Source of the DNA: Oscillospiraceae bacterium
GTDB lineage: Bacteria; Bacillota; Clostridia; Oscillospirales; Ruminococcaceae
Direction of reading: 5' to 3'
Length of the DNA stretch: 64,000 bases
Assembly (NCBI GenBank): GCA_017436575.1
Contig: JAFSCU010000054.1
Coordinates: 1 to 64,000, forward strand
Below the pieces are notes generated by a model that ran no database searches, had not been told where the DNA came from, and saw nothing but the letters and a program-made list of their open reading frames with translations. Shown one piece after another: positions 1 through 64,000 of this stretch (position 1 is its first letter; each line of letters opens with the position of its first letter). Position numbers and translations under genes: made by a program.

Positions 1-1
1 C

Positions 2-265
2 AAGATTGAAATGCTTGAAAACGAAATACAGAATCAAGAAGATCAAGCGGAGAATGTTGATAGGTTTATCCGACAGGCAAAGAAGTACCTGTACTTGGAA
101 AAGCTGACACCCACTATTCTGAACGATATGGTCAACGCCGTATATGTTCATGCACCCGATAAGTCCAGCGGACATCGAGTGCAGGATGTGACCATCAGCT
201 ACAACTATATCGGCATACTTCCCGCCAATTTACTCTATGACGTTATGAACGGAAAAGCGGCATGA
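2..265 (+). CDS. Large serine recombinase, C-terminal fragment (DUF4368-type tail), 5' end outside window
   Basis: The reading frame is open from the left edge and stops at 265, so only the last ~87 residues are visible. The segment AYVHAPDKSSGHRVQ-like (here VHAPDKSSGHRVQDVTISY) followed by an aromatic/IG stretch is typical of the C-terminal DUF4368 tail of Tn4451/TnpX-like large serine recombinases. The preceding Lys/Glu/Gln-rich part fits the coiled-coil region of these enzymes. Such recombinases excise and integrate mobile elements, and their genes often lie at an element end. The catalytic domain is not in view, so activity cannot be judged. A short hairpin overlaps the stop codon. Confidence 0.8.
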   Translation, partial: KIEMLENEIQNQEDQAENVDRFIRQAKKYLYLEKLTPTILNDMVNAVYVHAPDKSSGHRVQDVTISYNYIGILPANLLYDVMNGKAA

Positions 266-279
266 TTACTCATGCCGCC
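256..279 (+). terminator. Hairpin overlapping the recombinase stop codon
   Basis: GCGGCATG, a six-base loop and CATGCCGC form a perfect 8-bp stem around the stop codon. There is no T-run directly after it, so it may be a weak terminator or a processing/protection hairpin. Confidence 0.4.
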
Positions 280-342
280 TTCCCGAAAACATTATTATAC
301 TGTTTTATTGGACCGCTCCCCAAGGATACACTCTTTTTTATT

Positions 343-1125
343 TTACCAATAATTGCCAAGGCCTACTGTATACAGTAACAACACAACAATAACTAAAATT
401 GTACTACTGATACGTCGGCTGGTTTTACCCCATCCGCTCATCTGGGCTTTGTCGGCATTGCGGATTTCAAAAGACAGCCCCCAGTGGAACAGTTCTTTTT
501 CAAACATCATCAATACTATATTAAGCAGAAGTAATGCTGTGCCGTAAAACCATGCCTGCCAATCGCCTTTATGTGTCAGAGTCGGCTGATGTGTCAGTTC
601 CAGTATTGTACCGGCAGATGGCGCCAGCCTGTCCACAGGATTGCCGTCAGTATCCCTTTCCACGCCATCACTGTCTACATAATAGATATCAAAACCATCA
701 ATATCTCCATTTTCATTATATAGCCAGATGATTTTTTCTCCGCCAAACGATTCAAAAAAACCACCGCGGAAAAAGATTTCTTCACCGTTACGGATTTCCA
801 CCCCTGTCAGTTTCCTGGAGTTGTCTTCTATATTTGCCACTGCGGTTTCATCATAGATAACAGTATAAGGACCATAACTTTTATGGTCATAATCAAATAT
901 AACTGTTTTATCATCTGTAACTGTTACATCCAGACTGTGCCCGAAAACTTCACCTGTGTAGACTGTGGTGTTGTTTTCTTTTACCGGCACCAATATGGCA
1001 TCATTGAATGCATACCCAACTTTTGCCACTGTAATGTGATATAAGAAAGCAAATACAATGACCATTACCAGTGAAAGCACCGCAAGCACTTTATAGTATT
1101 TATCCATCTTTTTTATTCTTTCCAT
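343..1125 (-). CDS. Hypothetical membrane protein with large extracytoplasmic domain
   Basis: Not recognised as a named family. The 260-residue protein has an N-terminal transmembrane segment (about residues 11-35), a hydrophilic domain of about 150 residues rich in beta-type sequence, and two further membrane segments near 190-208 and 240-257. The arrangement suggests a domain outside the membrane anchored on both sides. It is the last gene of a minus-strand run: the DUF1653 gene ends only 10 bp upstream and the foldase-like lipoprotein gene lies just before that, so the three are probably co-transcribed. A role in envelope protein quality control or sensing is only a guess from this context. 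Confidence 0.65.
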   Translation of the reverse strand: MERIKKMDKYYKVLAVLSLVMVIVFAFLYHITVAKVGYAFNDAILVPVKENNTTVYTGEVFGHSLDVTVTDDKTVIFDYDHKSYGPYTVIYDETAVANIEDNSRKLTGVEIRNGEEIFFRGGFFESFGGEKIIWLYNENGDIDGFDIYYVDSDGVERDTDGNPVDRLAPSAGTILELTHQPTLTHKGDWQAWFYGTALLLLNIVLMMFEKELFHWGLSFEIRNADKAQMSGWGKTSRRISSTILVIVVLLLYTVGLGNYW

Positions 1126-1135
1126 ATATACAGCT

Positions 1136-1354
1136 CTATTCCTCTACAAACTCAAAGCGCTGAAAAATTTTTCCATCGCGTTCCACTGTTTCCAGAAACA
1201 TATTCCGTGGGCGCACCCACAGGCCCATTTCGCCATAAAGAGCCTGATAAACCACCATTTCTTCCATAGTTTCACTGTGGCGTGCTGTGCCTATTACTCT
1301 GTACATATTGCCTTTAAAATGGCGGTAAAGCCCCGGTTTTACAGTCATAACCAT
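1136..1354 (-). CDS. DUF1653 family protein
   Basis: A 72-residue protein whose sequence (VKPGLYRHFKGNMYRVIG, then a VVYQALYGEMGLWVRP stretch) is the DUF1653 pattern. These are small soluble domains with conserved G-Y-RHFKG and Y-Q-LYG motifs and no established function. It lies 6 bp downstream of the lipoprotein gene and 10 bp upstream of the membrane-protein gene, consistent with one operon. A ribosome binding site (AGGAGAATGG, complement) precedes the ATG. Confidence 0.85.
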   Translation of the reverse strand: MVMTVKPGLYRHFKGNMYRVIGTARHSETMEEMVVYQALYGEMGLWVRPRNMFLETVERDGKIFQRFEFVEE

Positions 1355-1360
1355 TCTCCT

Positions 1361-2392
1361 TTAACCTATGTTCATATTGATTTTTTCCGGCGAATATTCC
1401 GACACTGCCTGGCTGTTGTATTCAACTGTATAATTCGCACTGGCATCGGAAATCATTTTTTCAAATTCTTCATCCCTTATAAGGTTTATTACGTCCTGTT
1501 TAAGATACATGTATTCCACCTGTGTGTCACTGAGAGGAATTTTGTGACAGATGTAGTAGCAATCATCCAGAGTGTAGTAAACACATTCGCCCACAGGCAA
1601 AGTAAAGAAATCTGCCATAAAGTCGTATACCAGATTTATATTTGAACTGCTGATATATGCAGTGGATACGAAATCTGCACCTTTTGAAAAGTCTGCGTCG
1701 CTGCCCAGAACAGGACCAGCCTGTGTAAGGGCAACAGATGCCGCATCAGAAATGGCTGTACCGTCATTAATCCGTTTTACAGCATCATTTACAATAGCTT
1801 CCAGCTGTGCAATCTGTTCATCATTTACAGGTGAGCCGTCATCATTTACCCTTGCCACCTTGAACAGTGACACTCTGCAAAGATTTTTGCCCAGATATTC
1901 TTCAACTTCCCAGTCAGTAACAGGGTTTTCACTGCTGTTTACAAATATGTCATTGAACAGCAGCTGTTCTTTGTACAGATTTTTCAGATAGTCCACATAG
2001 TGTTCCATTTTCAGGCCGTTGTTTGTATAGATATATTTTACATTTTCCCAGCCTTCTTCCGCAAATATTTTGATAAAATCTTCGGCCTGGGAGGCGAATT
2101 TCAGGTTTCTTTTTTCAAATTCTGCATTAATAAAATGATTTCTTTTAAGTTTATCTATTGTATGGGCATCAATCCAGTGACCGCTGTCTTCCCCATCAAT
2201 TGTGCTGTGCAACAGGTTGGTTCCATCTTCAGCCAACGGCCATGCTTCGGCATAGGCCTGCAGCTGTGCAGCCACATAGGTATGGGGGTCTATCATCTGG
2301 TCCTCTATTTTTACGACCCAGTCATATTTCCTGTCAGTGCAGCCAGAAAACGCCAAAAGCAGCAATGCAGGCAACAACAGTCGTTTTATCAT
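1361..2392 (-). CDS. Lipoprotein, SurA/PrsA-like foldase family (putative)
   Basis: The 343-residue product begins with a short basic and hydrophobic signal and a lipobox, LAFSGC, with Cys18 as the lipidation site, so it should be anchored on the outer face of the membrane. The body is helical and charged, followed by a region with PVLGSDADFSKG and LPVGECVYYTLDDCYYICH, which resembles the layout of SurA_N plus parvulin-like peptidyl-prolyl isomerase proteins of Firmicutes. A clear classic rotamase signature is not visible, so isomerase activity is uncertain. GGAGG sits 6 bp before the ATG. It is the first gene of the run that continues with the DUF1653 and membrane-protein genes. Confidence 0.65.
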   Translation of the reverse strand: MIKRLLLPALLLLAFSGCTDRKYDWVVKIEDQMIDPHTYVAAQLQAYAEAWPLAEDGTNLLHSTIDGEDSGHWIDAHTIDKLKRNHFINAEFEKRNLKFASQAEDFIKIFAEEGWENVKYIYTNNGLKMEHYVDYLKNLYKEQLLFNDIFVNSSENPVTDWEVEEYLGKNLCRVSLFKVARVNDDGSPVNDEQIAQLEAIVNDAVKRINDGTAISDAASVALTQAGPVLGSDADFSKGADFVSTAYISSSNINLVYDFMADFFTLPVGECVYYTLDDCYYICHKIPLSDTQVEYMYLKQDVINLIRDEEFEKMISDASANYTVEYNSQAVSEYSPEKINMNIG

Positions 2393-2517
2393 AATAAACC
2401 TCCGGCAAACAAATTTCCTACTTTAAATGATACATTGCAAATGTGTTGATTTATTGTATTTTATAATAATTATGGAATGTTTTTTATAAAGGAACATAAA
2501 TCTGACACAGCAAAAAA

Positions 2518-4305
2518 TTATTCCGTGGCCTGCGCAAATACTTCATACAGTGCTTTTGCCACAGCTGTCATTGCAGTTGTATCAGTTTTAATCACCTGTC
2601 TGTCATAAGTGGCAAGACCGTTGGTTTCGTCTTCCACATCGCTGACCTGTGTAAGAATGGCGGCGTTGAGCCCTTTGCTGATGGCAGGCACAATGTCTTT
2701 ATAATACATTTCGCAAAGACCTTTTGTCAGTTCTTCGCCTGATTTGAACTTTTTGTATCCATATTCTTCATCCAGATTGAAGGAGTGGTTTTCCACTTTC
2801 CAGGAATAGCCGCCAAACTCTGACAGTATCAGAGGTCTTTCCCGTCTTGCTTTCAGCTTTATACGTCTGAAATAGATATGGTGGCTGTCCACATCACTTT
2901 CTTTTTCAATAAACCAGCCGGATGTGGCATCCCACACTCTGGTGGGGTCGTAATCTTTCAGTTCCCTGTAAATTCTGTCAGCATCATACTGGCCCCAGCC
3001 TTCGTTGAATATGGTGTAATAAACCACAGACGGATGGTTGTACAGTAAATCAACAAGGATGCGGCATTCCTTTTCAAAAAATTCTTTTCTTCTTTCGGTA
3101 GGTTTATGGGTTACACCCTTTTTCATGCCTATGGTAGGCAAAACAGTGTCGATAATATAGTTGTACTTGCCGGCATTCATCATATCCTGGAACACCAGCA
3201 TACCGTATTTGTCACAGTAATAGTAGAACAGGTCCGGCTCTACTTTGATATGTTTTCGCAGTGTGTTGAAGCCCAGTTTTTTCATTTCAAGAATATCCCA
3301 TACAAAACCCGCCGGTGTAGCCGGTGTATAAATACCATCTGAATAATAGCCCTGGTCCAACAGGCCGTGGAAAAAGTAAGGTTTGCCGTTAAGACAGATA
3401 TAGCTCTGCCCTTTTGCCTTTTCTATTGTAACTGTACGCAGTGCAAAATAAGACTGCACCTTTTCGCTGTCACAGATAATTTCAAAATGATAAAGATACG
3501 GATTTTCAGGCGACCAATGCTGTGGATTGGTAATTGGAATAGTGGTTTTATTACCTGTAAACAGATGGGTGGTAACGCCTCTGTCCGTATTTATAAGTAT
3601 GGTTTTTTCTTCGCTGCCGCCTGTGATTTCTATTGTCACGCTGTCCAGTGCAGGTGTAATGCGGATATTTTCTATATAGTTTTCAGGCACGCTTTCAAGC
3701 CATACAGGCTGCCATATACCGCTGATTGGGGTGTACCACATACCACCGCGGTCTTTGCGCTGTTTGCCATAGGCAAGGTCAATATCCAGTGTGTCTTCCA
3801 CCTCTACTGTGATGGTATTTTCCCCTGCTTTTACGCAGTGCGTAATATCCAGTGTAAAAGGCAGATAACCGCCACGGTGTGTGCCGGCCAGCTGACCGTT
3901 TATCATAACAACAGCATTGGTATCCACCGCACCGAAATGAAGCAATACTTTGTCTTTTATAAAACTTTCAGCCAATGTGAACTGTCTGGTGTACAGATAT
4001 GTTTCATCTTCTTCCAGTTGTCTTTCTATGCCTGAAATCCTGCTTTCCGGTGGGTATGGAACTGTTATTTCACCCAGCTGTGACAGATTGAAATTGCCTG
4101 TTTCGTATTCGAAATGTCCTTCTGCAAAACGGCTGTATGTCCGGATTTTAACTTCGTATTTTTTTACTGCAAACTGCCAGGTTCCGCACAGGGAAAGATA
4201 GCTGTCTCGTTTCAGCTGTGGACGCGGGTAATCCTGCCAGGAAAACTGTGTGTCATTCTCAAATGGAGTAGTAAGCCGACAGGTGCGTGGTGTTGTTTTC
4301 GCCAT
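2518..4305 (-). CDS. Glycoside hydrolase family 2 (beta-galactosidase/beta-glucuronidase-like)
   Basis: The 595-residue protein follows GH2 order: an N-terminal jelly-roll sugar-binding domain (about 30-205, with NGQLAGTHRGGYLPF), an immunoglobulin-like domain (about 206-295) and a TIM barrel. The acid/base Glu is E435 in YTIFNEGWGQ and the nucleophile Glu is E496 in PLILSEFGGY. No signal peptide is seen, so it should be cytoplasmic and act on imported oligosaccharides or glycosides. It is shorter than LacZ (about 1000 residues) and closer in size to compact GH2 enzymes. The exact sugar specificity cannot be read from sequence. No sugar transporter is adjacent, and it appears monocistronic. 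Confidence 0.9.
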   Translation of the reverse strand: MAKTTPRTCRLTTPFENDTQFSWQDYPRPQLKRDSYLSLCGTWQFAVKKYEVKIRTYSRFAEGHFEYETGNFNLSQLGEITVPYPPESRISGIERQLEEDETYLYTRQFTLAESFIKDKVLLHFGAVDTNAVVMINGQLAGTHRGGYLPFTLDITHCVKAGENTITVEVEDTLDIDLAYGKQRKDRGGMWYTPISGIWQPVWLESVPENYIENIRITPALDSVTIEITGGSEEKTILINTDRGVTTHLFTGNKTTIPITNPQHWSPENPYLYHFEIICDSEKVQSYFALRTVTIEKAKGQSYICLNGKPYFFHGLLDQGYYSDGIYTPATPAGFVWDILEMKKLGFNTLRKHIKVEPDLFYYYCDKYGMLVFQDMMNAGKYNYIIDTVLPTIGMKKGVTHKPTERRKEFFEKECRILVDLLYNHPSVVYYTIFNEGWGQYDADRIYRELKDYDPTRVWDATSGWFIEKESDVDSHHIYFRRIKLKARRERPLILSEFGGYSWKVENHSFNLDEEYGYKKFKSGEELTKGLCEMYYKDIVPAISKGLNAAILTQVSDVEDETNGLATYDRQVIKTDTTAMTAVAKALYEVFAQATE

Positions 4306-4355
4306 AATAAAAAGCCTTTCATTTATTTATAATTATATTTTACCATAATTATGAA

Positions 4356-4392
4356 AAACAGCAACTCTGCACATTGTACAGAGTTGCTGTTT
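4356..4392 (-). terminator. Bidirectional terminator between XRE regulator and GH2 gene
   Basis: AAACAGCAACTCTG, a nine-base loop and CAGAGTTGCTGTTT form a 14-bp stem directly after the stop codon of the XRE gene. T-runs follow on both strands. Confidence 0.8.
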
Positions 4393-5181
4393 TTATTCGT
4401 ATTTTTTGCCTATAAAATATATAGGTATAACCAATGTGAAAACCAGAAATACCAGAGTAAAACCTGTTGTGGCCATATTTATTGCTGTATCGGCATACAG
4501 GCCTATTTCAAACATAACATCAATAATTACATCCAGACACAGAATAAAAACAACTGGCATAAACAGCATACACAAAATGCACCACAGGCGGATATATCCC
4601 ACTATATTGGGCCAGTTGGAATTATTAAAAGCTATACCGGGTACATTCATTCTTAATACGCCATCTGAAATAAAATTTATTCTGTTTTCGTCATAAAAAT
4701 CCGGCAATTTCTTTCTTGCAAAAAGGCAGAAATACGCCCCGAAAATCACAGACAGCATATGTGGTATAAGCATATTCATCATCAGCATATCAAAAGCAAC
4801 GATATATCTGAAATAATACATCTGGATAAGGGCAATTATCCCACAGATGCTGTAAGGAACAATCCACCTTTTATTTATTGTTCTTTTTTCACTGTCTTTA
4901 TATGAAACCGCTTTTTTTACTATTGTTTCCACATCTTCAACAGATATATGATGTGGTGCTTCCATTTTTCTGCATTCCAGTAATTCTGTAACCGTAACGC
5001 CCAGTGACTCTGCCAGTGGTATCAGCAGGTCAACTGTGGGTATACTCTGCCCTGTCTCCCATTTTGAAACCGCTTTGTCAGAAACAAACAGTTGTGTGGC
5101 AAGTTCTTTCTGTGTCAATCCCTTTTCTTTTCGCAGCATGCTGACAAACCTGCCGAATTCAGCTTTATCTATATTTTGCAT
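4393..5181 (-). CDS. Membrane-anchored XRE-family regulator
   Basis: The N-terminal ~70 residues form a Cro/CI-type helix-turn-helix (LRKEKGLTQKELATQL, then VSDKAVSKWETG) that should bind DNA. A linker leads to a C-terminal region with about four hydrophobic segments, so the regulator is probably tethered to the membrane. The chosen ATG (5181) is preceded by AGAAGG with a 6-bp gap. An upstream in-frame ATG at 5205 lacks a good ribosome binding site because it would place that AGAAGG inside the coding region. Proteins of this layout are widespread in Firmicutes. The ligand and targets are unknown. Confidence 0.8.
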   Translation of the reverse strand: MQNIDKAEFGRFVSMLRKEKGLTQKELATQLFVSDKAVSKWETGQSIPTVDLLIPLAESLGVTVTELLECRKMEAPHHISVEDVETIVKKAVSYKDSEKRTINKRWIVPYSICGIIALIQMYYFRYIVAFDMLMMNMLIPHMLSVIFGAYFCLFARKKLPDFYDENRINFISDGVLRMNVPGIAFNNSNWPNIVGYIRLWCILCMLFMPVVFILCLDVIIDVMFEIGLYADTAINMATTGFTLVFLVFTLVIPIYFIGKKYE

Positions 5182-5288
5182 TCCAAACCTTCTTTCGCCT
5201 TTCATTTATGCTTTTATTGTAAGAAAAACACATCGAAAATACAACCGATTGTCAGTAGAGTTACGCAATCGCAGCGGATATCAACAAA

Positions 5289-5311
5289 AAAGGCACCCAA
5301 TGGGTGCCTTT
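5289..5311 (-). terminator. Terminator of the ATP synthase operon
   Basis: On the minus strand AAAGGCACCC, loop ATT, GGGTGCCTTT is followed by a run of T residues, immediately after the atpC stop codon. This ends the atp operon. Confidence 0.85.
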
Positions 5312-5315
5312 CAGT

Positions 5316-5717
5316 TTAGTTTTCTGTTTTAACCTGTACACGCATAAGTTCGCGTTTTACTCTGATTTTTGCACGGGCGATTGATTTTTCGTCCTTTGCA
5401 TCAGCCAGTTCCTTTTTGCGTCTTTCCAGCTGCTGCTGGGCACGTTCCAGGTCAATGTCTTCTTTCCATTCAAATGTGGCAGCCAGAACCTGAACATCAT
5501 TTTTTGTAACATTCAGCAGACCACGGTTACAAACACCTATGCGTTTTTCGCCGTCAATCACAACTGTGCATCTGCCCACATCCAGTGCGGTAACTGTGTT
5601 TGAGTGGTTTGGCCAGATAGAAACATCACCTGTAACTGTACGCAGTGTGATAGCCTCTGCTGCACCTTCATAATGAACGCCGTAAGGTGAGAAAATTTTA
5701 AGGTTGAATGTTGCCAT
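5316..5717 (-). CDS. atpC: ATP synthase F1 epsilon subunit
   Basis: The 133-residue protein has the epsilon layout: an N-terminal beta-sandwich (FNLKIFSPYGVHYEG, then TGDVSIWPNHSNTVTAL) and a C-terminal helical hairpin rich in Lys/Glu/Arg. Epsilon forms part of the central stalk, couples c-ring rotation to F1 and can inhibit ATP hydrolysis through its C-terminal helices. It is the last gene of the operon, starting 3 bp after atpD, and is followed by an intrinsic terminator. The usual length for the family is about 130-140 residues. Confidence 0.95.
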   Translation of the reverse strand: MATFNLKIFSPYGVHYEGAAEAITLRTVTGDVSIWPNHSNTVTALDVGRCTVVIDGEKRIGVCNRGLLNVTKNDVQVLAATFEWKEDIDLERAQQQLERRKKELADAKDEKSIARAKIRVKRELMRVQVKTEN

Positions 5718-5720
5718 TAA

Positions 5721-7118
<1,398 letters not shown>

Positions 7119-7154
7119 TTATTTTCTCCTTTGTAGAATTAAAATTGGAATTTA

Positions 7155-8006
7155 TCAGCCTTCACCGGCACCGGCAACAATTTCAGTAATTTCCTGAGTG
7201 ATTGCAGCCTGACGGGCACGGTTGTACTGAAGTGACAGACCGGACACCATTTCCTGTGCATTTTTGGATGCGGCATCCATGGCTGTGCGGCGGGCAGCAA
7301 GTTCGCTGGCCCAGCATTCAGTTACTGCACCGTACACCATACCTGTGATAAACTGTGGCACCAGCATGTGGAACAGTTCTTCAGGGTCCGGTTCGTATTC
7401 GGTGATAGTATTGCGCTGATAATTGTCAGCATTTACGCTGATAAGAGGCAGAACCTGAATGATTTCAGGGCTCTGTGACAACATTGAAACAAATGTTGTA
7501 TAGCAGATGAAAACTTCATCTATTTCGCCTTTTTCAAAACTTTCTGCCAGCAGGTCGCCCATATCTGTACAGTCAGCTGATGAAAGGTCTTCAACCAGGG
7601 AATATTCCTCTGTAAAAATTTCAATGTTTCTTCTTTTGCAAAATTCAACTGCTTTTTTCCCCACAGGGATTACCACCGCATCTTTACCTTCAGAATGGGC
7701 AGTAAACAGTTTAAACATATTGTTGTTATAACCCCCTGCCAGGCCTCTGTCACCTGCTATCAGCACATAGGCTGATTTTTTTACAGGGCGCTTAACCAGG
7801 AATGGGGAAGAAAAGTCAACAGTGTAAGCCGCAATATCACTGAGTGTGTTGAAAAGTGTCATAAAGTAAGGTCTGGCACTTTCCATTCTTTCGCGGGCTT
7901 TTCTCAGTTTGGAAGAAGCAACAAGTTCCATGGCTTTTGTAATTTGCATAGTGTTTTCAACACTTTTAATACGCAGTTTAATGTCTTTCATTGAACCGCC
8001 TGCCAT
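7155..8006 (-). CDS. atpG: ATP synthase F1 gamma subunit
   Basis: The 283-residue protein has the gamma termini that form the rotating coiled coil: the N-terminal helix IKSVENTMQITKAMELVASS and the C-terminal helix with YNRARQAAITQEITEIVAGA. Gamma transmits torque between the c ring and the alpha/beta hexamer. A GGAAGG site precedes the ATG at 8006. A second in-frame ATG five codons later is also possible. The gene lies 21 bp after atpA. Confidence 0.96.
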   Translation of the reverse strand: MAGGSMKDIKLRIKSVENTMQITKAMELVASSKLRKARERMESARPYFMTLFNTLSDIAAYTVDFSSPFLVKRPVKKSAYVLIAGDRGLAGGYNNNMFKLFTAHSEGKDAVVIPVGKKAVEFCKRRNIEIFTEEYSLVEDLSSADCTDMGDLLAESFEKGEIDEVFICYTTFVSMLSQSPEIIQVLPLISVNADNYQRNTITEYEPDPEELFHMLVPQFITGMVYGAVTECWASELAARRTAMDAASKNAQEMVSGLSLQYNRARQAAITQEITEIVAGAGEG

Positions 8007-8027
8007 AGTATCACACCTTCCTTTCTG

Positions 8028-9542
8028 TTATTTTGTTGGTACAAATTTTGCTTTGAAGTCGTTGATTGCAGTAATGATAGACTGTTCGATTTCCGGTGTC
8101 AGGTCTTTTGTTTCTTTGATGCCGGAAATAATTTCAGGTCTCTGTGTTTCAACAAAGTCAAACAGTTCTCTTTCAAACTGTGCAATGTCTTCAACTGCAA
8201 TATCTTTCAGGTAGTCTTTTGTAACTGCATAGATAATGATTACCTGCAGTGCTACGTCTACCGGTTTTGTCTGTGGCTGTTTCAGAACTTCCACAATACG
8301 TGCACCCTGGTCCAGACGGGCCTTTGTATCGGCATCCAGGTCAGAGCCAAACTGTGAGAAGCTCTTCAGTTCGATATACTGGGAATACAGCAGTTTCAGC
8401 TGACCTGCAACCTTTTTCATAGCCTTAATCTGGGCAGAACCGCCAACACGGCTAACAGAGATACCAGGGTTAACAGCAGGGCGGATACCTGCGTTGAACA
8501 GTTCTGTTTCAAGGAACAGCTGGCCGTCTGTGATAGAAATAACGTTTGTAGGAATATAAGCGGAAACGTCGCCTGCCTGTGTTTCGATGATAGGCAGTGC
8601 TGTAATGGAACCACCGCCGTATTCAGGTGCTACACGGGCTGCGCGTTCCAGCAGACGTGAGTGCAGATAGAATACGTCACCAGGATAAGCTTCACGGCCT
8701 GGTGGACGGCGGATAAGCAGTGACAGCGCACGGTAGGCAACGGCGTGTTTGGACAGGTCATCATAAACGATAAGAACATCTTTGCCCTGGTCCATAAAAT
8801 ATTCACCCATTGTTACACCGGAGTATGGTGCAATGTACTGCAGTGGTGCCAGTTCGCTGGCTGTGGATGCAACAACGATTGTGTAGTCCATAGCGCCTGC
8901 AACTGTAAGGGTTTCAACCAGCTGTGCAACAGTAGATGCTTTCTGACCGATGGCAACATAGATACAGATAACATCCTGACCTTTCTGGTTGATGATTGTG
9001 TCAGTAGCGATAGTTGTTTTACCTGTCTGACGGTCGCCGATGATAAGTTCACGCTGGCCACGGCCGATAGGAATCATACTGTCGATAGCTTTGATACCTG
9101 TCTGAAGTGGCACAGAAACAGATTTTCTTTCGATAATACCACGGGCAGGAGCTTCGATAGGGCGTGTTTCGCTGGCTTCGATAGGGCCTTTGCCGTCAAT
9201 AGGTGCGCCAAGGCTGTTTACAACACGGCCGATAAGACCATCGCCTACAGGAACAGAAACAACTTTGCCTGTACGTTTTACAAGGTCACCTTCCTTGATG
9301 CCGTCATCTTTACCCAGGATAACCAGTGATACACTGTTTTCTTCCAGGTTCATGGCCATGCCATATTCGCCATCAGGGAACTGTACCAATTCGTTGGCCA
9401 TACAGTTTTCCAGACCGTAAGCTTTGGCAATACCGTCGCCTACCTGGATAACTGTACCAGTTTCGCTCTGCTCAATTTTATTGTCATAATTTTTGATTTG
9501 CTCTTTGATAATCTTGCTGATATCTTCAGGTTTGAGCTGCAT
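8028..9542 (-). CDS. atpA: ATP synthase F1 alpha subunit
   Basis: The 504-residue protein has the regulatory-subunit P-loop GDRQTGKTT, an N-terminal beta-barrel domain, and the conserved [20 protein letters not shown] region with the arginine-rich contact to the catalytic site. It binds nucleotide without turnover and completes the catalytic sites of beta. Length matches the family (about 500). It is fifth-last in the operon, 57 bp after atpH. Confidence 0.98.
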
Positions 9543-9599
9543 TGATACACCTGCTTTCTTTCAAATTTCGGTATAAACCGATGATGTATTTAAAGTTGG

Positions 9600-10133
9600 T
9601 TAGTTTGCTTTAAGCTGATTTCTCAGAATTTCCAGTTTGCCGGCTACGGAGTCGTTGTACTGTACATCTGCAAACTGCAGAATAACGCCGCCGATGCAGG
9701 CAGGGTCCACAATATTTGTCAGCACCACATTTTTGCCTGTAAGTGCGTTCAGCTTTGCCACCAGTTTTGCCTTCTGTTCATCAGACATAGGTACAGCTGT
9801 TGTGGCAGTGGCTTTTTCAATATTGTTGTGTTTGTTGTACAGTTTTTCAAAGTCTGCAAAACTGGCATTGATTTCCTGTGTATCCTTGCGTTCTACCATA
9901 ACCTTGATAAAATTCAGCAAACTTTTATTGATTTTACCGGAAAAAACTTTGTCCACCAGGTCTGTTTTTTCTTCTTTTGTCACTGTCGGTGCATTAAGAA
10001 GTTTTACAAATTCCGGGTTGGCAGCCATAATTTCTGCCAGCTGGGCAGACTGCTGCATAATTTCTTCCAGTGAGTTTTCTTCTATACAAATTTCATAAAG
10101 AGCGTCTGCGTAAGCACGGGAAATATTACTCAT
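9600..10133 (-). CDS. atpH: ATP synthase F1 delta subunit
   Basis: The 177-residue protein begins with ISRAYADALYEICIEE, the typical N-terminal helix of bacterial delta/OSCP, and ends with the compact domain containing NIVDPACIGGVILQF. Delta links the peripheral stalk (subunit b) to the top of F1. Its start overlaps the atpF stop codon by one base (TAATG), which indicates translational coupling. Confidence 0.95.
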   Translation of the reverse strand: MSNISRAYADALYEICIEENSLEEIMQQSAQLAEIMAANPEFVKLLNAPTVTKEEKTDLVDKVFSGKINKSLLNFIKVMVERKDTQEINASFADFEKLYNKHNNIEKATATTAVPMSDEQKAKLVAKLNALTGKNVVLTNIVDPACIGGVILQFADVQYNDSVAGKLEILRNQLKAN

Positions 10134-10636
10134 TACGCTTCACCCACATTCTCGATAAATTGGCTGATAAGGGCCTCGTGGTCTGCAGCTGTGATTTCAC
10201 GGCCAACCATTTTGCCTGCAATTGTAACAGAAATATCAGAAATTTCTTCTTTGATTTCCTGATATGCCTTTTTGCGTTCCTGTGCGATTTGTGTTTCTGC
10301 TCTTCTTGTCATTGCGGCCACCTGCTGGTGGGCGGACTCAATGATTTCTTTTTCTCTTTTCTGTGCTGTCAGTGTAGCCTGTTTGATAATTTCGCCGGCT
10401 TCATCGCGGGCCTGTGCCATTTTTTCACTGTATTCTTTTTCCAGATTAACAGCTTTTTCATTAGCCTGATTTGCATCATCATAAATCTTTTTGATTTCTG
10501 CATCGCGCTGGTCCAGAATATTGCTTACAGGTTTGAAAAGAATCTTTTTCACCAGTGTGAAAAGAATAAACATATTCACCCATGTAAAGATAATAGTCCA
10601 CACGTCAACGGAAAAGAATCCGAGATACTGATCCAC
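10133..10636 (-). CDS. atpF: ATP synthase Fo subunit b
   Basis: The 167-residue protein has a single N-terminal membrane helix (about residues 8-30) followed by a long charged helix rich in Ala, Glu, Lys and Gln. This is the dimeric peripheral stalk. It fixes F1 to subunit a and resists torque. The C-terminal part (about 130-167) should contact delta, whose gene overlaps its stop codon. Confidence 0.95.
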   Translation of the reverse strand: MDQYLGFFSVDVWTIIFTWVNMFILFTLVKKILFKPVSNILDQRDAEIKKIYDDANQANEKAVNLEKEYSEKMAQARDEAGEIIKQATLTAQKREKEIIESAHQQVAAMTRRAETQIAQERKKAYQEIKEEISDISVTIAGKMVGREITAADHEALISQFIENVGEA

Positions 10637-10690
10637 TAATTGCGCCTCCTTTCATAGCAATCTGTTAAGAATTTTTGTAAAGGATTTGCA

Positions 10691-10987
<297 letters not shown>

Positions 10988-11002
10988 TTAAATTAATTTA
11001 TA

Positions 11003-11737
11003 CTAATCTGCTGTGCCGGCTATGTTAGCCATAGTCAACATAACAAAAATGTACGCCTGAATTGCACTTGAGAACAAGTCGAAATAAATAGACAGTACTG
11101 CCGGCAGACCAATCTGCATAATAGGTATGCTGGCTATAAATGTGTTTGGTATCCAACCAAGGACAAATCCTGACAGTGCTGTGAGAGCACCGTAAACCAG
11201 TGTGGTGATAATTGCACCTGATGCAATGTTGCCAAAATGACGCAAAGCCAATGACAACGGTGTTGCCACTTCACTGACAAGGTTCATAGGTGTCATTACA
11301 ATTATCGGTTCAGTAAGACGTTTGAAAAAGCCAAAGAAACCTTTGTTTTTGAAATAGTAATATTCTATCAGCACAAAAGTTACCAGAGCCATAGCCAATG
11401 TTACCGAAAAATCTGCAGTAGGGCTGCGCAAACCTGTAACGCTCAATACACTGGACACAAAGCTGAATGCAAACAGTGTACCGATATATGGCACAAAATG
11501 TGCCCACCGGCTGCCCATATTGCTGTCTACAAGACCACGCACCATCAAAACCAGTTTTTCAGCTATAATCTGTTTTTTGCCTGGATTTTGAACTGACAAA
11601 TCTTTTGTCAGCCACAGGCAGGCACCAACAATCAAAGCCATAACCAGCCATGCGTGCACCACAGATTCTGTGATATTTATGCCTCCCAGCACCGGCAGAG
11701 TAAAGAGTATTTTAGGGCCATTAATGGAAACATCCAT
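11003..11737 (-). CDS. atpB: ATP synthase Fo subunit a
   Basis: The 244-residue membrane protein has several hydrophobic helices. The conserved arginine of the ion channel is visible in LSLALRHFGNIASG, and the last helix region contains IYFDLFSSAIQAYIFVMLT. Subunit a forms the two half-channels that load and unload the c ring. The ATG overlaps the stop codon of the preceding atpI-like gene (TAATG), so the two are translationally coupled. Confidence 0.96.
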   Translation of the reverse strand: MDVSINGPKILFTLPVLGGINITESVVHAWLVMALIVGACLWLTKDLSVQNPGKKQIIAEKLVLMVRGLVDSNMGSRWAHFVPYIGTLFAFSFVSSVLSVTGLRSPTADFSVTLAMALVTFVLIEYYYFKNKGFFGFFKRLTEPIIVMTPMNLVSEVATPLSLALRHFGNIASGAIITTLVYGALTALSGFVLGWIPNTFIASIPIMQIGLPAVLSIYFDLFSSAIQAYIFVMLTMANIAGTAD

Positions 11738-12123
11738 TATTGATTTTCCTCCTCTCTTTTAAAATTGATAAACATTATTGAAATACGTGTGAACAGCAAT
11801 GGTATCATTGCCGCAAAAGCATTGAGGAATGGCAGTTTTATGGCAATAAGCAATCCCACCGCCATCATAATGGTACGGTATGTCCGGGATGCCTTTATGC
11901 TTTTCTGCGCCATATCCGGGTCAGCATAGCTGAGCGCTTTTGGCACTGACACACATATCGAATAAAAAAACATTGTAGTTATGCCAAGTCCTAAAAGAGA
12001 GCCCAGCAAAACTGTGTAATCCCAATGACCGAAAACAAGAAAACCTATATTTTCAATCACTGTGAGAATTATGTTGATTTTTGAAACTTTGTAAAAATTT
12101 TCATCAATTCTGTGTTTGTCCAT
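11737..12123 (-). CDS. atpI: ATP synthase subunit I (AtpI-like membrane protein)
   Basis: The 128-residue protein has four predicted membrane segments and lies directly before atpB, the standard position of the poorly conserved AtpI (ATP-synt_I) family. In Na+-type enzymes AtpI assists c-ring assembly. Sequence conservation in this family is low, so the call rests on hydropathy, length and position. It starts 14 bp after atpZ and overlaps atpB by one base. Confidence 0.8.
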   Translation of the reverse strand: MDKHRIDENFYKVSKINIILTVIENIGFLVFGHWDYTVLLGSLLGLGITTMFFYSICVSVPKALSYADPDMAQKSIKASRTYRTIMMAVGLLIAIKLPFLNAFAAMIPLLFTRISIMFINFKREEENQ

Positions 12124-12137
12124 ACTGTCTGCACTCC

Positions 12138-12395
12138 CTATCTGAATTTGTCTTCATATTCCTGCTGCTGGCGGCGACCTTCGTCAAGAAATCTTTTCAT
12201 ATATCCCCAGACACTGTTGAACCCGCTGGCAACACCCAGCAGCAACCCAACCAGTATAATCCAGTCACCCATTGCGTATTTGTTTTTCAGCCACATACAA
12301 ACAACAACCATAAGCAGAATAGGAGTAAGCATTGAAATAGCCAGTTGACTTATCAGCCCCAGATACTTCCACGGGCTGGAATTGTTTTTGCCCAA
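12138..12395 (-). CDS. atpZ: AtpZ-like small membrane protein, first gene of atp operon, TTG start
   Basis: The 85-residue product (MGKNNSSPWKYLGLISQLA...) has two membrane helices with a glycine-rich second helix (LVGLLLGVASGFNSVW), matching the AtpZ/ATPase_gene1 family at the head of many atp operons. Family members have been linked to ion or Mg2+ uptake and c-ring assembly. The start is placed at TTG 12395, because a strong purine-rich site (AGGGGGG) lies 7 bp before it. An in-frame ATG at 12455 lies upstream of the -10 box and cannot be in the transcript predicted here. Confidence 0.8.
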   Translation of the reverse strand: MGKNNSSPWKYLGLISQLAISMLTPILLMVVVCMWLKNKYAMGDWIILVGLLLGVASGFNSVWGYMKRFLDEGRRQQQEYEDKFR

Positions 12396-12425
12396 TATAA
12401 TGCCCCCCTGCTTAATAATACAATT

Positions 12426-12455
12426 ATTATACCGCATTTTGATTATAAATATCAA
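12426..12455 (-). promoter_or_regulatory. Promoter of the ATP synthase operon
   Basis: On the minus strand TTGATA (12450-12455), an 18-bp spacer and TATAAT (12426-12431) form a near-consensus sigma-A promoter. The expected transcript start near 12419 gives a leader of about 25 nt before the TTG of atpZ. Confidence 0.75.
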
Positions 12456-12768
12456 TTATATAACTCAACAAATATCCACAATATAATCGATAAGTTTTTA
12501 TCGTTTTTACAGAAAAATAATTATGTTGCGAAATTGTTTTTATAATTTGTATAAATAACTTTTATCAACGGGTACAAAGCATGCTATACCGGACAATACA
12601 CTGAATAATTGTTTAACTATAATTATACCTTATTAAATGTTAAAATAGTGTAAAAAATTAATAAAATTATCAATTAATACAACAATTATTCCCTGAATAT
12701 ACTTTAAAAAAATATCATATTCCATCCTTTCAGTCAATATCTTGCGCACAAGTGTACGCATCACAAAT

Positions 12769-12798
12769 ACAAAAGCGGCATTTTAATACCGCCTTTGA
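12769..12798 (-). terminator. Terminator after the TRAP-like permease genes
   Basis: On the minus strand GCGGTA, loop TTAAAA and TGCCGC (one G-U pair) are flanked by A and T runs, just after the small membrane-protein stop codon. Confidence 0.55.
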
Positions 12799-12801
12799 AA
12801 C

Positions 12802-13071
12802 TTATTCTTTTTTGCCGTAACTTTCCACTGACAGGCTTTTCTCGCCACGTATATACATTGCCACCAAACCGACAATCACTGATACTGATGCCACAGTAAA
12901 TGAAACAGGATATACTTTGTTATACATAAACAGGGCTATGGCCTCACCGGCAGTACCGCCTATAACAATAGCAATTATAAAAGGAATAACAGGTATAAAC
13001 CCGGTAAAAAATGCAAATAACATTGCACCGCCATAAATTTTATTAAGTACATTGTAGAGTTTTTCTTTCAT
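12802..13071 (-). CDS. Small two-helix membrane protein next to TRAP-like permease
   Basis: The 89-residue product (MKEKLYNVLNKIYGGAML...) has two or three hydrophobic stretches and a short charged tail. It starts 13 bp after the DctM-like gene. A GGGGGGG-type site precedes the ATG at 13071, which favours this start over one 14 codons upstream. Its position next to a DctM-type large subunit is that of DctQ, the small TRAP membrane subunit, but DctQ is normally about 160-170 residues with four helices. It may be a reduced partner or an unrelated membrane protein. No family was recognised. Confidence 0.6.
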   Translation of the reverse strand: MKEKLYNVLNKIYGGAMLFAFFTGFIPVIPFIIAIVIGGTAGEAIALFMYNKVYPVSFTVASVSVIVGLVAMYIRGEKSLSVESYGKKE

Positions 13072-13084
13072 AGCTGTCCCCCCC

Positions 13085-14440
13085 CTATATTCCAAATATC
13101 GGCAGCATGCCAAGAAGTGTTGTTACAGACAGAATATAATGCGCTGCTACCCATATCATACAGTTGACAAGTGTCGGTTTCAATTCGGATTCTGCTATTC
13201 CCATGGCAGTGTAAACACAGGCACAGTATGGAGGCGTAACACCATGCATTGCGCCACATATACACGGCAGCATGGCACACACCAGCAGAGGGTCACCGCC
13301 TGCAGCAACCATAACCGAAATTATAATTCCACCGAATATTTTAACCTGTGTGGAACCTGGAATAAGCATGCCCAACACCGCTGTAAACAATGGCAGCACC
13401 AATGCCAGTGCCATATAAGGCAGATTCATATTGCTGATAAACTGACCGATGGCAGGGCCTACATTTACAGTTTCGAATACATTGCTTACAAAATATGAAA
13501 ACATTACCAGTGCCGATGTTGGTACAACAGTAGTCATGCTTTCACAGACCACATCATACATATTTTTTATTGTCATTTTATGACGTGTTTCTTTTTCTGA
13601 CAGAAAAATTCCCATAACAACTATCAGAGAAGGGATAAACAGTAATATACTGCTTGAAAACGCTGATGCACCTGCACCAAGACGTGCATCAAAGAATTCT
13701 CCATAATTATTGGTCAGGAAAAATGGAAGAAAAACTATTACAGGCAAAAATACCGATTTCCAGCCTTTTTTCAAAGATTCTTTAAGGCTGGGGACATCAG
13801 CTTTGTTCATAGGTTCAACCTTATAATACAGACACATTATATAAAGAGTAATAATACGCTGTATTACAAATATAATTGCAATACTCCACAGCACCATCCA
13901 ATACTGTGACATTGTGTATTTTCCCGGATACATACCATCCAATACTGCAAAAGCGACAGCAATCATTCCCGCAGGGGGTATCATATTGCCCATAGTGGAG
14001 GCATGAGCCTCAACATTGGCGGCAAGATGAGGCGGGAAGCCGGATTTTTTCATTGCCGGAATAGTGAAAACACCAGTGGTAGCCACATTGCCCGGACCGC
14101 TGCCGGAAAGGGACCCCATATATGTACTGCCGATAATCGCCACAAAACCTGCGCCACCGCGCAACCTGCCAAAAACAGACAGTATAATCTCGATACAGTC
14201 ATCAATAATGGTGGTTTCTCCCAGCAAAGTTGCAGAAGTTACAAATACAATAATTACATACAGGCTGGATTCGTTCATGGCATCCCATATAAAACTGCCG
14301 ACATCAGCCCATGTGCCTGTAACTGCCACAAGGGCAACAAAAGAAGCAAGCATACATTCATATAAAGGGCGTTTCAGAACCGAAAAACCAATTATGGCAA
14401 CTACAAAAACAACACCCAGATAAATAAGCTCAACAGGCAT
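13085..14440 (-). CDS. TRAP-type transporter large permease (DctM-like)
   Basis: The 451-residue protein has about 11-12 membrane segments and the DctM-type motif block GSLSGSGPGNVATTGVFTIP followed by ASTMGNMIPPAGMIAVAF. A second related block, LIPGSTQVKIFGGIIISVM, lies in the C-terminal half, giving the inverted-repeat layout of ion-transporter superfamily permeases. Such permeases usually work with a DctQ subunit and an extracytoplasmic DctP binding protein to import organic acids with Na+. No binding-protein gene is nearby, so the substrate and the complete system are unknown. A Na+-coupled permease would fit the Na+-type ATP synthase next door (inference). Confidence 0.8.
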   Translation of the reverse strand: MPVELIYLGVVFVVAIIGFSVLKRPLYECMLASFVALVAVTGTWADVGSFIWDAMNESSLYVIIVFVTSATLLGETTIIDDCIEIILSVFGRLRGGAGFVAIIGSTYMGSLSGSGPGNVATTGVFTIPAMKKSGFPPHLAANVEAHASTMGNMIPPAGMIAVAFAVLDGMYPGKYTMSQYWMVLWSIAIIFVIQRIITLYIMCLYYKVEPMNKADVPSLKESLKKGWKSVFLPVIVFLPFFLTNNYGEFFDARLGAGASAFSSSILLFIPSLIVVMGIFLSEKETRHKMTIKNMYDVVCESMTTVVPTSALVMFSYFVSNVFETVNVGPAIGQFISNMNLPYMALALVLPLFTAVLGMLIPGSTQVKIFGGIIISVMVAAGGDPLLVCAMLPCICGAMHGVTPPYCACVYTAMGIAESELKPTLVNCMIWVAAHYILSVTTLLGMLPIFGI

Positions 14441-14609
14441 AACGTTCTCCTTTCATATTTTACTATATTTATTATATATGTATTCTTCATTTCAAACAAT
14501 CGGATAATGTATATTTTCACAGGCTTTTAACATATTTGTAACAAATTATTACACAAAAGTCGCATAAATATGTAATTTCTGTGAAATACAAAATCAATAT
14601 TGCTATGTA

Positions 14610-14638
14610 TTGACAAATTGATACTACAAGTGTAGTAT
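14610..14638 (+). promoter_or_regulatory. Promoter of the BlaI/M56 operon
   Basis: TTGACA (14610-14615), a 17-bp spacer and TAGTAT (14633-14638) form a strong sigma-A promoter upstream of the repressor gene. The first operator lies inside the spacer and -10 box. Confidence 0.85.
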
Positions 14639-14661
14639 AGAAATAGATACTACATGTGTAG
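14621..14661 (+). promoter_or_regulatory. Two BlaI/MecI-type operators
   Basis: ATACTACAAGTGTAGTAT (14621-14638) is a near-perfect palindrome with the TACA-N2-TGTA core of BlaI/MecI operators and covers the -10 box. A second copy, ATACTACATGTGTAG (14647-14661), has the same core and abuts the ribosome binding site. Binding by the downstream repressor would block its own operon. Confidence 0.85.
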
Positions 14662-14670
14662 GAGGATATT

Positions 14671-15036
14671 ATGTATAAACTGACAGACAGCGAATGGCAG
14701 GTGCTGGAAACACTGTGGCAGGCAGACAGCCTGTTGCTGGGTGAAGTGGTGGACAGCCTTTATGATACTACAAAATGGAGCCGCAACACAGTTCACACCT
14801 ATCTGACCAGAATGGAGAAAAAAGGACTGGTAAAAATAACCCGTGACAGCGAACCGCACAGATATTCACGGCTGGTGACACGTGACGACTGCTCAAAAAA
14901 AGAGAGGGAAAATCTGCTGCACAAAGTTTATGGCGGCAGTGTAGGCGACCTGGTGGCTGCTTTTCTGAAAGAAAGCAAAATCACACCTGAAGAAAAAGCA
15001 AAACTGAATAAACTGCTGGACGATATGGAGGTATAG
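14671..15036 (+). CDS. BlaI/MecI/CopY-family repressor
   Basis: The 121-residue protein has the winged-helix DNA-binding domain of penicillinase repressors (LTDSEWQVLETLWQ, WSRNTVHTYLTRMEKKGLV) and a C-terminal helical dimerisation part. It should repress the operon through the two TACA-N2-TGTA operators. In MecI and BlaI of Staphylococcus aureus the sensor protease pathway cleaves between Asn101 and Phe102 in LVLNF. The corresponding stretch here is LVAAF, so the Asn is replaced by Ala. AGGAGG lies 6 bp before the ATG. The gene ends one base before the M56 gene, whose ribosome binding site lies within its last codons. Confidence 0.92.
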   Translation: MYKLTDSEWQVLETLWQADSLLLGEVVDSLYDTTKWSRNTVHTYLTRMEKKGLVKITRDSEPHRYSRLVTRDDCSKKERENLLHKVYGGSVGDLVAAFLKESKITPEEKAKLNKLLDDMEV

Positions 15037-15037
15037 T

Positions 15038-17080
15038 ATGGGCAATATATGGGGCTTTTTAACCCAGACCATATATGTTTCTTCCATGTCAGTGCTGATT
15101 TTACTGATTAAAATGCTGATGAAAGACAAACTGCCTGCCCGCTGGCAGTATGGTATATGGATTGTGCTGGCAGCCTGTCTGTTCATCCCAGCAGGCAGTG
15201 TGGGCGGATATATAATCCCCCAGTTGCACATATTGCTGGAAACGGCAAAATATTATGTGGAAACAGGTCTGAACTCTGCATACACAGTTGCTGATGTTTC
15301 TGTTTACAATCGTCATATACTGCCTGTTATCAGTGGCAGACCGGCCAGCATTACAGATATGCTGTTTGTTGCATATCTGTGTGGTATAGCTGTTACGCTG
15401 ATAAAATACCTGTATGAGTATATACGACTGGCAAAAATAATTGCCCACAGCCCACAGGCTGACAGCTGTGTACAGCAATCTGTAAAAGACGTGGCAGAAA
15501 ATTACAGTCTGCCTGTATGTGATGTGAAAGCAATCGATGGGCTGCCATCAGCCTTTGTTTTCGGAATCGTAAAACCTGTTCTGGTACTGCCACTTGGAAA
15601 AGGAACAGATGACAAAGTGATATTGCATGAACTTTTGCACCTTAAATACAAAGACCTGTGGCAAAATATTTTCTGGTCAGTTATGAAAGCATTGCACTGG
15701 CCAAACCCATTTTTAAGGTATGTTTTCAAAAGCATAAACAACGATATGGAAAGCCTGCGGGATTACAGGGTTATGGAACTGCTGAAGGGAGAGCAGCGCA
15801 GAGAATACGGCAGAATACTGCTGTCTATGACCAATGAAAAATATCCGTCAGCTTTTGGCACTACATCAATTTCCAACGGCAGCCGTTTTATAAATGAAAG
15901 GATAGAAGCCATAGCCAGATTCAAACTTTATCCCAAAGGAATGGGATTGGTGGCATTGTGTATTATTGCACTGTTGGCACCGCTTACAGTGACCAATGGA
16001 GAAATAAAAAACTTTCCACCGGGCAACTATAACCACAATCCTGATACTTTTACATATAATTATCAGCACTCACGGGCGAGAATGACAAACTGTAAAACTG
16101 TGGCCGGAGCTATAGACACCTATGCAAAAGCCCTGCTGACAGGAAATGAACTGTACAGCCTTGCTGTAAAGCCGGGCAATGTGGAAATCAAAGAATATCA
16201 TCTGGCTGACAAGGTGGATATCAGCGGCAGTTCAGATATGTATTATGTGGTGGACCTGGAGAAAACAGACAGCAAGACATACATTGCAAATCTGCTGTTC
16301 CGTGACTACACCACCAATCTGGAAACACCCGGCGGTGGCGGCAATAAACTGGGATACAGCAATATAACTGTACCTATAAAAATAGTAAAAGAAAATGGCT
16401 GGAAAGTTTATCAGACAGGAAACATTGCATCAAATCTTTCCATAAGAATTATTGGTGACCGGGAATACACCGCCATTGATGTGGATGGACATAAACCCGG
16501 GGACAGATATGAATATATTGCACCTGCCGGTGTGGTAGATATTACTGTGCACAAGGTAAACACTATATCCAATTCATCTGTGCAGTCAGGGTTTATGTTT
16601 TCACAGACAGTGTTTGACCACACACCAAAACCCCACGGGCAATTTGATAACGGATATTATGCGGTAGATATATGCTATACCCCTGCTGATGTTGAAGGTG
16701 TAAAAATTGTAAATTTAAGAGTAAGTACAACAGACAAATCCGCCTCTGCTACTACCCGTCTGACAGAGTATGGCGGCAGTGGCGCAGGTCCTGACAGGCG
16801 GCACCGGTATGTAAATATAAATGCAAATACAGTGAAAGCTACTATCGAACATACTACCTCTGCCGAAAATACTGCGTTTACCGAAATGCAGAAAGAGACA
16901 ATAGCCAATACACTGAATAAATACCATCTGCCTTTTGCCCAGCTGAAATTTACAAAAGACAACTTTGCTTCATTGAAAAAGACAGATAAACTTTATATAT
17001 CTGTAATGGAAAATGGCAGAAAGGTATGTGATGCAACAATAAATCTGAAAGAGGGTAAATTATATGACCAGACAGTTTGA
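15038..17080 (+). CDS. M56 (BlaR1/MecR1-type) membrane metalloprotease with unrecognised sensor domain, copy 1
   Basis: The 680-residue protein has N-terminal membrane helices (about 8-26, 38-58 and 106-125), a cytoplasmic zinc-protease domain with HELLH at 197-201, and another helix at about 303-320. This matches the BlaR1/MecR1 M56 layout. In BlaR1 the next part is a penicillin-binding sensor. Here residues 320-680 do not show a transpeptidase SxxK/SxN/KTG set, so the signal sensed is unknown. By family logic it should trigger inactivation of the BlaI-type repressor encoded just upstream. The following membrane-protein gene overlaps it by 17 bp. A 149-bp block is almost identical to the second copy. 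Confidence 0.88.
   Translation: MGNIWGFLTQTIYVSSMSVLILLIKMLMKDKLPARWQYGIWIVLAACLFIPAGSVGGYIIPQLHILLETAKYYVETGLNSAYTVADVSVYNRHILPVISGRPASITDMLFVAYLCGIAVTLIKYLYEYIRLAKIIAHSPQADSCVQQSVKDVAENYSLPVCDVKAIDGLPSAFVFGIVKPVLVLPLGKGTDDKVILHELLHLKYKDLWQNIFWSVMKALHWPNPFLRYVFKSINNDMESLRDYRVMELLKGEQRREYGRILLSMTNEKYPSAFGTTSISNGSRFINERIEAIARFKLYPKGMGLVALCIIALLAPLTVTNGEIKNFPPGNYNHNPDTFTYNYQHSRARMTNCKTVAGAIDTYAKALLTGNELYSLAVKPGNVEIKEYHLADKVDISGSSDMYYVVDLEKTDSKTYIANLLFRDYTTNLETPGGGGNKLGYSNITVPIKIVKENGWKVYQTGNIASNLSIRIIGDREYTAIDVDGHKPGDRYEYIAPAGVVDITVHKVNTISNSSVQSGFMFSQTVFDHTPKPHGQFDNGYYAVDICYTPADVEGVKIVNLRVSTTDKSASATTRLTEYGGSGAGPDRRHRYVNINANTVKATIEHTTSAENTAFTEMQKETIANTLNKYHLPFAQLKFTKDNFASLKKTDKLYISVMENGRKVCDATINLKEGKLYDQTV
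15743..15891 (+). repeat. Direct repeat, copy 1 (inside first M56 gene)
   Basis: This 149-bp block matches 18331-18479 with about six substitutions, while the flanking parts of the two M56 genes have diverged strongly. It encodes the cytoplasmic segment after the protease motif, from NDMESLRDYRVMELLKG to FGTTS. Confidence 0.9.
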
Positions 17081-17624
17081 CAATGTTATAAGCACTATTG
17101 CCTGGGCTTACGTTATCCTTTGTTTTGATATAAATATAGCCAGGGTAAATCTGTTGCCAAACTGGGTGGCATATATGATGATTTTTGACACTTTGCCTTA
17201 TATAGCTGAAAAACAGCGCAGTGCCGGTCTGTTGAAAAACTTTATAATCTTTCTGGGTGCCACAGATGCTTTGAAATGGCTGCTGAAAATATTTGATGTC
17301 AGCTTTGATATGTATTTTGCCAGCATTTTTCTGACAGTTGTTTATGTATATACTCATTTTCAGCTGTTGACTAATCTGGCTGATATTGCAGCAGAACAAA
17401 GCAGGATATACCACAAAACTATCACCAATGGCCGTAACGTTGCATTGGTGGCATATACAGCAACGATAATTATAAATCAGTTTTTACCGCTTACCTTTGC
17501 TGGTTATGCCGCTGCAACAGTAAATATTACGGCACAGATTTATCTGGCTTATCATCTGTTTCTGTTTGCAGCCGAACTGGCAGACGAAGAAAACAGCACA
17601 GTTATAGAAAATATGGAGGTGTAA
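17064..17624 (+). CDS. Hypothetical polytopic membrane protein, copy 1
   Basis: The 186-residue protein has about five membrane segments and no recognised family. It shares a layout and motifs with the protein encoded at 19553-20095 (for example NLLPNWVAYMMIF versus DFLPDWVGYIMIY, then VVYVYTHFQLLTNL versus VVYIYLNFQLMTDI). Each copy directly follows an M56 protease gene and overlaps its end, so the pair probably works as a unit in the membrane. The C-terminus (ENMEV) repeats the end of the BlaI gene, part of the duplicated junction. GAGGG precedes the ATG. Confidence 0.75.
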   Translation: MTRQFDNVISTIAWAYVILCFDINIARVNLLPNWVAYMMIFDTLPYIAEKQRSAGLLKNFIIFLGATDALKWLLKIFDVSFDMYFASIFLTVVYVYTHFQLLTNLADIAAEQSRIYHKTITNGRNVALVAYTATIIINQFLPLTFAGYAAATVNITAQIYLAYHLFLFAAELADEENSTVIENMEV

Positions 17625-17625
17625 T

Positions 17626-19563
17626 ATGACCAATATATGGAGTTTTGCAGTACAGACAGCAGAAGTCAGTGTTATGGCGGCTATAATACTGCTTCTGAAA
17701 ACCATAATGAAAGACAAACTGTCACCACGATGGCAGTATGGTGTGTGGTTGTGCCTGGGGCGGAGAATACTGATACCTGTAGGCAGTGGCAACCGCTATA
17801 TATTCCGATATATACAGGTGTATCTGCAGGCATGTAAGACACTGGCAGAACAAAAACTGCATTCCGCCTTTACTGATGCCGGTAAAGTGGTGCACAGCAC
17901 ATCCATCTTCCCTGCCCGGACAGGCAAACCTTACAGCATAACCGACTGGATGTTTGTAATTTATATCGCGGGAGTAATTATACTTCTGGCAAAATATATT
18001 ATCAGTTATTTTTCACTGCAAAATATAATTGTAAAAGCCAATAACGCCCCCGAAGAAACTGTGCAACAGATAAATTGTGTTGCACAGAATTACAGTTTGA
18101 AAAGCTGTGAAGCAAGAACAGTAAAGGGGCTGACCTCTGCATTTGTGTTCGGTATAGCAAAACCTGTACTGGTTCTGCCGGAAGGCATACGGACAGATGA
18201 CAAGGTAATTCTTCACGAACTTTTACATCTGAAATACAGGGATTTATGGCAAAAAGTAATTTGGTCGCTGCTGCGTGTAATTCACTGGCCAAACCTGTTT
18301 TTGCAGTATTGCTTTGGGATTATAAACAATGATATGGAAAGCCTGCGGGATTACAGGGTTATGGAACTGCTGAAGGGTGAACAGCGCAGAGAATACGGCA
18401 GAATACTGCTGTCTATGACCAATGAAAAATATCCGTCCGCTTTTGGCACCACATCTGTTTCCAACGGCAGCCGTTTTATCAGCGAAAGAATAAAAACAAT
18501 TGCCCGTTTCAAAAAATATCCGCAGGGTATGGGTGTGGTCTCCGTGTGTATCATATTTATGATGACACCGCTGATTGCCCGCGGCCGGGGTTCACCTGAA
18601 AAAATAAATCATATAAACCTTGCCAGACAGGGTGTTACAGGCCAGATGCAGTATGAAGAATACCGAATGGCACAGCTGTCCACACCGGCGGCCGCAATAG
18701 ATGCCTGGGCAAAAATGATTACCGGCTGTGGTGAAGATGCCATAAAACTGGCGGTTACCCCTTATGATATAAAAGCAGAAAACTATGCCCTGCCGGATAT
18801 GGATAAAATACATCTTTTTGAAAGCGAAATGCTGTATTTTGTAGTGGATTTTCAGCAAAACAGCCACAATACCTGCACTGCAAAACTGATGCTGAAAGAT
18901 TATTACCACGGCAAAAACAAAGAAGATTATGGCACAAATTTTTATCTGATACCAATTACCCTGACTTATCAGGACGGCTGGAAGGTTTATCAGTCAGGAG
19001 ATTTTACCCATCACAAGCTTGAAGGTATTATAGACAACACCTGCAGCCCACCGCCAACCGATGATTACACCGGCGGTGTACAGGTGGAATATACCACTGA
19101 CTATGGCACTGTAAAGATAAATGCCGACAACATCAGCTGGAATGATACTGTGGACAACAATATGTATGTTTATCCTTATACCCGGTTTTCGTCATCAAGA
19201 CTGGATATTCTGACCACATTTACAATGAACGAAAACTGTGACAGTCACCCCAATATTGCCGTCACTGTGGCGGGGCTGGAAAACAGCGCAGACTATAATG
19301 ATTATGACAATGAAATTAAACAGTATCTGGGTCAGGGCGAAATAAGCGGCAGCAGTACAGGCGACTATGGCGGTTACAGCTTTGTAAATGTGCCTATGGA
19401 CAGAGCCACCACTTCCTACGGAAGAATTATCCGCAACAGCCTTGCAAGAGAAACAGAAGATTTCCGGCTGCCGGGTGCCCTGCAGATAGATATATGGCTG
19501 GGGAACCAAAAAGCAGACAGCCGGGTGGTAAATTTAAAAACAGGTGATATACATGACAAATGA
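17626..19563 (+). CDS. M56 (BlaR1/MecR1-type) membrane metalloprotease with unrecognised sensor domain, copy 2
   Basis: The 645-residue paralogue of the protein at 15038-17080 has HELLH at the same position (197-201), the same helix layout and a divergent C-terminal domain beyond about residue 320. The N-termini align closely (TNIW, MKDKLSPRWQYGVW). The extracytoplasmic domain is the most divergent part and shows no penicillin-binding motifs, which suggests the two proteases sense different ligands. The ribosome binding site region copies the one before copy 1. The next membrane-protein gene overlaps its 3' end. Confidence 0.88.
   Translation: MTNIWSFAVQTAEVSVMAAIILLLKTIMKDKLSPRWQYGVWLCLGRRILIPVGSGNRYIFRYIQVYLQACKTLAEQKLHSAFTDAGKVVHSTSIFPARTGKPYSITDWMFVIYIAGVIILLAKYIISYFSLQNIIVKANNAPEETVQQINCVAQNYSLKSCEARTVKGLTSAFVFGIAKPVLVLPEGIRTDDKVILHELLHLKYRDLWQKVIWSLLRVIHWPNLFLQYCFGIINNDMESLRDYRVMELLKGEQRREYGRILLSMTNEKYPSAFGTTSVSNGSRFISERIKTIARFKKYPQGMGVVSVCIIFMMTPLIARGRGSPEKINHINLARQGVTGQMQYEEYRMAQLSTPAAAIDAWAKMITGCGEDAIKLAVTPYDIKAENYALPDMDKIHLFESEMLYFVVDFQQNSHNTCTAKLMLKDYYHGKNKEDYGTNFYLIPITLTYQDGWKVYQSGDFTHHKLEGIIDNTCSPPPTDDYTGGVQVEYTTDYGTVKINADNISWNDTVDNNMYVYPYTRFSSSRLDILTTFTMNENCDSHPNIAVTVAGLENSADYNDYDNEIKQYLGQGEISGSSTGDYGGYSFVNVPMDRATTSYGRIIRNSLARETEDFRLPGALQIDIWLGNQKADSRVVNLKTGDIHDK
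18331..18479 (+). repeat. Direct repeat, copy 2 (inside second M56 gene)
   Basis: Second copy of the 149-bp block at 15743-15891, with about six base differences. The identity is far above that of the surrounding sequence. Confidence 0.9.
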
Positions 19564-20095
19564 TTATTCAAAAGCTGTGAAACATGTGGCATGGGCCATG
19601 CTGCTGGGTACATTTCACATAACTGTGTCCGGTCTGGATTTCTTGCCTGACTGGGTGGGCTATATTATGATTTACAAAGCTTTGACCCCCATCAGCAGAT
19701 ACCGGCCAACTGCAAATCTGCTGAAACCGTTTGCCGCTGTGCTGGTGGTTTTTGAACTTGTAAACCGGGTTATGAAACTGTTTGGAATGTCTGTAGCTTT
19801 GTATGCTATAAACCTGATAATTGCAGTTGTTTATATTTATCTCAACTTTCAGCTGATGACAGACATTTATCACACTGCACAATTATTCAATATGAACAGC
19901 GGTCACTTTATACCTGTATTGAGAAATATAACCACCGTGACATACGCAATGGTATTTGTGGTAAGCAATGCAGGCGGTCACCAATATGTAATAATAGCTG
20001 CCGCTGCGGTGAATATAGTGATGAAACTGGCACTGATTGTTCATCTGCTGGGCCACAGCAACGATGCCGGGCAGAGAGATATGAAAATGCAATAA
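19553..20095 (+). CDS. Hypothetical polytopic membrane protein, copy 2
   Basis: The 180-residue protein has about five membrane segments and is a paralogue of the product of 17064-17624. The ATG at 19553 is preferred because CAGGTG lies 7 bp before it and the N-terminus (MTNDYSKAVKHVAWA) then aligns with copy 1 (MTRQFDNVISTIAWA). A GTG nine bases earlier is in frame but poorly placed. The gene overlaps the preceding M56 gene by 11 bp and ends the operon before a terminator. No function is known. Confidence 0.75.
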   Translation: MTNDYSKAVKHVAWAMLLGTFHITVSGLDFLPDWVGYIMIYKALTPISRYRPTANLLKPFAAVLVVFELVNRVMKLFGMSVALYAINLIIAVVYIYLNFQLMTDIYHTAQLFNMNSGHFIPVLRNITTVTYAMVFVVSNAGGHQYVIIAAAAVNIVMKLALIVHLLGHSNDAGQRDMKMQ

Positions 20096-20098
20096 AAA

Positions 20099-20126
20099 AT
20101 ACGGAATGGTTTTTCCCATTCCGTAT
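20099..20126 (+). terminator. Terminator of the BlaI/M56 operon
   Basis: ATACGGAATGG, a T-rich loop and CCATTCCGTAT form an 11-bp stem followed by ATATTTTTATC. It lies 3 bp after the last stop codon and may also end the convergent nucleoside hydrolase transcript. Confidence 0.85.
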
Positions 20127-20140
20127 ATATTTTTATCTTA

Positions 20141-21094
20141 TTACTTTTCTGCGTAATATTTGCAGCAATCTTTCATCATCTGCACAAACAGTGGCTGGTC
20201 AACGTCCATAGCTACCCAACAGTTTGGCTGTTTACCTTCTTTGCCTTCAAAATCGATAACTGTTTCGCCCACATTTTCAATTTCTCTGGCTTCAACCCAT
20301 ACATAGTGTTTTTCATATTTAACCACATCAGGATTGATTTCAGATGCAATAGCCAGTGCATCGTGGATAACATTGTTGTCTTCGCCTCTGCCAAAGCTGT
20401 TTTCTTTGGAGAAGCTTGTCAGTTTGTTCAGGAACTGTGCAGCTTTATTGTCTGCTTTGGCTGTGATTTCCAGCATTTCATCAAAGTCTTTTTCTTCAAC
20501 TGCAGCAGCGTGTGTGGCGTTAAGACCAACCATATACACTTCCAGTTTTTCAAACACTTCTTTTGCTGCCAGTGGGTCAACCCAGATGTTGAACTCTGCC
20601 TTTGCTCCTGTTGCAGTTACATTGCCGAATGTGCCGCCACCCATGATAACAAATTTTTTCAGATATTTTGGCAGGTCAGGATGTTTGCGCAGTGCAGTTG
20701 CAATATTTGTCAGAGGACCAACAGCAAATAACACCAGTTCACCATTGTACTTAACTGCTTCGTCATAAATCAGGTCCCAGGCGGCCTTTTCTTCAGGCTG
20801 TTTCTGTGGCTGTGGGAACTGAATACCGCCCACACCGCCTTCACCGTGAGTAACTGATTCTTCACGGAAATATGGTCTTTCCAGCGGAACTGTGGCACCA
20901 TAGGCAACCTTTGCACCGATGTCAAAAGTTTCGTCCAGGCACAGGCAGTTGTGGCGTGTCAGCACTGCCGGTACATTTCCTTCAACAGCTGTAAGTGCCA
21001 CTATTTCAAACTCCGGATGTGAATTGGCCAGAGCAATTGCATAGCTGTCATCTACACCTGGGTCACAGTCTATGATAATAGGAATTTTTTTCAT
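20141..21094 (-). CDS. Inosine-uridine-preferring nucleoside hydrolase family protein
   Basis: The 317-residue protein opens with KKIPIIIDCDPGVDDSYAIA, the DxDxxxDD calcium-binding signature of nucleoside N-ribohydrolases. It also has the VGPLTNIATAL motif, a MGGGTFGNVTATGAKAEFN stretch and a C-terminal EDNNVIHDALAIA with the metal-binding Asp. It should split nucleosides to base and ribose in the cytoplasm. The ATG at 21094 is preceded by GAGG. An upstream in-frame ATG at 21160 adds 22 residues outside the family pattern. The DUF401 permease gene lies upstream on the same strand, so import and cleavage of a nucleoside-like substrate is plausible. Confidence 0.92.
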   Translation of the reverse strand: MKKIPIIIDCDPGVDDSYAIALANSHPEFEIVALTAVEGNVPAVLTRHNCLCLDETFDIGAKVAYGATVPLERPYFREESVTHGEGGVGGIQFPQPQKQPEEKAAWDLIYDEAVKYNGELVLFAVGPLTNIATALRKHPDLPKYLKKFVIMGGGTFGNVTATGAKAEFNIWVDPLAAKEVFEKLEVYMVGLNATHAAAVEEKDFDEMLEITAKADNKAAQFLNKLTSFSKENSFGRGEDNNVIHDALAIASEINPDVVKYEKHYVWVEAREIENVGETVIDFEGKEGKQPNCWVAMDVDQPLFVQMMKDCCKYYAEK

Positions 21095-21190
21095 TTGCGG
21101 ATACCTCACTTCAAATAATTCTATAATTAATATATCAAATATATAGTTATTTTTCAACAAAAAGGGGCGTTTTTTTAACGCCCCGATATA

Positions 21191-22426
21191 TTATGCAAAT
21201 ATAAATGAGTACAGATAGAACAGTACAAAACTGTAAACAGCCAGACAAGGTATAAGTTTGGAATATTCCTTGTAAACAGGACCATTGCCACAGCCAACGT
21301 GTTTTACAGTCAGCAGCTGACACATATGCAGTGGTGAGAAGAAATAGCCCAGAAAACTCCATACATAAATGAAGAAGCAGTAAACCAGTTTCATTTCTGC
21401 AGTCAGCGGCAGATTGTTAACCAGTGGCAGAATAATGCCCAGTGGCACCATTGACAGACCTGTTGTCAGACCAAACAGAACTGCAGCAGCGGCGATAACC
21501 AACAGGATGCTGAAACCTGAAGCATTGTTGAACAGTGTTGTAAATCCGTTCATAACCTGGTCCAGACTTTTGATTGTGTTCTGCACAAAATAAACACCAA
21601 CCAGCATTGTAAATGTGCTTACACTGATGCCTTTATATGCAACCTGTGCATATTCCTTTACATTCTTCATACCCCACAGCAGAAGAATCAGCACCAGTGA
21701 AAGAATGGCACTTATATACATTTCAATACCGAATACCCCATTGAACACTACAACCATATAGATTGGTGACAGGTAAACCAGCAGATTTAACAGGGCTTTG
21801 CCCTTGTTCTGTGATGTTTCGCTTTTGATGTCATCATACTTTCTTACATACAGGAAATATGATGTAGCCTGCATCAGCAGTACAAAACCCAGATTCATAC
21901 CGATAAGTCCGTACAGATTTACATCAGGCAGTACTGTGGTAACCATAATGATGCTGGTGCTGGTAGGCAGCAGAAACATTGCAATATGGCGGAAAGACAG
22001 GTTGATAACACTGCGTGTCTGGCCGGACATACCCATGTCTTCGCCAATTTTATCCACAAATGGGATAGACAGTGATGCACCGCCAGGAACAGACAGCAGA
22101 CCGATAACAGCAGGCAGAACAGTGATGATAGCCTTTGAACTGCTGATAAGTTCTTTCAGTGTTTCAACTATTTTATCAAGAATACCATAGTGTTTCATCA
22201 GGCTGCCCAGCATACCAACGATAACAACAATGATTATTGTTTTCAGTGTGGATGGTGTAGTGAACACAGCCAGGAAATTATTTACCATTGTCATAGGTGC
22301 CACACCTGCAACAAGGCTGAGAATAACCCCTGTAATCAACAGCATAGGACCAAAGCCCAGCTTTTTCTTTGTCCAGAAAGGCATCAGTGAAAACGCAATG
22401 GCAATAGCTAAGAATTGTCTTATCAT
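21191..22426 (-). CDS. DUF401 family membrane permease
   Basis: The 411-residue protein has about ten membrane segments and the DUF401 pattern, including GLLSVPGGASLSIPFVDK and the C-terminal FLGYFFSPLHMCQLLTVKH segment. DUF401 proteins are predicted permeases of the ion-transporter superfamily with no firmly assigned substrate. It lies 96 bp upstream of the nucleoside hydrolase gene on the same strand. That neighbourhood makes nucleosides or related compounds candidate substrates (inference). Confidence 0.85.
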   Translation of the reverse strand: MIRQFLAIAIAFSLMPFWTKKKLGFGPMLLITGVILSLVAGVAPMTMVNNFLAVFTTPSTLKTIIIVVIVGMLGSLMKHYGILDKIVETLKELISSSKAIITVLPAVIGLLSVPGGASLSIPFVDKIGEDMGMSGQTRSVINLSFRHIAMFLLPTSTSIIMVTTVLPDVNLYGLIGMNLGFVLLMQATSYFLYVRKYDDIKSETSQNKGKALLNLLVYLSPIYMVVVFNGVFGIEMYISAILSLVLILLLWGMKNVKEYAQVAYKGISVSTFTMLVGVYFVQNTIKSLDQVMNGFTTLFNNASGFSILLVIAAAAVLFGLTTGLSMVPLGIILPLVNNLPLTAEMKLVYCFFIYVWSFLGYFFSPLHMCQLLTVKHVGCGNGPVYKEYSKLIPCLAVYSFVLFYLYSFIFA

Positions 22427-22606
22427 TATATATCTCCTTCTTTTTACTCTGTATTATATAATACATTATTTTCTCTTTTTACTCAATACTATATTTTAAT
22501 AAGCATACGTTTTGCAAAATAAAGTTTTTGTGAAAAATATTCAATTTTATCGATTAAAATTTTAGTGGTATATATGTAAATATATTGTGATATTATACAA
22601 ATTATA

Positions 22607-22635
22607 TTGATAAATGTGGAAAATTATGGTATAAT
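22607..22635 (+). promoter_or_regulatory. Promoter of the 22699 gene
   Basis: TTGATA (22607-22612), a 17-bp spacer and TATAAT (22630-22635) form a near-consensus promoter about 57 bp before the ATG. Confidence 0.75.
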
Positions 22636-22698
22636 ATCGTAAAATTAATATATATTTATTTATCGAAAATAAAATATCTGATGCAAAGGAGAACAACT

Positions 22699-23079
22699 AT
22701 GGCTAATCACGACAAACCTTTATTGCTGGTTGACGACAACAACATTCTCAGCATTATCAACGAGGGCGAATTCAAAGTATATAATCTTACTTTTGAAGAA
22801 GTAAAGGCTATGCTGGATACATACCCTGAAGATGCCGTTGCCAAATGTTTCTCCAGCTATGAACTGGAAGAAAACGTATTCGAATTTATTGGCGCAGAAA
22901 GAAAAAATTATTTACAGCTGTGTATGACAAACCTGCAGGTAGACCAGTATGCCATCGCTTTCAAGCTGTACAGAAAACCTTCAGAATCACAGCCTGAACT
23001 GATTACAATAAACGGTGCTCACGCCAAAAAAGTTCAGAATGTATATGTATACTGCCAACTTATCTTAAGAACTAAATAA
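22699..23079 (+). CDS. Small soluble protein of unknown function
   Basis: The 126-residue protein (MANHDKPLLLVDDNN...) is not recognised. It has no signal or membrane segment and mixes alpha and beta elements: an N-terminal strand (LLLVDDNNILSIIN), a helix after LTFEEVKAML, and a beta-rich C-terminal half. AAGGAG lies 7 bp before the ATG at 22699. An ATG 18 bp upstream has no such site. It is monocistronic, with a strong promoter and a strong terminator, which suggests appreciable expression. A vague likeness to the DUF1874/B116 fold was considered and not accepted. Confidence 0.8.
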   Translation: MANHDKPLLLVDDNNILSIINEGEFKVYNLTFEEVKAMLDTYPEDAVAKCFSSYELEENVFEFIGAERKNYLQLCMTNLQVDQYAIAFKLYRKPSESQPELITINGAHAKKVQNVYVYCQLILRTK

Positions 23080-23090
23080 ATCATTCCCCA

Positions 23091-23121
23091 AAAAACAGCA
23101 GGCATTGTGCCTGCTGTTTTT
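23091..23121 (+). terminator. Terminator after the 22699 gene
   Basis: AAAAACAGCAGGCA, loop TTG and TGCCTGCTGTTTTT form a 14-bp stem followed by a T-run. It is a textbook intrinsic terminator. Confidence 0.9.
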
Positions 23122-23156
23122 TGTTGTCTAAATATTGTTTTAAAATAAACTTGTTG

Positions 23157-23184
23157 TTGAATTGGGCGGTGTATGTGCTATAAT
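23157..23184 (+). promoter_or_regulatory. Promoter of the zinc-ribbon cluster
   Basis: TTGAAT (23157-23162), a 16-bp spacer and TATAAT (23179-23184) with an extended TGC before the -10 box lie 80 bp before the first gene of the cluster. Confidence 0.65.
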
Positions 23185-23264
23185 TATACACAAATAACAG
23201 ATGTGTTTATCTGTCTGTGATTTGCTTGTCACGGCAGATATCCTTGAATCAGAGGAGGATTTTT

Positions 23265-23483
23265 ATGTTTGGCGCTATGGTCATTATGGCTATGCTGATA
23301 CCGGCTGCACTTGTGATTTATGGCATATTTTTCAACGGCTTTGCATATATTGCTGCTGCCGTGCTGGCATTTATCGGGGATGACAATCTGGAAAAAATCC
23401 GGTTTGGCTGGCGTGTCTTTGAAATAATATGTGTTATACGGTGCGTCATTATGTTTATAATTGCAATATTTTTTGCCAACTGA
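23265..23483 (+). CDS. Small membrane protein, first gene of the zinc-ribbon cluster
   Basis: The 72-residue protein (MFGAMVIMAMLIPAALVIYG...) has two strongly hydrophobic segments separated by a short charged stretch (GDDNLEKIRFGWR). GAGGAGG lies 6 bp before the ATG at 23265, which settles the start. No family is recognised. It is 28 bp upstream of the first zinc-ribbon gene and probably in the same transcript. Confidence 0.65.
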   Translation: MFGAMVIMAMLIPAALVIYGIFFNGFAYIAAAVLAFIGDDNLEKIRFGWRVFEIICVIRCVIMFIIAIFFAN

Positions 23484-23511
23484 AAAAACGGATTATTGAA
23501 AAGAGGATATA

Positions 23512-24069
23512 ATGATGAAATGTTCAAAATGCGGCTATGAAAACCTGCTGAAAGCCAACTATTGCTATAAATGCGGCAACCAGTTCACTCAACAGGAAAA
23601 GGATGCCGCCAAAGAAAAAGCACTTATCGGCAAAATCGAAAAAGCAGAAGAAGCCAAAGGAAAATTTGATAAAATAAAAGACATACTGACTTTAAGTTTT
23701 ATCACAGACAACCTGTATGTAAAAATTGCGCTGATTATCCTGCCTCTTGTTATAAGTCTGCTGTTTGGCGGCGGCCCGAAGAGTAATGATATAATGATTT
23801 TAAACAGCGATGGATACGATATTTATTACAACACCGACACCGATGAATATTTTCTGGATTTATCAGGAGAATCTGCCCAGCTGAAAGTATCCGTTCCATC
23901 TGATACAATGTATATTGTCTTTTCATACATATCACCTTATGGCTATACAGATGTGGACTCCTATGAATTAAATGAAAACATAGTTGTTCAGTATCAGTCC
24001 AGCGGTAAATATGAACTGAAGGCTGTTACAAAAACTGGGGATGCCTATCTGACATTCTGCACAGTTTAA
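23512..24069 (+). CDS. Zinc-ribbon membrane protein
   Basis: The 185-residue protein starts with a treble-clef type zinc ribbon, CSKCGYENLLKANYCYKCG, with two CxxC pairs. A charged Lys/Glu helix follows, then one membrane helix (about 70-87, ALIILPLVISLLFGGG) and a beta-rich C-terminal domain of about 95 residues. The ribbon should face the cytoplasm and the C-terminal domain the outside. The two adjacent ATG codons are both possible starts. The next gene, 12 bp downstream, has the same architecture. Confidence 0.75.
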   Translation: MMKCSKCGYENLLKANYCYKCGNQFTQQEKDAAKEKALIGKIEKAEEAKGKFDKIKDILTLSFITDNLYVKIALIILPLVISLLFGGGPKSNDIMILNSDGYDIYYNTDTDEYFLDLSGESAQLKVSVPSDTMYIVFSYISPYGYTDVDSYELNENIVVQYQSSGKYELKAVTKTGDAYLTFCTV

Positions 24070-24081
24070 GGAGGTGCTGTT

Positions 24082-25269
24082 ATGGAAAACAAAAACGTAT
24101 ATTGCATCCTTTGCGGTGCTGAAAACAATCCGCAGGCAAAATTCTGCACAAAATGTGGTCAGCCTATGGAGCAGAAAGATAATGACATTGCTACCTATCT
24201 TTCAGATAAAGCCAAAGAAAAAGTAAAAGAAACTGTTACCGACAAAGCGCAAAATGCTTTTCTGGCTTTACTTGAAAAGTTTGTAAATTCATACCTTTAT
24301 GGTGTTGTACTTTCCATATCAATAGTTATGGCCGCCACAACAGTTTTTGCAGGCGGTGGCTCATCGGATATTACAGAGTTTGACAATTCCAACCTGCTGT
24401 TTGAGCCAAATATGGAAGTAATCCGCATAGATACAGATCTGATGAGACTGAGCGCCAGTTACTATTATGGTGTTGCATACGATGAAAACCAGAATATTAT
24501 AGGCTCATATGTATGTGAAAACTGGCCAGGACAGCATGACTACTCCCCGTATCAGGTGAGAATATATGATGAAAACGACAATTTGATTGCTGATGAAACA
24601 GATATGGATGAACAGATGAGATGTATTCCACTTAAAAATCTGAATTGTCGTGTAGAAATATCTGAACCATATGTGGATTACATTCAGCGCACAGTAACCA
24701 CATTCTATCCTACCGGTGAAGTAAAAAACCAGGCAACTTACTATGGCGAAGATAATATACACAATGAAATTTACTATAAATCAGGAGCAATAAAAGAAAA
24801 AAGTAATACTGTGAAAACCGTTTCAGGAGATATAGAATTTGATTCATCCACTTATAACGAAAACGGTGAGCTGACAGGTATGTATTCTGAAGTCAACGGT
24901 AAACCTGACCGGCGCAGGGAAATAGTATATGGCGCTAATTACGAATACACATATATGTACGATTATGATGAATCCGGTGCAGAATTTATGACCAATCAGT
25001 ATGTGATTGAATATGATGAAAACGGCAGAGAAATCAAACGTGGCTGGCTTAATGCCGATGGCTCTCCTGATGAAGTCTCTTATATGACATACTATGACAG
25101 CGGTGCGATAAAAACATCTGACTCATATTCTGGCGAAATACTGACACATCACAGAGATTATGCTGAAGATGGAAGCAATACACTATATTATTATAGCGCT
25201 GGTGAAGTATATCACATTATATATTATGATGCTAACGGCAGTATAATAAAAGAAGAAATAATCAATTAA
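24082..25269 (+). CDS. Zinc-ribbon membrane protein with YwqK/MORN-like C-terminal repeats
   Basis: The 395-residue protein has an N-terminal zinc ribbon (CILCGAENNPQAKFCTKCG), a charged helix, one membrane segment (about 73-92) and a long extracytoplasmic region. From about residue 195 the sequence carries repeated Y-(D/S)xGxxK units (YPTGEVKNQ, YKSGAIKEK, YDENGREIKRG, YDSGAIKTS, YDANGSIIKE), as in YwqK-type and MORN-like beta-repeat proteins. The repeats probably form an extended sheet for protein or surface contact. Function is unknown. GGAGG precedes the ATG, and a terminator follows. Confidence 0.75.
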   Translation: MENKNVYCILCGAENNPQAKFCTKCGQPMEQKDNDIATYLSDKAKEKVKETVTDKAQNAFLALLEKFVNSYLYGVVLSISIVMAATTVFAGGGSSDITEFDNSNLLFEPNMEVIRIDTDLMRLSASYYYGVAYDENQNIIGSYVCENWPGQHDYSPYQVRIYDENDNLIADETDMDEQMRCIPLKNLNCRVEISEPYVDYIQRTVTTFYPTGEVKNQATYYGEDNIHNEIYYKSGAIKEKSNTVKTVSGDIEFDSSTYNENGELTGMYSEVNGKPDRRREIVYGANYEYTYMYDYDESGAEFMTNQYVIEYDENGREIKRGWLNADGSPDEVSYMTYYDSGAIKTSDSYSGEILTHHRDYAEDGSNTLYYYSAGEVYHIIYYDANGSIIKEEIIN

Positions 25270-25307
25270 AAAGAAAACAGCAGTCTTACAACTGCTGTTT
25301 TCTTTTT
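25268..25307. terminator. Bidirectional terminator between convergent genes
   Basis: AAAGAAAACAGCAGT and ACTGCTGTTTTCTTT form a long A/T-flanked stem between the zinc-ribbon gene and the convergent amidohydrolase gene. It has T-runs on both strands. Confidence 0.85.
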
Positions 25308-25316
25308 ATATTAATA

Positions 25317-26756
25317 TTATTTTTTAGGCGCTATTGCACGTGGCTGTACACCCTGTGGTATAGGACAGATATAGCCATCGCCAATACGCATTTTATGTTC
25401 TTCCTTTGCCTGTGCAATCAGCTGTGGGTTTTCCATCAGTTTTATTGCAGCTGTTGCCATTACTTTGCCTGCATACAGCATACCTTTGTGGGCAGGGTCC
25501 AGTTTACCCTGGGCTACCAGCTGCCAGGAATGGCCCGGTGTGTCTGCTGCATAACAGGCAACATTTATCTGTGCTGTCGGACACCCCCAGCTTACATCGC
25601 CTACATCAGATGAGCCCGGCATTGCAGCTTCACTTGGAATATATGGCATAACTCTGTCAATCAGGGCTTTGTCTGCCAGGGCCAGCATTTCTTTTTTATT
25701 GTCCGCACCTGATACCTTTTCTGCATAACTGCCGGCCGTACCACCTTTATTTGGTGAAGTAGCCCTGAATTTTTCGGCCAGTTCAATTTCATCCTGTGTG
25801 TATTCAGGATGTGGTATTTCCCTTAATGTTTCGTCAAACAGTTTTTCCAGTACATTGTTGGGAATAATGTTGGAGCATGCTTTGATAAAATCTATTTCCA
25901 GTTCTGTTTCTGTCATAAGACTGGCACCCTGTGCAATTTTGTTTATTCGTTTGTAAATTTCCTGTACCTGTGCATTTTTAGGTGCACGGATAAGATACAG
26001 CACTTCAGCCTCTGCCTGTACCACATTAGGTGAAAAACCGCCTGTATTTGTTACCGCATAGTGCATTCTGGCCTCTGGGATAACATGCTCGCGCAGATAG
26101 TTCACACCAACATTCATCAGTTCCACTGCATCCAGTGCGCTTCTACCCAGATGTGGCACTGCTGCTGCGTGGGCTGCAACACCTTTAAATTTATAACTTA
26201 CCTGTACATTTGCCAAAGTGCTGCCGCTCCAGGCATTTGTAGTGGCATCAGGATGCCAGGACAGTGCACAGTCCAGACTGTCAAAAATACCTTCACGGGC
26301 CATAAATGCCTTGCCACTGCCACCTTCTTCACCGGGGCAGCCAAAGAAAACAACTGTGCCCTGTCTGCCTGTGGTTTCAAGATAATCTTTTATTGCTATG
26401 GCGGCAGCTACACCTGCTGTACCCAGCAAATGATGGCCGCATCCGTGGCCGTTGGCACCGGGAACAAGAGGCTGTTTTTCAGCAACTGCCGAAACCTGGC
26501 TTAAACCGGACAGTGCATCAAATTCACCCAGTATACCGATAACAGGTTTGCCGCTGCCGAAACTGCCTGTAAAAGCAGTAGGCACACCGCCCACGCCCTT
26601 TTCCACTGTAAAGCCTTCGCTTTCAAGGGCATCACACAGCAATTCAACAGAATTAAACTCTGTAAAAGCTGTTTCAGGGCAGTCCCATATACTGTCTGCC
26701 AATGTAATAAGTTTATCTTTTTTGCTGTCAATTACATCAATGATTCTACTGTTCAT
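25317..26756 (-). CDS. M20-family amidohydrolase, AbgB-like
   Basis: The 479-residue protein has the M20 metal-site motifs GANGHGCGHHLLGT and FGCPGEEGGSGKAFM, the ALSWHPD segment, and the late SSDVGDVSWGCP and ACYAADTPGHSW stretches. This combination is typical of the AbgB subgroup, which cleaves aminobenzoyl-glutamate or similar N-acyl amino acids. An AbgA partner and AbgT transporter are not adjacent. The ATG at 26756 is preceded by GGAG with a 7-bp gap. A TTG at 26774 was not chosen. The substrate is inferred from family only. Confidence 0.88.
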   Translation of the reverse strand: MNSRIIDVIDSKKDKLITLADSIWDCPETAFTEFNSVELLCDALESEGFTVEKGVGGVPTAFTGSFGSGKPVIGILGEFDALSGLSQVSAVAEKQPLVPGANGHGCGHHLLGTAGVAAAIAIKDYLETTGRQGTVVFFGCPGEEGGSGKAFMAREGIFDSLDCALSWHPDATTNAWSGSTLANVQVSYKFKGVAAHAAAVPHLGRSALDAVELMNVGVNYLREHVIPEARMHYAVTNTGGFSPNVVQAEAEVLYLIRAPKNAQVQEIYKRINKIAQGASLMTETELEIDFIKACSNIIPNNVLEKLFDETLREIPHPEYTQDEIELAEKFRATSPNKGGTAGSYAEKVSGADNKKEMLALADKALIDRVMPYIPSEAAMPGSSDVGDVSWGCPTAQINVACYAADTPGHSWQLVAQGKLDPAHKGMLYAGKVMATAAIKLMENPQLIAQAKEEHKMRIGDGYICPIPQGVQPRAIAPKK

Positions 26757-26923
26757 AATAATTCTCCGTATCAAGTATGTACTGATTTTATTATATCATT
26801 TTAACAGAATAAGGCAAACAAAAAATATGTGTCGGATATTGTTTGCAGATAATCATACAGCCGTATACTCAAAATGATTTCAAAACAGATTGCAGTTACC
26901 CCCCTGTACATATCTGCAACAAA

Positions 26924-26952
26924 AAAGCCGCCCTGAAATACAGGACAGCTTT
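26924..26952 (-). terminator. Terminator of the pyr operon
   Basis: On the minus strand AAAGCTGTCCTG, loop TATTT and CAGGGCGGCTTT pair over 12 bp (two G-U pairs) and are followed by T residues, directly after pyrE. Confidence 0.85.
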
Positions 26953-26965
26953 CTGTTATATTATA

Positions 26966-27649
26966 TTATTTTTTTGCGCCGTAGAGTTCGTAGTATGCAT
27001 CGATAGCTGATTTGATTGTGTCATCGATAATAACTTTGCCGTTAACTTCTTTGTTCCACAGGGCTTCAACTACATCGTCCATATCAACGATAGCTGCTGT
27101 TTTAAAGCCGTACAGGTCTTTTACTTCGTCCAGAGCGTATTTTTCGCCGCCTTTGCCAACTTCCATACGGTTGAGGGAAACCATAAGACCAACGATTTCA
27201 ACATCTGCTGCACCTTTTACTTTTGGAACTGTTTCTTCCATGGATTTGCCGGATGTTGTAACGTCTTCAATCATGATAACTCTGTCGCCGTCTTTCAGTG
27301 GGCTGCCCAGGAAAGAACCTTTGTCTGCACCGTGGTCTTTTTCTTCTTTACGGTCAGAGCAGTAACGAACTTCTTTGCCATACAGTTCGCTGTATGCCAT
27401 AGCTGTTACAACTGCCAGAGGAATACCTTTGTAAGCTGGTCCAAACAGAACATCAAAGTCATCGCCGTATGTATTGTGGATAGCTTTTGCATAGTATTCG
27501 CCCAGTTTTTTCAGCTGGGAACCTGTTACATAAGCACCTGCATTCATAAAGAATGGTGATTTACGACCGCTTTTCAGTGTGAATTCACCGAATTTGAGAA
27601 CATTGCAGTCTACCATAAACTGGATAAATTCGCTTTTATACTGTTCCAT
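26966..27649 (-). CDS. pyrE: Orotate phosphoribosyltransferase
   Basis: The 227-residue protein has the PRPP-binding loop VIMIEDVTTSGKSMEE and the FGPAYKGIPLAV segment of orotate phosphoribosyltransferases. It joins orotate and PRPP to give OMP, the fifth step of UMP synthesis. It is the last gene of the operon, after pyrF, and is followed by the operon terminator. AAAGGAG precedes the ATG. The family range is about 205-230 residues. Confidence 0.96.
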   Translation of the reverse strand: MEQYKSEFIQFMVDCNVLKFGEFTLKSGRKSPFFMNAGAYVTGSQLKKLGEYYAKAIHNTYGDDFDVLFGPAYKGIPLAVVTAMAYSELYGKEVRYCSDRKEEKDHGADKGSFLGSPLKDGDRVIMIEDVTTSGKSMEETVPKVKGAADVEIVGLMVSLNRMEVGKGGEKYALDEVKDLYGFKTAAIVDMDDVVEALWNKEVNGKVIIDDTIKSAIDAYYELYGAKK

Positions 27650-27670
27650 AATATATTTCTCCTTTTATTG

Positions 27671-27694
27671 CAGGGCGATTTATAAACCGCCCTG
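27671..27694 (-). other. Intercistronic hairpin between pyrF and pyrE
   Basis: CCAGGGCGG and CGCCCTG-type arms face each other in the 61-bp gap between pyrF and pyrE, without a T-run. It could protect or process the mRNA rather than end it. Confidence 0.4.
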
Positions 27695-27710
27695 GATAAT
27701 ATAATTCTGA

Positions 27711-28409
27711 TTATTCAGCAAAATCTGCCATGCAGCGACGGTATGCAGCCACTGGGTCTTCTGCTTTTGTGATTGGACGACCTACAACAATGTAGTCTGT
27801 GCCGATTTCTTTTGCTTTTGCTGGTGTTGTTACGCGAACCTGATCGCCTACATCGCCGTCTGCAAAACGAACGCCTGGTGTAACTGTCAGGAAATCTTTG
27901 CCAACTGCTTCTTTAACCATACCTGCTTCCAGTGGGGAGCAAACGATACCGTCAAGGCCTGCTTCTTTGGCATTTTTAGCATAGTGAACAATTGTTTCAT
28001 TGATACCTGCATTGATAAGCAGTTCTTTCTGCATTCTTTCTTCGCTTGTTGATGTCAGCTGTGTAACAGCGATAACCAGTGGGCGTGTGCCGTCTTCTCT
28101 CATAACGCCTTCCAGAGCAGCTTTCATCATATCGATTGTGCCTGCTGCGTGAACGTTAACGATATCTGCGCCCAGACCGGACAGGCTGCGCATGCCGCCT
28201 TTAACTGTGTTTGGAATATCGTGAAGTTTCAGGTCAAGGAACACATTGTGTCCTCTTGCTTTGATTTCTTTAACAATAGAAGGACCTGCAGCATAGAACA
28301 GTTCCATACCGATTTTTACAAATGGTTTTTCTTCTGTGAACTTGTCAAGGAATGCAAGAGCAGTTTCTGCATCTTTAAAGTCCAGAGCAATAATTACATC
28401 TCTTTTCAT
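27711..28409 (-). CDS. pyrF: Orotidine 5'-phosphate decarboxylase
   Basis: The 232-residue protein opens with [20 protein letters not shown] and has the catalytic [11 protein letters not shown] motif with the Asp-Lys-Asp set. The phosphate-binding end is [19 protein letters not shown] and [10 protein letters not shown]. It converts OMP to UMP. The size is right for the group I bacterial enzyme. AAAGGAG lies before the ATG. pyrD is 27 bp upstream. Confidence 0.96.
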
Positions 28410-28436
28410 TGGTGTAGTCTCCTTTTAGATATGTAT

Positions 28437-29345
28437 TTAAGCGATACCGATGATATCGTTAAGGTCTTTGATACCGTATTTTTCCATTACCTTTGGAAGA
28501 TTTTCGATAATTTCTTTACATGCGTAAGGGTTAACCAGGTTTGCAGCTCCAACCTGTACGGCTGTTGCACCGGCCATCATCATTTCGATTACATCTTCAG
28601 CTGATGAAACGCCGCCCATGCCGATAACAGGAATATTTACTGCATGTGCTACCTGATAAACCATTCTCAGTGCAACAGGGAAAATTGCAGGACCGGAGAA
28701 ACCGCCCATTTTGTTGGCGATAACAGGTTTCTTTGTTTTCAGGTCAATTCTCATACCCAGCAGAGTATTGATAAGGCTGATACCGTCTGCACCTGCTGCT
28801 TCTGCAGCTTTTGCAATTTCAACAATGTCTGTTACATTTGGAGAAAGTTTTACATAAACAGGTTTTGTTGTAACAGCTTTTACTGCTTTTGTAACTTCGT
28901 ATACATTTTTAGGGTCTGTGCCGAAAGCCATGCCGCCGCCGTGTACGTTAGGGCAGGAAACGTTTACTTCGATAATGCCCACCTGGTCTTCTTTATCAAT
29001 CAGCTGGCAGCAGTAAACATATTCGTCAACAGAGTAACCGGAAATGTTGGCAATTACTTTTTTGTTGAAGATTTTTTTCAGTTCTGGCAGTTCGTGTTCG
29101 ATAACTGCGTGGATACCTGGGTTCTGCAGGCCAACAGAGTTAATCATACCCATTGGTGTTTCTGCGATACGAGGTGTAGGGTTGCCAAAGCGTGGTTCTC
29201 TTGTAGTGCCTTTGAAAGAGAATGTGCCCAGCATATTGATATCATAGAAATCAGCAAACTCTTTGCCGAAGTTGAATGTGCCGGATGCAGGAATAACAGG
29301 ATTGTCCAGTTCCCAGCCGGAGAGTGTTACTTTAGTGTTTACCAT
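28437..29345 (-). CDS. pyrD: Dihydroorotate dehydrogenase catalytic subunit, class 1B
   Basis: The 302-residue protein has the FMN-barrel motifs of the NAD-linked class: PVIPASGTFNFGKE, the catalytic Cys in NVSCPNVHGGGMAFG, and the C-terminal GMGGVSSAEDVIEMMMAGATA. With PyrK it forms the heterotetramer that oxidises dihydroorotate with NAD+. The start is the ATG at 29345, with GGAGG 7 bp before it. An upstream ATG at 29429 lies inside pyrK and adds unrelated residues. The ATG overlaps the pyrK stop region, so the two subunits are translationally coupled. Confidence 0.96.
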   Translation of the reverse strand: MVNTKVTLSGWELDNPVIPASGTFNFGKEFADFYDINMLGTFSFKGTTREPRFGNPTPRIAETPMGMINSVGLQNPGIHAVIEHELPELKKIFNKKVIANISGYSVDEYVYCCQLIDKEDQVGIIEVNVSCPNVHGGGMAFGTDPKNVYEVTKAVKAVTTKPVYVKLSPNVTDIVEIAKAAEAAGADGISLINTLLGMRIDLKTKKPVIANKMGGFSGPAIFPVALRMVYQVAHAVNIPVIGMGGVSSAEDVIEMMMAGATAVQVGAANLVNPYACKEIIENLPKVMEKYGIKDLNDIIGIA

Positions 29346-30076
29346 ATAATTTCCTCCTTCAGCAGTACAGGACCTTCTGTACAGATACGTTTGTTGCCTG
29401 TGAGAGTTTTGCAGCTGCAACCCATGCAACCGCCGAAACCGCAGCCCATTCTTTCTTCAAAGGACAGCTGACCTGAACATTCTGTAGCCATAGCAACTGC
29501 TTTCAGCATTGGCAGAGGACCACATGTGTAGAAATAGTCATAGCCTTTCAGGTTTTTGATAACATCTGTTACAAAACCTTTTGTACCGTAGCTGCCGTCG
29601 TTTGTTGTAACATAAACATCACAGCCCAAAGCTTTGAATTCTTCTTCATAGAACACATCATCTTTGCTGGTGAAACCCAGAATAACTGTAGGTTTCAGGC
29701 CTTTTTCAACCAGATGTTTTGCCACACCGTACATTGGAGGTGCGCCAACACCACCGCCGATAACCAGTGGTTTTTCACTGCCAGGCTGTGCTGTAAAGCC
29801 ATTGCCGAGGCCTGTGAGGATATCCAGTTTTTTGCCGGCTGTCATTTCAGCCATAGCTTCTGTGCCTTTGCCTACTACTTTGTAGATGATTGTGATTGTT
29901 TTATCGTCCCAGTCGCAGATGGAAATAGGACGGCGGAGGTAGAAGCCTTCTACCAGGATGTTGATAAACTGTCCAGGTGCTGTGATGTATTTTGTATCAC
30001 CTTCCAGAACCATCAGGAAAACATCTTTTGCAATTTTCTTGTTTTCCAGAACAGTATACATGTCGCGTTTATACAT
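29339..30076 (-). CDS. pyrK: Dihydroorotate dehydrogenase electron transfer subunit
   Basis: The 245-residue protein has the FAD-binding RRPISICDWD motif, the NAD-binding GGGVGAPPMYGVAKHL stretch and a C-terminal 2Fe-2S cluster with the four cysteines in GCGFGGCMGCSC and ICTEG. It passes electrons from PyrD to NAD+. It lies 60 bp after carB and overlaps the start of pyrD, as expected for the two subunits of the class 1B enzyme. Confidence 0.96.
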   Translation of the reverse strand: MYKRDMYTVLENKKIAKDVFLMVLEGDTKYITAPGQFINILVEGFYLRRPISICDWDDKTITIIYKVVGKGTEAMAEMTAGKKLDILTGLGNGFTAQPGSEKPLVIGGGVGAPPMYGVAKHLVEKGLKPTVILGFTSKDDVFYEEEFKALGCDVYVTTNDGSYGTKGFVTDVIKNLKGYDYFYTCGPLPMLKAVAMATECSGQLSFEERMGCGFGGCMGCSCKTLTGNKRICTEGPVLLKEEIIW

Positions 30077-30135
30077 TTGGCTCTCCTTTATATTTTCCGG
30101 CTGCCGTAAAGACAGCCGGTATTCTGTTTTGTAGT

Positions 30136-33100
30136 TTAGATTCTCTGTTCAGCGTCGATTGTAGAAACAGGCATTGTGATTTCTTCCAGAACATTCAGCA
30201 GAGCATTTACTGTTGAAAGGCTGGTCAGCAGTGCAACGTTGTTTTCTACAGAGTAACGGCGGATAAGGAAGCCGTCTTTTTCAGCGTCACCAGTCATATC
30301 CTGAGTATTGATTACATAGTTTACATGGCCTTTTGTCAGTGAGTCGATGATGTTCTGGCCGCCTTCGCTGATTTTTGCCATTGTTCTTGTTTTAATACCG
30401 TTGCGTTTCAGGAATGCTGCTGTACCGGCTGTAGCTTCGATGTTGAAGCCCAGGTTGTAGAAACGTCTTACCAGTGGCAGTGCGCGCTGTTTGTCTTTGT
30501 CAGCCAGTGTTACAAATACTGTGCCGAAATTCTGCACTTTGATACCGGAAGCCTGCAGTGCTTTGTACAGTGCACGGTTCAGGGATTTATCGTAACCGAT
30601 TGCTTCACCAGTGGATTTCATTTCAGGTGACAGGTAAGCGTCAAGACCACGGATTTTTGAGAATGAGAATGTAGGTGCTTTTACATAGTAGCGTTTTGCA
30701 GGTTCCTGCATATATGTGCCGTAGCCCAGTTCTTTCAGGCTGTAGCCCAGCATTACTTTAGTAGCAATGTTGGCCATTGGTACGCCTGTTGCTTTGGACA
30801 GGAATGGTACTGTTCTGGAAGAACGAGGGTTAACTTCGATTACATATACATTGTTGAATTCGTCAACGATGAACTGAATGTTGAACAGACCTTTAATGCC
30901 GATGCCCAGACCCAGACGAACTGTGTAGTCGATGATTGTCTGTTTTACAGATTCAGGTACTGTGTATGCTGGGTATACAGAGATAGAGTCACCGGAGTGA
31001 ACGCCTGTTTCTTCAACGTGTTCCATAATACCTGGGATAAATACATCTTTGCCGTCGCAGATAGCATCTGTTTCCAGTTCTTTACCGATGATGTATTTGT
31101 CAACCAGAACAGGCTGGTCTTCGTCTACCAGTACAGCTGTCTGCAGGTATTTTTTCAGGTCTTCATCAGAGTGAACAATCTGCATTGCACGGCCGCCCAG
31201 AACATAGGAAGGACGAACAAGCACAGGATAACCGATTCTGTTTGCAACTTTGATACCGTCAGGAATGTTTGTAACAGCCTGTCCTTCTGGTTCAGGAATG
31301 CCCAGTGTGTGCATGATTTTTTCAAAGCTGTCACGGTTTTCTGCTCTTTCGATAGCATCAACGTCTGTACCAACAATGGTTACACCCAGTTCTTTCAGGT
31401 CGTTTGCCAGGTTGATAGCTGTCTGACCGCCCAGTGAAACGATAACACCATCCGGTTTTTCCATGTCGATAACGTTCATTACATCTTCAACTGTCAGTGG
31501 TTCAAAGTACAGTTTGTCAGCTGTTGTATAGTCTGTGGAAACTGTTTCTGGGTTGTTGTTGATGATAATAGCTTCGTAGCCTGCTTCTTTGATAGCCCAT
31601 ACAGCGTGAACTGTGGAGTAGTCAAATTCAACACCCTGGCCGATTCTGATTGGGCCTGAACCCAGAACAAGAATCTTTTTCTTGTCTGTGATAATGCTTT
31701 CGTTTTCGCCGTGGTAGCAGGAGTAGAAGTATGGCACATAATCCTGCTGATGTTCCACATTGTCAACGATGCGGTAGATTGGCATTACGCCGTTTTCTTT
31801 TCTGAAGCGGTACAGGTCAAGTTTGCTCATGCCCCATACTCTTGCGATGTAGCTGTCAGAGAAGCCCATATCTTTTGCTTTTCTGAGGACTTCAACGTCT
31901 TTTACATTTTCAGCCAGAACTGTTTCGTATTCTACAACTTCACGCAGCATCTGTACAAATTCGATAACGATTTTTGTAGAATCTGCGATTTCTTCATTTG
32001 TTGCACCTTTTCTGATAGCTTCGCACAGGGCGAACAGTCTTTCATCTGTTGGTGTAGCGATTTCAGTAATAAGGTTTTCCAGTGACCAGTCTTTGAATTT
32101 TTTCATTTCAAAGTGGTCAACACCGATTTCCAGACCGCGAACAGCTTTCAGCATAATTTCCTGTACAGACTGGCCCAGGGACATAACTTCACCTGTAGCT
32201 TTCATCTGTGTGGACAGCTGTTTGGAAGCGGATGTGAATTTATCAAATGGGAAGCGGGCAACTTTTGCAACTTTGTAGTCGATAGCTGGTTCGTGGATAG
32301 CTGGGATGCCGCTGATGTCGATTTCGTCAAGTGTAAGGCCGACTGCAATTTTTGCTGTTACGCGTGCAATTGGATATGCTGTAGCTTTGGAAGCCAGAGC
32401 AGATGAACGGGATACACGTGGGTTGATTTCGATAAGGTAGTATTCCATTGTGCCTGGTTTCAGGGCAAACTGTACGTTACAGCCGCCTGCGATTTCCAGG
32501 TGACGGAGAATTTTCAGTGCGGATGCTTTCAGCATTGCTTTCTGTTCTTCGCTGATTGTCTGGCAAGGTGCGAAAACAATAGAGTCGCCTGTATGAACGC
32601 CAACAGGGTCAAAGTTTTCCATGTCACAGATAGCGATAGCGTTGTCAGCTGCGTCACGCATTACTTCAAATTCGATTTCCTGATAGCCCTTTACTGATTT
32701 TTCAACCAGAACCTGATGAACAGGTGAGAGTGAAAGTGCGTGTTCGATTTTTACCAGGAATTCTTCTTCGTTGTCAGCAAAGCCGCCGCCTGTGCCGCCC
32801 AGTGTGAATGCAGGACGGAGAACTACAGGGTAACCGATAGTTTTTGCAGCTTCCACACCTGCTTCAATAGAAGTTACGATTTCTGATGGAATAACAGGTT
32901 CGCCCAGTTCTTCACACATATTTTTGAACAGTTCTCTGTCTTCAGCTTTTTTGATGGATTCGATTTTTGTACCCAGTACTTCAACCTGACATTCATCCAG
33001 AACACCTTTTTCACCCAGCTGTACGCACAGGTTCAGACCAGTCTGGCCGCCAAGACCAGGAACGATAGCGTCAGGTCTTTCATAACGGATGATTCTGGCC

Positions 33101-33321
33101 ACATATTCCAGTGTCAGTGGTTCCATATAAACTTTGTCTGCCATTTTTGTATCAGTCATGATAGTGGCAGGGTTAGAGTTGATAAGTACAACTTCGTAAC
33201 CTTCTTCTTTCAGTGCAAGACAAGCCTGTGTACCGGCATAGTCAAACTCTGCAGCCTGGCCAATAACGATTGGACCAGAACCGATTACAAGAATTTTTTT
33301 GATATCTTTTCTCTTTGGCAT
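30136..33321 (-). CDS. carB: Carbamoyl phosphate synthase large subunit
   Basis: The 1061-residue protein consists of two homologous ATP-grasp halves. The first begins with KKILVIGSGPIVIGQAAEFDYAG, the second with KKILVLGSGPIRIGQGVEFDYS, and an allosteric MGS-like domain ends the chain (KRNGIKTRTMAKISEG). It makes carbamoyl phosphate from bicarbonate, ammonia and two ATP. Ammonia comes from the glutaminase CarA, which is not encoded next to it. The ribosome binding site GGGAGG is about 30 nt from the ATG with a small hairpin between. The start itself is secure from the conserved MPKRKDIKKIL terminus. Confidence 0.97.
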   Translation of the reverse strand: MPKRKDIKKILVIGSGPIVIGQAAEFDYAGTQACLALKEEGYEVVLINSNPATIMTDTKMADKVYMEPLTLEYVARIIRYERPDAIVPGLGGQTGLNLCVQLGEKGVLDECQVEVLGTKIESIKKAEDRELFKNMCEELGEPVIPSEIVTSIEAGVEAAKTIGYPVVLRPAFTLGGTGGGFADNEEEFLVKIEHALSLSPVHQVLVEKSVKGYQEIEFEVMRDAADNAIAICDMENFDPVGVHTGDSIVFAPCQTISEEQKAMLKASALKILRHLEIAGGCNVQFALKPGTMEYYLIEINPRVSRSSALASKATAYPIARVTAKIAVGLTLDEIDISGIPAIHEPAIDYKVAKVARFPFDKFTSASKQLSTQMKATGEVMSLGQSVQEIMLKAVRGLEIGVDHFEMKKFKDWSLENLITEIATPTDERLFALCEAIRKGATNEEIADSTKIVIEFVQMLREVVEYETVLAENVKDVEVLRKAKDMGFSDSYIARVWGMSKLDLYRFRKENGVMPIYRIVDNVEHQQDYVPYFYSCYHGENESIITDKKKILVLGSGPIRIGQGVEFDYSTVHAVWAIKEAGYEAIIINNNPETVSTDYTTADKLYFEPLTVEDVMNVIDMEKPDGVIVSLGGQTAINLANDLKELGVTIVGTDVDAIERAENRDSFEKIMHTLGIPEPEGQAVTNIPDGIKVANRIGYPVLVRPSYVLGGRAMQIVHSDEDLKKYLQTAVLVDEDQPVLVDKYIIGKELETDAICDGKDVFIPGIMEHVEETGVHSGDSISVYPAYTVPESVKQTIIDYTVRLGLGIGIKGLFNIQFIVDEFNNVYVIEVNPRSSRTVPFLSKATGVPMANIATKVMLGYSLKELGYGTYMQEPAKRYYVKAPTFSFSKIRGLDAYLSPEMKSTGEAIGYDKSLNRALYKALQASGIKVQNFGTVFVTLADKDKQRALPLVRRFYNLGFNIEATAGTAAFLKRNGIKTRTMAKISEGGQNIIDSLTKGHVNYVINTQDMTGDAEKDGFLIRRYSVENNVALLTSLSTVNALLNVLEEITMPVSTIDAEQRI

Positions 33322-33374
33322 AGTTTTTGTCAGCGTGTTAAACGCGCCTTTCCTCCCATTTATATCAATTTAAT

Positions 33375-34643
33375 TTAAAACAAGTTGTTGTACACCGGTT
33401 TGCCGTCATGTACTGTCAGCACTACGTCACCGGTAAGTGTCACACCTTCAAAAGGTGTGTATTTGCCTGCGGAAACAAAATTCCGTGGGTCTACTGTCCA
33501 CACTTTGTTTCTGTCTACCACAGTAAAGTCAGCTTTGGCGCCAACTTTGATGCCTGCATCAATTCCGAAGATTTTTCTTGGATTGATAGCCATAATTTCA
33601 ACCAGCTTTTCAAAGCTGATATGGCCGGCATTTACCATATATGTGTTGATGGCTGCAAAGCTGGTTTCCAGACCGACAACACCCATATTGGATTTTTCCA
33701 GACCTTTTGTCTTTTCTTCCATTGAATGTGGTGCGTGGTCGGTGGCGATAACTTCGATAGTGCCATCTTTTATACCTGCTATCAGGGCATCTCTGTCTTC
33801 TGCGCTTCTGATAGGTGGGTTCATTTTCCATCTGCCTTCTTCCTGCAGGTCCATATCGCAGAAAGCAAGGTAGTGTGGGCCTGTTTCACAGGTTACAGGC
33901 AGGCCTTTTGCCTTTGCCTGTCTTACAATATCCACTGTTTCCTTTGTGGAGATATGGCACACATGGTACTGCACGCCTGTTTCTTCCACCAGTTTCACAT
34001 CTCTGGCTACCTGGCCCCATTCACTTTCTGAACAGATACCGCGGTGACCGTGAAGGCGTGCATATTCACCATCATGGATATAACCGCCAAACAGCAGGCT
34101 TTCATCTTCACAGTGGGCAACAATCGGTTTGTTCACTGCTTTGGCTTTTACCATAGCCTCTTTCATCATTTCTTCTTTCTGCACGCCTTTGCCATCATCA
34201 GAGAAAGCAAAGCTTTTGTCCGCCAGTGCGTCAAAGTCCACCAGCTGGCCGCCTTTCTGGCCTTTTGTAATGGCTGCGTAAGGCAACACTGTTATCACAG
34301 CATCAGAGTCGATGATATCCTGTTCCTGTTTCAGTGTTTCCACATCATCAGGTACAGGGTTCAGGTTTGGCATGCTGCACACCAGTGTGAAGCCGCCGCG
34401 GGCTGCTGCCGCAGTGCCGGACGCAATGGTTTCTTTATAAGAAAAGCCAGGCTCACGCAGGTGTACATGTACATCTGCGAACCCTGGCAATATATCCAAT
34501 TTTTCAGCGTCAACAACAGGAATATCGCATACCGCGATATTTTCACTAATCTGGGCAACTATACCGTCTTTTATAAGAACGTCAGCCTTTTTCAAGCCGC
34601 CGTCTATGTAAACTGTACCGTTTTTCAACAAAAGATTAAGCAT
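33375..34643 (-). CDS. pyrC: Dihydroorotase
   Basis: The 422-residue protein has the zinc ligands of the amidohydrolase barrel in FADVHVHLREPGFSY, the EDESLLFGGYIHDG segment, the CHISTKETV stretch, and the conserved TDHAPHSMEEKTKG motif. It cyclises carbamoyl aspartate to dihydroorotate. This is the longer class I form found in Firmicutes. AAAGGA precedes the ATG. carB follows after 53 bp, so this is the first gene of the downstream pyr operon. Confidence 0.96.
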   Translation of the reverse strand: MLNLLLKNGTVYIDGGLKKADVLIKDGIVAQISENIAVCDIPVVDAEKLDILPGFADVHVHLREPGFSYKETIASGTAAAARGGFTLVCSMPNLNPVPDDVETLKQEQDIIDSDAVITVLPYAAITKGQKGGQLVDFDALADKSFAFSDDGKGVQKEEMMKEAMVKAKAVNKPIVAHCEDESLLFGGYIHDGEYARLHGHRGICSESEWGQVARDVKLVEETGVQYHVCHISTKETVDIVRQAKAKGLPVTCETGPHYLAFCDMDLQEEGRWKMNPPIRSAEDRDALIAGIKDGTIEVIATDHAPHSMEEKTKGLEKSNMGVVGLETSFAAINTYMVNAGHISFEKLVEIMAINPRKIFGIDAGIKVGAKADFTVVDRNKVWTVDPRNFVSAGKYTPFEGVTLTGDVVLTVHDGKPVYNNLF

Positions 34644-34878
34644 AGTTTTTTCCTTTCTGTTATCTTAACTAAAACACACCAAAACCACTGCCGCCTACTT
34701 TTATGTAAAAACAACAGTTTTGCTGTATTTTTTTATAAAATTACAAGGATAAAATAGATATTATCTTATCCATAATATTTTAACACAAATAGTCATTATT
34801 GACTACTGTATTATAGTAAAAAATATAGTAAAAATTTACATTATTTTTTTGTAAACTGTACCTATATTTTTTCATAAC
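34644..34878 (-). promoter_or_regulatory. Region holding the probable pyrC operon promoter
   Basis: The stretch is AT-rich. On the minus strand TAGTCA-N17-TAAAAT (34787-34815 area) is a possible promoter, and it overlaps an inverted repeat (AGTCA and TGACT arms around ATTAT). A weak hairpin with T-run lies nearer pyrC. None is strong enough to be certain. Confidence 0.35.
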
Positions 34879-34904
34879 AAAGGGCAAAATTTCTTTTGCC
34901 CTTT
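34879..34904 (-). terminator. Terminator after pyrB
   Basis: AAAGGGCAAAA, a four-base loop and TTTTGCCCTTT form an 11-bp stem just after the pyrB stop codon. The T-run on the minus strand is short, but the hairpin would separate pyrB from pyrC. Confidence 0.65.
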
Positions 34905-34917
34905 TTATATAATACTA

Positions 34918-35787
34918 TTAGCCTTTAAGAGCTCTTTCAACAACAGCCATTCTTACGAATACACCGTTTGACATCTGTTTGAAAATTCTGCTCTTTGCAC
35001 ATTCCACACAGTCATCATTAATTTCAACACCACGGTTGAATGGTGCCGGGTGCATAATGATAGCATGGTCTTTCATAGCTGCAACTCTTTCAGCGTTGAG
35101 ACCAAACTGTTTGTTGTAGTCTTCTTTTGTCATAACCATTTCGCTGGACAGTCTTTCGTGCTGGATTCTCAACAGCATGATAACATCCATTTCTTTTACA
35201 GCTGTGTCAAAGTCGATGTAGTTCAGACCATCTTCTTTGAATTCATCCGGACCGGATGTGTAAACCTGCATACCCAGTCTTTCCATAACTTCGATATTTG
35301 TATGTGCAACACGGCTGTGGATAACGTCGCCAACGATGCAGATTTTCAGACCTTCGAATTTGCCGAATTCCTGTTTGATTGTCAGCAGGTCCAGCAGGGA
35401 CTGTGTTGGGTGGTTGCCTGTGCCGTCACCGCCGGACATAATCGGCATATTGATGCCTTCCAGCTGTTTGTAGTATTCGTTTTCGCTGTGGCGGATGATA
35501 GCGCCGTCCATACCCAGTGCTTCAAAGCATTTTACTGTGTCGTAGAAAGATTCACCCTTTTTCATAGAGGAAACCGCTGTGTTGAATGTGATAACCTGGC
35601 CACCCAGACGCATTACAGCTGTTGTAAAGGAGTTCTGTGTTCTTGTGGATGGTTCAAAGAACAGGCTGGCGATGATTTTGCCTTTAGCGATGTCGCTTGT
35701 TTCGCCGTCAGCAAACTGCTGTGCGCGGTCCAGAATAGCATTGATTTCTTCTACTGAAAGGCTGGAAAGATTAAAAAGATTTTTCAC
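34918..35787 (-). CDS. pyrB: Aspartate carbamoyltransferase catalytic subunit, GTG start
   Basis: The 289-residue protein has the carbamoyl phosphate motif FFEPSTRTQNSF, the HPTQSLLDLLTI segment and HPAPFNRGVEI near the end. It condenses carbamoyl phosphate and aspartate. The start is GTG 35787, giving (M)KNLFNLSSLSVEEI, with AGGAGGT 7 bp before it. An in-frame codon at 35961 lies upstream of the promoter and is not used. No pyrI regulatory subunit gene is nearby, so it is probably the unregulated trimer type. A terminator separates it from pyrC, and its leader may control readthrough. Confidence 0.95.
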   Translation of the reverse strand: MKNLFNLSSLSVEEINAILDRAQQFADGETSDIAKGKIIASLFFEPSTRTQNSFTTAVMRLGGQVITFNTAVSSMKKGESFYDTVKCFEALGMDGAIIRHSENEYYKQLEGINMPIMSGGDGTGNHPTQSLLDLLTIKQEFGKFEGLKICIVGDVIHSRVAHTNIEVMERLGMQVYTSGPDEFKEDGLNYIDFDTAVKEMDVIMLLRIQHERLSSEMVMTKEDYNKQFGLNAERVAAMKDHAIIMHPAPFNRGVEINDDCVECAKSRIFKQMSNGVFVRMAVVERALKG

Positions 35788-35835
35788 TTTGGTTACCTCC
35801 TGAAATATATATGATTTAATTATAACACAAAAATA

Positions 35836-35876
35836 GGCACACTGCCAAGAGCAGTATGCCGGTGCCGTCTTGGCAT
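35836..35876 (-). promoter_or_regulatory. pyrB leader: terminator hairpin with competing stem
   Basis: On the minus strand GGCATACTGC, loop TCTTG and GCAGTGTGCC form a 10-bp stem (one G-U pair) followed by TATTTTTGTG, a probable intrinsic terminator. The 5' segment TGCCAAGA can instead pair over 8 bp with TCTTGGCA, which would break that hairpin. This is the layout of a transcription attenuator between the promoter and pyrB. No PyrR-type anti-antiterminator consensus was recognised. Confidence 0.6.
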
Positions 35877-35884
35877 CTCGATTA

Positions 35885-35913
35885 ATTATATCAAAGGTTA
35901 TATCAATTTGCAA
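35885..35913 (-). promoter_or_regulatory. Promoter of pyrB
   Basis: On the minus strand TTGCAA (35908-35913), a 17-bp spacer and TATAAT (35885-35890) form a good promoter. The transcript should start near 35878, directly before the attenuator-like leader. Confidence 0.75.
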
Positions 35914-36054
35914 GGAAAAATTTCGACCGGTTTTTACAGAATTTTTGGATAAGTTATACAAACAGTTGTTTTTCTTTCACAGACATTTCATCCTGCCGAT
36001 ATTTACAGCAGTTTTTTGTTACTGTATAATAAAATTAAAGAAAGAGGTGCTGAT

Positions 36055-36507
36055 ATGGATAAGGAAAAATTATTGAAAAAATTTATAGCAAAGTTTGTTT
36101 TGGGACAGACACTGGCAAGCTCATTTATATTTTTATGGGTATTTGTCCATGAGTACGGTTTTATAGACAAAGGGCAGTTTATTAAATCCGGGCTGGTCAT
36201 CCTGGCCTTTGCCATAGCATTTGGAATAATCGACTATATTCTTTTCAATAAGAAAAGGAAAAAGGAAAGGCTGGCAATTATGCCGCTGATAATCAGCATA
36301 CACGATACAGAAGAAAAGCTGAAAAAGCAGAAAACAGTTCTTAATGTGTTGTATTTTATATTCTTTGTCATAGGGCTGACATTCCGCGATTTATCTGTCA
36401 TTTTTATTATTATGTTTGCTGTTTCCCCTTGTTTTTCCTCTATGGCCAATCTTGTTAATGACAAGATAAAATACCTTGAAAACAAACCCGAAGGTTTGAA
36501 TTTTTAA
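36055..36507 (+). CDS. Hypothetical membrane protein
   Basis: The 150-residue protein has four hydrophobic segments (about 15-33, 43-63, 95-112 and 115-135) with a Lys/Arg-rich cytoplasmic loop in the middle. No family is recognised. GAGGTG lies 5 bp before the ATG at 36055. It is divergent from pyrB and followed by its own terminator, so it appears monocistronic. Confidence 0.65.
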   Translation: MDKEKLLKKFIAKFVLGQTLASSFIFLWVFVHEYGFIDKGQFIKSGLVILAFAIAFGIIDYILFNKKRKKERLAIMPLIISIHDTEEKLKKQKTVLNVLYFIFFVIGLTFRDLSVIFIIMFAVSPCFSSMANLVNDKIKYLENKPEGLNF

Positions 36508-36518
36508 AATATTTGTGA

Positions 36519-36556
36519 ATATTTCCCGGTATGTATTGTGCCGGGAATATTTTTAT
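36519..36556 (+). terminator. Terminator after the 36055 gene
   Basis: AATATTTCCCGG, an eleven-base loop and CCGGGAATATT with one bulge are followed by TTTATG. Confidence 0.7.
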
Positions 36557-36559
36557 GCT

Positions 36560-36597
36560 ACTATTATGTTAGACGATATATCGCGACACATAATAGT
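36560..36597 (+). promoter_or_regulatory. 38-bp interrupted palindrome, probable PadR operator
   Basis: ACTATTATGT (36560-36569) and ACATAATAGT (36588-36597) are perfect inverted arms around the central palindrome CGATATATCG. The site lies 63 bp before the PadR gene. PadR regulators commonly bind palindromes at their own promoter, so autoregulation is likely (inference). Confidence 0.65.
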
Positions 36598-36659
36598 TGA
36601 ATTTTATATCGCCTCCTTGTCAAAGGGAGGCTATCAATCACCAGGAAAGGAGGCCGTAT

Positions 36660-36971
36660 ATGCCAACACAGGGACCAATGACCGAAGCCGCATACTACAT
36701 ACTGCTGGCACTGACAAAACCGGGCCACGGCTATGGTATGATGCAAAGAATAAAAGAGCTGTCCGGCGGCCGAATAGCCATGGGGCCGGGCACGCTGTAC
36801 GGCGTACTGACCAGAATGAACAAAGACGGCTGGATAGAGCTGACCGAAAATGACGGCCGCCGCAAAAACTACGCTATTACCGACAAAGGCCGACAGACTT
36901 TGCAAAGTGAATACGACCGTCTGAAAATGCTGGTAAATGACGGAAGAATATTAGAGGAGGGAGAAATATGA
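36660..36971 (+). CDS. PadR-family transcriptional regulator
   Basis: The 103-residue protein has the PadR winged helix: MTEAAYYILLALTKPGHGYGMMQ, then GPGTLYGVLTRMNKDGWIE and the wing ENDGRRKNYAITDKG. This is the short PadR type (about 105 residues). GGAGG precedes the ATG at 36660. Its stop codon overlaps the ATG of the DUF2812 gene by four bases (ATGA), a pairing very common in Firmicutes, where the PadR protein controls the membrane protein next to it. A large palindrome upstream is the likely operator. Confidence 0.92.
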   Translation: MPTQGPMTEAAYYILLALTKPGHGYGMMQRIKELSGGRIAMGPGTLYGVLTRMNKDGWIELTENDGRRKNYAITDKGRQTLQSEYDRLKMLVNDGRILEEGEI

Positions 36972-38077
36972 AAAGAAAATTCACCTTTCATCCAAAGGAC
37001 TACGCCATTGGTCAGATAGAAAAATACTATTCCGATATGGCGGCAAAAGGCTGGCATCTGGAACACAGAAATATATTTACCAGCAGCTTTTTGCAGGGCG
37101 AGCCAAAGGATATGAAATACCGCGTGGAAGTGGCGTCTCCAAAGGCTTTTGACAGCACACGGTTGCCGGAAGAACAGGTGGCAGTTTACGAAGACTGCGG
37201 CTGGGAATATGTGTGGGGCCACGGATTTATACATATTTTCCGTGCACCGGCTGACAGCGATACAGAAGAATTTTATCTAGACCCTGCACAACAGGCAACC
37301 ACACTGAAAAAGCTGAGAAAAGATATATTTTTCAGAGCCCGGTGGATACCGTTTTATTTTTTCTTTTTCAACTTTTTACTGGATACAATCAGCGGGACAA
37401 ATGTTATTGCCAATATATACCGCGCCTGGATAAGCCTGACCGGTATGATGGTATGGTCCACCCTGTTTATCGGAATAATTTTTGCAGAAAGCCTGTACGG
37501 AGCAATACAGATAAACAGACTTTATAAAGATCTAAAAAAAGGCAAACCGCTGGACCACCGACCAAAACAGCAGTCCAAACTGCCTGCTATAATCAAAAAC
37601 TGTTTGCTGGTGTTAAGTTTTGCCTTGCTTATTCACTCTACAACTATGGAAAATGAATACCCTATGCCAGTTGAAAGTGACGGAATGTATGTTACATTAA
37701 GCGAATATGGCATTTCCGGCGAAAGAAGCACGGCACAGGAAAGTGAAGTGGGCAGTTATGCATCCCCATTCTGTCAGTGGTGGGAATGCCATGAAGTATT
37801 GGCACAGCCTAACACCTGGCTGTACCAGACAGTTTATGTTATGAAAAGCGAAAATCAGACTGCAAATATGGCGCGCTGTCTGATGGATACATCCACATTT
37901 GCACAGAAATCAGAAAATTTCAGCGAAATGACTGTTGAAGGTTTTGACAAAGTTTATTACAACAGCCATCTGGAACTGGTGGTAATAAAAGGCAGATATG
38001 TAGGCCGTTTCAACAGTATTTTTACAGATGAAAGCCGAGATAATCTGTTGACCGTTCTAAACCAAAAATGGAATTAA
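36968..38077 (+). CDS. DUF2812 membrane protein
   Basis: The 369-residue protein has the N-terminal DUF2812 domain (about 1-110; YYSDMAAKGWHLEH and YEDCGWEYVWGHGFIHIFRA). Three membrane segments follow (about 120-140, 155-178 and 205-222), then a C-terminal extracytoplasmic domain of about 145 residues. DUF2812 proteins pair with PadR regulators, and their function is unknown. Translational coupling to the PadR gene (4-bp overlap) indicates a single unit. A terminator follows. Confidence 0.88.
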   Translation: MKRKFTFHPKDYAIGQIEKYYSDMAAKGWHLEHRNIFTSSFLQGEPKDMKYRVEVASPKAFDSTRLPEEQVAVYEDCGWEYVWGHGFIHIFRAPADSDTEEFYLDPAQQATTLKKLRKDIFFRARWIPFYFFFFNFLLDTISGTNVIANIYRAWISLTGMMVWSTLFIGIIFAESLYGAIQINRLYKDLKKGKPLDHRPKQQSKLPAIIKNCLLVLSFALLIHSTTMENEYPMPVESDGMYVTLSEYGISGERSTAQESEVGSYASPFCQWWECHEVLAQPNTWLYQTVYVMKSENQTANMARCLMDTSTFAQKSENFSEMTVEGFDKVYYNSHLELVVIKGRYVGRFNSIFTDESRDNLLTVLNQKWN

Positions 38078-38078
38078 C

Positions 38079-38107
38079 AAAACAGGCGGTAACTCGCCTG
38101 TTTTTTC
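38079..38107 (+). terminator. Terminator of the PadR/DUF2812 operon
   Basis: AAAACAGGCG, a six-base loop and CGCCTGTTTT followed by TTC form a typical intrinsic terminator. Confidence 0.85.
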
Positions 38108-38136
38108 TTGCAGTACCTCACTATTTTTGCTACACT
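38108..38136 (+). promoter_or_regulatory. Probable promoter of the C39-like gene
   Basis: TTGCAG (38108-38113), a 17-bp spacer and TACACT (38131-38136) lie 20 bp before the ATG, directly after the preceding terminator. Confidence 0.55.
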
Positions 38137-38156
38137 GTAATAAAAGGGGCGATTTT

Positions 38157-38663
38157 ATGAAAGATTTTATCTATTGCCAGCGAGATATTCCAAAAGAACA
38201 GTGGCGCTATGGTCTGCGCAGCAGTGCCGCCACAGGCTGTGGGTGGATAGCCTGCTATAATGCACTGAAAATGATGGGTTACAGGGCAAAACCTGAAAGA
38301 CTGATAAAATATTTTGAAAAACAGCTGCCGCTTTTAAACGGCAACACAGGCACATTTGTACTGGGGCCGGCAATGTTTTTTAAAAAGTTTGGTTTTAAAG
38401 CCACCACAACTGCCAACCGCAAAAAATTTGATGAAATTGCAAAACAGTCTGATGCCTGCATTATATATTTCTGGTGGAAAAACAAATATAAAATAGGCGC
38501 GCATTTTGTGGCGTTTCATCACACTGACCGGGGCTTTGTGGGGTACAACACATACCGCCGTTCCACAGGACCTGACAACTATGGCAACAGCATTGATGAA
38601 TTTCTGAAAAAAAGAGGCTATTTCGGTGCTGTGCTGACAGGGATAACCGACAAAAGAAAATAA
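38157..38663 (+). CDS. C39-like/papain-fold peptidase family protein, cytoplasmic
   Basis: The 168-residue protein has a probable catalytic Cys in AATGCGWIACYNALKMMGY, His in KIGAHFVAFHH, and a following GYNTY, the Cys-His-Asn/Asp order of C39-like peptidases. There is no signal peptide or membrane helix and no linked ABC exporter, so it is unlike bacteriocin-processing C39 domains. The substrate is unknown. AAGGGG lies before the ATG at 38157. The cyclophilin gene starts 27 bp downstream, so both may be co-expressed. Confidence 0.7.
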   Translation: MKDFIYCQRDIPKEQWRYGLRSSAATGCGWIACYNALKMMGYRAKPERLIKYFEKQLPLLNGNTGTFVLGPAMFFKKFGFKATTTANRKKFDEIAKQSDACIIYFWWKNKYKIGAHFVAFHHTDRGFVGYNTYRRSTGPDNYGNSIDEFLKKRGYFGAVLTGITDKRK

Positions 38664-38690
38664 AAAAACATATATAACGGAGGAAGCAAT

Positions 38691-39260
38691 ATGAAACCTA
38701 TCGCAACATTCTATATGGCAAACGGAAGTAAAATTGTTATTGAACTGCTGCCTGATGCCGCACCCAATACTGTAGCCAGCTTTGTAAGCTGTGTACAGAA
38801 AGGTGCCCTGGACGGCCACGCCATCGAAAGAATTGTACCTGGCAAATGGGTGGACTTTTCTTACACTGCATTTCACAGTGAAGATTGCCGTTACCTGATA
38901 CCGCGAGAAGCCGACCTGCACCCTGAAATAACACCACTGGACAGCCACCCGGGCTGTGTATGTATGGGCGGTTACGGTGAAAAGGGCAACGCAGGCTGTG
39001 AACCGTTTTTCCCATTGAAAGACTGCCCGGAACACAAAGGCATCTACCCTGTTTTCGGCAAAATCATCGAAGGTATGGAAGAAATTTACCGTCTGGAAAA
39101 AGTGGAAACTGCCCCTGTTCAGACAGCTATTGAAGGCTATGTGGTGGATACCCCTGTAAACCCACAGGTGATTGAAAAAGTGACTGTGGAACTGAACGGA
39201 TATGTGGCACCACCGGTGGTAAAAATGGAACACGACTGGATTCCACCGACATGGAAATAA
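38691..39260 (+). CDS. Cyclophilin-type peptidyl-prolyl cis-trans isomerase
   Basis: The 189-residue protein has a cyclophilin-like start (IATFYMANGSKIVIELLPDAAPNTVASF) and the VFGKIIEGMEEIYRLEKV segment. The canonical core is altered: the usual FHRVIPGFM appears as IERIVPGKWVDF, so the catalytic Arg of FHRV is kept (ERIV) while the Phe/His are not. It has no signal peptide and should act in the cytoplasm. GGAGG precedes the ATG. A terminator follows. Confidence 0.82.
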   Translation: MKPIATFYMANGSKIVIELLPDAAPNTVASFVSCVQKGALDGHAIERIVPGKWVDFSYTAFHSEDCRYLIPREADLHPEITPLDSHPGCVCMGGYGEKGNAGCEPFFPLKDCPEHKGIYPVFGKIIEGMEEIYRLEKVETAPVQTAIEGYVVDTPVNPQVIEKVTVELNGYVAPPVVKMEHDWIPPTWK

Positions 39261-39269
39261 AAGAAATTC

Positions 39270-39297
39270 AAAAGGCGAGGGTTTCCCCTCGCCTTTT
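39270..39297. terminator. Terminator between the cyclophilin gene and murC
   Basis: AAAAGGCGAGGG, loop and CCCTCGCCTTTT form a 12-bp stem with a T-run on the plus strand. It can also serve the convergent murC transcript. Confidence 0.88.
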
Positions 39298-39312
39298 TAT
39301 TTGTATAACCGA

Positions 39313-40668
39313 TTAAAATTCTTTCAGCATCATTTTTGCTGCTTTGTAAATATCGCCACAGCCCAGTGTGATTACCAGATCGCCTGGCTGTACATTTTCT
39401 TTTACATAGTTTACCACACCATCAAAGCCTTCAAACCATACACTGCCCGGAATTAATTCTGCCAGGTCTTTTGTGTATATGCCGATTGTATTTACTTCAC
39501 GGCTACCCATGATTTCAGTCATAACTACCTTGTCAGCCAGCTGCAGACTGATGGCAAATTCCTTCAGCAGCATTTTTGTACGGGAATATGTGAATGGCTG
39601 GAACACTGCCCACACACGTTTAAAGCCCATATCGTTTGCCGCATTGAGTGTGGCTGTGATTTCTTCCGGATGATGTGCGTAGTCATCAGCAATTGTAACA
39701 CCGTTTACTGTACCCAGAATTTCAAATCTTCTGCCGGCACCGCCAAAAGCATTGATACCTTTCACAATATCCTGTGGTTCAACACCGCTGATATGACAGG
39801 CTGCAAATGCTGCCAGTGAGTTGTAGATGTTGTGTCTGCCCGGAATTGACAGATGAACTGTTGCCAGAATTTCACCTTTGTATTCCACATCATAGCTGTA
39901 AAAACTCTGGTGCTCTTTTCTGATGTTCACACCGCGGTAATCTCTGCCTTCTTCCAGACCAAATGTAGTGATAGGCACCTGCATATCCTTTATAACGGAT
40001 GTGGTGTTTTCGTCATCGCCGTTGATGATAATGCCGCCTGTTGCCAGTGCTGTAAAGCGTTTGAATGTGTTTTTCAGATTTTCAAATGTTTTGAAAAATT
40101 CCAGATGGTCGTGGTCAATGTTGAGAACAACAGCCAGATAAGGTGTCAGTTCCAGGAATGTATAGCTGTATTCACAGGCTTCAATAACCACATTTTCACC
40201 TTTGCCGTCACGGCCGTAACCGTTGATAAGAGGCAGTTTGCCACCTATTACACAGGCAGGGTCTTTACCTGCCATAATCATAATCTGGCTGATAAGGCTG
40301 GTTGTGGTTGTTTTGCCGTGTGTGCCGCTGACACAGATAGATTTTTCAAAAAATCTGCTTACTTCGCCCAGCATAATACTGCGTTCGATACATGGGATAC
40401 CCAGTTCTTTTGCTCTTGCCAGTTCGCAGTTATCTTTGAAAATAGCAGCAGAATAAACCACCAGGTCTGCACCTTCAACAGCGCCGGCTTCATGTGGGAT
40501 GTTTATTTTAATCCCCATTGCCCTTTCATAGTTGATGATGTCGCCTTCGTTTACATCACTGCCTGTGATGGTATAGCCGCGACCTGCCAGAATCTGTACT
40601 ATTGGGTACATACCGCTGCCGCCGATACCAACAAAATGTATATTTTTCTTACCGTCTAAAATGCTCAT
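39313..40668 (-). CDS. murC: UDP-N-acetylmuramate--L-alanine ligase
   Basis: The 451-residue protein has the nucleotide-binding start FVGIGGSGMYPIVQIL, the ATP loop SGTHGKTTTTSLI, the central EACEY segment and the C-terminal DDYAHHPEEITATL motif specific for MurC. It adds L-alanine to UDP-MurNAc in peptidoglycan precursor synthesis. The length is in the family range. It stands alone here, divergent from the GntR/ABC operon. Confidence 0.97.
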   Translation of the reverse strand: MSILDGKKNIHFVGIGGSGMYPIVQILAGRGYTITGSDVNEGDIINYERAMGIKINIPHEAGAVEGADLVVYSAAIFKDNCELARAKELGIPCIERSIMLGEVSRFFEKSICVSGTHGKTTTTSLISQIMIMAGKDPACVIGGKLPLINGYGRDGKGENVVIEACEYSYTFLELTPYLAVVLNIDHDHLEFFKTFENLKNTFKRFTALATGGIIINGDDENTTSVIKDMQVPITTFGLEEGRDYRGVNIRKEHQSFYSYDVEYKGEILATVHLSIPGRHNIYNSLAAFAACHISGVEPQDIVKGINAFGGAGRRFEILGTVNGVTIADDYAHHPEEITATLNAANDMGFKRVWAVFQPFTYSRTKMLLKEFAISLQLADKVVMTEIMGSREVNTIGIYTKDLAELIPGSVWFEGFDGVVNYVKENVQPGDLVITLGCGDIYKAAKMMLKEF

Positions 40669-40774
40669 ATTATCTCTCCATTTACTTGATTATAAATGTA
40701 TATTCTATAGTTATTTTTATTTTACCACAAAATTTCCGTTTGCAATAGTATTTTTAAAAAATTTATGAAAACTA

Positions 40775-40803
40775 TTGACAAAACTGTTATTACTGTGTAT
40801 ATT
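40775..40803 (+). promoter_or_regulatory. Promoter of the GntR/ABC operon
   Basis: TTGACA (40775-40780), a 17-bp spacer and TATATT (40798-40803) form a strong promoter. The -10 box lies inside the palindromic operator. Confidence 0.8.
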
Positions 40804-40817
40804 GAATATACACAGTA
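40791..40817 (+). promoter_or_regulatory. 27-bp palindrome, probable GntR/YtrA-type operator
   Basis: TACTGTGTATAT, centre TGA and ATATACACAGTA are perfect 12-bp inverted arms covering the -10 box and start site of the GntR gene. This position predicts autorepression. Confidence 0.8.
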
Positions 40818-40834
40818 TATACTGCGAGGTACCT

Positions 40835-41218
40835 ATGAACATAATTATTTCCAACGGATCCAACGATCCTATCTACACACAGATTGAGCAGCAGATAAAA
40901 GCCGCCATTGTCAGCGGACAGCTGAAAGAAGGCGATATGCTGCCATCCATGAGAGTGCTGGCAAAAGAACTGCACATCAGTATACTCACCACCAAACGTG
41001 CATACGAAGAGCTGGAACGTGGTGGTTTTATCCAGACAGTAGCCGGTAAAGGCTGTTTTGTGGCACCGAAAAATCTGGAATTTGTACGTGAAATGCATCT
41101 GCAGGAACTGGAGGACGCTCTGGCAAAAGCTGCAGAACTGGCAAAGATGTGTAATATTCCGGACCGGGAAGTCCACACTATGCTGGATATGTTTTTAAAA
41201 GGAGATTTATATGAATAA
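40835..41218 (+). CDS. GntR-family regulator, YtrA subgroup
   Basis: The 127-residue protein has a GntR winged helix (DPIYTQIEQQIKAAIVSGQL, MLPSMRVLAKELHISILTTKRAYEELERGGFI) and only a short helical C-terminal tail, the YtrA subgroup layout. These regulators sit in front of ABC transporter operons and repress them. The ATG at 40835 has GAGGT 4 bp before it. The gene overlaps the ABC ATPase gene by 8 bp. The operator palindrome lies just upstream. Confidence 0.93.
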   Translation: MNIIISNGSNDPIYTQIEQQIKAAIVSGQLKEGDMLPSMRVLAKELHISILTTKRAYEELERGGFIQTVAGKGCFVAPKNLEFVREMHLQELEDALAKAAELAKMCNIPDREVHTMLDMFLKGDLYE

Positions 41219-42059
41219 TGCCATAGAGATAAAAAATCTGTGCAAAAATTATCCTGCCTTTAATCTGAAAAATGTAAACATCACCCTGCCAAAAGGATAT
41301 ATAATGGGCTTTATAGGCGCAAATGGCGCCGGGAAAAGCACCACTATTTCTTCCCTGCTGGGTCTTGTAAACACCGACGGCGGTGTATGCTTGATAGACG
41401 GCAAAGAAATGAGATATATGAATAAGGCTGAAAAAGCACAGGTGGGTGTAGTGCTGGACGAGTGCAATTTTCCTGAAGTGCTGAACTGGAAACAGGTGGA
41501 TAAATTTATGAAAAAAATCTATTCCACATGGGACAGCGAAAGTTTTTCCGACAGATGCAAAAACTGGGGACTGCCTGAAAAAACTATTGTAAGCAAGTAT
41601 TCCAAAGGTATGAAAATGAAACTGGCCATTGCCGCCGCCATGTGCCATGGTGCAAAACTGCTGGTACTGGATGAAGCCACCAGCGGTCTGGACCCGGTGG
41701 TAAGAAGCGAGATACTGGATATACTGATGGAGTTTGTACAGAATGAAGAGCACAGTGTATTTATATCCAGCCATATTATTTCCGACCTGGAAAAAATATG
41801 CGACTATATTACATTTATAAAAAATGGCGAAATAATTTTCACAGCAGAAAAAGATTCGCTGACTGAAAAATACGGTATTCTGCGCTGTTCCAACAGTGAT
41901 TTTGAAGCTGTGGACAAAAATGCAGTAATTGCTTACAACCGGAATTCCTTTGCTGTAGACGCACTGGTGGACCGCAGTAAAATCAGCGGTGATTACATCA
42001 TCGATAAAGCCAGCGTGGAAGATATTATGCTGTATTATATGAAGGAGGGCAAAATATGA
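41211..42059 (+). CDS. ABC transporter ATP-binding protein
   Basis: The 282-residue protein has Walker A GANGAGKST, a signature VSKYSKGMKMKLAIA and Walker B LLVLDEATSGLDP, followed by the SSHIISDLEKICDYI switch region. It belongs with YtrB/BcrA-type exporters controlled by YtrA-like GntR proteins. The substrate is unknown. Related systems deal with cell-envelope stress or antibiotic peptides. It overlaps the upstream regulator and the downstream permease gene (ATGA). Confidence 0.95.
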   Translation: MNNAIEIKNLCKNYPAFNLKNVNITLPKGYIMGFIGANGAGKSTTISSLLGLVNTDGGVCLIDGKEMRYMNKAEKAQVGVVLDECNFPEVLNWKQVDKFMKKIYSTWDSESFSDRCKNWGLPEKTIVSKYSKGMKMKLAIAAAMCHGAKLLVLDEATSGLDPVVRSEILDILMEFVQNEEHSVFISSHIISDLEKICDYITFIKNGEIIFTAEKDSLTEKYGILRCSNSDFEAVDKNAVIAYNRNSFAVDALVDRSKISGDYIIDKASVEDIMLYYMKEGKI

Positions 42060-42685
42060 CCGGACTTGTATATAAAGACCTGATGGTTATGAAAAAAACA
42101 TTGCTGATATATGTGATTATCGGTGCATTTTACGGCTATCTGGATATTTCCAATGGCCGGACCGGTATGATGTTTGCAATGTTGCTGATTACATCCACTA
42201 TGATACCTATTTCTGCCATTGCTTATGATGAGCGCTGTAAATGGGACAAAATCGTAAACACAGCCCCCGTTTCAAGAAAAGAAGTGATAACAGCCAAATA
42301 TCTGCTGGCACTGGTACTGACAGCGATTTCTGCTGTGATGGTATTCATCGTATATCTTTTCAAACCCGGAATGACAATCAGCGAAAATCTGGCCACTGTT
42401 GCAGTAATGTCACTGATGGCAATGGTTTATCAGGCGTTTTTACTGCCTACAATCATAAAATTCGGCAGTGAAAAAGGCAGAATGATTATGATGATAATTC
42501 TGTTTGCACCGATAGTACTTATAGGTGTTTTGGCAAAACAGGAAATTATCAATCTGTCTGTTTTAAGCGATTTTCTGGAATCAAACAGCCATCTGCTGCC
42601 ATATATCACAGTTGCTGTTGTAGCGGTAATTTATCTGATTTCAATTATGGTGTCAGTAAAAATCTATGAAAGTAAAGATTTATAA
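42056..42685 (+). CDS. ABC-2 type transporter permease
   Basis: The 209-residue protein has six membrane segments and the ABC2_membrane_5 type layout (GLVYKDLMVMKKTLLIYVI, then ISAIAYDERCKWDKIVNTAPVSRKEVITAKYL). It should form the membrane channel with the ATPase encoded upstream, from which it is separated by a 4-bp overlap. A terminator-like hairpin follows. Confidence 0.92.
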   Translation: MTGLVYKDLMVMKKTLLIYVIIGAFYGYLDISNGRTGMMFAMLLITSTMIPISAIAYDERCKWDKIVNTAPVSRKEVITAKYLLALVLTAISAVMVFIVYLFKPGMTISENLATVAVMSLMAMVYQAFLLPTIIKFGSEKGRMIMMIILFAPIVLIGVLAKQEIINLSVLSDFLESNSHLLPYITVAVVAVIYLISIMVSVKIYESKDL

Positions 42686-42721
42686 GTAAAACAATCCCAT
42701 TTTAAACAGGAATAAACAGTG

Positions 42722-42751
42722 CCAGCCAGACTGCAAAAGCAGTCTGGCTGG
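42722..42751 (+). terminator. Hairpin ending the GntR/ABC operon
   Basis: CCAGCCAGACTGC, loop AAAA and GCAGTCTGGCTGG form a perfect 13-bp stem. The T-run after it is weak (TATCGTTATTT). Confidence 0.65.
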
Positions 42752-42781
42752 TATCGTTATTTGTGCTATATGCCCTGTCTG

Positions 42782-44020
42782 TTAGGAAAAATGGGTTTTA
42801 TCGAACTGTTTGACATATCGTAATTTGTTATCAAGAGCAATATCAAGTATCTTTTCTGCTGCTGCCCTACTTCCTCCACATTTTGAAAAACTAACGCTTA
42901 TTTCACTCGCTTGTTTTTTATACTCTACTCGTTGCAAAAGTTCTTTAACCGCCATTTGAATATCTGATACAGAATCTCTTATTAAATATATTCCTGCCCC
43001 GAGCTCATTTATACGAAATGCAACACCTTTTTGTTCATTCGTTTGTGGATACATTACAAGGGGGACCTTAAAATACAGTGCTTCACTTACACTATTCATC
43101 CCGCAATGCGTAATAAACACATCTGCTTTCTCAAGCACTGCAATCTGATCTACCCAAGTTAACACATGAAACTGCGCAGTACTCTCTAATTTTGTTACAT
43201 ATTCTTCTAAATACTTGATATCAACTTGACTACCAACAGAGAGTACCACTTGATAATTGCTATCTTTAAATGCATCTATACAGTTTTTGTAAAAGATAGT
43301 CATATCGTTGTTTACTGTCCCCATCGATATATAGACAAGTTTTTCTCTTGTCTTTTCGAACACATTATTTGTCGGACGAATAGATGGTCCAACAAATACA
43401 TATTTATCAGAAAACGTATCGGAATATGGTTGAAACTCTGGAGACGTATATACAATCGTATTCGTATCATTATCATTTTGGATAATCTCGATTACATTTT
43501 TTATATCATAACCGTTTTCTTGTAGTCGTTTAATGTGTTTCTTGGCTTTTACCATTTGAATTAAAACTTTAACCAAGTCTTTTAGACTACCCTGCATCAC
43601 TTTTGCAGAATCTTTATTAAATGCAAAAGTTGTGGTAGAAGAAACAAATGGAATATTAAGTTTCTTGGCTATAAGTTTTCCCCATAATGCCATAGAATCT
43701 GCTACGATACAATCTGGACTCCACTGCTTTATCTGCTCTAAAAGAGCTTCGTCCATTGCAAGTGTTGAATTCACTAAGACTTCAATTGCAAAAGACATAT
43801 CTTCCGCAATACGTTTTCCATCTGCTGGAGTCAGTTTTTGTTCAAAATCATAATCATCACAAGAAATATACTCCGCTCCTGTAGACTCTATCTTTTTTCT
43901 CATACATTCATAAGAAAAATATCTTACCTCATGTCCCTGATGAATGAGTTCTTTTACCACTTCTAATGTTGGATTTGTATGACCATGTGCCGGAATGCAA
44001 AAGAATGCTATCCTACTCGT
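42782..44020 (-). CDS. Macrolide-type glycosyltransferase (MGT/GT1), ACG in start position
   Basis: The product (412 residues from 44020) matches MGT-family GT1 enzymes. The N-terminal SRIAFFCIPAHGHTNPTLEVV holds the catalytic His of HGH, the donor site is VLTWVDQIAVLEKADVFITHCGMNSVSEAL, and QTNEQKGVAFRI follows. It would move a sugar from a UDP-sugar to a hydrophobic acceptor such as a macrolide. The natural start position is ACG (44018-44020), with GAAGG 8 bp upstream. No ATG, GTG or TTG lies between the upstream stop codon and GTG 43960. Starting at 43960 would remove the first strand and the catalytic His. It is either an inefficient ACG start or a start-lost gene. It overlaps the regulator gene. 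Confidence 0.82.
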   Translation of the reverse strand, partial: TSRIAFFCIPAHGHTNPTLEVVKELIHQGHEVRYFSYECMRKKIESTGAEYISCDDYDFEQKLTPADGKRIAEDMSFAIEVLVNSTLAMDEALLEQIKQWSPDCIVADSMALWGKLIAKKLNIPFVSSTTTFAFNKDSAKVMQGSLKDLVKVLIQMVKAKKHIKRLQENGYDIKNVIEIIQNDNDTNTIVYTSPEFQPYSDTFSDKYVFVGPSIRPTNNVFEKTREKLVYISMGTVNNDMTIFYKNCIDAFKDSNYQVVLSVGSQVDIKYLEEYVTKLESTAQFHVLTWVDQIAVLEKADVFITHCGMNSVSEALYFKVPLVMYPQTNEQKGVAFRINELGAGIYLIRDSVSDIQMAVKELLQRVEYKKQASEISVSFSKCGGSRAAAEKILDIALDNKLRYVKQFDKTHFS

Positions 44021-44441
44021 ATTGTTCGCCTTCTTTCTTTACTTCATTTATCATATTCAAAAAAATTGATTCTTTGATTAGTGCTATCCCTTGATATTCA
44101 TCCCCCAGAACGATAAATCTATCTCCACTTTGAACCTGGAAAATTTTCCTTGCTTTGTGTGGTATCACTATCTGACCTTTATCTCCAACTGTTACCACAC
44201 CAAATACATGCTTACCCTTTGGCGGTACAGTAAGACCCATTTCATCTTTTGTATAGTTCACTAAATCATCTATAGTTACATTATAAAGCTCTGCCAGCAA
44301 TATACATTTTTCTATATCTGGCATAGTTTCTCCACTTTCCCATTTTGCAAGAGCCTGTCTACTAACACCTACTCTCTCAGACACTTCTTCTTGTGTCAAC
44401 TGATGTAACTTTCTTAATGAATATAAGTTATCGCCAATCAT
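44013..44441 (-). CDS. XRE helix-turn-helix regulator with C-terminal AbrB-like domain
   Basis: The 142-residue protein has an XRE domain (about 1-65: LRKLHQLTQEEVSERVGVSRQALAKWESG) and a C-terminal swapped-hairpin AbrB/SpoVT-type domain (about 80-128: VVTVGDKGQIVIPHKARKIF and GDRFIVLGDE). It therefore combines two DNA-binding folds. AAAGGTGG precedes the ATG at 44441. An upstream ATG at 44504 lies before the promoter. It overlaps the 5' end of the glycosyltransferase gene and probably controls that pair. Confidence 0.88.
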   Translation of the reverse strand: MIGDNLYSLRKLHQLTQEEVSERVGVSRQALAKWESGETMPDIEKCILLAELYNVTIDDLVNYTKDEMGLTVPPKGKHVFGVVTVGDKGQIVIPHKARKIFQVQSGDRFIVLGDEYQGIALIKESIFLNMINEVKKEGEQYE

Positions 44442-44471
44442 CTTTTTTCCACCTTTGTTATGTTTAATTAC

Positions 44472-44500
44472 ATTATATCTGTGCCTGCCTTTGTTTACAA
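44472..44500 (-). promoter_or_regulatory. Promoter of the regulator/glycosyltransferase pair
   Basis: On the minus strand TTGTAA (44495-44500), a 17-bp spacer and TATAAT (44472-44477) lie 30 bp before the ATG. Confidence 0.75.
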
Positions 44501-44553
44501 TCAACCAAACTTACCATTTTGCAAGAATAATGTTATCATTTGTTGCATTATTT

Positions 44554-44579
44554 AAGGTCGCTAGATTTCTAGCGACCTT
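44554..44579 (+). terminator. Orphan terminator-like hairpin
   Basis: AAGGTCGCTAG, loop ATTT and CTAGCGACCTT followed by TTG has terminator form on the plus strand, but no plus-strand gene precedes it. Confidence 0.55.
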
Positions 44580-44721
44580 TTGCTTACATATATAAAACAA
44601 TTTTTATCATGTGAATACATTACATCAAATGCCTTGACAACTTCTTATTTATCTGTTCGTCAAATTCAAATTTATCCAACTGATTATTTCCATTTTATCA
44701 CACAGATAAAAGTTATACAAC

Positions 44722-44750
44722 AACAGGCACAGCGTTATGCTGTGCCTGTT
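44722..44750 (-). terminator. Terminator after mfd
   Basis: AACAGGCACAGC, a five-base loop and GCTGTGCCTGTT form a 12-bp stem downstream of the mfd stop codon on the minus strand. Confidence 0.75.
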
Positions 44751-44787
44751 TGCATACTATCAGTATCACCTATATAATGATATTTTA

Positions 44788-47700
44788 CTATTCTTCAATT
44801 TTACATTCGCGCAGTATATTCAGCACATCATTCATAACCTGCAGTGGCTGTTTTGACTGTGGAATAGTCGCCTGGATAAATGGTTTGTTGGTTGAATTTA
44901 TACCGATTTTGTACGGCACTTCCTTGAGGAATTTCATCATATCAATATCGCCGAATCTGTCGCCATAGAAAACAATGTTTTCTTTGCGCTGTACAATTTC
45001 TGTAATGCCCAGTGATGCTGCCAGCACGCGAAGCAGAGATATATCAATCAAGCCCATAACGCTGTCCGGCACATCGCCATAGCGGTCCACCAGTTCGTCA
45101 ATCAGGTCGTCTACATCGTCCGGTGTTTCCAGTGAAGCAATACGTTTATAGGCTTCGATTCTGTTGGCAGTGGAAGAAATAAAACTGTCCGGAATAAAGG
45201 CATCCACAGAAATATCAATAACACAGTCACTTTTTTCTGTTTTTACTTTTTCCCCTCTTTCCACAGCTATGGCCTGGTTCAGCAGTTTGATGTACAGGTC
45301 ATAGCCAATAGACATCATAAATCCGGACTGTGTTTTACCCAGAATACTGCCTGCGCCACGAATCTGCAAATCTCGCATAGCGATTTTGAAGCCCGAGCCG
45401 AAAGATGTAAACTCTTTGATTGCATTCAGACGTTTAACAGCAATTTCATTCAGCACCTTGTCTTTTCTGAAAGTGAAATAAGCATAGGCTTTGCGGGTGG
45501 AACGGCCTACACGGCCACGAATCTGATACAGCTGTGCCAGACCCATATAGTCAGCATCTTCAATAACAAGAGTGTTGGCATTGGAAACATCGATACCGGT
45601 TTCGATAATTGTGGTACACACCAGTATATCAATTTCACCGTTCATCAGCTGCTGCCACACTGCTGACAGGCTGGCTTCGTCCATTTTGCCGTGGGCAACG
45701 CCGATTCTGGCTTCCGGTGCCATTTTCTGCACACGCTGAACACACAGGTCTATGGTTTCCACACGGTTGTGCAGATAATAACACTGGCCACCGCGGTTAA
45801 GTTCCCTGTTCAGTGCTGCGGCTATAATGCTTTCGTTGTATTCACTTACATAGGTTTCGATAGGTATTCTGTCCACCGGTGGCTGTTCAATAGTAGACAT
45901 ATCTCGTATGCCGTTAAGCGCCATCGACAGAGTACGCGGAATAGGTGTGGCCGACAGTGTCAGCACGTCCACACCGGTAAACCCTTCCACCAGTTTTTCT
46001 TTATGGGCAACACCAAAACGCTGTTCTTCGTCAATGATAACCAGCCCCAGATTTTTAAACTTTACACTTTTCTGTATAAGGGCATGGGTGCCGATAACAA
46101 TATCTGCCACACCGTCGTTGATATCGCGGATAGTGGCCTGGCGCTGTTTTGGTGTGCGGAATCGGGACAACAACTGTATGTTCATAGGGAAACTTTCCAT
46201 ACGCTGTATAAATGTATTGTAATGCTGCCATGCCAGCACTGTAGTAGGTACCAGTACAGCCACCTGTTTGCCGCTCATAACAGCTTTGAAAGCAGCACGC
46301 AGAGCAACCTCAGTTTTACCTACACCAACGTCACCGCACAAAAGGCGTTCCATAGGATGTGTGGATTCCATATCCCTTTTTATTTCAGATATGGCACGCA
46401 GCTGATCGTCTGTTTCTTCATAAATAAATCTTGCTTCAAAGTCACGCTGCCACTCGCTGTCAGGGTCGTGGGCAAAGCCTTTTGCCCTTTCGCGCTTGGC
46501 ATACAGCTCAATAAGCTCTTTTGCCATTTCTTCGGTGGCTTTTCTGGCTTTCTGCTTGGTTTTGTTCCAGCTTTCACCGCCCAGTTTTGACAGGGAAACC
46601 TTTTCGTCATCTTTTGCATAGGTGTAACGGCTGATAAGGTCCAGCTGGGTTACAGGCACATAAAGGCTGTCTTTACCGGCAAATTTAATCAGCAGATAGT
46701 CTTTTGTAACCCCCTGCATACTTACATTGTGTATACCGTCATAAATGCCGATACCATAGTTCTGATGCACCACATAGTCACCTTTTGAAATCTGGTCGAT
46801 AGATGTAATGGCATCTTTGTTTTTCTTTTTAGGTTTGGCGGTGGCAACATTCTGTTTGTGACCGGTGATAAGCCGTATTTTCTGCATCGGCAGGTCAAAA
46901 CCCTGATGGGTGCGGCCGTAGGTTACAGCAACGGTACCGGGCTGCAACAGGCTGTCTTTTTCAGTAAAATAGGCATTGAAACCCATATCCTGCAAATCGC
47001 CGGCCAGTGTCTGTGCAGATTTTTTGGTGCCTGCCAGCACCATGATTTTGTATTTCTGGTTTACAAGTGAGGTTATATCCTCGCTTAAAACCTTATACTC
47101 TCCATTCCAGCCATTAAGGGCGTGGCAGGAAATGGACACCATCTGTGACAGTGAAAAATCTGCTGTTGTACGGACAAAATCTTCTGCAATAACAGTAGGA
47201 TATTTTTTGCATTTGTTTACAAGATAGCTGTCCGGGGCATAGTATTCTTCCATACCTTTGGAGATAATACCCTCTGTCAGCAATTGCTCAATATCTTTGT
47301 TGTGTTGCCACATTGTGGCAGAATAGCTTTCCTTTACACTGCTCCAGTCATCCAGAAAAACAATAGGATTTTCCAAATAGTCAAACAGCGTTGCCCTTTC
47401 ACTGTAACAGACAGAGATATATTTATCCATGCTCCGTGGCATTATGCCGTTTTCAAGGGTAACAATATCCTTTTCGCTGGCTGTGTCAAACTGTGTGCGC
47501 TGTCTTGGGGTAAGTGTTTTTCTGAAATCGTGAATAGCCTGCAGTGCCAGTTCACAGTCGGTGAACAGCACTTCCTTTACCGGAGAGATATGCACCTTTT
47601 TAATCTGTTCCATACGTCGTTGTGTTTCAGTGTCAAAGGTGTTGATACGGTCGATTTCATCGCCCCAAAATTCTATACGGACAGGGCTGGCCATATCAGG

Positions 47701-48243
47701 GGTGTACAGGTCCACAATATCACCACGGACAGAAAACTGGCCGGGGCCTTCCACCATTTCACGGCGGATATAGCCGGCATTTACCAGATTCTGCACCAGA
47801 GTATCCCTTTTTACCATATCGCTGTCTTTGATTGTCAGTGTATTTTCAAGAAAGCGGGACTTTGGCATTGTATACATCAGCGCGGCATCCACAGGCGAAA
47901 TAATTATTTTTGCACTGCCGCCAACCAGATTGCCCAGTGTACGGATACGGCGATATTCATACTCACGGGAAAAACTTTCCAGCGGGCGCAAGGTCAGGTC
48001 GCGGGGTGAAAACACCTGGGCGCCTGTGGTGAAAAAGGATGTATCGTCCAGCAGGCGGCTGGCACTGCGCTCGTCCTTTGTCAGAACCAGAACATGGCGG
48101 CCTGTCGCCTGCTGTATGGCAGACAGAAAGGCTGCGCGAGCAGTGCGGGACAGACCAAACAGCGCAATAGGTTGGCTGTAACTGTTTATTTCATTTATCA
48201 GTCGGGCAAATTCCCCGGTGTTTATAATTTCTTTTAAAAGCAT
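44788..48243 (-). CDS. mfd: Transcription-repair coupling factor
   Basis: The 1151-residue protein has the full Mfd layout: a UvrB-like N-terminal module (about 1-330), the CarD-like RNA polymerase interaction domain (about 480-560, KGDYVVHQNYGIGIYDGI), a RecG-like translocase with Walker A CGDVGVGKTEVALRAA and DEEQRFGVAHKEKL, and a C-terminal D7 domain (DVDDLIDELVDRYGDVP). It removes stalled RNA polymerase and recruits UvrA. The length is typical. pth and prs lie upstream on the same strand, with a GNAT gene between, a neighbourhood conserved in Firmicutes. Confidence 0.97.
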   Translation of the reverse strand: MLLKEIINTGEFARLINEINSYSQPIALFGLSRTARAAFLSAIQQATGRHVLVLTKDERSASRLLDDTSFFTTGAQVFSPRDLTLRPLESFSREYEYRRIRTLGNLVGGSAKIIISPVDAALMYTMPKSRFLENTLTIKDSDMVKRDTLVQNLVNAGYIRREMVEGPGQFSVRGDIVDLYTPDMASPVRIEFWGDEIDRINTFDTETQRRMEQIKKVHISPVKEVLFTDCELALQAIHDFRKTLTPRQRTQFDTASEKDIVTLENGIMPRSMDKYISVCYSERATLFDYLENPIVFLDDWSSVKESYSATMWQHNKDIEQLLTEGIISKGMEEYYAPDSYLVNKCKKYPTVIAEDFVRTTADFSLSQMVSISCHALNGWNGEYKVLSEDITSLVNQKYKIMVLAGTKKSAQTLAGDLQDMGFNAYFTEKDSLLQPGTVAVTYGRTHQGFDLPMQKIRLITGHKQNVATAKPKKKNKDAITSIDQISKGDYVVHQNYGIGIYDGIHNVSMQGVTKDYLLIKFAGKDSLYVPVTQLDLISRYTYAKDDEKVSLSKLGGESWNKTKQKARKATEEMAKELIELYAKRERAKGFAHDPDSEWQRDFEARFIYEETDDQLRAISEIKRDMESTHPMERLLCGDVGVGKTEVALRAAFKAVMSGKQVAVLVPTTVLAWQHYNTFIQRMESFPMNIQLLSRFRTPKQRQATIRDINDGVADIVIGTHALIQKSVKFKNLGLVIIDEEQRFGVAHKEKLVEGFTGVDVLTLSATPIPRTLSMALNGIRDMSTIEQPPVDRIPIETYVSEYNESIIAAALNRELNRGGQCYYLHNRVETIDLCVQRVQKMAPEARIGVAHGKMDEASLSAVWQQLMNGEIDILVCTTIIETGIDVSNANTLVIEDADYMGLAQLYQIRGRVGRSTRKAYAYFTFRKDKVLNEIAVKRLNAIKEFTSFGSGFKIAMRDLQIRGAGSILGKTQSGFMMSIGYDLYIKLLNQAIAVERGEKVKTEKSDCVIDISVDAFIPDSFISSTANRIEAYKRIASLETPDDVDDLIDELVDRYGDVPDSVMGLIDISLLRVLAASLGITEIVQRKENIVFYGDRFGDIDMMKFLKEVPYKIGINSTNKPFIQATIPQSKQPLQVMNDVLNILRECKIEE

Positions 48244-48261
48244 AGTTTAACCTTTTATCTA

Positions 48262-48798
48262 TTATTTGGATAAGTCGGATTTCAGATCAATCCACTCATC
48301 CCTTGAAATAGCAAATACTTTTGTGATTTCGTTTACATCATCTTCAAATTCACTGACCTGTCTGAATCCACAGGCCATTGCAGTTTTGTATGAGGGAACA
48401 TTGGTGTGTTTCATATATGAATAAATCATATTGAATGGTGTGTTGGTAAATGTCCAGTCCCTTACGGCAGCTGCTGCTTCTGTAGCGTAACCTTTTCTTT
48501 GTTTGTCAGCTCTGATATGATAACCGATTTCAGGCTTTATTTCTCCGTCTATAATCTGCATGGTCAGACCGCAGTCACCTATCATTTCCCTTGTTTCTTT
48601 CAGACAGACTGCCCACAGACCAAAACCGAAGATTCGGTATCTTTCCATATTTCGGCTTATCCAGTTTTTTACTCTGGTCCGGTCAAATACATATGGGTAA
48701 TGCTGCATAATGGACTGGTCTGACAGCACTTTGTTCAGCGCATCAAAATCATTCTCTGTCATTTCTCGCAGATATAGGCGCTCTGCTTCAATAATCAT
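48262..48798 (-). CDS. GNAT-family N-acetyltransferase (RimJ/RimL-like)
   Basis: The 178-residue protein starts with IEAERLYLREMTENDFDAL and has the acetyl-CoA loop RADKQRKGYATEAAAAVRDW, typical of the RimJ/RimL acetyltransferase_3 type. The acceptor is unknown. GGAGG precedes the ATG. It is inserted between pth and mfd, 18 bp upstream of mfd, so it may share that transcript. Confidence 0.9.
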   Translation of the reverse strand: MIIEAERLYLREMTENDFDALNKVLSDQSIMQHYPYVFDRTRVKNWISRNMERYRIFGFGLWAVCLKETREMIGDCGLTMQIIDGEIKPEIGYHIRADKQRKGYATEAAAAVRDWTFTNTPFNMIYSYMKHTNVPSYKTAMACGFRQVSEFEDDVNEITKVFAISRDEWIDLKSDLSK

Positions 48799-48899
48799 TC
48801 CTGTATTCCTCCGTATTCAGTGTATTTGACCGCTGTATTTATTTCACACAGCAAGATATGCCGTGTAATACCCTGATAGGGGGTATCACACGGCTGTGT

Positions 48900-49487
48900 T
48901 TATCTGTTATATAAATTCATGGCTTTATCAGACTGACCGTCAATCATCAACTGCACAGCCTGATATGCGCTGTCAAATTTTTCTGACAACAGTTTTCGGT
49001 CGCCATCGGTAAATTTGCCCAAAACCCAGTCGGCAAGGTCGTATTCCGGGTGTGGTTTTTCGCCCACGCCCAGTTTGATGCGCGGAAACGCGTCCCCCAT
49101 GTGGGATATAATACTTTTGATTCCGTTGTGACCGCCTGCGCTGCCTTTAAGGCGGATGCGCATTTTGCCCACAGCCATGGATACATCATCATATATTATA
49201 ACCACATTTTCAGGTGGAATTTTGTAAAACCTTGCGGCTGCGCCTACTGCTTCACCAGACAGATTCATAAAAGTCTGTGGTTTAAGGATTATAATCTTTT
49301 TATCCTTGTATTTCCAAGTGCCGTAAAGCGCTTTGAACTTGGCCTTGTCCAGTTTCACTCCTGTTTTGTCACAGATGTAGTCAACACAGGCAAATCCTAT
49401 ATTGTGGCGTGTATTGTCATACTTGGCACCTGGGTTGCCCAGGCCAACTATCATATAATCAGCGCCTTGTGTATTTTTAAAAAACAT
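48900..49487 (-). CDS. pth: Peptidyl-tRNA hydrolase
   Basis: The 195-residue protein has the family core MIVGLGNPGAKYDNTRHNIGF with the catalytic His, KPQTFMNLSGEAV, and the IYDDVSMAVGKMRIRLKGSAGGHNGIKSI stretch. It releases peptides from peptidyl-tRNA. The start at 49487 adds an 11-residue MFFKNTQGADY lead. A start at the internal ATG (49454) is also possible. It lies 9 bp after prs. Confidence 0.95.
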   Translation of the reverse strand: MFFKNTQGADYMIVGLGNPGAKYDNTRHNIGFACVDYICDKTGVKLDKAKFKALYGTWKYKDKKIIILKPQTFMNLSGEAVGAAARFYKIPPENVVIIYDDVSMAVGKMRIRLKGSAGGHNGIKSIISHMGDAFPRIKLGVGEKPHPEYDLADWVLGKFTDGDRKLLSEKFDSAYQAVQLMIDGQSDKAMNLYNR

Positions 49488-49496
49488 AGTCAGATA

Positions 49497-50447
49497 TTAC
49501 AGGTTGAACAGTGTGGAAACAGACTGGTCAGCATAGATTCTCTGAATTGCCTGTGCAAACAGTGGAGCAACTGTTTCAACTTTGATTTTGCCCAGTTTTT
49601 TGTCTTCAGCAAGTGGAATAGTATCCAGAAGGATCAGTTCTTCCAGAGCACTGTCTCTGATTCTTTCGATTGCAGGGCCGGACAGGATGCCGTGTGTTGC
49701 ACATGCACGAACTGATTTTGCACCGCGTTCTTTCAGTGCGTTTGCAGCGTTGCACAGTGTACCGGCTGTGTCGATAATATCGTCGATGATAAGCAGGTTT
49801 TTGTCTTTGATGTCGCCGATGATGTTCATAATTTCAGAAACATTTGGTTTTGGACGGCGTTTGTCGATAATAGCGATTGGCACATCAAGTCTGTTTGCAA
49901 TTTTTCTTGCACGGTTAACGCTGCCCAGGTCGGGTGAAACGATAACCAGGTCATCCAGTTCTTTTCTTTCGATGTACTGAGACAGGATTGGCATACCTTC
50001 CAGATGGTCCAGAGGAATGTTGAAAAAGCCCTGAATCTGTGCTGCATGCAGGTCCATTGTAAGAACTCTGTCTGCGCCTGCTGCGGAAATAAGGTCAGCA
50101 ACCAGTTTTGCACTGATAGGGTCACGGGATTTGCTCTTTCTATCCTGACGGGCATAGCCAAAATATGGGATAACAGCTGTGATACGGCCTGCAGAAGCAC
50201 GTTTCATTGCGTCAATCATAATCAGCAGTTCCATAAGGTTGTCGTTAACAGGTGTGCATGTTGACTGGATGATGAAAACATCGCTGCCGCGAACTGTTTC
50301 ACCGATGGAAACATTGATTTCACCGTCAGAGAATGTACCTACTGTACATTTGCTCAGTGGCAGACCCAGCTGTGCAGCAATTTTTTCTGCCAGTGGAATG
50401 TTTGAGTTACATGCGAAAAGTTTGATGTCTTTGCCATGAATATTCAT
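49497..50447 (-). CDS. prs: Ribose-phosphate pyrophosphokinase
   Basis: The 316-residue protein has the class I PRPP synthetase motifs: the ribose-5-phosphate/PRPP loop NLLIIDDIIDTAGTLCNAA, the flexible ATP site segment GYARQDRKSKSRDPISAKL, and DLHAAQIQGFFNIPLDHL. It makes PRPP for nucleotide synthesis, including the PyrE step encoded elsewhere in this window. GAGGT precedes the ATG. pth is downstream with a 9-bp gap. Confidence 0.97.
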   Translation of the reverse strand: MNIHGKDIKLFACNSNIPLAEKIAAQLGLPLSKCTVGTFSDGEINVSIGETVRGSDVFIIQSTCTPVNDNLMELLIMIDAMKRASAGRITAVIPYFGYARQDRKSKSRDPISAKLVADLISAAGADRVLTMDLHAAQIQGFFNIPLDHLEGMPILSQYIERKELDDLVIVSPDLGSVNRARKIANRLDVPIAIIDKRRPKPNVSEIMNIIGDIKDKNLLIIDDIIDTAGTLCNAANALKERGAKSVRACATHGILSGPAIERIRDSALEELILLDTIPLAEDKKLGKIKVETVAPLFAQAIQRIYADQSVSTLFNL

Positions 50448-50534
50448 CTCATTTACCTCTTACTCATTTTTTGTAGCCAGATAATGACAAAATATATGTA
50501 AAATCTGATTTTATTTACATATTATTATAATTAT

Positions 50535-50562
50535 ATCATACCGCATTTATAGTTTTTTTCAA
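50535..50562 (-). promoter_or_regulatory. Probable promoter of prs
   Basis: On the minus strand TTGAAA (50557-50562), a 16-bp spacer and TATGAT (50535-50540) lie about 88 bp before the prs ATG. Confidence 0.5.
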
Positions 50563-50706
50563 GTGTCAGTGGCTCTTTTCTACAAAAATTGTATATATTT
50601 ATCAAAATTTTCCACTGTTTTCAATTATTTTTGCACTTAATGTTAACAACTTTATGTAAAGCCTGATTGTCAGGTGATAAAACCTGTATGATTTTTAAAA
50701 ATACTG

Positions 50707-50735
50707 TTGTAAAAACCAGTATTAAGTAGTAAAAT
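50707..50735 (+). promoter_or_regulatory. Probable promoter of the MFS gene
   Basis: TTGTAA (50707-50712), a 17-bp spacer and TAAAAT (50730-50735) lie 47 bp before the ATG. Confidence 0.6.
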
Positions 50736-50781
50736 GTATGGGTTGTAATCAACACATAAAATAACAAACGGAGAAAACAAA

Positions 50782-51990
50782 ATGGGACTTATTAAAAAAT
50801 ACAATCTTACATTGTTTTTTGTAATATATTTTAGCTATACATTTGTGTCCAACTTTGTACACCCTGTTACACCTGCATTTCTGCAGATGATAAACTGTTC
50901 CAACAGCATGTTCGGTTTCGCTTTTGCCGCAATGGCATTGGGTCAGTTTCTGGTAAGTGCGCTGTGGGGCAAAGTTGGTGACAGAATGGGCTATGCAAAA
51001 GCAACAGCTTTCGGCTTTATCGGCTATGGTTTGTCTGCCATCATTTTTTCAATGGCAACCAGCTGGCACCTGGTAGTGCTGGGCAGATTTATCGGTGGTA
51101 TCGCCCTGGCCAGTGTACAGGTAAACAGCATGGCATATATTGCTGCACTGCCGGCCCCGGCTGAAGACAGAAACAGACTGCTGGTTATCTATTCATCAAT
51201 GATGGGTATCGGCGGTGCTTTCGGCTTCCTGGTGGGCGGTCTTATCGGCGACATCAACCTGTATTATTCTTTCTATGCACAGAGTGGTGTGCTGATGTGT
51301 ATGGCAGCCATTACATATTTCTGTATAAAAGAACATTCCAACTTTGAAAAGAAAACAGACAAGCTGGCTTTCAGTGATGTAAACCCATTTACATCCATTG
51401 CCGCCAGTGCAAAAATGCTGAACGTGACTATTGCAGTTTTCCTGGCCAGTGCTTTGCTGACATTTTTTGCCTCCACAGGCTTTGACCAGAACTTCAATTA
51501 CTTCCTGCGTGCAAAATTCAACTTTGCACCATCTTCATCAGGTATGTTCAAAGCTGTTGTAGGTACAATTTCACTTACAATGAATATGACAATCAATATG
51601 TGGATTGTAAAAAGATTCAATATTTCAAAGGCAATGTGTGTAACAATTATGCTGGCAGGTGCATCTTTGGTGGGTGTGGTAATGGCACCAAACCAGACAG
51701 TGGTAATGGCATTTGCACTGATGTACTATGCATTTTACGCAATCTACACACCACTGCAGCAGGCAGTAATGCTGAAAAATGACGATGATTCATCAAAAGG
51801 TGCTGTTGCAGGTCTGTTCAACACCAGCCGCAGTATTGGTATGATGGCAGGGCCTACATTTGCCGGTCTGATTTTTGATGTAAACCCTAACTATGCATTT
51901 ATTGCCTTTGCAATGGCACTGATGCTGGCAGCAGTTGTAGGCTGGAAAAACTATCTGCAGCTGAAAGAAAAAGGCGTTTACGACAGATAA
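50782..51990 (+). CDS. MFS transporter
   Basis: The 402-residue protein has 12 membrane segments and the MFS loop 2-3 motif GKVGDRMGYAKATAFG, with a related loop in the second half. There are few charged residues in the helices. The family cannot be narrowed to a substrate from this sequence. GGAG lies 8 bp before the ATG. It is monocistronic with a terminator after it. Confidence 0.9.
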   Translation: MGLIKKYNLTLFFVIYFSYTFVSNFVHPVTPAFLQMINCSNSMFGFAFAAMALGQFLVSALWGKVGDRMGYAKATAFGFIGYGLSAIIFSMATSWHLVVLGRFIGGIALASVQVNSMAYIAALPAPAEDRNRLLVIYSSMMGIGGAFGFLVGGLIGDINLYYSFYAQSGVLMCMAAITYFCIKEHSNFEKKTDKLAFSDVNPFTSIAASAKMLNVTIAVFLASALLTFFASTGFDQNFNYFLRAKFNFAPSSSGMFKAVVGTISLTMNMTINMWIVKRFNISKAMCVTIMLAGASLVGVVMAPNQTVVMAFALMYYAFYAIYTPLQQAVMLKNDDDSSKGAVAGLFNTSRSIGMMAGPTFAGLIFDVNPNYAFIAFAMALMLAAVVGWKNYLQLKEKGVYDR

Positions 51991-52041
51991 TTTTACACAA
52001 ATCGTTATATTCCTGTTTAAATTTACAATTTGTAAATAAAC

Positions 52042-52071
52042 AACACCGCAGATTATAAAATCTGCGGTGTT
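52042..52071. terminator. Terminator between the MFS gene and the convergent membrane-protein gene
   Basis: AACACCGCAGA and TCTGCGGTGTT form an 11-bp stem followed by ATTTAT. It lies between convergent genes. Confidence 0.8.
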
Positions 52072-52073
52072 AT

Positions 52074-52850
52074 TTATAAATTAAACCATATTTCTGATGT
52101 ATCAAATTTTTCCGGATATGCAGTGTAAATAATTATTTTTTCTACTGCCAGTGGCTGGCTGTATTCCAGGTTTATGCGGTGTTTATACATATATGCAACA
52201 TCCTGTGGGGTCAGTTCATAGTCATAATCCTGTGGCCAGATATTTATATCGTGAAGATAAATATCATTTTCTTCCATTTCCCACTCATTGTTGTGAATAT
52301 AAATTTCTGCCTCTTTGCCTTTGTAAAGGATTTCCACTTTATAGCTGTCTGTAAGGCTGTCAGCCTTTACCAGTTCCAGACAGTCTTTGACCCTGAAGCC
52401 GCTGCCCGCCACATTGAAATCGCCACGCAGCACAATGCTGTCCTGTGAATAGTCGCAGTCCACTGTTTCGCTGACAGTCTGCACAGACCAGTCAAGGATA
52501 TATGGCGGGTAAGGATAAATATCAAAATCCTGTGTGTAATCATCATCTGCCAGGTCGCAGACAGCGGAAAGCGCCACAGAAACCGCCATGGTAATCAATA
52601 TGGTTCTGTATCTTATTTTACCCAGCTTTTTATTGAAGGTAATCCTGAGAAACAGGAATGAAAAGCCAAAGGCGAAGACCGCAAGGCCAAGACCCCCCAG
52701 AATATATTGTGTGGGAAAAACAGCGTATCTGGCAAACCAGTAAATCTGTATCATCTGCTGCCACAGAATATAGCCGGACACCAGAAAAAACATAATTCCC
52801 AGCGGACCGGTATAAATAATTTTTAAAAGCATACCGATTGTTTTAAACAC
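52074..52850 (-). CDS. Hypothetical membrane protein, start uncertain
   Basis: The protein (about 252-271 residues) has three hydrophobic segments near the N-terminus and an acidic, Tyr-rich C-terminal domain of about 160 residues, probably outside the membrane. No family is recognised. The start is unclear. ATG 52832 and GTG 52850 have no convincing ribosome binding site. AAAGGA is found 7 bp before an in-frame ATA at 52889, so the original start may have been there. It is followed by the shared terminator. Confidence 0.6.
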   Translation of the reverse strand: MFKTIGMLLKIIYTGPLGIMFFLVSGYILWQQMIQIYWFARYAVFPTQYILGGLGLAVFAFGFSFLFLRITFNKKLGKIRYRTILITMAVSVALSAVCDLADDDYTQDFDIYPYPPYILDWSVQTVSETVDCDYSQDSIVLRGDFNVAGSGFRVKDCLELVKADSLTDSYKVEILYKGKEAEIYIHNNEWEMEENDIYLHDINIWPQDYDYELTPQDVAYMYKHRINLEYSQPLAVEKIIIYTAYPEKFDTSEIWFNL

Positions 52851-52942
52851 AGCTTTTACCAGCTGCGGAAAAGTTTTCTGATTGTCTATAGATGATTCCT
52901 TTCTTTAATAGCAGTATATCATATATGGTACAATAAATCTAT

Positions 52943-52976
52943 AAAAAGCGGAACCGTGAACCCGATTCCGCTTTTT
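52943..52976. terminator. Terminator after the Sel1-repeat gene
   Basis: AAAAAGCGGAA and TTCCGCTTTTT form an 11-bp stem just after the Sel1-repeat stop codon on the minus strand, with A/T runs on both sides. Confidence 0.85.
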
Positions 52977-52982
52977 ATGTTT

Positions 52983-54380
52983 TTAAATTCTGCTGTGTGA
53001 ATTTTTGGATTTGCGTTTTGGTGCCGTCTTTGCTGTCCGCATATTGAATTCCATCCGCTGATATTTATCCAGCAATATCTTGCATCTGGAGTAATATGTA
53101 GCGATATAGTTTATCTGGCCATTTTCTTTCTTTACGATATTTTCTGGTTTTTTCTGATAGCCGTTTGTTTTGTTATACATTAAATCTATGTAATATTTAT
53201 ATTTGGCTATAAATCCATCCACTGCGGCTTTCTTTTCAGCCTGTGCCTGTACCAGTGGACCATATGGTCTTTTCATTCTGATAAACAGGAATACCGATAC
53301 AGCAAAAATCAAACCAAACTGACCTAAACCGAAATTTTTAAACATTGCCAGAACAGCAGGCACAACGGCAGGCAGCAACAGTATTGCCCCTATAACAAAA
53401 GGTTTACTGCGTGTGAAACCTGGTTTTGGGTCCGGCTTCGCAAGAATGGCCTCTACGTTGTTTACATCATTATTGTTGAGCATACCTACAAAACGATTTT
53501 CATTTACAGCTTTGGCATAAAATTTATCTGCCTCATTGGATATATGGAAATATTCTTTTCTGTAACTGGTAATCAATACTTTCTCATAGGTTTCTATATC
53601 CGGCTTTGAAAGAAAGCTTTTATAACAGGTATAGCCGACGTTTTCTCTTTGTTCCAAAGAATAATCCTTCTGTTTTTTCAGCAGCTGTGGGAAAGGGATT
53701 TCGGCTTCTGCATCATATGGGGGTTCCCCTATTACCGAAATTCTTTCTTCCAGTGTGCCACTGCCTGTGCGCAGTCTGTCCTCGTATTCTTTTTGCGCAG
53801 TTGTGTCACCACGTGCCGCAGCATCTTTGTACCACTGGAAAGCTTCACTATAAACTCTTTTCAGTTCGGGTACATTGCTTCTTCTGTCGTAGTCCATGGC
53901 GTAATCTATGGCCGGTTTATATCCCTGCTGTGCAGACCGCAGCAAAAGTCTGACGCCTTCTTTCAAATCCATCTTCAGATATTCATTATCGGTAAGATAA
54001 TAATCTGCCAGGTTGTACTGGGCCACTTTTCCGCCCTGTTCGGCAGCTTTTTTAAACAGTTCTATGGCTTTTCTTACATCCTTTTCTACACCCTGGCCTT
54101 TAGTGTATAAAACAGCCAGATTGTTCATCGCCTTAGTATTATCCTGCCGGGCGGCCAATGTATACCAATGTGCCGCTTTTTCATAGTCCTGTCTGACACC
54201 ATTGCCATTATGATACCATGACCCCAGCTTCGCCTGTGCAATATCATTACCTTGTTCAGCCAGACTTAATGTAGCATCCAGGTCATCAAAGTACATCATC
54301 ATTATTTCATTCAGTGCTTTTTCAGAATCTGATACTCTGTTCAGCCGTTCCAACCGTTCTTTTGTATCTTTATTTTCCAT
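52983..54380 (-). CDS. Sel1-repeat (TPR-like) membrane-anchored protein
   Basis: The 465-residue protein has at least four Sel1-like repeats between about 40 and 200 (AQAKLGSWYHNGNGVRQDYEKA, AMNNLAVLYTKGQGVEKDVRKA and AQYNLADYYL units). Two membrane segments lie at about 328-350 and 355-372, and a basic C-terminal tail ends in KRKSKNSHSRI. There is no signal peptide. The repeats suggest a scaffold for protein contacts on the cytoplasmic side. GGAG precedes the ATG. Its role is unknown. Confidence 0.85.
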   Translation of the reverse strand: MENKDTKERLERLNRVSDSEKALNEIMMMYFDDLDATLSLAEQGNDIAQAKLGSWYHNGNGVRQDYEKAAHWYTLAARQDNTKAMNNLAVLYTKGQGVEKDVRKAIELFKKAAEQGGKVAQYNLADYYLTDNEYLKMDLKEGVRLLLRSAQQGYKPAIDYAMDYDRRSNVPELKRVYSEAFQWYKDAAARGDTTAQKEYEDRLRTGSGTLEERISVIGEPPYDAEAEIPFPQLLKKQKDYSLEQRENVGYTCYKSFLSKPDIETYEKVLITSYRKEYFHISNEADKFYAKAVNENRFVGMLNNNDVNNVEAILAKPDPKPGFTRSKPFVIGAILLLPAVVPAVLAMFKNFGLGQFGLIFAVSVFLFIRMKRPYGPLVQAQAEKKAAVDGFIAKYKYYIDLMYNKTNGYQKKPENIVKKENGQINYIATYYSRCKILLDKYQRMEFNMRTAKTAPKRKSKNSHSRI

Positions 54381-54456
54381 AATTCATTCTCCGGATATAA
54401 CATTTTTCAGAATAGTATCAGAAATCACACACATGCTATGGGTGCTTTACAGTCTG

Positions 54457-55353
54457 TTATTTAAGTTCCAGCTGTGTTGCCAGTACAACATCTTTTGTAG
54501 GGATAGAGTCAGCAGCACCTGGCTGTGAAACAGCAATAGCAGATGCTTTTGCTGCCAGTGACATAATTTCCAGTGGCTGCAGTCCTTCCAGCAGACCATT
54601 AAGGAAATAGCCGGTGAATGTATCGCCTGCAGCTGTGGTGTCAACAGCTTTTACACTGTAAATGCCGTGACGCCAGATTTTTTCGCCGTCAAAGAACATA
54701 GAACCGTCACCGCCCATTGTGATAACAATTTTGGACTGTGGATATTTTTCACGGAGAACATCAAAGGCTTCTGTTACATCTGACTTGCCGCTGATTCTTG
54801 CTGCTTCAACTTCATTCATAATAAAGTATGTAACTTTTGACAGGTCGCTGTTCATCAGTGCATCATCAATAGGTGATGGATTAAGGGCAACCAGCATACC
54901 TTTTGCGTGTGCCTGGTCAATGATATATTCCATTGCATTGATTTCGTTCTGCATCAGGATGATATCACCTGCGGAAAAGTCTGCCAGAACTTCGTCAATT
55001 TCTTCTTTTGTGATAGCTCTGTTTGTGCCGCCGTAAGTGATGATACAGTTCTGGCCGTTTGTGTCAACCTGGATGATTGCGTGACCGGACATCATATCTT
55101 CATCGATGAAAACGTGTTTTGTGGAAACGTCTGCATCTTTCAGTTCAGCCAGCAGGAAAGCACCGTCTTTACCGATTTTACCAGCCATATAAACATCGCT
55201 GCCTGCTTTTTTGCAAGCGATAGCCTGGTTAAGACCTTTACCGCCAGAGAATGTGCCAACGTCCAGGGATGAAAGTGTTTCGCCTGGCTGTACAAAGTGG
55301 TCTACAATGTATCTGCGGTCAATATTAAGGGAACCAAATACCAAAATTTTCAT
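54457..55353 (-). CDS. rbsK: PfkB-family carbohydrate kinase (ribokinase-like)
   Basis: The 298-residue protein has the ribokinase start LVFGSLNIDRRYIVDHFVQPGETL, the GGKGLNQAIACKKAG motif and the catalytic DTTAAGDTFTGYFLNGLL with the base Asp. It should phosphorylate ribose or a related sugar. No rbs transporter genes are adjacent, so the substrate is inferred from motif similarity. Ribose freed by the nucleoside hydrolase encoded at 20141-21094 could feed it (inference). GGAG precedes the ATG. Confidence 0.85.
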   Translation of the reverse strand: MKILVFGSLNIDRRYIVDHFVQPGETLSSLDVGTFSGGKGLNQAIACKKAGSDVYMAGKIGKDGAFLLAELKDADVSTKHVFIDEDMMSGHAIIQVDTNGQNCIITYGGTNRAITKEEIDEVLADFSAGDIILMQNEINAMEYIIDQAHAKGMLVALNPSPIDDALMNSDLSKVTYFIMNEVEAARISGKSDVTEAFDVLREKYPQSKIVITMGGDGSMFFDGEKIWRHGIYSVKAVDTTAAGDTFTGYFLNGLLEGLQPLEIMSLAAKASAIAVSQPGAADSIPTKDVVLATQLELK

Positions 55354-55437
55354 ATTATTCTCCTGACCAGGGCAATGCCCTGAATTTATTTCTACTATTA
55401 ATTTTAACTTTATTAAATTAAACTGTCAACTTATAAA

Positions 55438-57402
55438 TCAATCATTGGACTGTTTTATAAAACCTTTGTTGTATGCCTGTATCAGCTGGCGCAGGTCCAG
55501 GATAAGGTCCTTTATTGCTTTGCCTTCATCAGTATCTTCCACCAGCATACGGTTTGACATTGTTTCAAAAACATTTACCTTGCTCTGGATATCGGTGTTG
55601 CGGAAAACTACATCCTGCAGACTGGTAAACGGCTGGTGAGCACGCAGTGAAACACCACGTGAAGAATAAACCATTGTATACCCTGCGATGCCTGTTTTAC
55701 TGTGGTAAGCACGGGAGAAACCGCCGTCAATAACTATAATCTTGCCACCTGCTTTGATAGGGTCTTCACCGCTGATAACCTTTACTGGCACGTGGCCATT
55801 GATAATGCGGCATTTTGAACCCGACAGGCCAAAGTCTGCCAGTATGGCATCAGCCACAATGCTGTCTTCCTGGTAAAGATAATATGGGTCTTTGCCTTCC
55901 ACTTTCAGTTCTTTTTCATTCAGCAGTACATTTTCAAATGTAGTCATTTTACTGCGGCCAAACATAGGGCTGTTTTTACCACACCACAGGTACCACAGAA
56001 TATCCTGCCCCATTCGTTTCATCAGACTGCCGTCGTCACCAAAATATGCAATGCGGCACATATAATCCACATAGTCCATAAGTTCCTTGCCTTTATATCC
56101 ACGACCACCAAAGCTGACTGTGCGGAAAGAGCCGTCTTCATTAAGTGGAATAACACCGTGATACATCAGGATGCCGTTTTCAACTTTGTATGCAGAACCA
56201 TGGGAATAAAGGAAACGTGTATGGTCCTGAAGGCGTGAAGACTGTGTAAAGCCCTGACAAAGTTTTGTGATAACTTCAATTTCTTCATCTGTAAGTTTTG
56301 CAGGGTTGTCCGGGTCAACTGTAGGAAAATCCTTGTCTTTCAGCTCATAGTCTTTGCTATCTATATTCACTGTGCCTTTTTTGAAATCTGTTTTCAGCAT
56401 CATCCGACGGTCAGCCATATCAAAGTTTGGATTTCGTGCAATAACCTGACATTCCAGTTTGTACATAATAACTGAAATAGCCTTGTGGATTTTTGCCACT
56501 GCAATTTCGTCATCTGTCACATAGCCTATGGCCTTTCTTGGTTTCCATACAGAACAGTCACCATAGGTTTTCTGTGCAAAGCGGGACAGTGGGCGCAGGT
56601 TGATGCCATAGCCGTCTTCCAGTGCTTCCAGATTATTGTATGCAGCACAGATACGAACCACACTGGCAACCCCCAGAGGCGAGCCGGTGGCACCGCACAT
56701 CCACAATACATCGTGGTTACCCCACTGAATATCCACTGCGTGATGATTAATCAGTTTGTCAATCACCAGGTCCGGGCGGGCACCACGGTCAAACAGGTCC
56801 CCCACAATATGCAGTTTATGTACAGCCAGGCGTTTTATAACCACACTGATAGCCTCTATAAAACTGTCTGCCATACCGTTGTTCACAATAGCTGATATAA
56901 ACTGATTGTAATATTCCTCTTTGTTATGGTCTTCAAAATGGGCGTGCAGCAGTTCATCTATAATAAATTCGTATCCTTTTGGTATGGCCTGGCGCACTGA
57001 CCGGCGTGTATTTTTGCTGGCCACATGGCGGCATACATCTATCAGACGGTAAAGTGTAACACGATACCAGCCATCCATATTTCTTTCGCTCTGCTTGATT
57101 TCTGCCAGTTTTTCCTTTGGATAATAAACAAGGCTGGCATAAATGGCACGCTGTTCTTCTGTGGTGTTGCCAGCCAGGGCAACATCTATTTTTTCCCTGA
57201 TAACACCTGAGGCATTGTTCATCATATGGCTGAAAGCCCGGTCTTCGCCGTGAATGTCAGACATATACATTTCTGTGCCTTTTGGCAGTTTCAGCTGTGC
57301 CTGCAGACTGACTATTTCAGCCGCTGCAGCCTGGGCATCAGGATAATCCTTTGCAAGAAGTGAAAGATATTTAAGATTGTCTTCTATACGTTTCTGTTCC
57401 AT
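55438..57402 (-). CDS. fbp: Fructose-1,6-bisphosphatase, class III
   Basis: The 654-residue protein has the metallophosphatase motifs YMSDIHGEDRAFSH, VGDLFDRGARPDLV and QWGNHDVLWMCG, and the long insertions of the Firmicutes class III enzyme (about 640-670 residues). It hydrolyses fructose 1,6-bisphosphate in gluconeogenesis. AGGTGAG precedes the ATG. It appears to be a single-gene unit. Confidence 0.96.
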   Translation of the reverse strand: MEQKRIEDNLKYLSLLAKDYPDAQAAAAEIVSLQAQLKLPKGTEMYMSDIHGEDRAFSHMMNNASGVIREKIDVALAGNTTEEQRAIYASLVYYPKEKLAEIKQSERNMDGWYRVTLYRLIDVCRHVASKNTRRSVRQAIPKGYEFIIDELLHAHFEDHNKEEYYNQFISAIVNNGMADSFIEAISVVIKRLAVHKLHIVGDLFDRGARPDLVIDKLINHHAVDIQWGNHDVLWMCGATGSPLGVASVVRICAAYNNLEALEDGYGINLRPLSRFAQKTYGDCSVWKPRKAIGYVTDDEIAVAKIHKAISVIMYKLECQVIARNPNFDMADRRMMLKTDFKKGTVNIDSKDYELKDKDFPTVDPDNPAKLTDEEIEVITKLCQGFTQSSRLQDHTRFLYSHGSAYKVENGILMYHGVIPLNEDGSFRTVSFGGRGYKGKELMDYVDYMCRIAYFGDDGSLMKRMGQDILWYLWCGKNSPMFGRSKMTTFENVLLNEKELKVEGKDPYYLYQEDSIVADAILADFGLSGSKCRIINGHVPVKVISGEDPIKAGGKIIVIDGGFSRAYHSKTGIAGYTMVYSSRGVSLRAHQPFTSLQDVVFRNTDIQSKVNVFETMSNRMLVEDTDEGKAIKDLILDLRQLIQAYNKGFIKQSND

Positions 57403-57517
57403 TTATCTCACCTGAAAACATAATTATTCATAATATATAATTTTAACATAATCTCCAGTTTTTTACAACTATTATCCATAATGATAATTTAAAATTACAA
57501 ATTTTACACCTGTAATA

Positions 57518-57546
57518 TTGACAATGAAAATTTGTAGCAGTAATAT
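57518..57546 (+). promoter_or_regulatory. Promoter of the lipoprotein gene
   Basis: TTGACA (57518-57523), a 17-bp spacer and TAATAT (57541-57546) lie 33 bp before the ATG. Confidence 0.8.
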
Positions 57547-57578
57547 TATGTTAATTATAATCAACGGAGGGCAATATA

Positions 57579-58199
57579 ATGAAAAAGATAATTGCTTTGT
57601 TTATTTGTTGTGCAATGATGTTTGTACTGATTGCCTGTGGCAGTGGTGACACACGGCAAAATAATTTTCCGGACAGCAACACAGAAAATTCAGCAGATGC
57701 AGGGGATGAAAACACTGCCGGCGATGACAATATATCTGTTGGTGATAGCTATAACGGCGACCAGATTTATGCCCGGGATTACGGCGGATTGACTTATCAG
57801 GAAACATATGTTTCCATGTCTGAAGAAGATTTCAACACCGCTGTGGCAAACAGTCTTATTTGTGTGCACACCAACGGCGGCGGTGAATTTAAATTTTATC
57901 TGGATTACGATTTGAATGTTCTGGCACTGCATTGTGCAGACTGGCGTGCCGTGGCCGTGATGGACAATCTGGAATATATAGACCTGGATATGGATATTGC
58001 ACAGGCCGCACAGGAAGTATTCCTGCGTATGTACGATATTTTCCCTCCGGACGACTGGAATGTGCCTATGGACATTGTAATAACCTGTGAAATGGGTACT
58101 GAAGGACTGAACAAAATAAAAGGCCCTATCGTTGACGGCATATTAGATATTACAAATTATCTGTGCATATTCCCTCAAACATATATACATTACAATTAA
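57579..58199 (+). CDS. Hypothetical lipoprotein
   Basis: The 206-residue protein has a lipoprotein signal (MKKIIALFICCAMMFVLIAC, Cys20 as the lipid site), an Asn/Asp/Glu-rich linker to about residue 60 and a compact C-terminal domain. No known family was recognised. GGAGGG precedes the ATG. The small DUF4177 gene follows after 33 bp and probably shares the transcript. Confidence 0.8.
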   Translation: MKKIIALFICCAMMFVLIACGSGDTRQNNFPDSNTENSADAGDENTAGDDNISVGDSYNGDQIYARDYGGLTYQETYVSMSEEDFNTAVANSLICVHTNGGGEFKFYLDYDLNVLALHCADWRAVAVMDNLEYIDLDMDIAQAAQEVFLRMYDIFPPDDWNVPMDIVITCEMGTEGLNKIKGPIVDGILDITNYLCIFPQTYIHYN

Positions 58200-58232
58200 A
58201 AACTATAATTCACATTTGATGCAGGTGACAGT

Positions 58233-58436
58233 ATGAAAAAATACATTTATGAATATGTACGAGTTGAAATGCCACAGGCTGTTTTAAAATTTCCCACTAT
58301 GGAAGAACACAGGCAGATAATATCTGAATACGGCAACAAAGGCTGGAGATATGTGGGCAATATCCGTATACGACAGACAAATGACGGTGAATCTTTGGGT
58401 TATGACCTGATTTTTGAAAAGGAAACTGAAGAATAA
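58233..58436 (+). CDS. DUF4177 family protein
   Basis: The 67-residue protein (YIYEYVRVEM, then IISEYGNKGWRYVGNI and LGYDLIFEKE) matches DUF4177, small alpha/beta proteins with the conserved NKGW segment and no known function. AGGTGA precedes the ATG. It lies downstream of the lipoprotein gene and is followed by a terminator. Confidence 0.85.
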   Translation: MKKYIYEYVRVEMPQAVLKFPTMEEHRQIISEYGNKGWRYVGNIRIRQTNDGESLGYDLIFEKETEE

Positions 58437-58440
58437 AAAT

Positions 58441-58464
58441 AAGGGGACTCTCAGGAGTCCCCTT
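58441..58464. terminator. Terminator between DUF4177 and M18 genes
   Basis: AAGGGGACTC, loop TCAG and GAGTCCCCTT form a 10-bp stem between convergent genes. Confidence 0.8.
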
Positions 58465-58476
58465 TCTGTTGTTCAA

Positions 58477-59778
58477 TTATCCAACTGTGTATTTATCATC
58501 TTCCACTTTGTTCAGCTTCATTCCATAGAATGCTGTACAGATTCTGATAAAGTCTTCTGTGTCTTTTACACCTGCTGTTTCCCATGCAGAGTGCATGGCC
58601 AGCTGTGGCAGACCGATATCAACTGTGTTCAGTGCAACTCTTGTGTTTGAAATGTTGCCCAGTGTGCCGCCGCCCATAATGTCACTGCGGTTTGCAAATG
58701 TCTGGAAAGAAATTTCCAGGTCGTTCAGCAGACCTTTGAACACTGCTGCGGAAATGGCATCTGTTGTGTATCTCTGGTTTGCGTTGTATTTGATAACCAC
58801 ACCTTTGTTGATTGCAGGGCGATTAGTAGGGTCAGCAATACCAGGCTGATTTGGATGCACAGCGTGGGCATTGTCTGCACTTATCATAAAGCTGTGTGCC
58901 AATGCTTTGCGGTATGTGTTTTCGTCGCCGCCCAGTTCTTTCACAACTCTTGTCAGTGTGTCAAACAGGAATGTGGATGCTGCACCCTGTTTTGTGCTGC
59001 TGCCAACTTCTTCGTTGTCAAATACAGCCAGAACAGACATTGCCTTTACATCTTCCTGTGCGATAAAGCCTTTCATGGATGCAAATGCGCACTGCAGGTC
59101 ATCCAACTTTGCGCTGCATACAAATTCGTTGTTTGCACCAAGAACAGTGCCTTTCTGTCTGTTGTACAGGAACAGGTCGTGACCGATTACATCTTCTTCT
59201 TTCACGCCTGCTTCTTTTGCAACCATTGCAATAAAGCCCTGTGTATCGTCTTTCAGGCCGTAAAGAGGCAGCATATCAACCTGTGGATTGAATTTTTTGC
59301 CGTCATTCATATTTCTGTCCATGTGGATAGCCAGGTTAGGAATAACCAGCAGGTCGCGGTCGATATTAACCAGTTTCTGTGTATATGTGTTGCCTTCCCT
59401 TACAATCAGTCGACCGGCAACAGACAGTGGTCTGTCCATCCAGGTGGACATAATCATACCGCCATAGCGTTCTGTATTCAGGGTGATGTATGGGCCTGTG
59501 GTAATCTGTGGATTTTCTTTGATTTTAAATGTTGGGCTGTCACAATGGCTGGCAACAATGTTGAAAGCCTGCACACCTGTTTCCGGAATTCTGAAAGCCA
59601 ATACGGAAGAATAGTTGCGGCATACATAGTAGCCTTTGCCTTTTTCCAGTTTCCAGTCATCCTGTTCGTACAGGCGTGTAAAACCTGCATTGTCCAGTCT
59701 GTCGCTGATAGTTTCTACAGCGTGAAATGGTGATGGGCTGTTTTCAATGAAAGTCAACAATTCATTTATATTCTGCAT
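58477..59778 (-). CDS. M18-family aminopeptidase
   Basis: The 433-residue protein has the M18 start (SPSPFHAVETISDRL), the first metal ligand in VASHCDSPTFKIKENP, VFDNEEVGSSTKQGAAS with the catalytic Glu pair, SADNAHAVHPNQ, and the late MGGGTLGNI and HSAWETAG motifs. It removes N-terminal residues, commonly acidic or neutral, from peptides in the cytoplasm. The family length is about 430-450. GGAG precedes the ATG. Confidence 0.94.
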   Translation of the reverse strand: MQNINELLTFIENSPSPFHAVETISDRLDNAGFTRLYEQDDWKLEKGKGYYVCRNYSSVLAFRIPETGVQAFNIVASHCDSPTFKIKENPQITTGPYITLNTERYGGMIMSTWMDRPLSVAGRLIVREGNTYTQKLVNIDRDLLVIPNLAIHMDRNMNDGKKFNPQVDMLPLYGLKDDTQGFIAMVAKEAGVKEEDVIGHDLFLYNRQKGTVLGANNEFVCSAKLDDLQCAFASMKGFIAQEDVKAMSVLAVFDNEEVGSSTKQGAASTFLFDTLTRVVKELGGDENTYRKALAHSFMISADNAHAVHPNQPGIADPTNRPAINKGVVIKYNANQRYTTDAISAAVFKGLLNDLEISFQTFANRSDIMGGGTLGNISNTRVALNTVDIGLPQLAMHSAWETAGVKDTEDFIRICTAFYGMKLNKVEDDKYTVG

Positions 59779-59812
59779 AATAATTCTCCTGTGAAAATTT
59801 ATTTCTCATTTT

Positions 59813-59841
59813 ATGATATAATACTGACTTTTCTTTGTCAA
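59813..59841 (-). promoter_or_regulatory. Promoter of the M18 aminopeptidase gene
   Basis: On the minus strand TTGACA (59836-59841), a 17-bp spacer and TATCAT (59813-59818) lie 35 bp before the ATG. Confidence 0.75.
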
Positions 59842-59937
59842 TAAACAGATGACAGATAGACAAACGATGATATTTAATTTATAATAAAATCAGGAATCTC
59901 AATTAATGCCTCACAAATATTAATTGGAGAAATGATT

Positions 59938-60210
59938 ATGAAAGATTTTAGTTTGATAGCGCCATTTTTAGATGAAAGCGGCAGACTGAAAAGCTATCCC
60001 ACAAAGCAAAAGAAAAAACTGGCGGCACTGGAATATCTGGCAACAAAGCTGGAACCGGACAAGGTTTACACCGAAAAAGAAATAAACCGGTTGATAAACA
60101 GCTGGTGCCTGTTCCGTGACCCCGCCACTTTGCGACGTGAAATGTACAACAATCATCTGCTGGACAGAACACAGGACTGTTCCAGCTATTGGGCAGAAAA
60201 GACAGAATAA
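59938..60210 (+). CDS. DUF2087 family protein
   Basis: The 90-residue protein (LDESGRLKSYPTKQKKKLAAL, YTEKEINRLINSW, DPATLRREMYNNHLLDRT) fits DUF2087, a small winged-helix-like domain often found alone or fused to DNA-binding regulators. The ATG at 59938 is preferred, because GGAGA lies 7 bp before it. An ATG 6 bp upstream would be too close. The MBL-fold gene follows after 22 bp. Confidence 0.85.
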   Translation: MKDFSLIAPFLDESGRLKSYPTKQKKKLAALEYLATKLEPDKVYTEKEINRLINSWCLFRDPATLRREMYNNHLLDRTQDCSSYWAEKTE

Positions 60211-60232
60211 CTCATCGAAAGGAGAATTCATT

Positions 60233-60946
60233 ATGACAAAACAGCAATTTCCACCTTATGAACCTGTAAAAATCAGCGAAAAATTCTGGGCTATCGAACA
60301 GGGCGGCGTGCGCTGCTATCTGTTTGAAGGGGATGATATGGCACTGCTGGTCGATGCCGGCTTTGGAGGCGATTTGAAATCAGTGTGTGAAAAACTGACA
60401 GATAAGCCGATACAGCTGCTGATTACCCACGCTGACGGTGACCATATGGGCGCGGCAGGTCAGTTTGGCCCATATTATATGCATCCGTCAGAATTCTCTT
60501 ATTATCACACAAGAAACGGCAAACAGCCTGATGCCATTGCAATATGGGAAGGCGAAAAAATTGACCTGGGAAATTTCTGCTTTGAAATTGTGTTTATTCC
60601 AGGGCACACTCCAGGCAGCATTGCCCTGCTGGAAAGAAACCAGAGATTTATACTGACAGGCGACACTGTTGGCAATGTGCCTGTATATATGTTTGGAACA
60701 GGCAGAAACCTGCCTGCATATCTGGCATCAATCAAAAAGCTGAAAGAAATACAGGATTCCTTTGACGAAATATGGCCAGCCCACGGAAAACGGCCACTGC
60801 CAAAGGCAATACTGAAAGATTTGTGCCAGCTGGCTGGAGAAATAACAACCGGCAAATGGCCTGCCCCACAGCCTGCACCTGCACACATGCCTGAAAGTGT
60901 AAAAGTGTATGGTAAAAACGGAGTAGGTTTTTATCTGGAGAAGTAA
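60233..60946 (+). CDS. MBL-fold metallo-hydrolase
   Basis: The 237-residue protein has a metallo-beta-lactamase fold: a start strand with VRCYLFEGDDMALLVDAGFG, the metal motif THADGDHMGAA, a third-site His in IPGHTPGSIAL, the bridging Asp in LTGDTVGN and a last His in IWPAHGKRP. The usual HxHxDH is here H-A-D-G-D-H, with Asp in place of the second His. The substrate is unknown. AAAGGAG precedes the ATG at 60233. It is probably co-transcribed with the DUF2087 gene and followed by a terminator. Confidence 0.88.
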   Translation: MTKQQFPPYEPVKISEKFWAIEQGGVRCYLFEGDDMALLVDAGFGGDLKSVCEKLTDKPIQLLITHADGDHMGAAGQFGPYYMHPSEFSYYHTRNGKQPDAIAIWEGEKIDLGNFCFEIVFIPGHTPGSIALLERNQRFILTGDTVGNVPVYMFGTGRNLPAYLASIKKLKEIQDSFDEIWPAHGKRPLPKAILKDLCQLAGEITTGKWPAPQPAPAHMPESVKVYGKNGVGFYLEK

Positions 60947-60959
60947 AAAACCAATATTA

Positions 60960-60980
60960 AAAGGGCGGCCACCGCCCTTT
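60960..60980 (+). terminator. Terminator after the MBL-fold gene
   Basis: AAAGGGCGG, loop CCA and CCGCCCTTT followed by TTTATT form a strong intrinsic terminator immediately left of the inverted-repeat element. Confidence 0.85.
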
Positions 60981-60987
60981 TTTATTA

Positions 60988-61255
60988 GGTAAATTATAGT
61001 TTAGCGCACCAGCGGTGCTCTAAACGCGTAGGGGATGGCGTCCCCGACATCCCGTGTAATAAATCGTAAAACGATTTATTACATATAAGGAATGCCGCAA
61101 GCGGCTGATTATTTATATAGTTTAGTGGAAATATCTGATTTTTTATGCCATTGCTCGCTTCGGGCGCGGCTCGCATTTGCGCGCGGTCGGCAACATAGTT
61201 GCCTTCCACGGCAAAACGGCATTATGTGCTATTCGCACATAAACTACAATTTACC
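60988..61255. mobile_element. MITE-like element with 16-bp terminal inverted repeats
   Basis: The ends GGTAAATTATAGTTTA (60988-61003) and TAAACTACAATTTACC (61240-61255) are inverted repeats with one mismatch, enclosing 268 bp. The interior is much richer in G and C than its surroundings and packed with hairpins: a GGGGA/TCCCC stem in 61028-61053, GTAATAAATCG/CGATTTATTAC and ATGTGC/GCACAT near the right end. No protein or transposase is encoded. This is the form of a small non-autonomous element. No clear target duplication is visible. Confidence 0.65.
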
Positions 61256-61294
61256 ACTACTATTTTTTACCATTATCCCATCAACACTTTCTTA

Positions 61295-61323
61295 TTGACT
61301 TTTTTGCATTTTATTATTATAAT
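61295..61323 (+). promoter_or_regulatory. Promoter of aspS
   Basis: TTGACT (61295-61300), a 17-bp spacer and TATAAT (61318-61323) give a transcript start near 61330, at the beginning of the T-box leader. Confidence 0.85.
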
Positions 61324-61329
61324 TTTAGA

Positions 61330-61735
61330 ATAGAGATTCTGGATACAGAGCTGTTTAAGCAGAGATTTGCGCCACCGGCTGAAAGCGCAATTAAACACAG
61401 TATTCAGGGAACACTCTGAAAGCATCATCTTAAAGAGAGCCCTTGTCACCGGCTGAAAGCAGGGCAGATGATATCATCGTGACATTAAACCGGAAAATCA
61501 AATACTAAAGTGGGTGTGCTTTTACACACCAATGCGGGTGGCACCGCGGGTTTATATACAGGCCGGATATGGTTTGTGGCTGTATTTTAATTACTGATTG
61601 CAATTTGAAACTTTTAACTTGATATTTGTAATAATTATGCTGCACAAACTTATATATCCACAAAGGCCCGACATCAACAAAACTCGTCCCGGAAATTTTT
61701 TGACAAGAGAATTTCCGGGATTTTTTATTTTTTTC
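61330..61735 (+). promoter_or_regulatory. T-box riboswitch leader of aspS
   Basis: The T-box sequence AATGCGGGTGGCACCGCGGG is at 61531-61550, preceded by a stem III-like hairpin (GGTGTG/CACACC). A closing helix pairs 61335-61342 with 61490-61499, and a GAC triplet followed by A (61481-61484) sits just inside it, as expected for an Asp specifier. Two hairpins each carry an AGAGA bulge and CACCGGCTGAAAGC. The terminator (61688-61719 plus T-run) lies about 137 nt after the T-box. Uncharged tRNA-Asp should favour readthrough into aspS. Confidence 0.9.
61687..61730 (+). terminator. Regulated terminator of the aspS leader
   Basis: CCCGGAAATT, a twelve-base loop and AATTTCCGGG followed by ATTTTTTATTTTTTT form the terminator. 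The CTCGTCCCG stretch at its 5' side is the part that T-box antiterminators usually sequester. Confidence 0.85.
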
Positions 61736-61750
61736 AGGAGGAAAAAGAGT

Positions 61751-63493
61751 ATGTTAAGAACACATACATGTAACGAAGTTCGCAAAGAACACATCGGCCA
61801 GGCTGTTACAGTAGCCGGCTGGGTTAACACTATCCGTGACCACGGCGGTGTTATCTTTATTGACCTGCGCGACCATTTCGGTATGACACAGGTTGTTTTC
61901 CACGATGCAGAAATGCTGAAAAACGTGCATAAAGAAACTGTTATCCAGGTAAAAGGTGCTGTTGTTGCAAGAGATGCAGAAACAGTTAACCCTAAACTGG
62001 AAACTGGTGAAGTAGAAATTCACGTTGAAGAAATGACAATTCTTGGCCCAAGCAGAAACATGCTGCCATTTGAAATTGAAGCTTCCAAAGAAACAAGAGA
62101 AGATGTAAGACTGAAATACAGATATCTTGACCTGAGAAACCCTGCACTGCACAAAAACATTGTGTTCCGTTCACAGGTTATCAGCTATTTGCGCCGCCAG
62201 ATGGAAGACCTGGGCTTTATGGATTTCCAGACACCAATTCTTACATCATCTTCACCGGAAGGTGCCCGTGACTATCTGGTACCAAGCCGCAAACACCCGG
62301 GCAAATTCTATGCTCTGCCACAGAGCCCACAGCAGTTCAAACAGTTGCTGATGGTATCCGGCTTTGACAAATATTACCAGATCGCACCATGTTTCCGTGA
62401 TGAAGACGCCCGTGGCGACCGCTCACCTGGCGAATTCTATCAGCTGGACTTTGAAATGGCTTTCGCAGAACAGGAAGACGTATTCAAAGTAGGCGAAACA
62501 GTTCTGTACAACACATTCAAAAAATTCTCAAACAAAGAAGTTAGCCCTGCTCCATTCAGACGCATCAAATTTGAAGAAGCAATGCTGAAATATGGTTCAG
62601 ATAAACCTGACCTGCGCAACCCTCTGATCATTGAAGACCTGACAGAATTCTTTGCAGATGTAAACTTTGCAGCATTCAAAGGCAAACCTGTAAGAGGTAT
62701 TGTTGCACCATGTGCAAACCAGTCCAAAAAATTCTACGAAGACAGCCTGAAACACGCTATGTCCATCGGTATGAAAGGTCTTGGCTACCTGATGCTGAAA
62801 GACGGCAAATTCAAAGGCCCTATCGACAAATTCCTGACAGAAGAACAGAGAAGCCACCTTATCGAAATGTGCGGCATGAAAGACGGCGACACAATCTTCT
62901 TTATCTCTGACAACAAAAATCTTGTTAACGGTCTGGCTGGCGGCATCAGAAAATGGCTGGGCGAAACACTGAATCTGATTGACAAAGACAGATTTGAATT
63001 CTGCTATATCGTTGACTTCCCAATGTACGAATGGAACGAAGACGAAAAGAAAATCGACTTTACACACAACCCATTCTCTATGCCACAGGGCGGTCTGGAA
63101 GCTCTGGAAACAATGGACCCACTGGATATCTACGCTTACCAGTACGATATCGTATGTAACGGTGTTGAACTTTCATCCGGTGCTGTAAGAAACCACAACC
63201 CAGACATTATGAGAAAAGCATTTGAAATTGCAGGTTACGGTGAAGAAGAAGTGGCTGCCAAATTCGGCGCACTTTACACAGCATTCCAGTTCGGCGCACC
63301 ACCACATGCCGGTATGGCACCTGGTATCGACAGAATGGTAATGCTGCTGGCTGAAGAAGACACAATCCGCGATGTTATCGCATTCCCTCTCAACGGTGCA
63401 GCACAGGACCTGATGATGAACGCACCAAGCGTGGTTACAGACCAGCAGCTGGACGATGTTCATATCGTAGTAAAAGAAAAGGAAGAAATTTAA
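61751..63493 (+). CDS. aspS: Aspartate--tRNA ligase
   Basis: The 580-residue protein has an N-terminal OB-fold anticodon domain (about 1-105), class II motif 2 (FRDEDARGDRSPGEFYQLD), QSPQQFKQLLMVSGFDKYY, the GAD insertion typical of bacterial AspRS, and motif 3 (GMAPGIDRMVMLL). It charges tRNA-Asp. AGGAGG lies before the ATG at 61751. Any in-frame start further upstream would be inside the T-box leader. Expression should respond to tRNA-Asp charging. The gene is followed by its own terminator. Confidence 0.97.
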   Translation: MLRTHTCNEVRKEHIGQAVTVAGWVNTIRDHGGVIFIDLRDHFGMTQVVFHDAEMLKNVHKETVIQVKGAVVARDAETVNPKLETGEVEIHVEEMTILGPSRNMLPFEIEASKETREDVRLKYRYLDLRNPALHKNIVFRSQVISYLRRQMEDLGFMDFQTPILTSSSPEGARDYLVPSRKHPGKFYALPQSPQQFKQLLMVSGFDKYYQIAPCFRDEDARGDRSPGEFYQLDFEMAFAEQEDVFKVGETVLYNTFKKFSNKEVSPAPFRRIKFEEAMLKYGSDKPDLRNPLIIEDLTEFFADVNFAAFKGKPVRGIVAPCANQSKKFYEDSLKHAMSIGMKGLGYLMLKDGKFKGPIDKFLTEEQRSHLIEMCGMKDGDTIFFISDNKNLVNGLAGGIRKWLGETLNLIDKDRFEFCYIVDFPMYEWNEDEKKIDFTHNPFSMPQGGLEALETMDPLDIYAYQYDIVCNGVELSSGAVRNHNPDIMRKAFEIAGYGEEEVAAKFGALYTAFQFGAPPHAGMAPGIDRMVMLLAEEDTIRDVIAFPLNGAAQDLMMNAPSVVTDQQLDDVHIVVKEKEEI

Positions 63494-63512
63494 TTTATTC
63501 CTATATAAAACT

Positions 63513-63536
63513 ATCCCCACAGGAAACTGTGGGGAT
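63513..63536 (+). terminator. Terminator of aspS
   Basis: ATCCCCACAG, loop GAAA and CTGTGGGGAT followed by TTTTTATA form a strong intrinsic terminator. Confidence 0.9.
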
Positions 63537-63564
63537 TTTTTATAAGGTTTTTATATAACAAAAT

Positions 63565-63587
63565 AGACGGGCTGTAATAGCCCGTCT
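63565..63587 (-). terminator. Terminator of the S1-domain gene
   Basis: On the minus strand AGACGGGCT, loop ATTAC and AGCCCGTCT precede ATTTTG, downstream of the S1-domain stop codon. Confidence 0.75.
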
Positions 63588-63608
63588 TTAACTATCAGTT
63601 ATAAAAGA

Positions 63609-64000
63609 TTATTCAGCGTCTTCAGCTTTTTCTTCTTTTACTGGTGGTTCCATTGTCTGTTTGATAGACAGTGAAACACGTTTTGCTTCAAGGTCAACAC
63701 CGATAAGTTTAACCTGAACTTCCTGACCTACTTTCAGAACTGCTGCTGGGTCTTCTACTCTTTCGTAAGAGATTTCAGAAATGTGAACCAGACCATCAAC
63801 ACCTGGGAGGATTTTTACAAATGCACCAAATTTTGTAAGAGATGCAACTGTACCTGCCATTACTGTGCCGATTGGGTATTCTGTTTCAAATTTTGCCCAT
63901 GGATTGTCTTCTTCTTTTTTGTGGCCCAGGGAGATATTGCCGTTTTCTCTGTCAAGAGATTTTACGAACACTTCGATTTCCTGACCAACTTTCAGGATTT
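63609..64000 (-). CDS. S1 RNA-binding domain protein, C-terminal part (ribosomal protein S1-like), 5' end outside window
   Basis: The frame stays open to the right edge. About 130 C-terminal residues are visible: the end of one S1 repeat (VFVKSLDRENGNISLGHKK) and one complete S1 domain (YPIGTVMAGTVASLTKFGAFVKILPGVDGLVHISEIS ... KRVSLSIKQ, shown here in part), followed by an acidic tail (KEEKAEDAE). This fits RpsA-like proteins that bind mRNA at the ribosome. In many Clostridia the S1 repeats are fused to IspH, which cannot be checked here. Confidence 0.88.
   Translation of the reverse strand, partial: ILKVGQEIEVFVKSLDRENGNISLGHKKEEDNPWAKFETEYPIGTVMAGTVASLTKFGAFVKILPGVDGLVHISEISYERVEDPAAVLKVGQEVQVKLIGVDLEAKRVSLSIKQTMEPPVKEEKAEDAE

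Follow-up and report, generated by a model that had tools for sequence, protein, structure and literature searches.

How one BlaI-type repressor came to share an operon with two BlaR1-like membrane proteases, what these proteases detect and which genes the resulting switch controls are the questions raised by a five-gene locus of a gut Oscillospiraceae bacterium. The locus lies within the first 64,000 nucleotides of contig JAFSCU010000054.1 (termed here the window), and an earlier note, made from the letters alone, had seen in it a possible two-input envelope signalling system.

Positions 14610-20126 hold a single plus-strand transcription unit consisting of a promoter, two operators, BlaI, M56-1, mem1, M56-2, mem2 and a terminator (Table 1). 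The gene positions given in the earlier note were recovered for all five genes on the plus strand, as was its duplicated unit of an M56 protease and a membrane protein (mem) under one BlaI repressor, which is confirmed by gene calls and Pfam matches. Single bases separate BlaI from M56-1 and mem1 from M56-2, and both mem genes start inside the preceding M56 frames. M56-1 and M56-2 are just 42% identical, so the tandem is not a double assembly of one gene; mem1 and mem2 are 28% identical.

Table 1. Features of the operon, with positions in the window
Feature	Position	Strand	Basis or remark
Sigma-70-like promoter, TTGACA-17-TAGTAT	14610..14638	+	10/12 consensus matches; layout kept in 3 same-genus relatives
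BlaI operator 1 (putative), overlaps spacer and -10	14623..14636	.	palindrome ACTACA-N2-TGTAG; operators also paired in relatives
BlaI operator 2 (putative), between -10 and ribosome site	14649..14662	.	palindrome ACTACA-N2-TGTAG; operators also paired in relatives
BlaI-family repressor, 121 aa	14671..15036	+	PF03965, E 2.3e-29
M56-1, BlaR1-family membrane zinc protease, 680 aa	15038..17080	+	PF05569, E 3.7e-36; H197, E198, H201, E238
Tract of M56-1 homogenised with M56-2, codons 236-284	15743..15889	+	codon comparison
M56-1 ectodomain	16010..17077	+	predicted NTF2-like ~353-468 and beta-sandwich ~488-679; weak scores
mem1, polytopic membrane protein, 186 aa, overlaps M56-1 stop	17064..17624	+	
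mem1 3' end, ENMEV-stop, probable relic of lost second BlaI	17607..17624	+	junction sequences compared
M56-2, second BlaR1-family protease, 645 aa	17626..19563	+	PF05569, E 6.3e-34; catalytic residues intact
Tract of M56-2 homogenised with M56-1	18331..18477	+	codon comparison
M56-2 ectodomain, type B	18598..19560	+	sequence alignment
mem2, polytopic membrane protein, 180 aa	19553..20095	+	alternative GTG start at 19544
Intrinsic terminator	20099..20126	+	11-pair stem; closes operon

The host genome (2.1 Mb) has seven M56 and six BlaI matches, and in the stretches covered at its six BlaI-M56 loci, two M56 genes, or mem, occur at this operon alone. The five other loci (L052-L056, on contigs C5, C30, C42 (two) and C49 of the host genome, G000) encode M56 proteins of 374 to 940 residues with unlike C-terminal parts; the 940-residue protein ends in a segment that by eye is M23/LytM-like, and an adjacent small gene has the same segment. 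Elsewhere in the window, at 23512-25269, two adjoining genes encode an N-terminal zinc-ribbon motif (E 3.8e-5 and 1.7e-5 in Pfam, slightly below the curated cut-off), and zinc-ribbon proteins similar to these by eye lie upstream of the BlaI-M56 pair at L054.

The repressor belongs to the winged-helix Penicillinase_R family (PF03965; 102.5 bits against a cut-off of 22.6), and its own promoter has operators of that family's TACA-N2-TGTA type. Its F98 aligns, by profile offset, with Phe102, which according to PMC9834060 occupies P1' of the S. aureus BlaI cleavage site; F98 thus marks a predicted cleavage site. Both proteases have the M56 domain of the M56/BlaR1 family (PF05569), the HEXXH motif (HELLH at 197-201 in each, as the earlier note had it) and a downstream Glu, and a BlaR1 fold is predicted for M56-1.

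Which genes, then, does BlaI control? Palindromes starting at 14623 and 14649 hold the same placement in three same-genus relatives, in keeping with two operators for one BlaI. A genome-wide operator search, which had been proposed along with that reading, located the exact double operator at two places in the 2.1 Mb host genome, both before BlaI-M56 genes (here and at another such pair), and a reversed-pattern control at none; these counts, together with the shared placement in the three relatives, set the double operator above chance. Across 11 genomes the double operator was matched in eight, at 12 places, 11 of them before BlaI-M56 and one elsewhere; the reversed control gave one match, in the very genome that carries the one elsewhere. 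Of 80 related loci (described below), 70 have two exact operators before BlaI, seven have one and three have none, and 147 of the 157 exact operator cores in the 847,035 bases of these loci sit at BlaI promoters. When one mismatch was allowed, both strands of the host genome gave 31 matches, against 127 for the reversed control. Classified by reading frame, 30 of these 31 (that is, all except C54:32186) lie at the operon's own promoter, at the C49 BlaI-M56 promoter, within reading frames or, twice, before other genes; the single other exact match among them is inside what we take to be a radC-like gene. The two matches before other genes, at C47:34004-34016 (L081; before a 230-residue frame) and at C50:12290-12302 (L084; before a gene that is presumably dihydrofolate-reductase-like), are single mismatched sites and were dismissed as chance rather than counted as regulon members. 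The start of a divergently oriented transporter gene lies 183 bases from operator 1. No convincing target promoter outside the operon was found in the host genome with the exact-double and one-mismatch patterns; within the reach of these patterns, the regulon that can be clearly seen consists of the operon itself. Hence the sensors and their membrane proteins, which the earlier note had regarded as the sole visible regulated products, are the only clearly regulated ones.

The question of what is sensed turns on the ectodomains. The two are 29% identical in the predicted NTF2-like part and 17% in the predicted sandwich part, a strong divergence that, at the level of sequence, suits two inputs. 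The whole-protein model of M56-1 was of low confidence in the ectodomain; modelled alone, this region gave weak scores for a possible NTF2-like domain (the fold of which is a helix-helix-curved sheet cone) followed by a beta-sandwich. A PDB sequence search with the ectodomain profile returned one match (E 0.73), taken as chance.

That M56-1 and M56-2 are true beta-lactam receptors with a diverged sensor domain might be supposed from their protease half, which is in the BlaR1 family. Yet the NCBIfam BlaR1 models (NF000326 and relatives) score 98.1 and 97.3 bits against a cut-off of 400 and match only residues ~10-318, so that both proteins fall below the level of BlaR1/MecR1 beta-lactam sensors, and neither has a penicillin-binding C-terminal domain family. 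A profile search of C-terminal domains, likewise proposed earlier, found no beta-lactam-binding family: of 48 ectodomains (alignment A7, a subset picked by hand), none matched any transpeptidase family in Pfam. To this extent the earlier claim that penicillin-binding motifs are absent stands, but M56-2 does contain plain motifs in the right order (SxxK at 323, SxN at 413 or 504 and KTG at 638), at a spacing expected by chance. The SxxK lies where the chain leaves the membrane, and the KTG stands five residues before the C-terminal end; the ectodomain of a same-genus relative, G001, which is of the M56-2 type, has neither at the aligned places, and M56-1 has no KTG-type motif. A beta-lactam receptor is thus extremely improbable, and the operon appears to sense something other than penicillin; the label BlaR1 on these proteins would falsely imply beta-lactam sensing.

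A metal sensor resembling the copper-responsive BlaI/BlaR1-family switch PetRP of Synechocystis is likewise very unlikely. PetRP, which according to PMC7896320 has no beta-lactam role, does show that copper sensing is possible for such pairs; but across the 48 ectodomains, leaving aside the membrane helix, conservation of >=90% is reached by T, G, A, D, Y and W residues and by no set of His, Cys or Met, and the operon has no metal transport gene.

Family context was obtained by searching a species-genome collection with an M56 profile, the best 80 of 163 relatives being used; these include Oscillibacter valericigenes, Clostridium viride, Massilimicrobiota timonensis and Flavonifractor. (Four of the 80 loci, L126-L128 and L187, had themselves been part of the query alignment, and a single isolate is the source of both L147 and L150.) In this survey, a version of which the earlier note had suggested, BlaI is upstream in 80/80 and mem downstream in 75/80, a count that holds for this M56 subfamily, since the search was seeded with its profile. 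At four of the five loci without mem the contig ends at, or at most 33 bases from, the M56 frame; the fifth, L170, is truly without it. The mem start lies -18 to +8 bases from the M56 stop in 71 of the 75 (the choice of start favoured nearness). The same-genus relatives G010, G015 and G001 each have one BlaI-M56-mem unit, with operators paired in the same layout, and this single-copy version is common in gut Clostridia. At L190, L192, L193 and L201 the trio is directly followed by a further BlaI-M56 pair that belongs to another subfamily and has no mem match of its own.

The mem proteins are polytopic, of ~180 residues, with perhaps about six helices and both ends inside, judging from hydropathy and charge averaged over 61 sequences (the peaks are uneven and the helices were counted by reading). 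In this alignment (A6, a hand-picked subset consisting entirely of trio mem proteins) L57, Q100 and T103 occur in 61/61 and P32 and Y96 in 60/61. Family searches gave no match to a known family, just scattered weak matches. Of the 16 genomes of the genus, some of them incomplete, four have a mem match, as do 20 of the 297 of the family; of the 20 mem places outside the window, the 17 examined comprise four trios and 13 weaker relatives for which no BlaI or M56 was found in the stretch. A search of 394 genomes of the order, seeded with A6 and hence with trio mem proteins, yielded 30 loci, which may overlap the 80 above. All 14 with E <= 1e-33 (the window included) have this M56 subfamily or its ectodomain alongside; the 16 weaker ones are without M56 alongside, except for a faint ectodomain match (5.6e-4) in L233, at a contig edge. 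Weaker relatives (L113-L125, L232-L247) thus occur in other Clostridia, mostly without BlaI or M56 in the stretch, and their neighbours gave no usable functional hints; given these stand-alone relatives, mem may belong to a larger membrane protein family that has no name, and be its regulated branch. At L159:7923-10388 four mem-like genes follow a single BlaI-M56 pair in a row, a mem-only expansion. At L203:7980-9707 mem continues in frame into a downstream coding sequence, which we take to resemble CCA tRNA nucleotidyltransferase; a gene similar to this fusion partner directly follows M56 at L170.

Is mem a product of the switch or a part of its sensor? If the latter, it would form a complex with its own M56, setting a threshold or presenting a ligand, and the operon would be a pure signalling module with targets elsewhere. 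The close M56-mem junctions suggest a fixed stoichiometry, both M56 genes in the window come with a mem of their own, the host's five other BlaI-M56 loci have none, and the high-scoring mem relatives all adjoin this M56 subfamily. Nevertheless, the operator scans revealed no convincing other target promoter; the second M56 at each of two related loci (L140 and L141) is without its own mem, whereas L159 has four mem-like genes for one M56; and M56 and mem lineages are mispaired within the genus, type A M56 occurring with a mem2-type partner in G015 and a mem1-type partner in G010. A sensor role for mem is accordingly possible though doubtful.

The junctions also bear on the origin of the tandem. 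The end of mem1, ENMEV-stop (aatatggaggtgtaatatg), resembles the BlaI end before M56-1, DDMEV-stop (gatatggaggtatagtatg), and such a tail is absent from mem of the same-genus relatives. From this likeness we infer that duplication of an entire BlaI-M56-mem unit was followed by deletion of the second BlaI down to its last codons, of which the mem1 3' end is the probable relic. Within codons 236-284, a tract whose limits were set post hoc from the codon comparison itself, 43 of the 48 same-residue codons of M56-1 and M56-2 are identical, against 112/207 outside (Fisher p 2.4e-6); the other nine pairings with same-genus relatives have 24-34 identical codons of 42-44. Identity is also raised towards G001 (p 0.001-0.002). 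At position 241 the two proteases share R, against C in the three relatives, and at 250 they share K, against E or A; the tract spans the helix of the third zinc ligand and the loop corresponding to the BlaR1 autocleavage loop. The identical codons and shared residues are read as gene conversion, which, after the doubling, would have kept this catalytic tract alike while the sensors diverged.

Phylogenetic trees point to further reshuffling. In the M56 tree M56-1 groups with G015 and G010 (100/99) and M56-2 is next to G001 (88/87); in the mem tree mem2 groups with G015 (100/99) and mem1 with G010 and G001 (97/86). G015 thus couples an A-type protease with a mem2-type partner, a pattern compatible either with an older tandem array that lost members or with exchange between species. 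The membrane/protease half of G001 groups with type A (97/95), its joining to M56-2 being rejected (AU p 0.027), whereas its ectodomain joins M56-2 at just 72/74, with the alternative not rejected (p 0.119); one half of this domain-swap test being significant, a mosaic receptor in G001 is suggestive only. BlaI-M56-mem-M56 occurs in 2/80 related loci, L140 (Tyzzerella sp. isolate RGIG4201), whose two M56 group as sisters in the tree (96/94), and L141 (Lachnospiraceae isolate RGIG4233), whose two M56 fall in one clade with that of L149 (100/98); from these placements, tandem sensors probably arose more than once.

Such recurrence argues against viewing M56-2 and mem2 as a redundant duplicate heading to decay, which would add no second input but at most dosage. 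By the alignment and tree of the genus M56-2 has indeed diverged further than M56-1, and its first membrane segment is changed; but both frames are open, the catalytic residues are intact, the overlap with mem2 is kept, and G001 has an M56-2-like ectodomain (30% over the distal part, versus 18% to M56-1). A decaying duplicate is therefore unlikely.

How does the operon compare with known systems? It is like BlaI-BlaR1 and MecI-MecR1 of S. aureus and B. licheniformis in repressor family, operator type, HEXXH membrane zinc protease, predicted matching fold and conserved cleavage-site Phe. Unlike them, it has no penicillin-binding ectodomain family and no beta-lactamase or PBP2a gene, and it has a conserved membrane protein partner and two sensors on one repressor. 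The C. thermocellum clo1313_0696 operon, as described in PMC8457756, consists of BlaI, two BlaR1s and a hypothetical protein with paired operators. By that description it is like the operon here in its one BlaI, two BlaR1-like proteases, paired operators and tiny regulon, and unlike it in that the regulon comprises three operons, interpreted as a beta-lactam response. PetR-PetP is like it as a BlaI/BlaR1-family pair lacking a beta-lactam role, and unlike it in sensing copper and controlling photosynthesis genes; the available text of PMC7896320 mentions no mem partner. Given the C. thermocellum operon, PetRP and the loci L140 and L141, neither the earlier generalisation of one sensor and one effector per known system nor the suggestion of an undescribed arrangement is supported. 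For the BlaI-M56-mem trio itself, no description was found in the open-access library searched, within the terms used.

The reading that we favour, and consider reasonably probable, is an autoregulated BlaI/BlaR1-type switch that does not sense beta-lactams, with two receptors, mem as candidate response and a tandem formed by unit doubling. Its logic is that of established BlaI/BlaR1 biology: BlaI would bind both operators and repress its own operon; either of the two membrane proteases, with their different ectodomains, may detect its signal (an OR logic), probably an envelope or extracellular cue; and the cytosolic zinc protease of either would then cut BlaI before F98, derepressing the operon. 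Being the induced product besides the switch itself, mem is the best candidate for the response, perhaps as a membrane-level protector or as a partner that tunes the protease. An extension that we regard as speculative and rather improbable is that M56-1 and M56-2 form a mixed dimer, that is, a two-input receptor for one repressor, in which conversion preserves the catalytic/dimer-interface segment, the ectodomains are modules for different envelope signals exchanged among species of the genus, and mem is a new family of inducible protectors or co-receptors.

More generally, the three genes BlaI-M56-mem make up a conserved signalling operon, apparently without a name, in Clostridia and Erysipelotrichia, many of them from gut samples. 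Its switch is clear, its operator is defined and it has a candidate output, and in it BlaR1-type proteolytic signalling is reused with another sensor domain. The window provides a natural two-sensor version of this operon, where the divergence of the sensors can be followed alongside the homogenisation of the catalytic tract.
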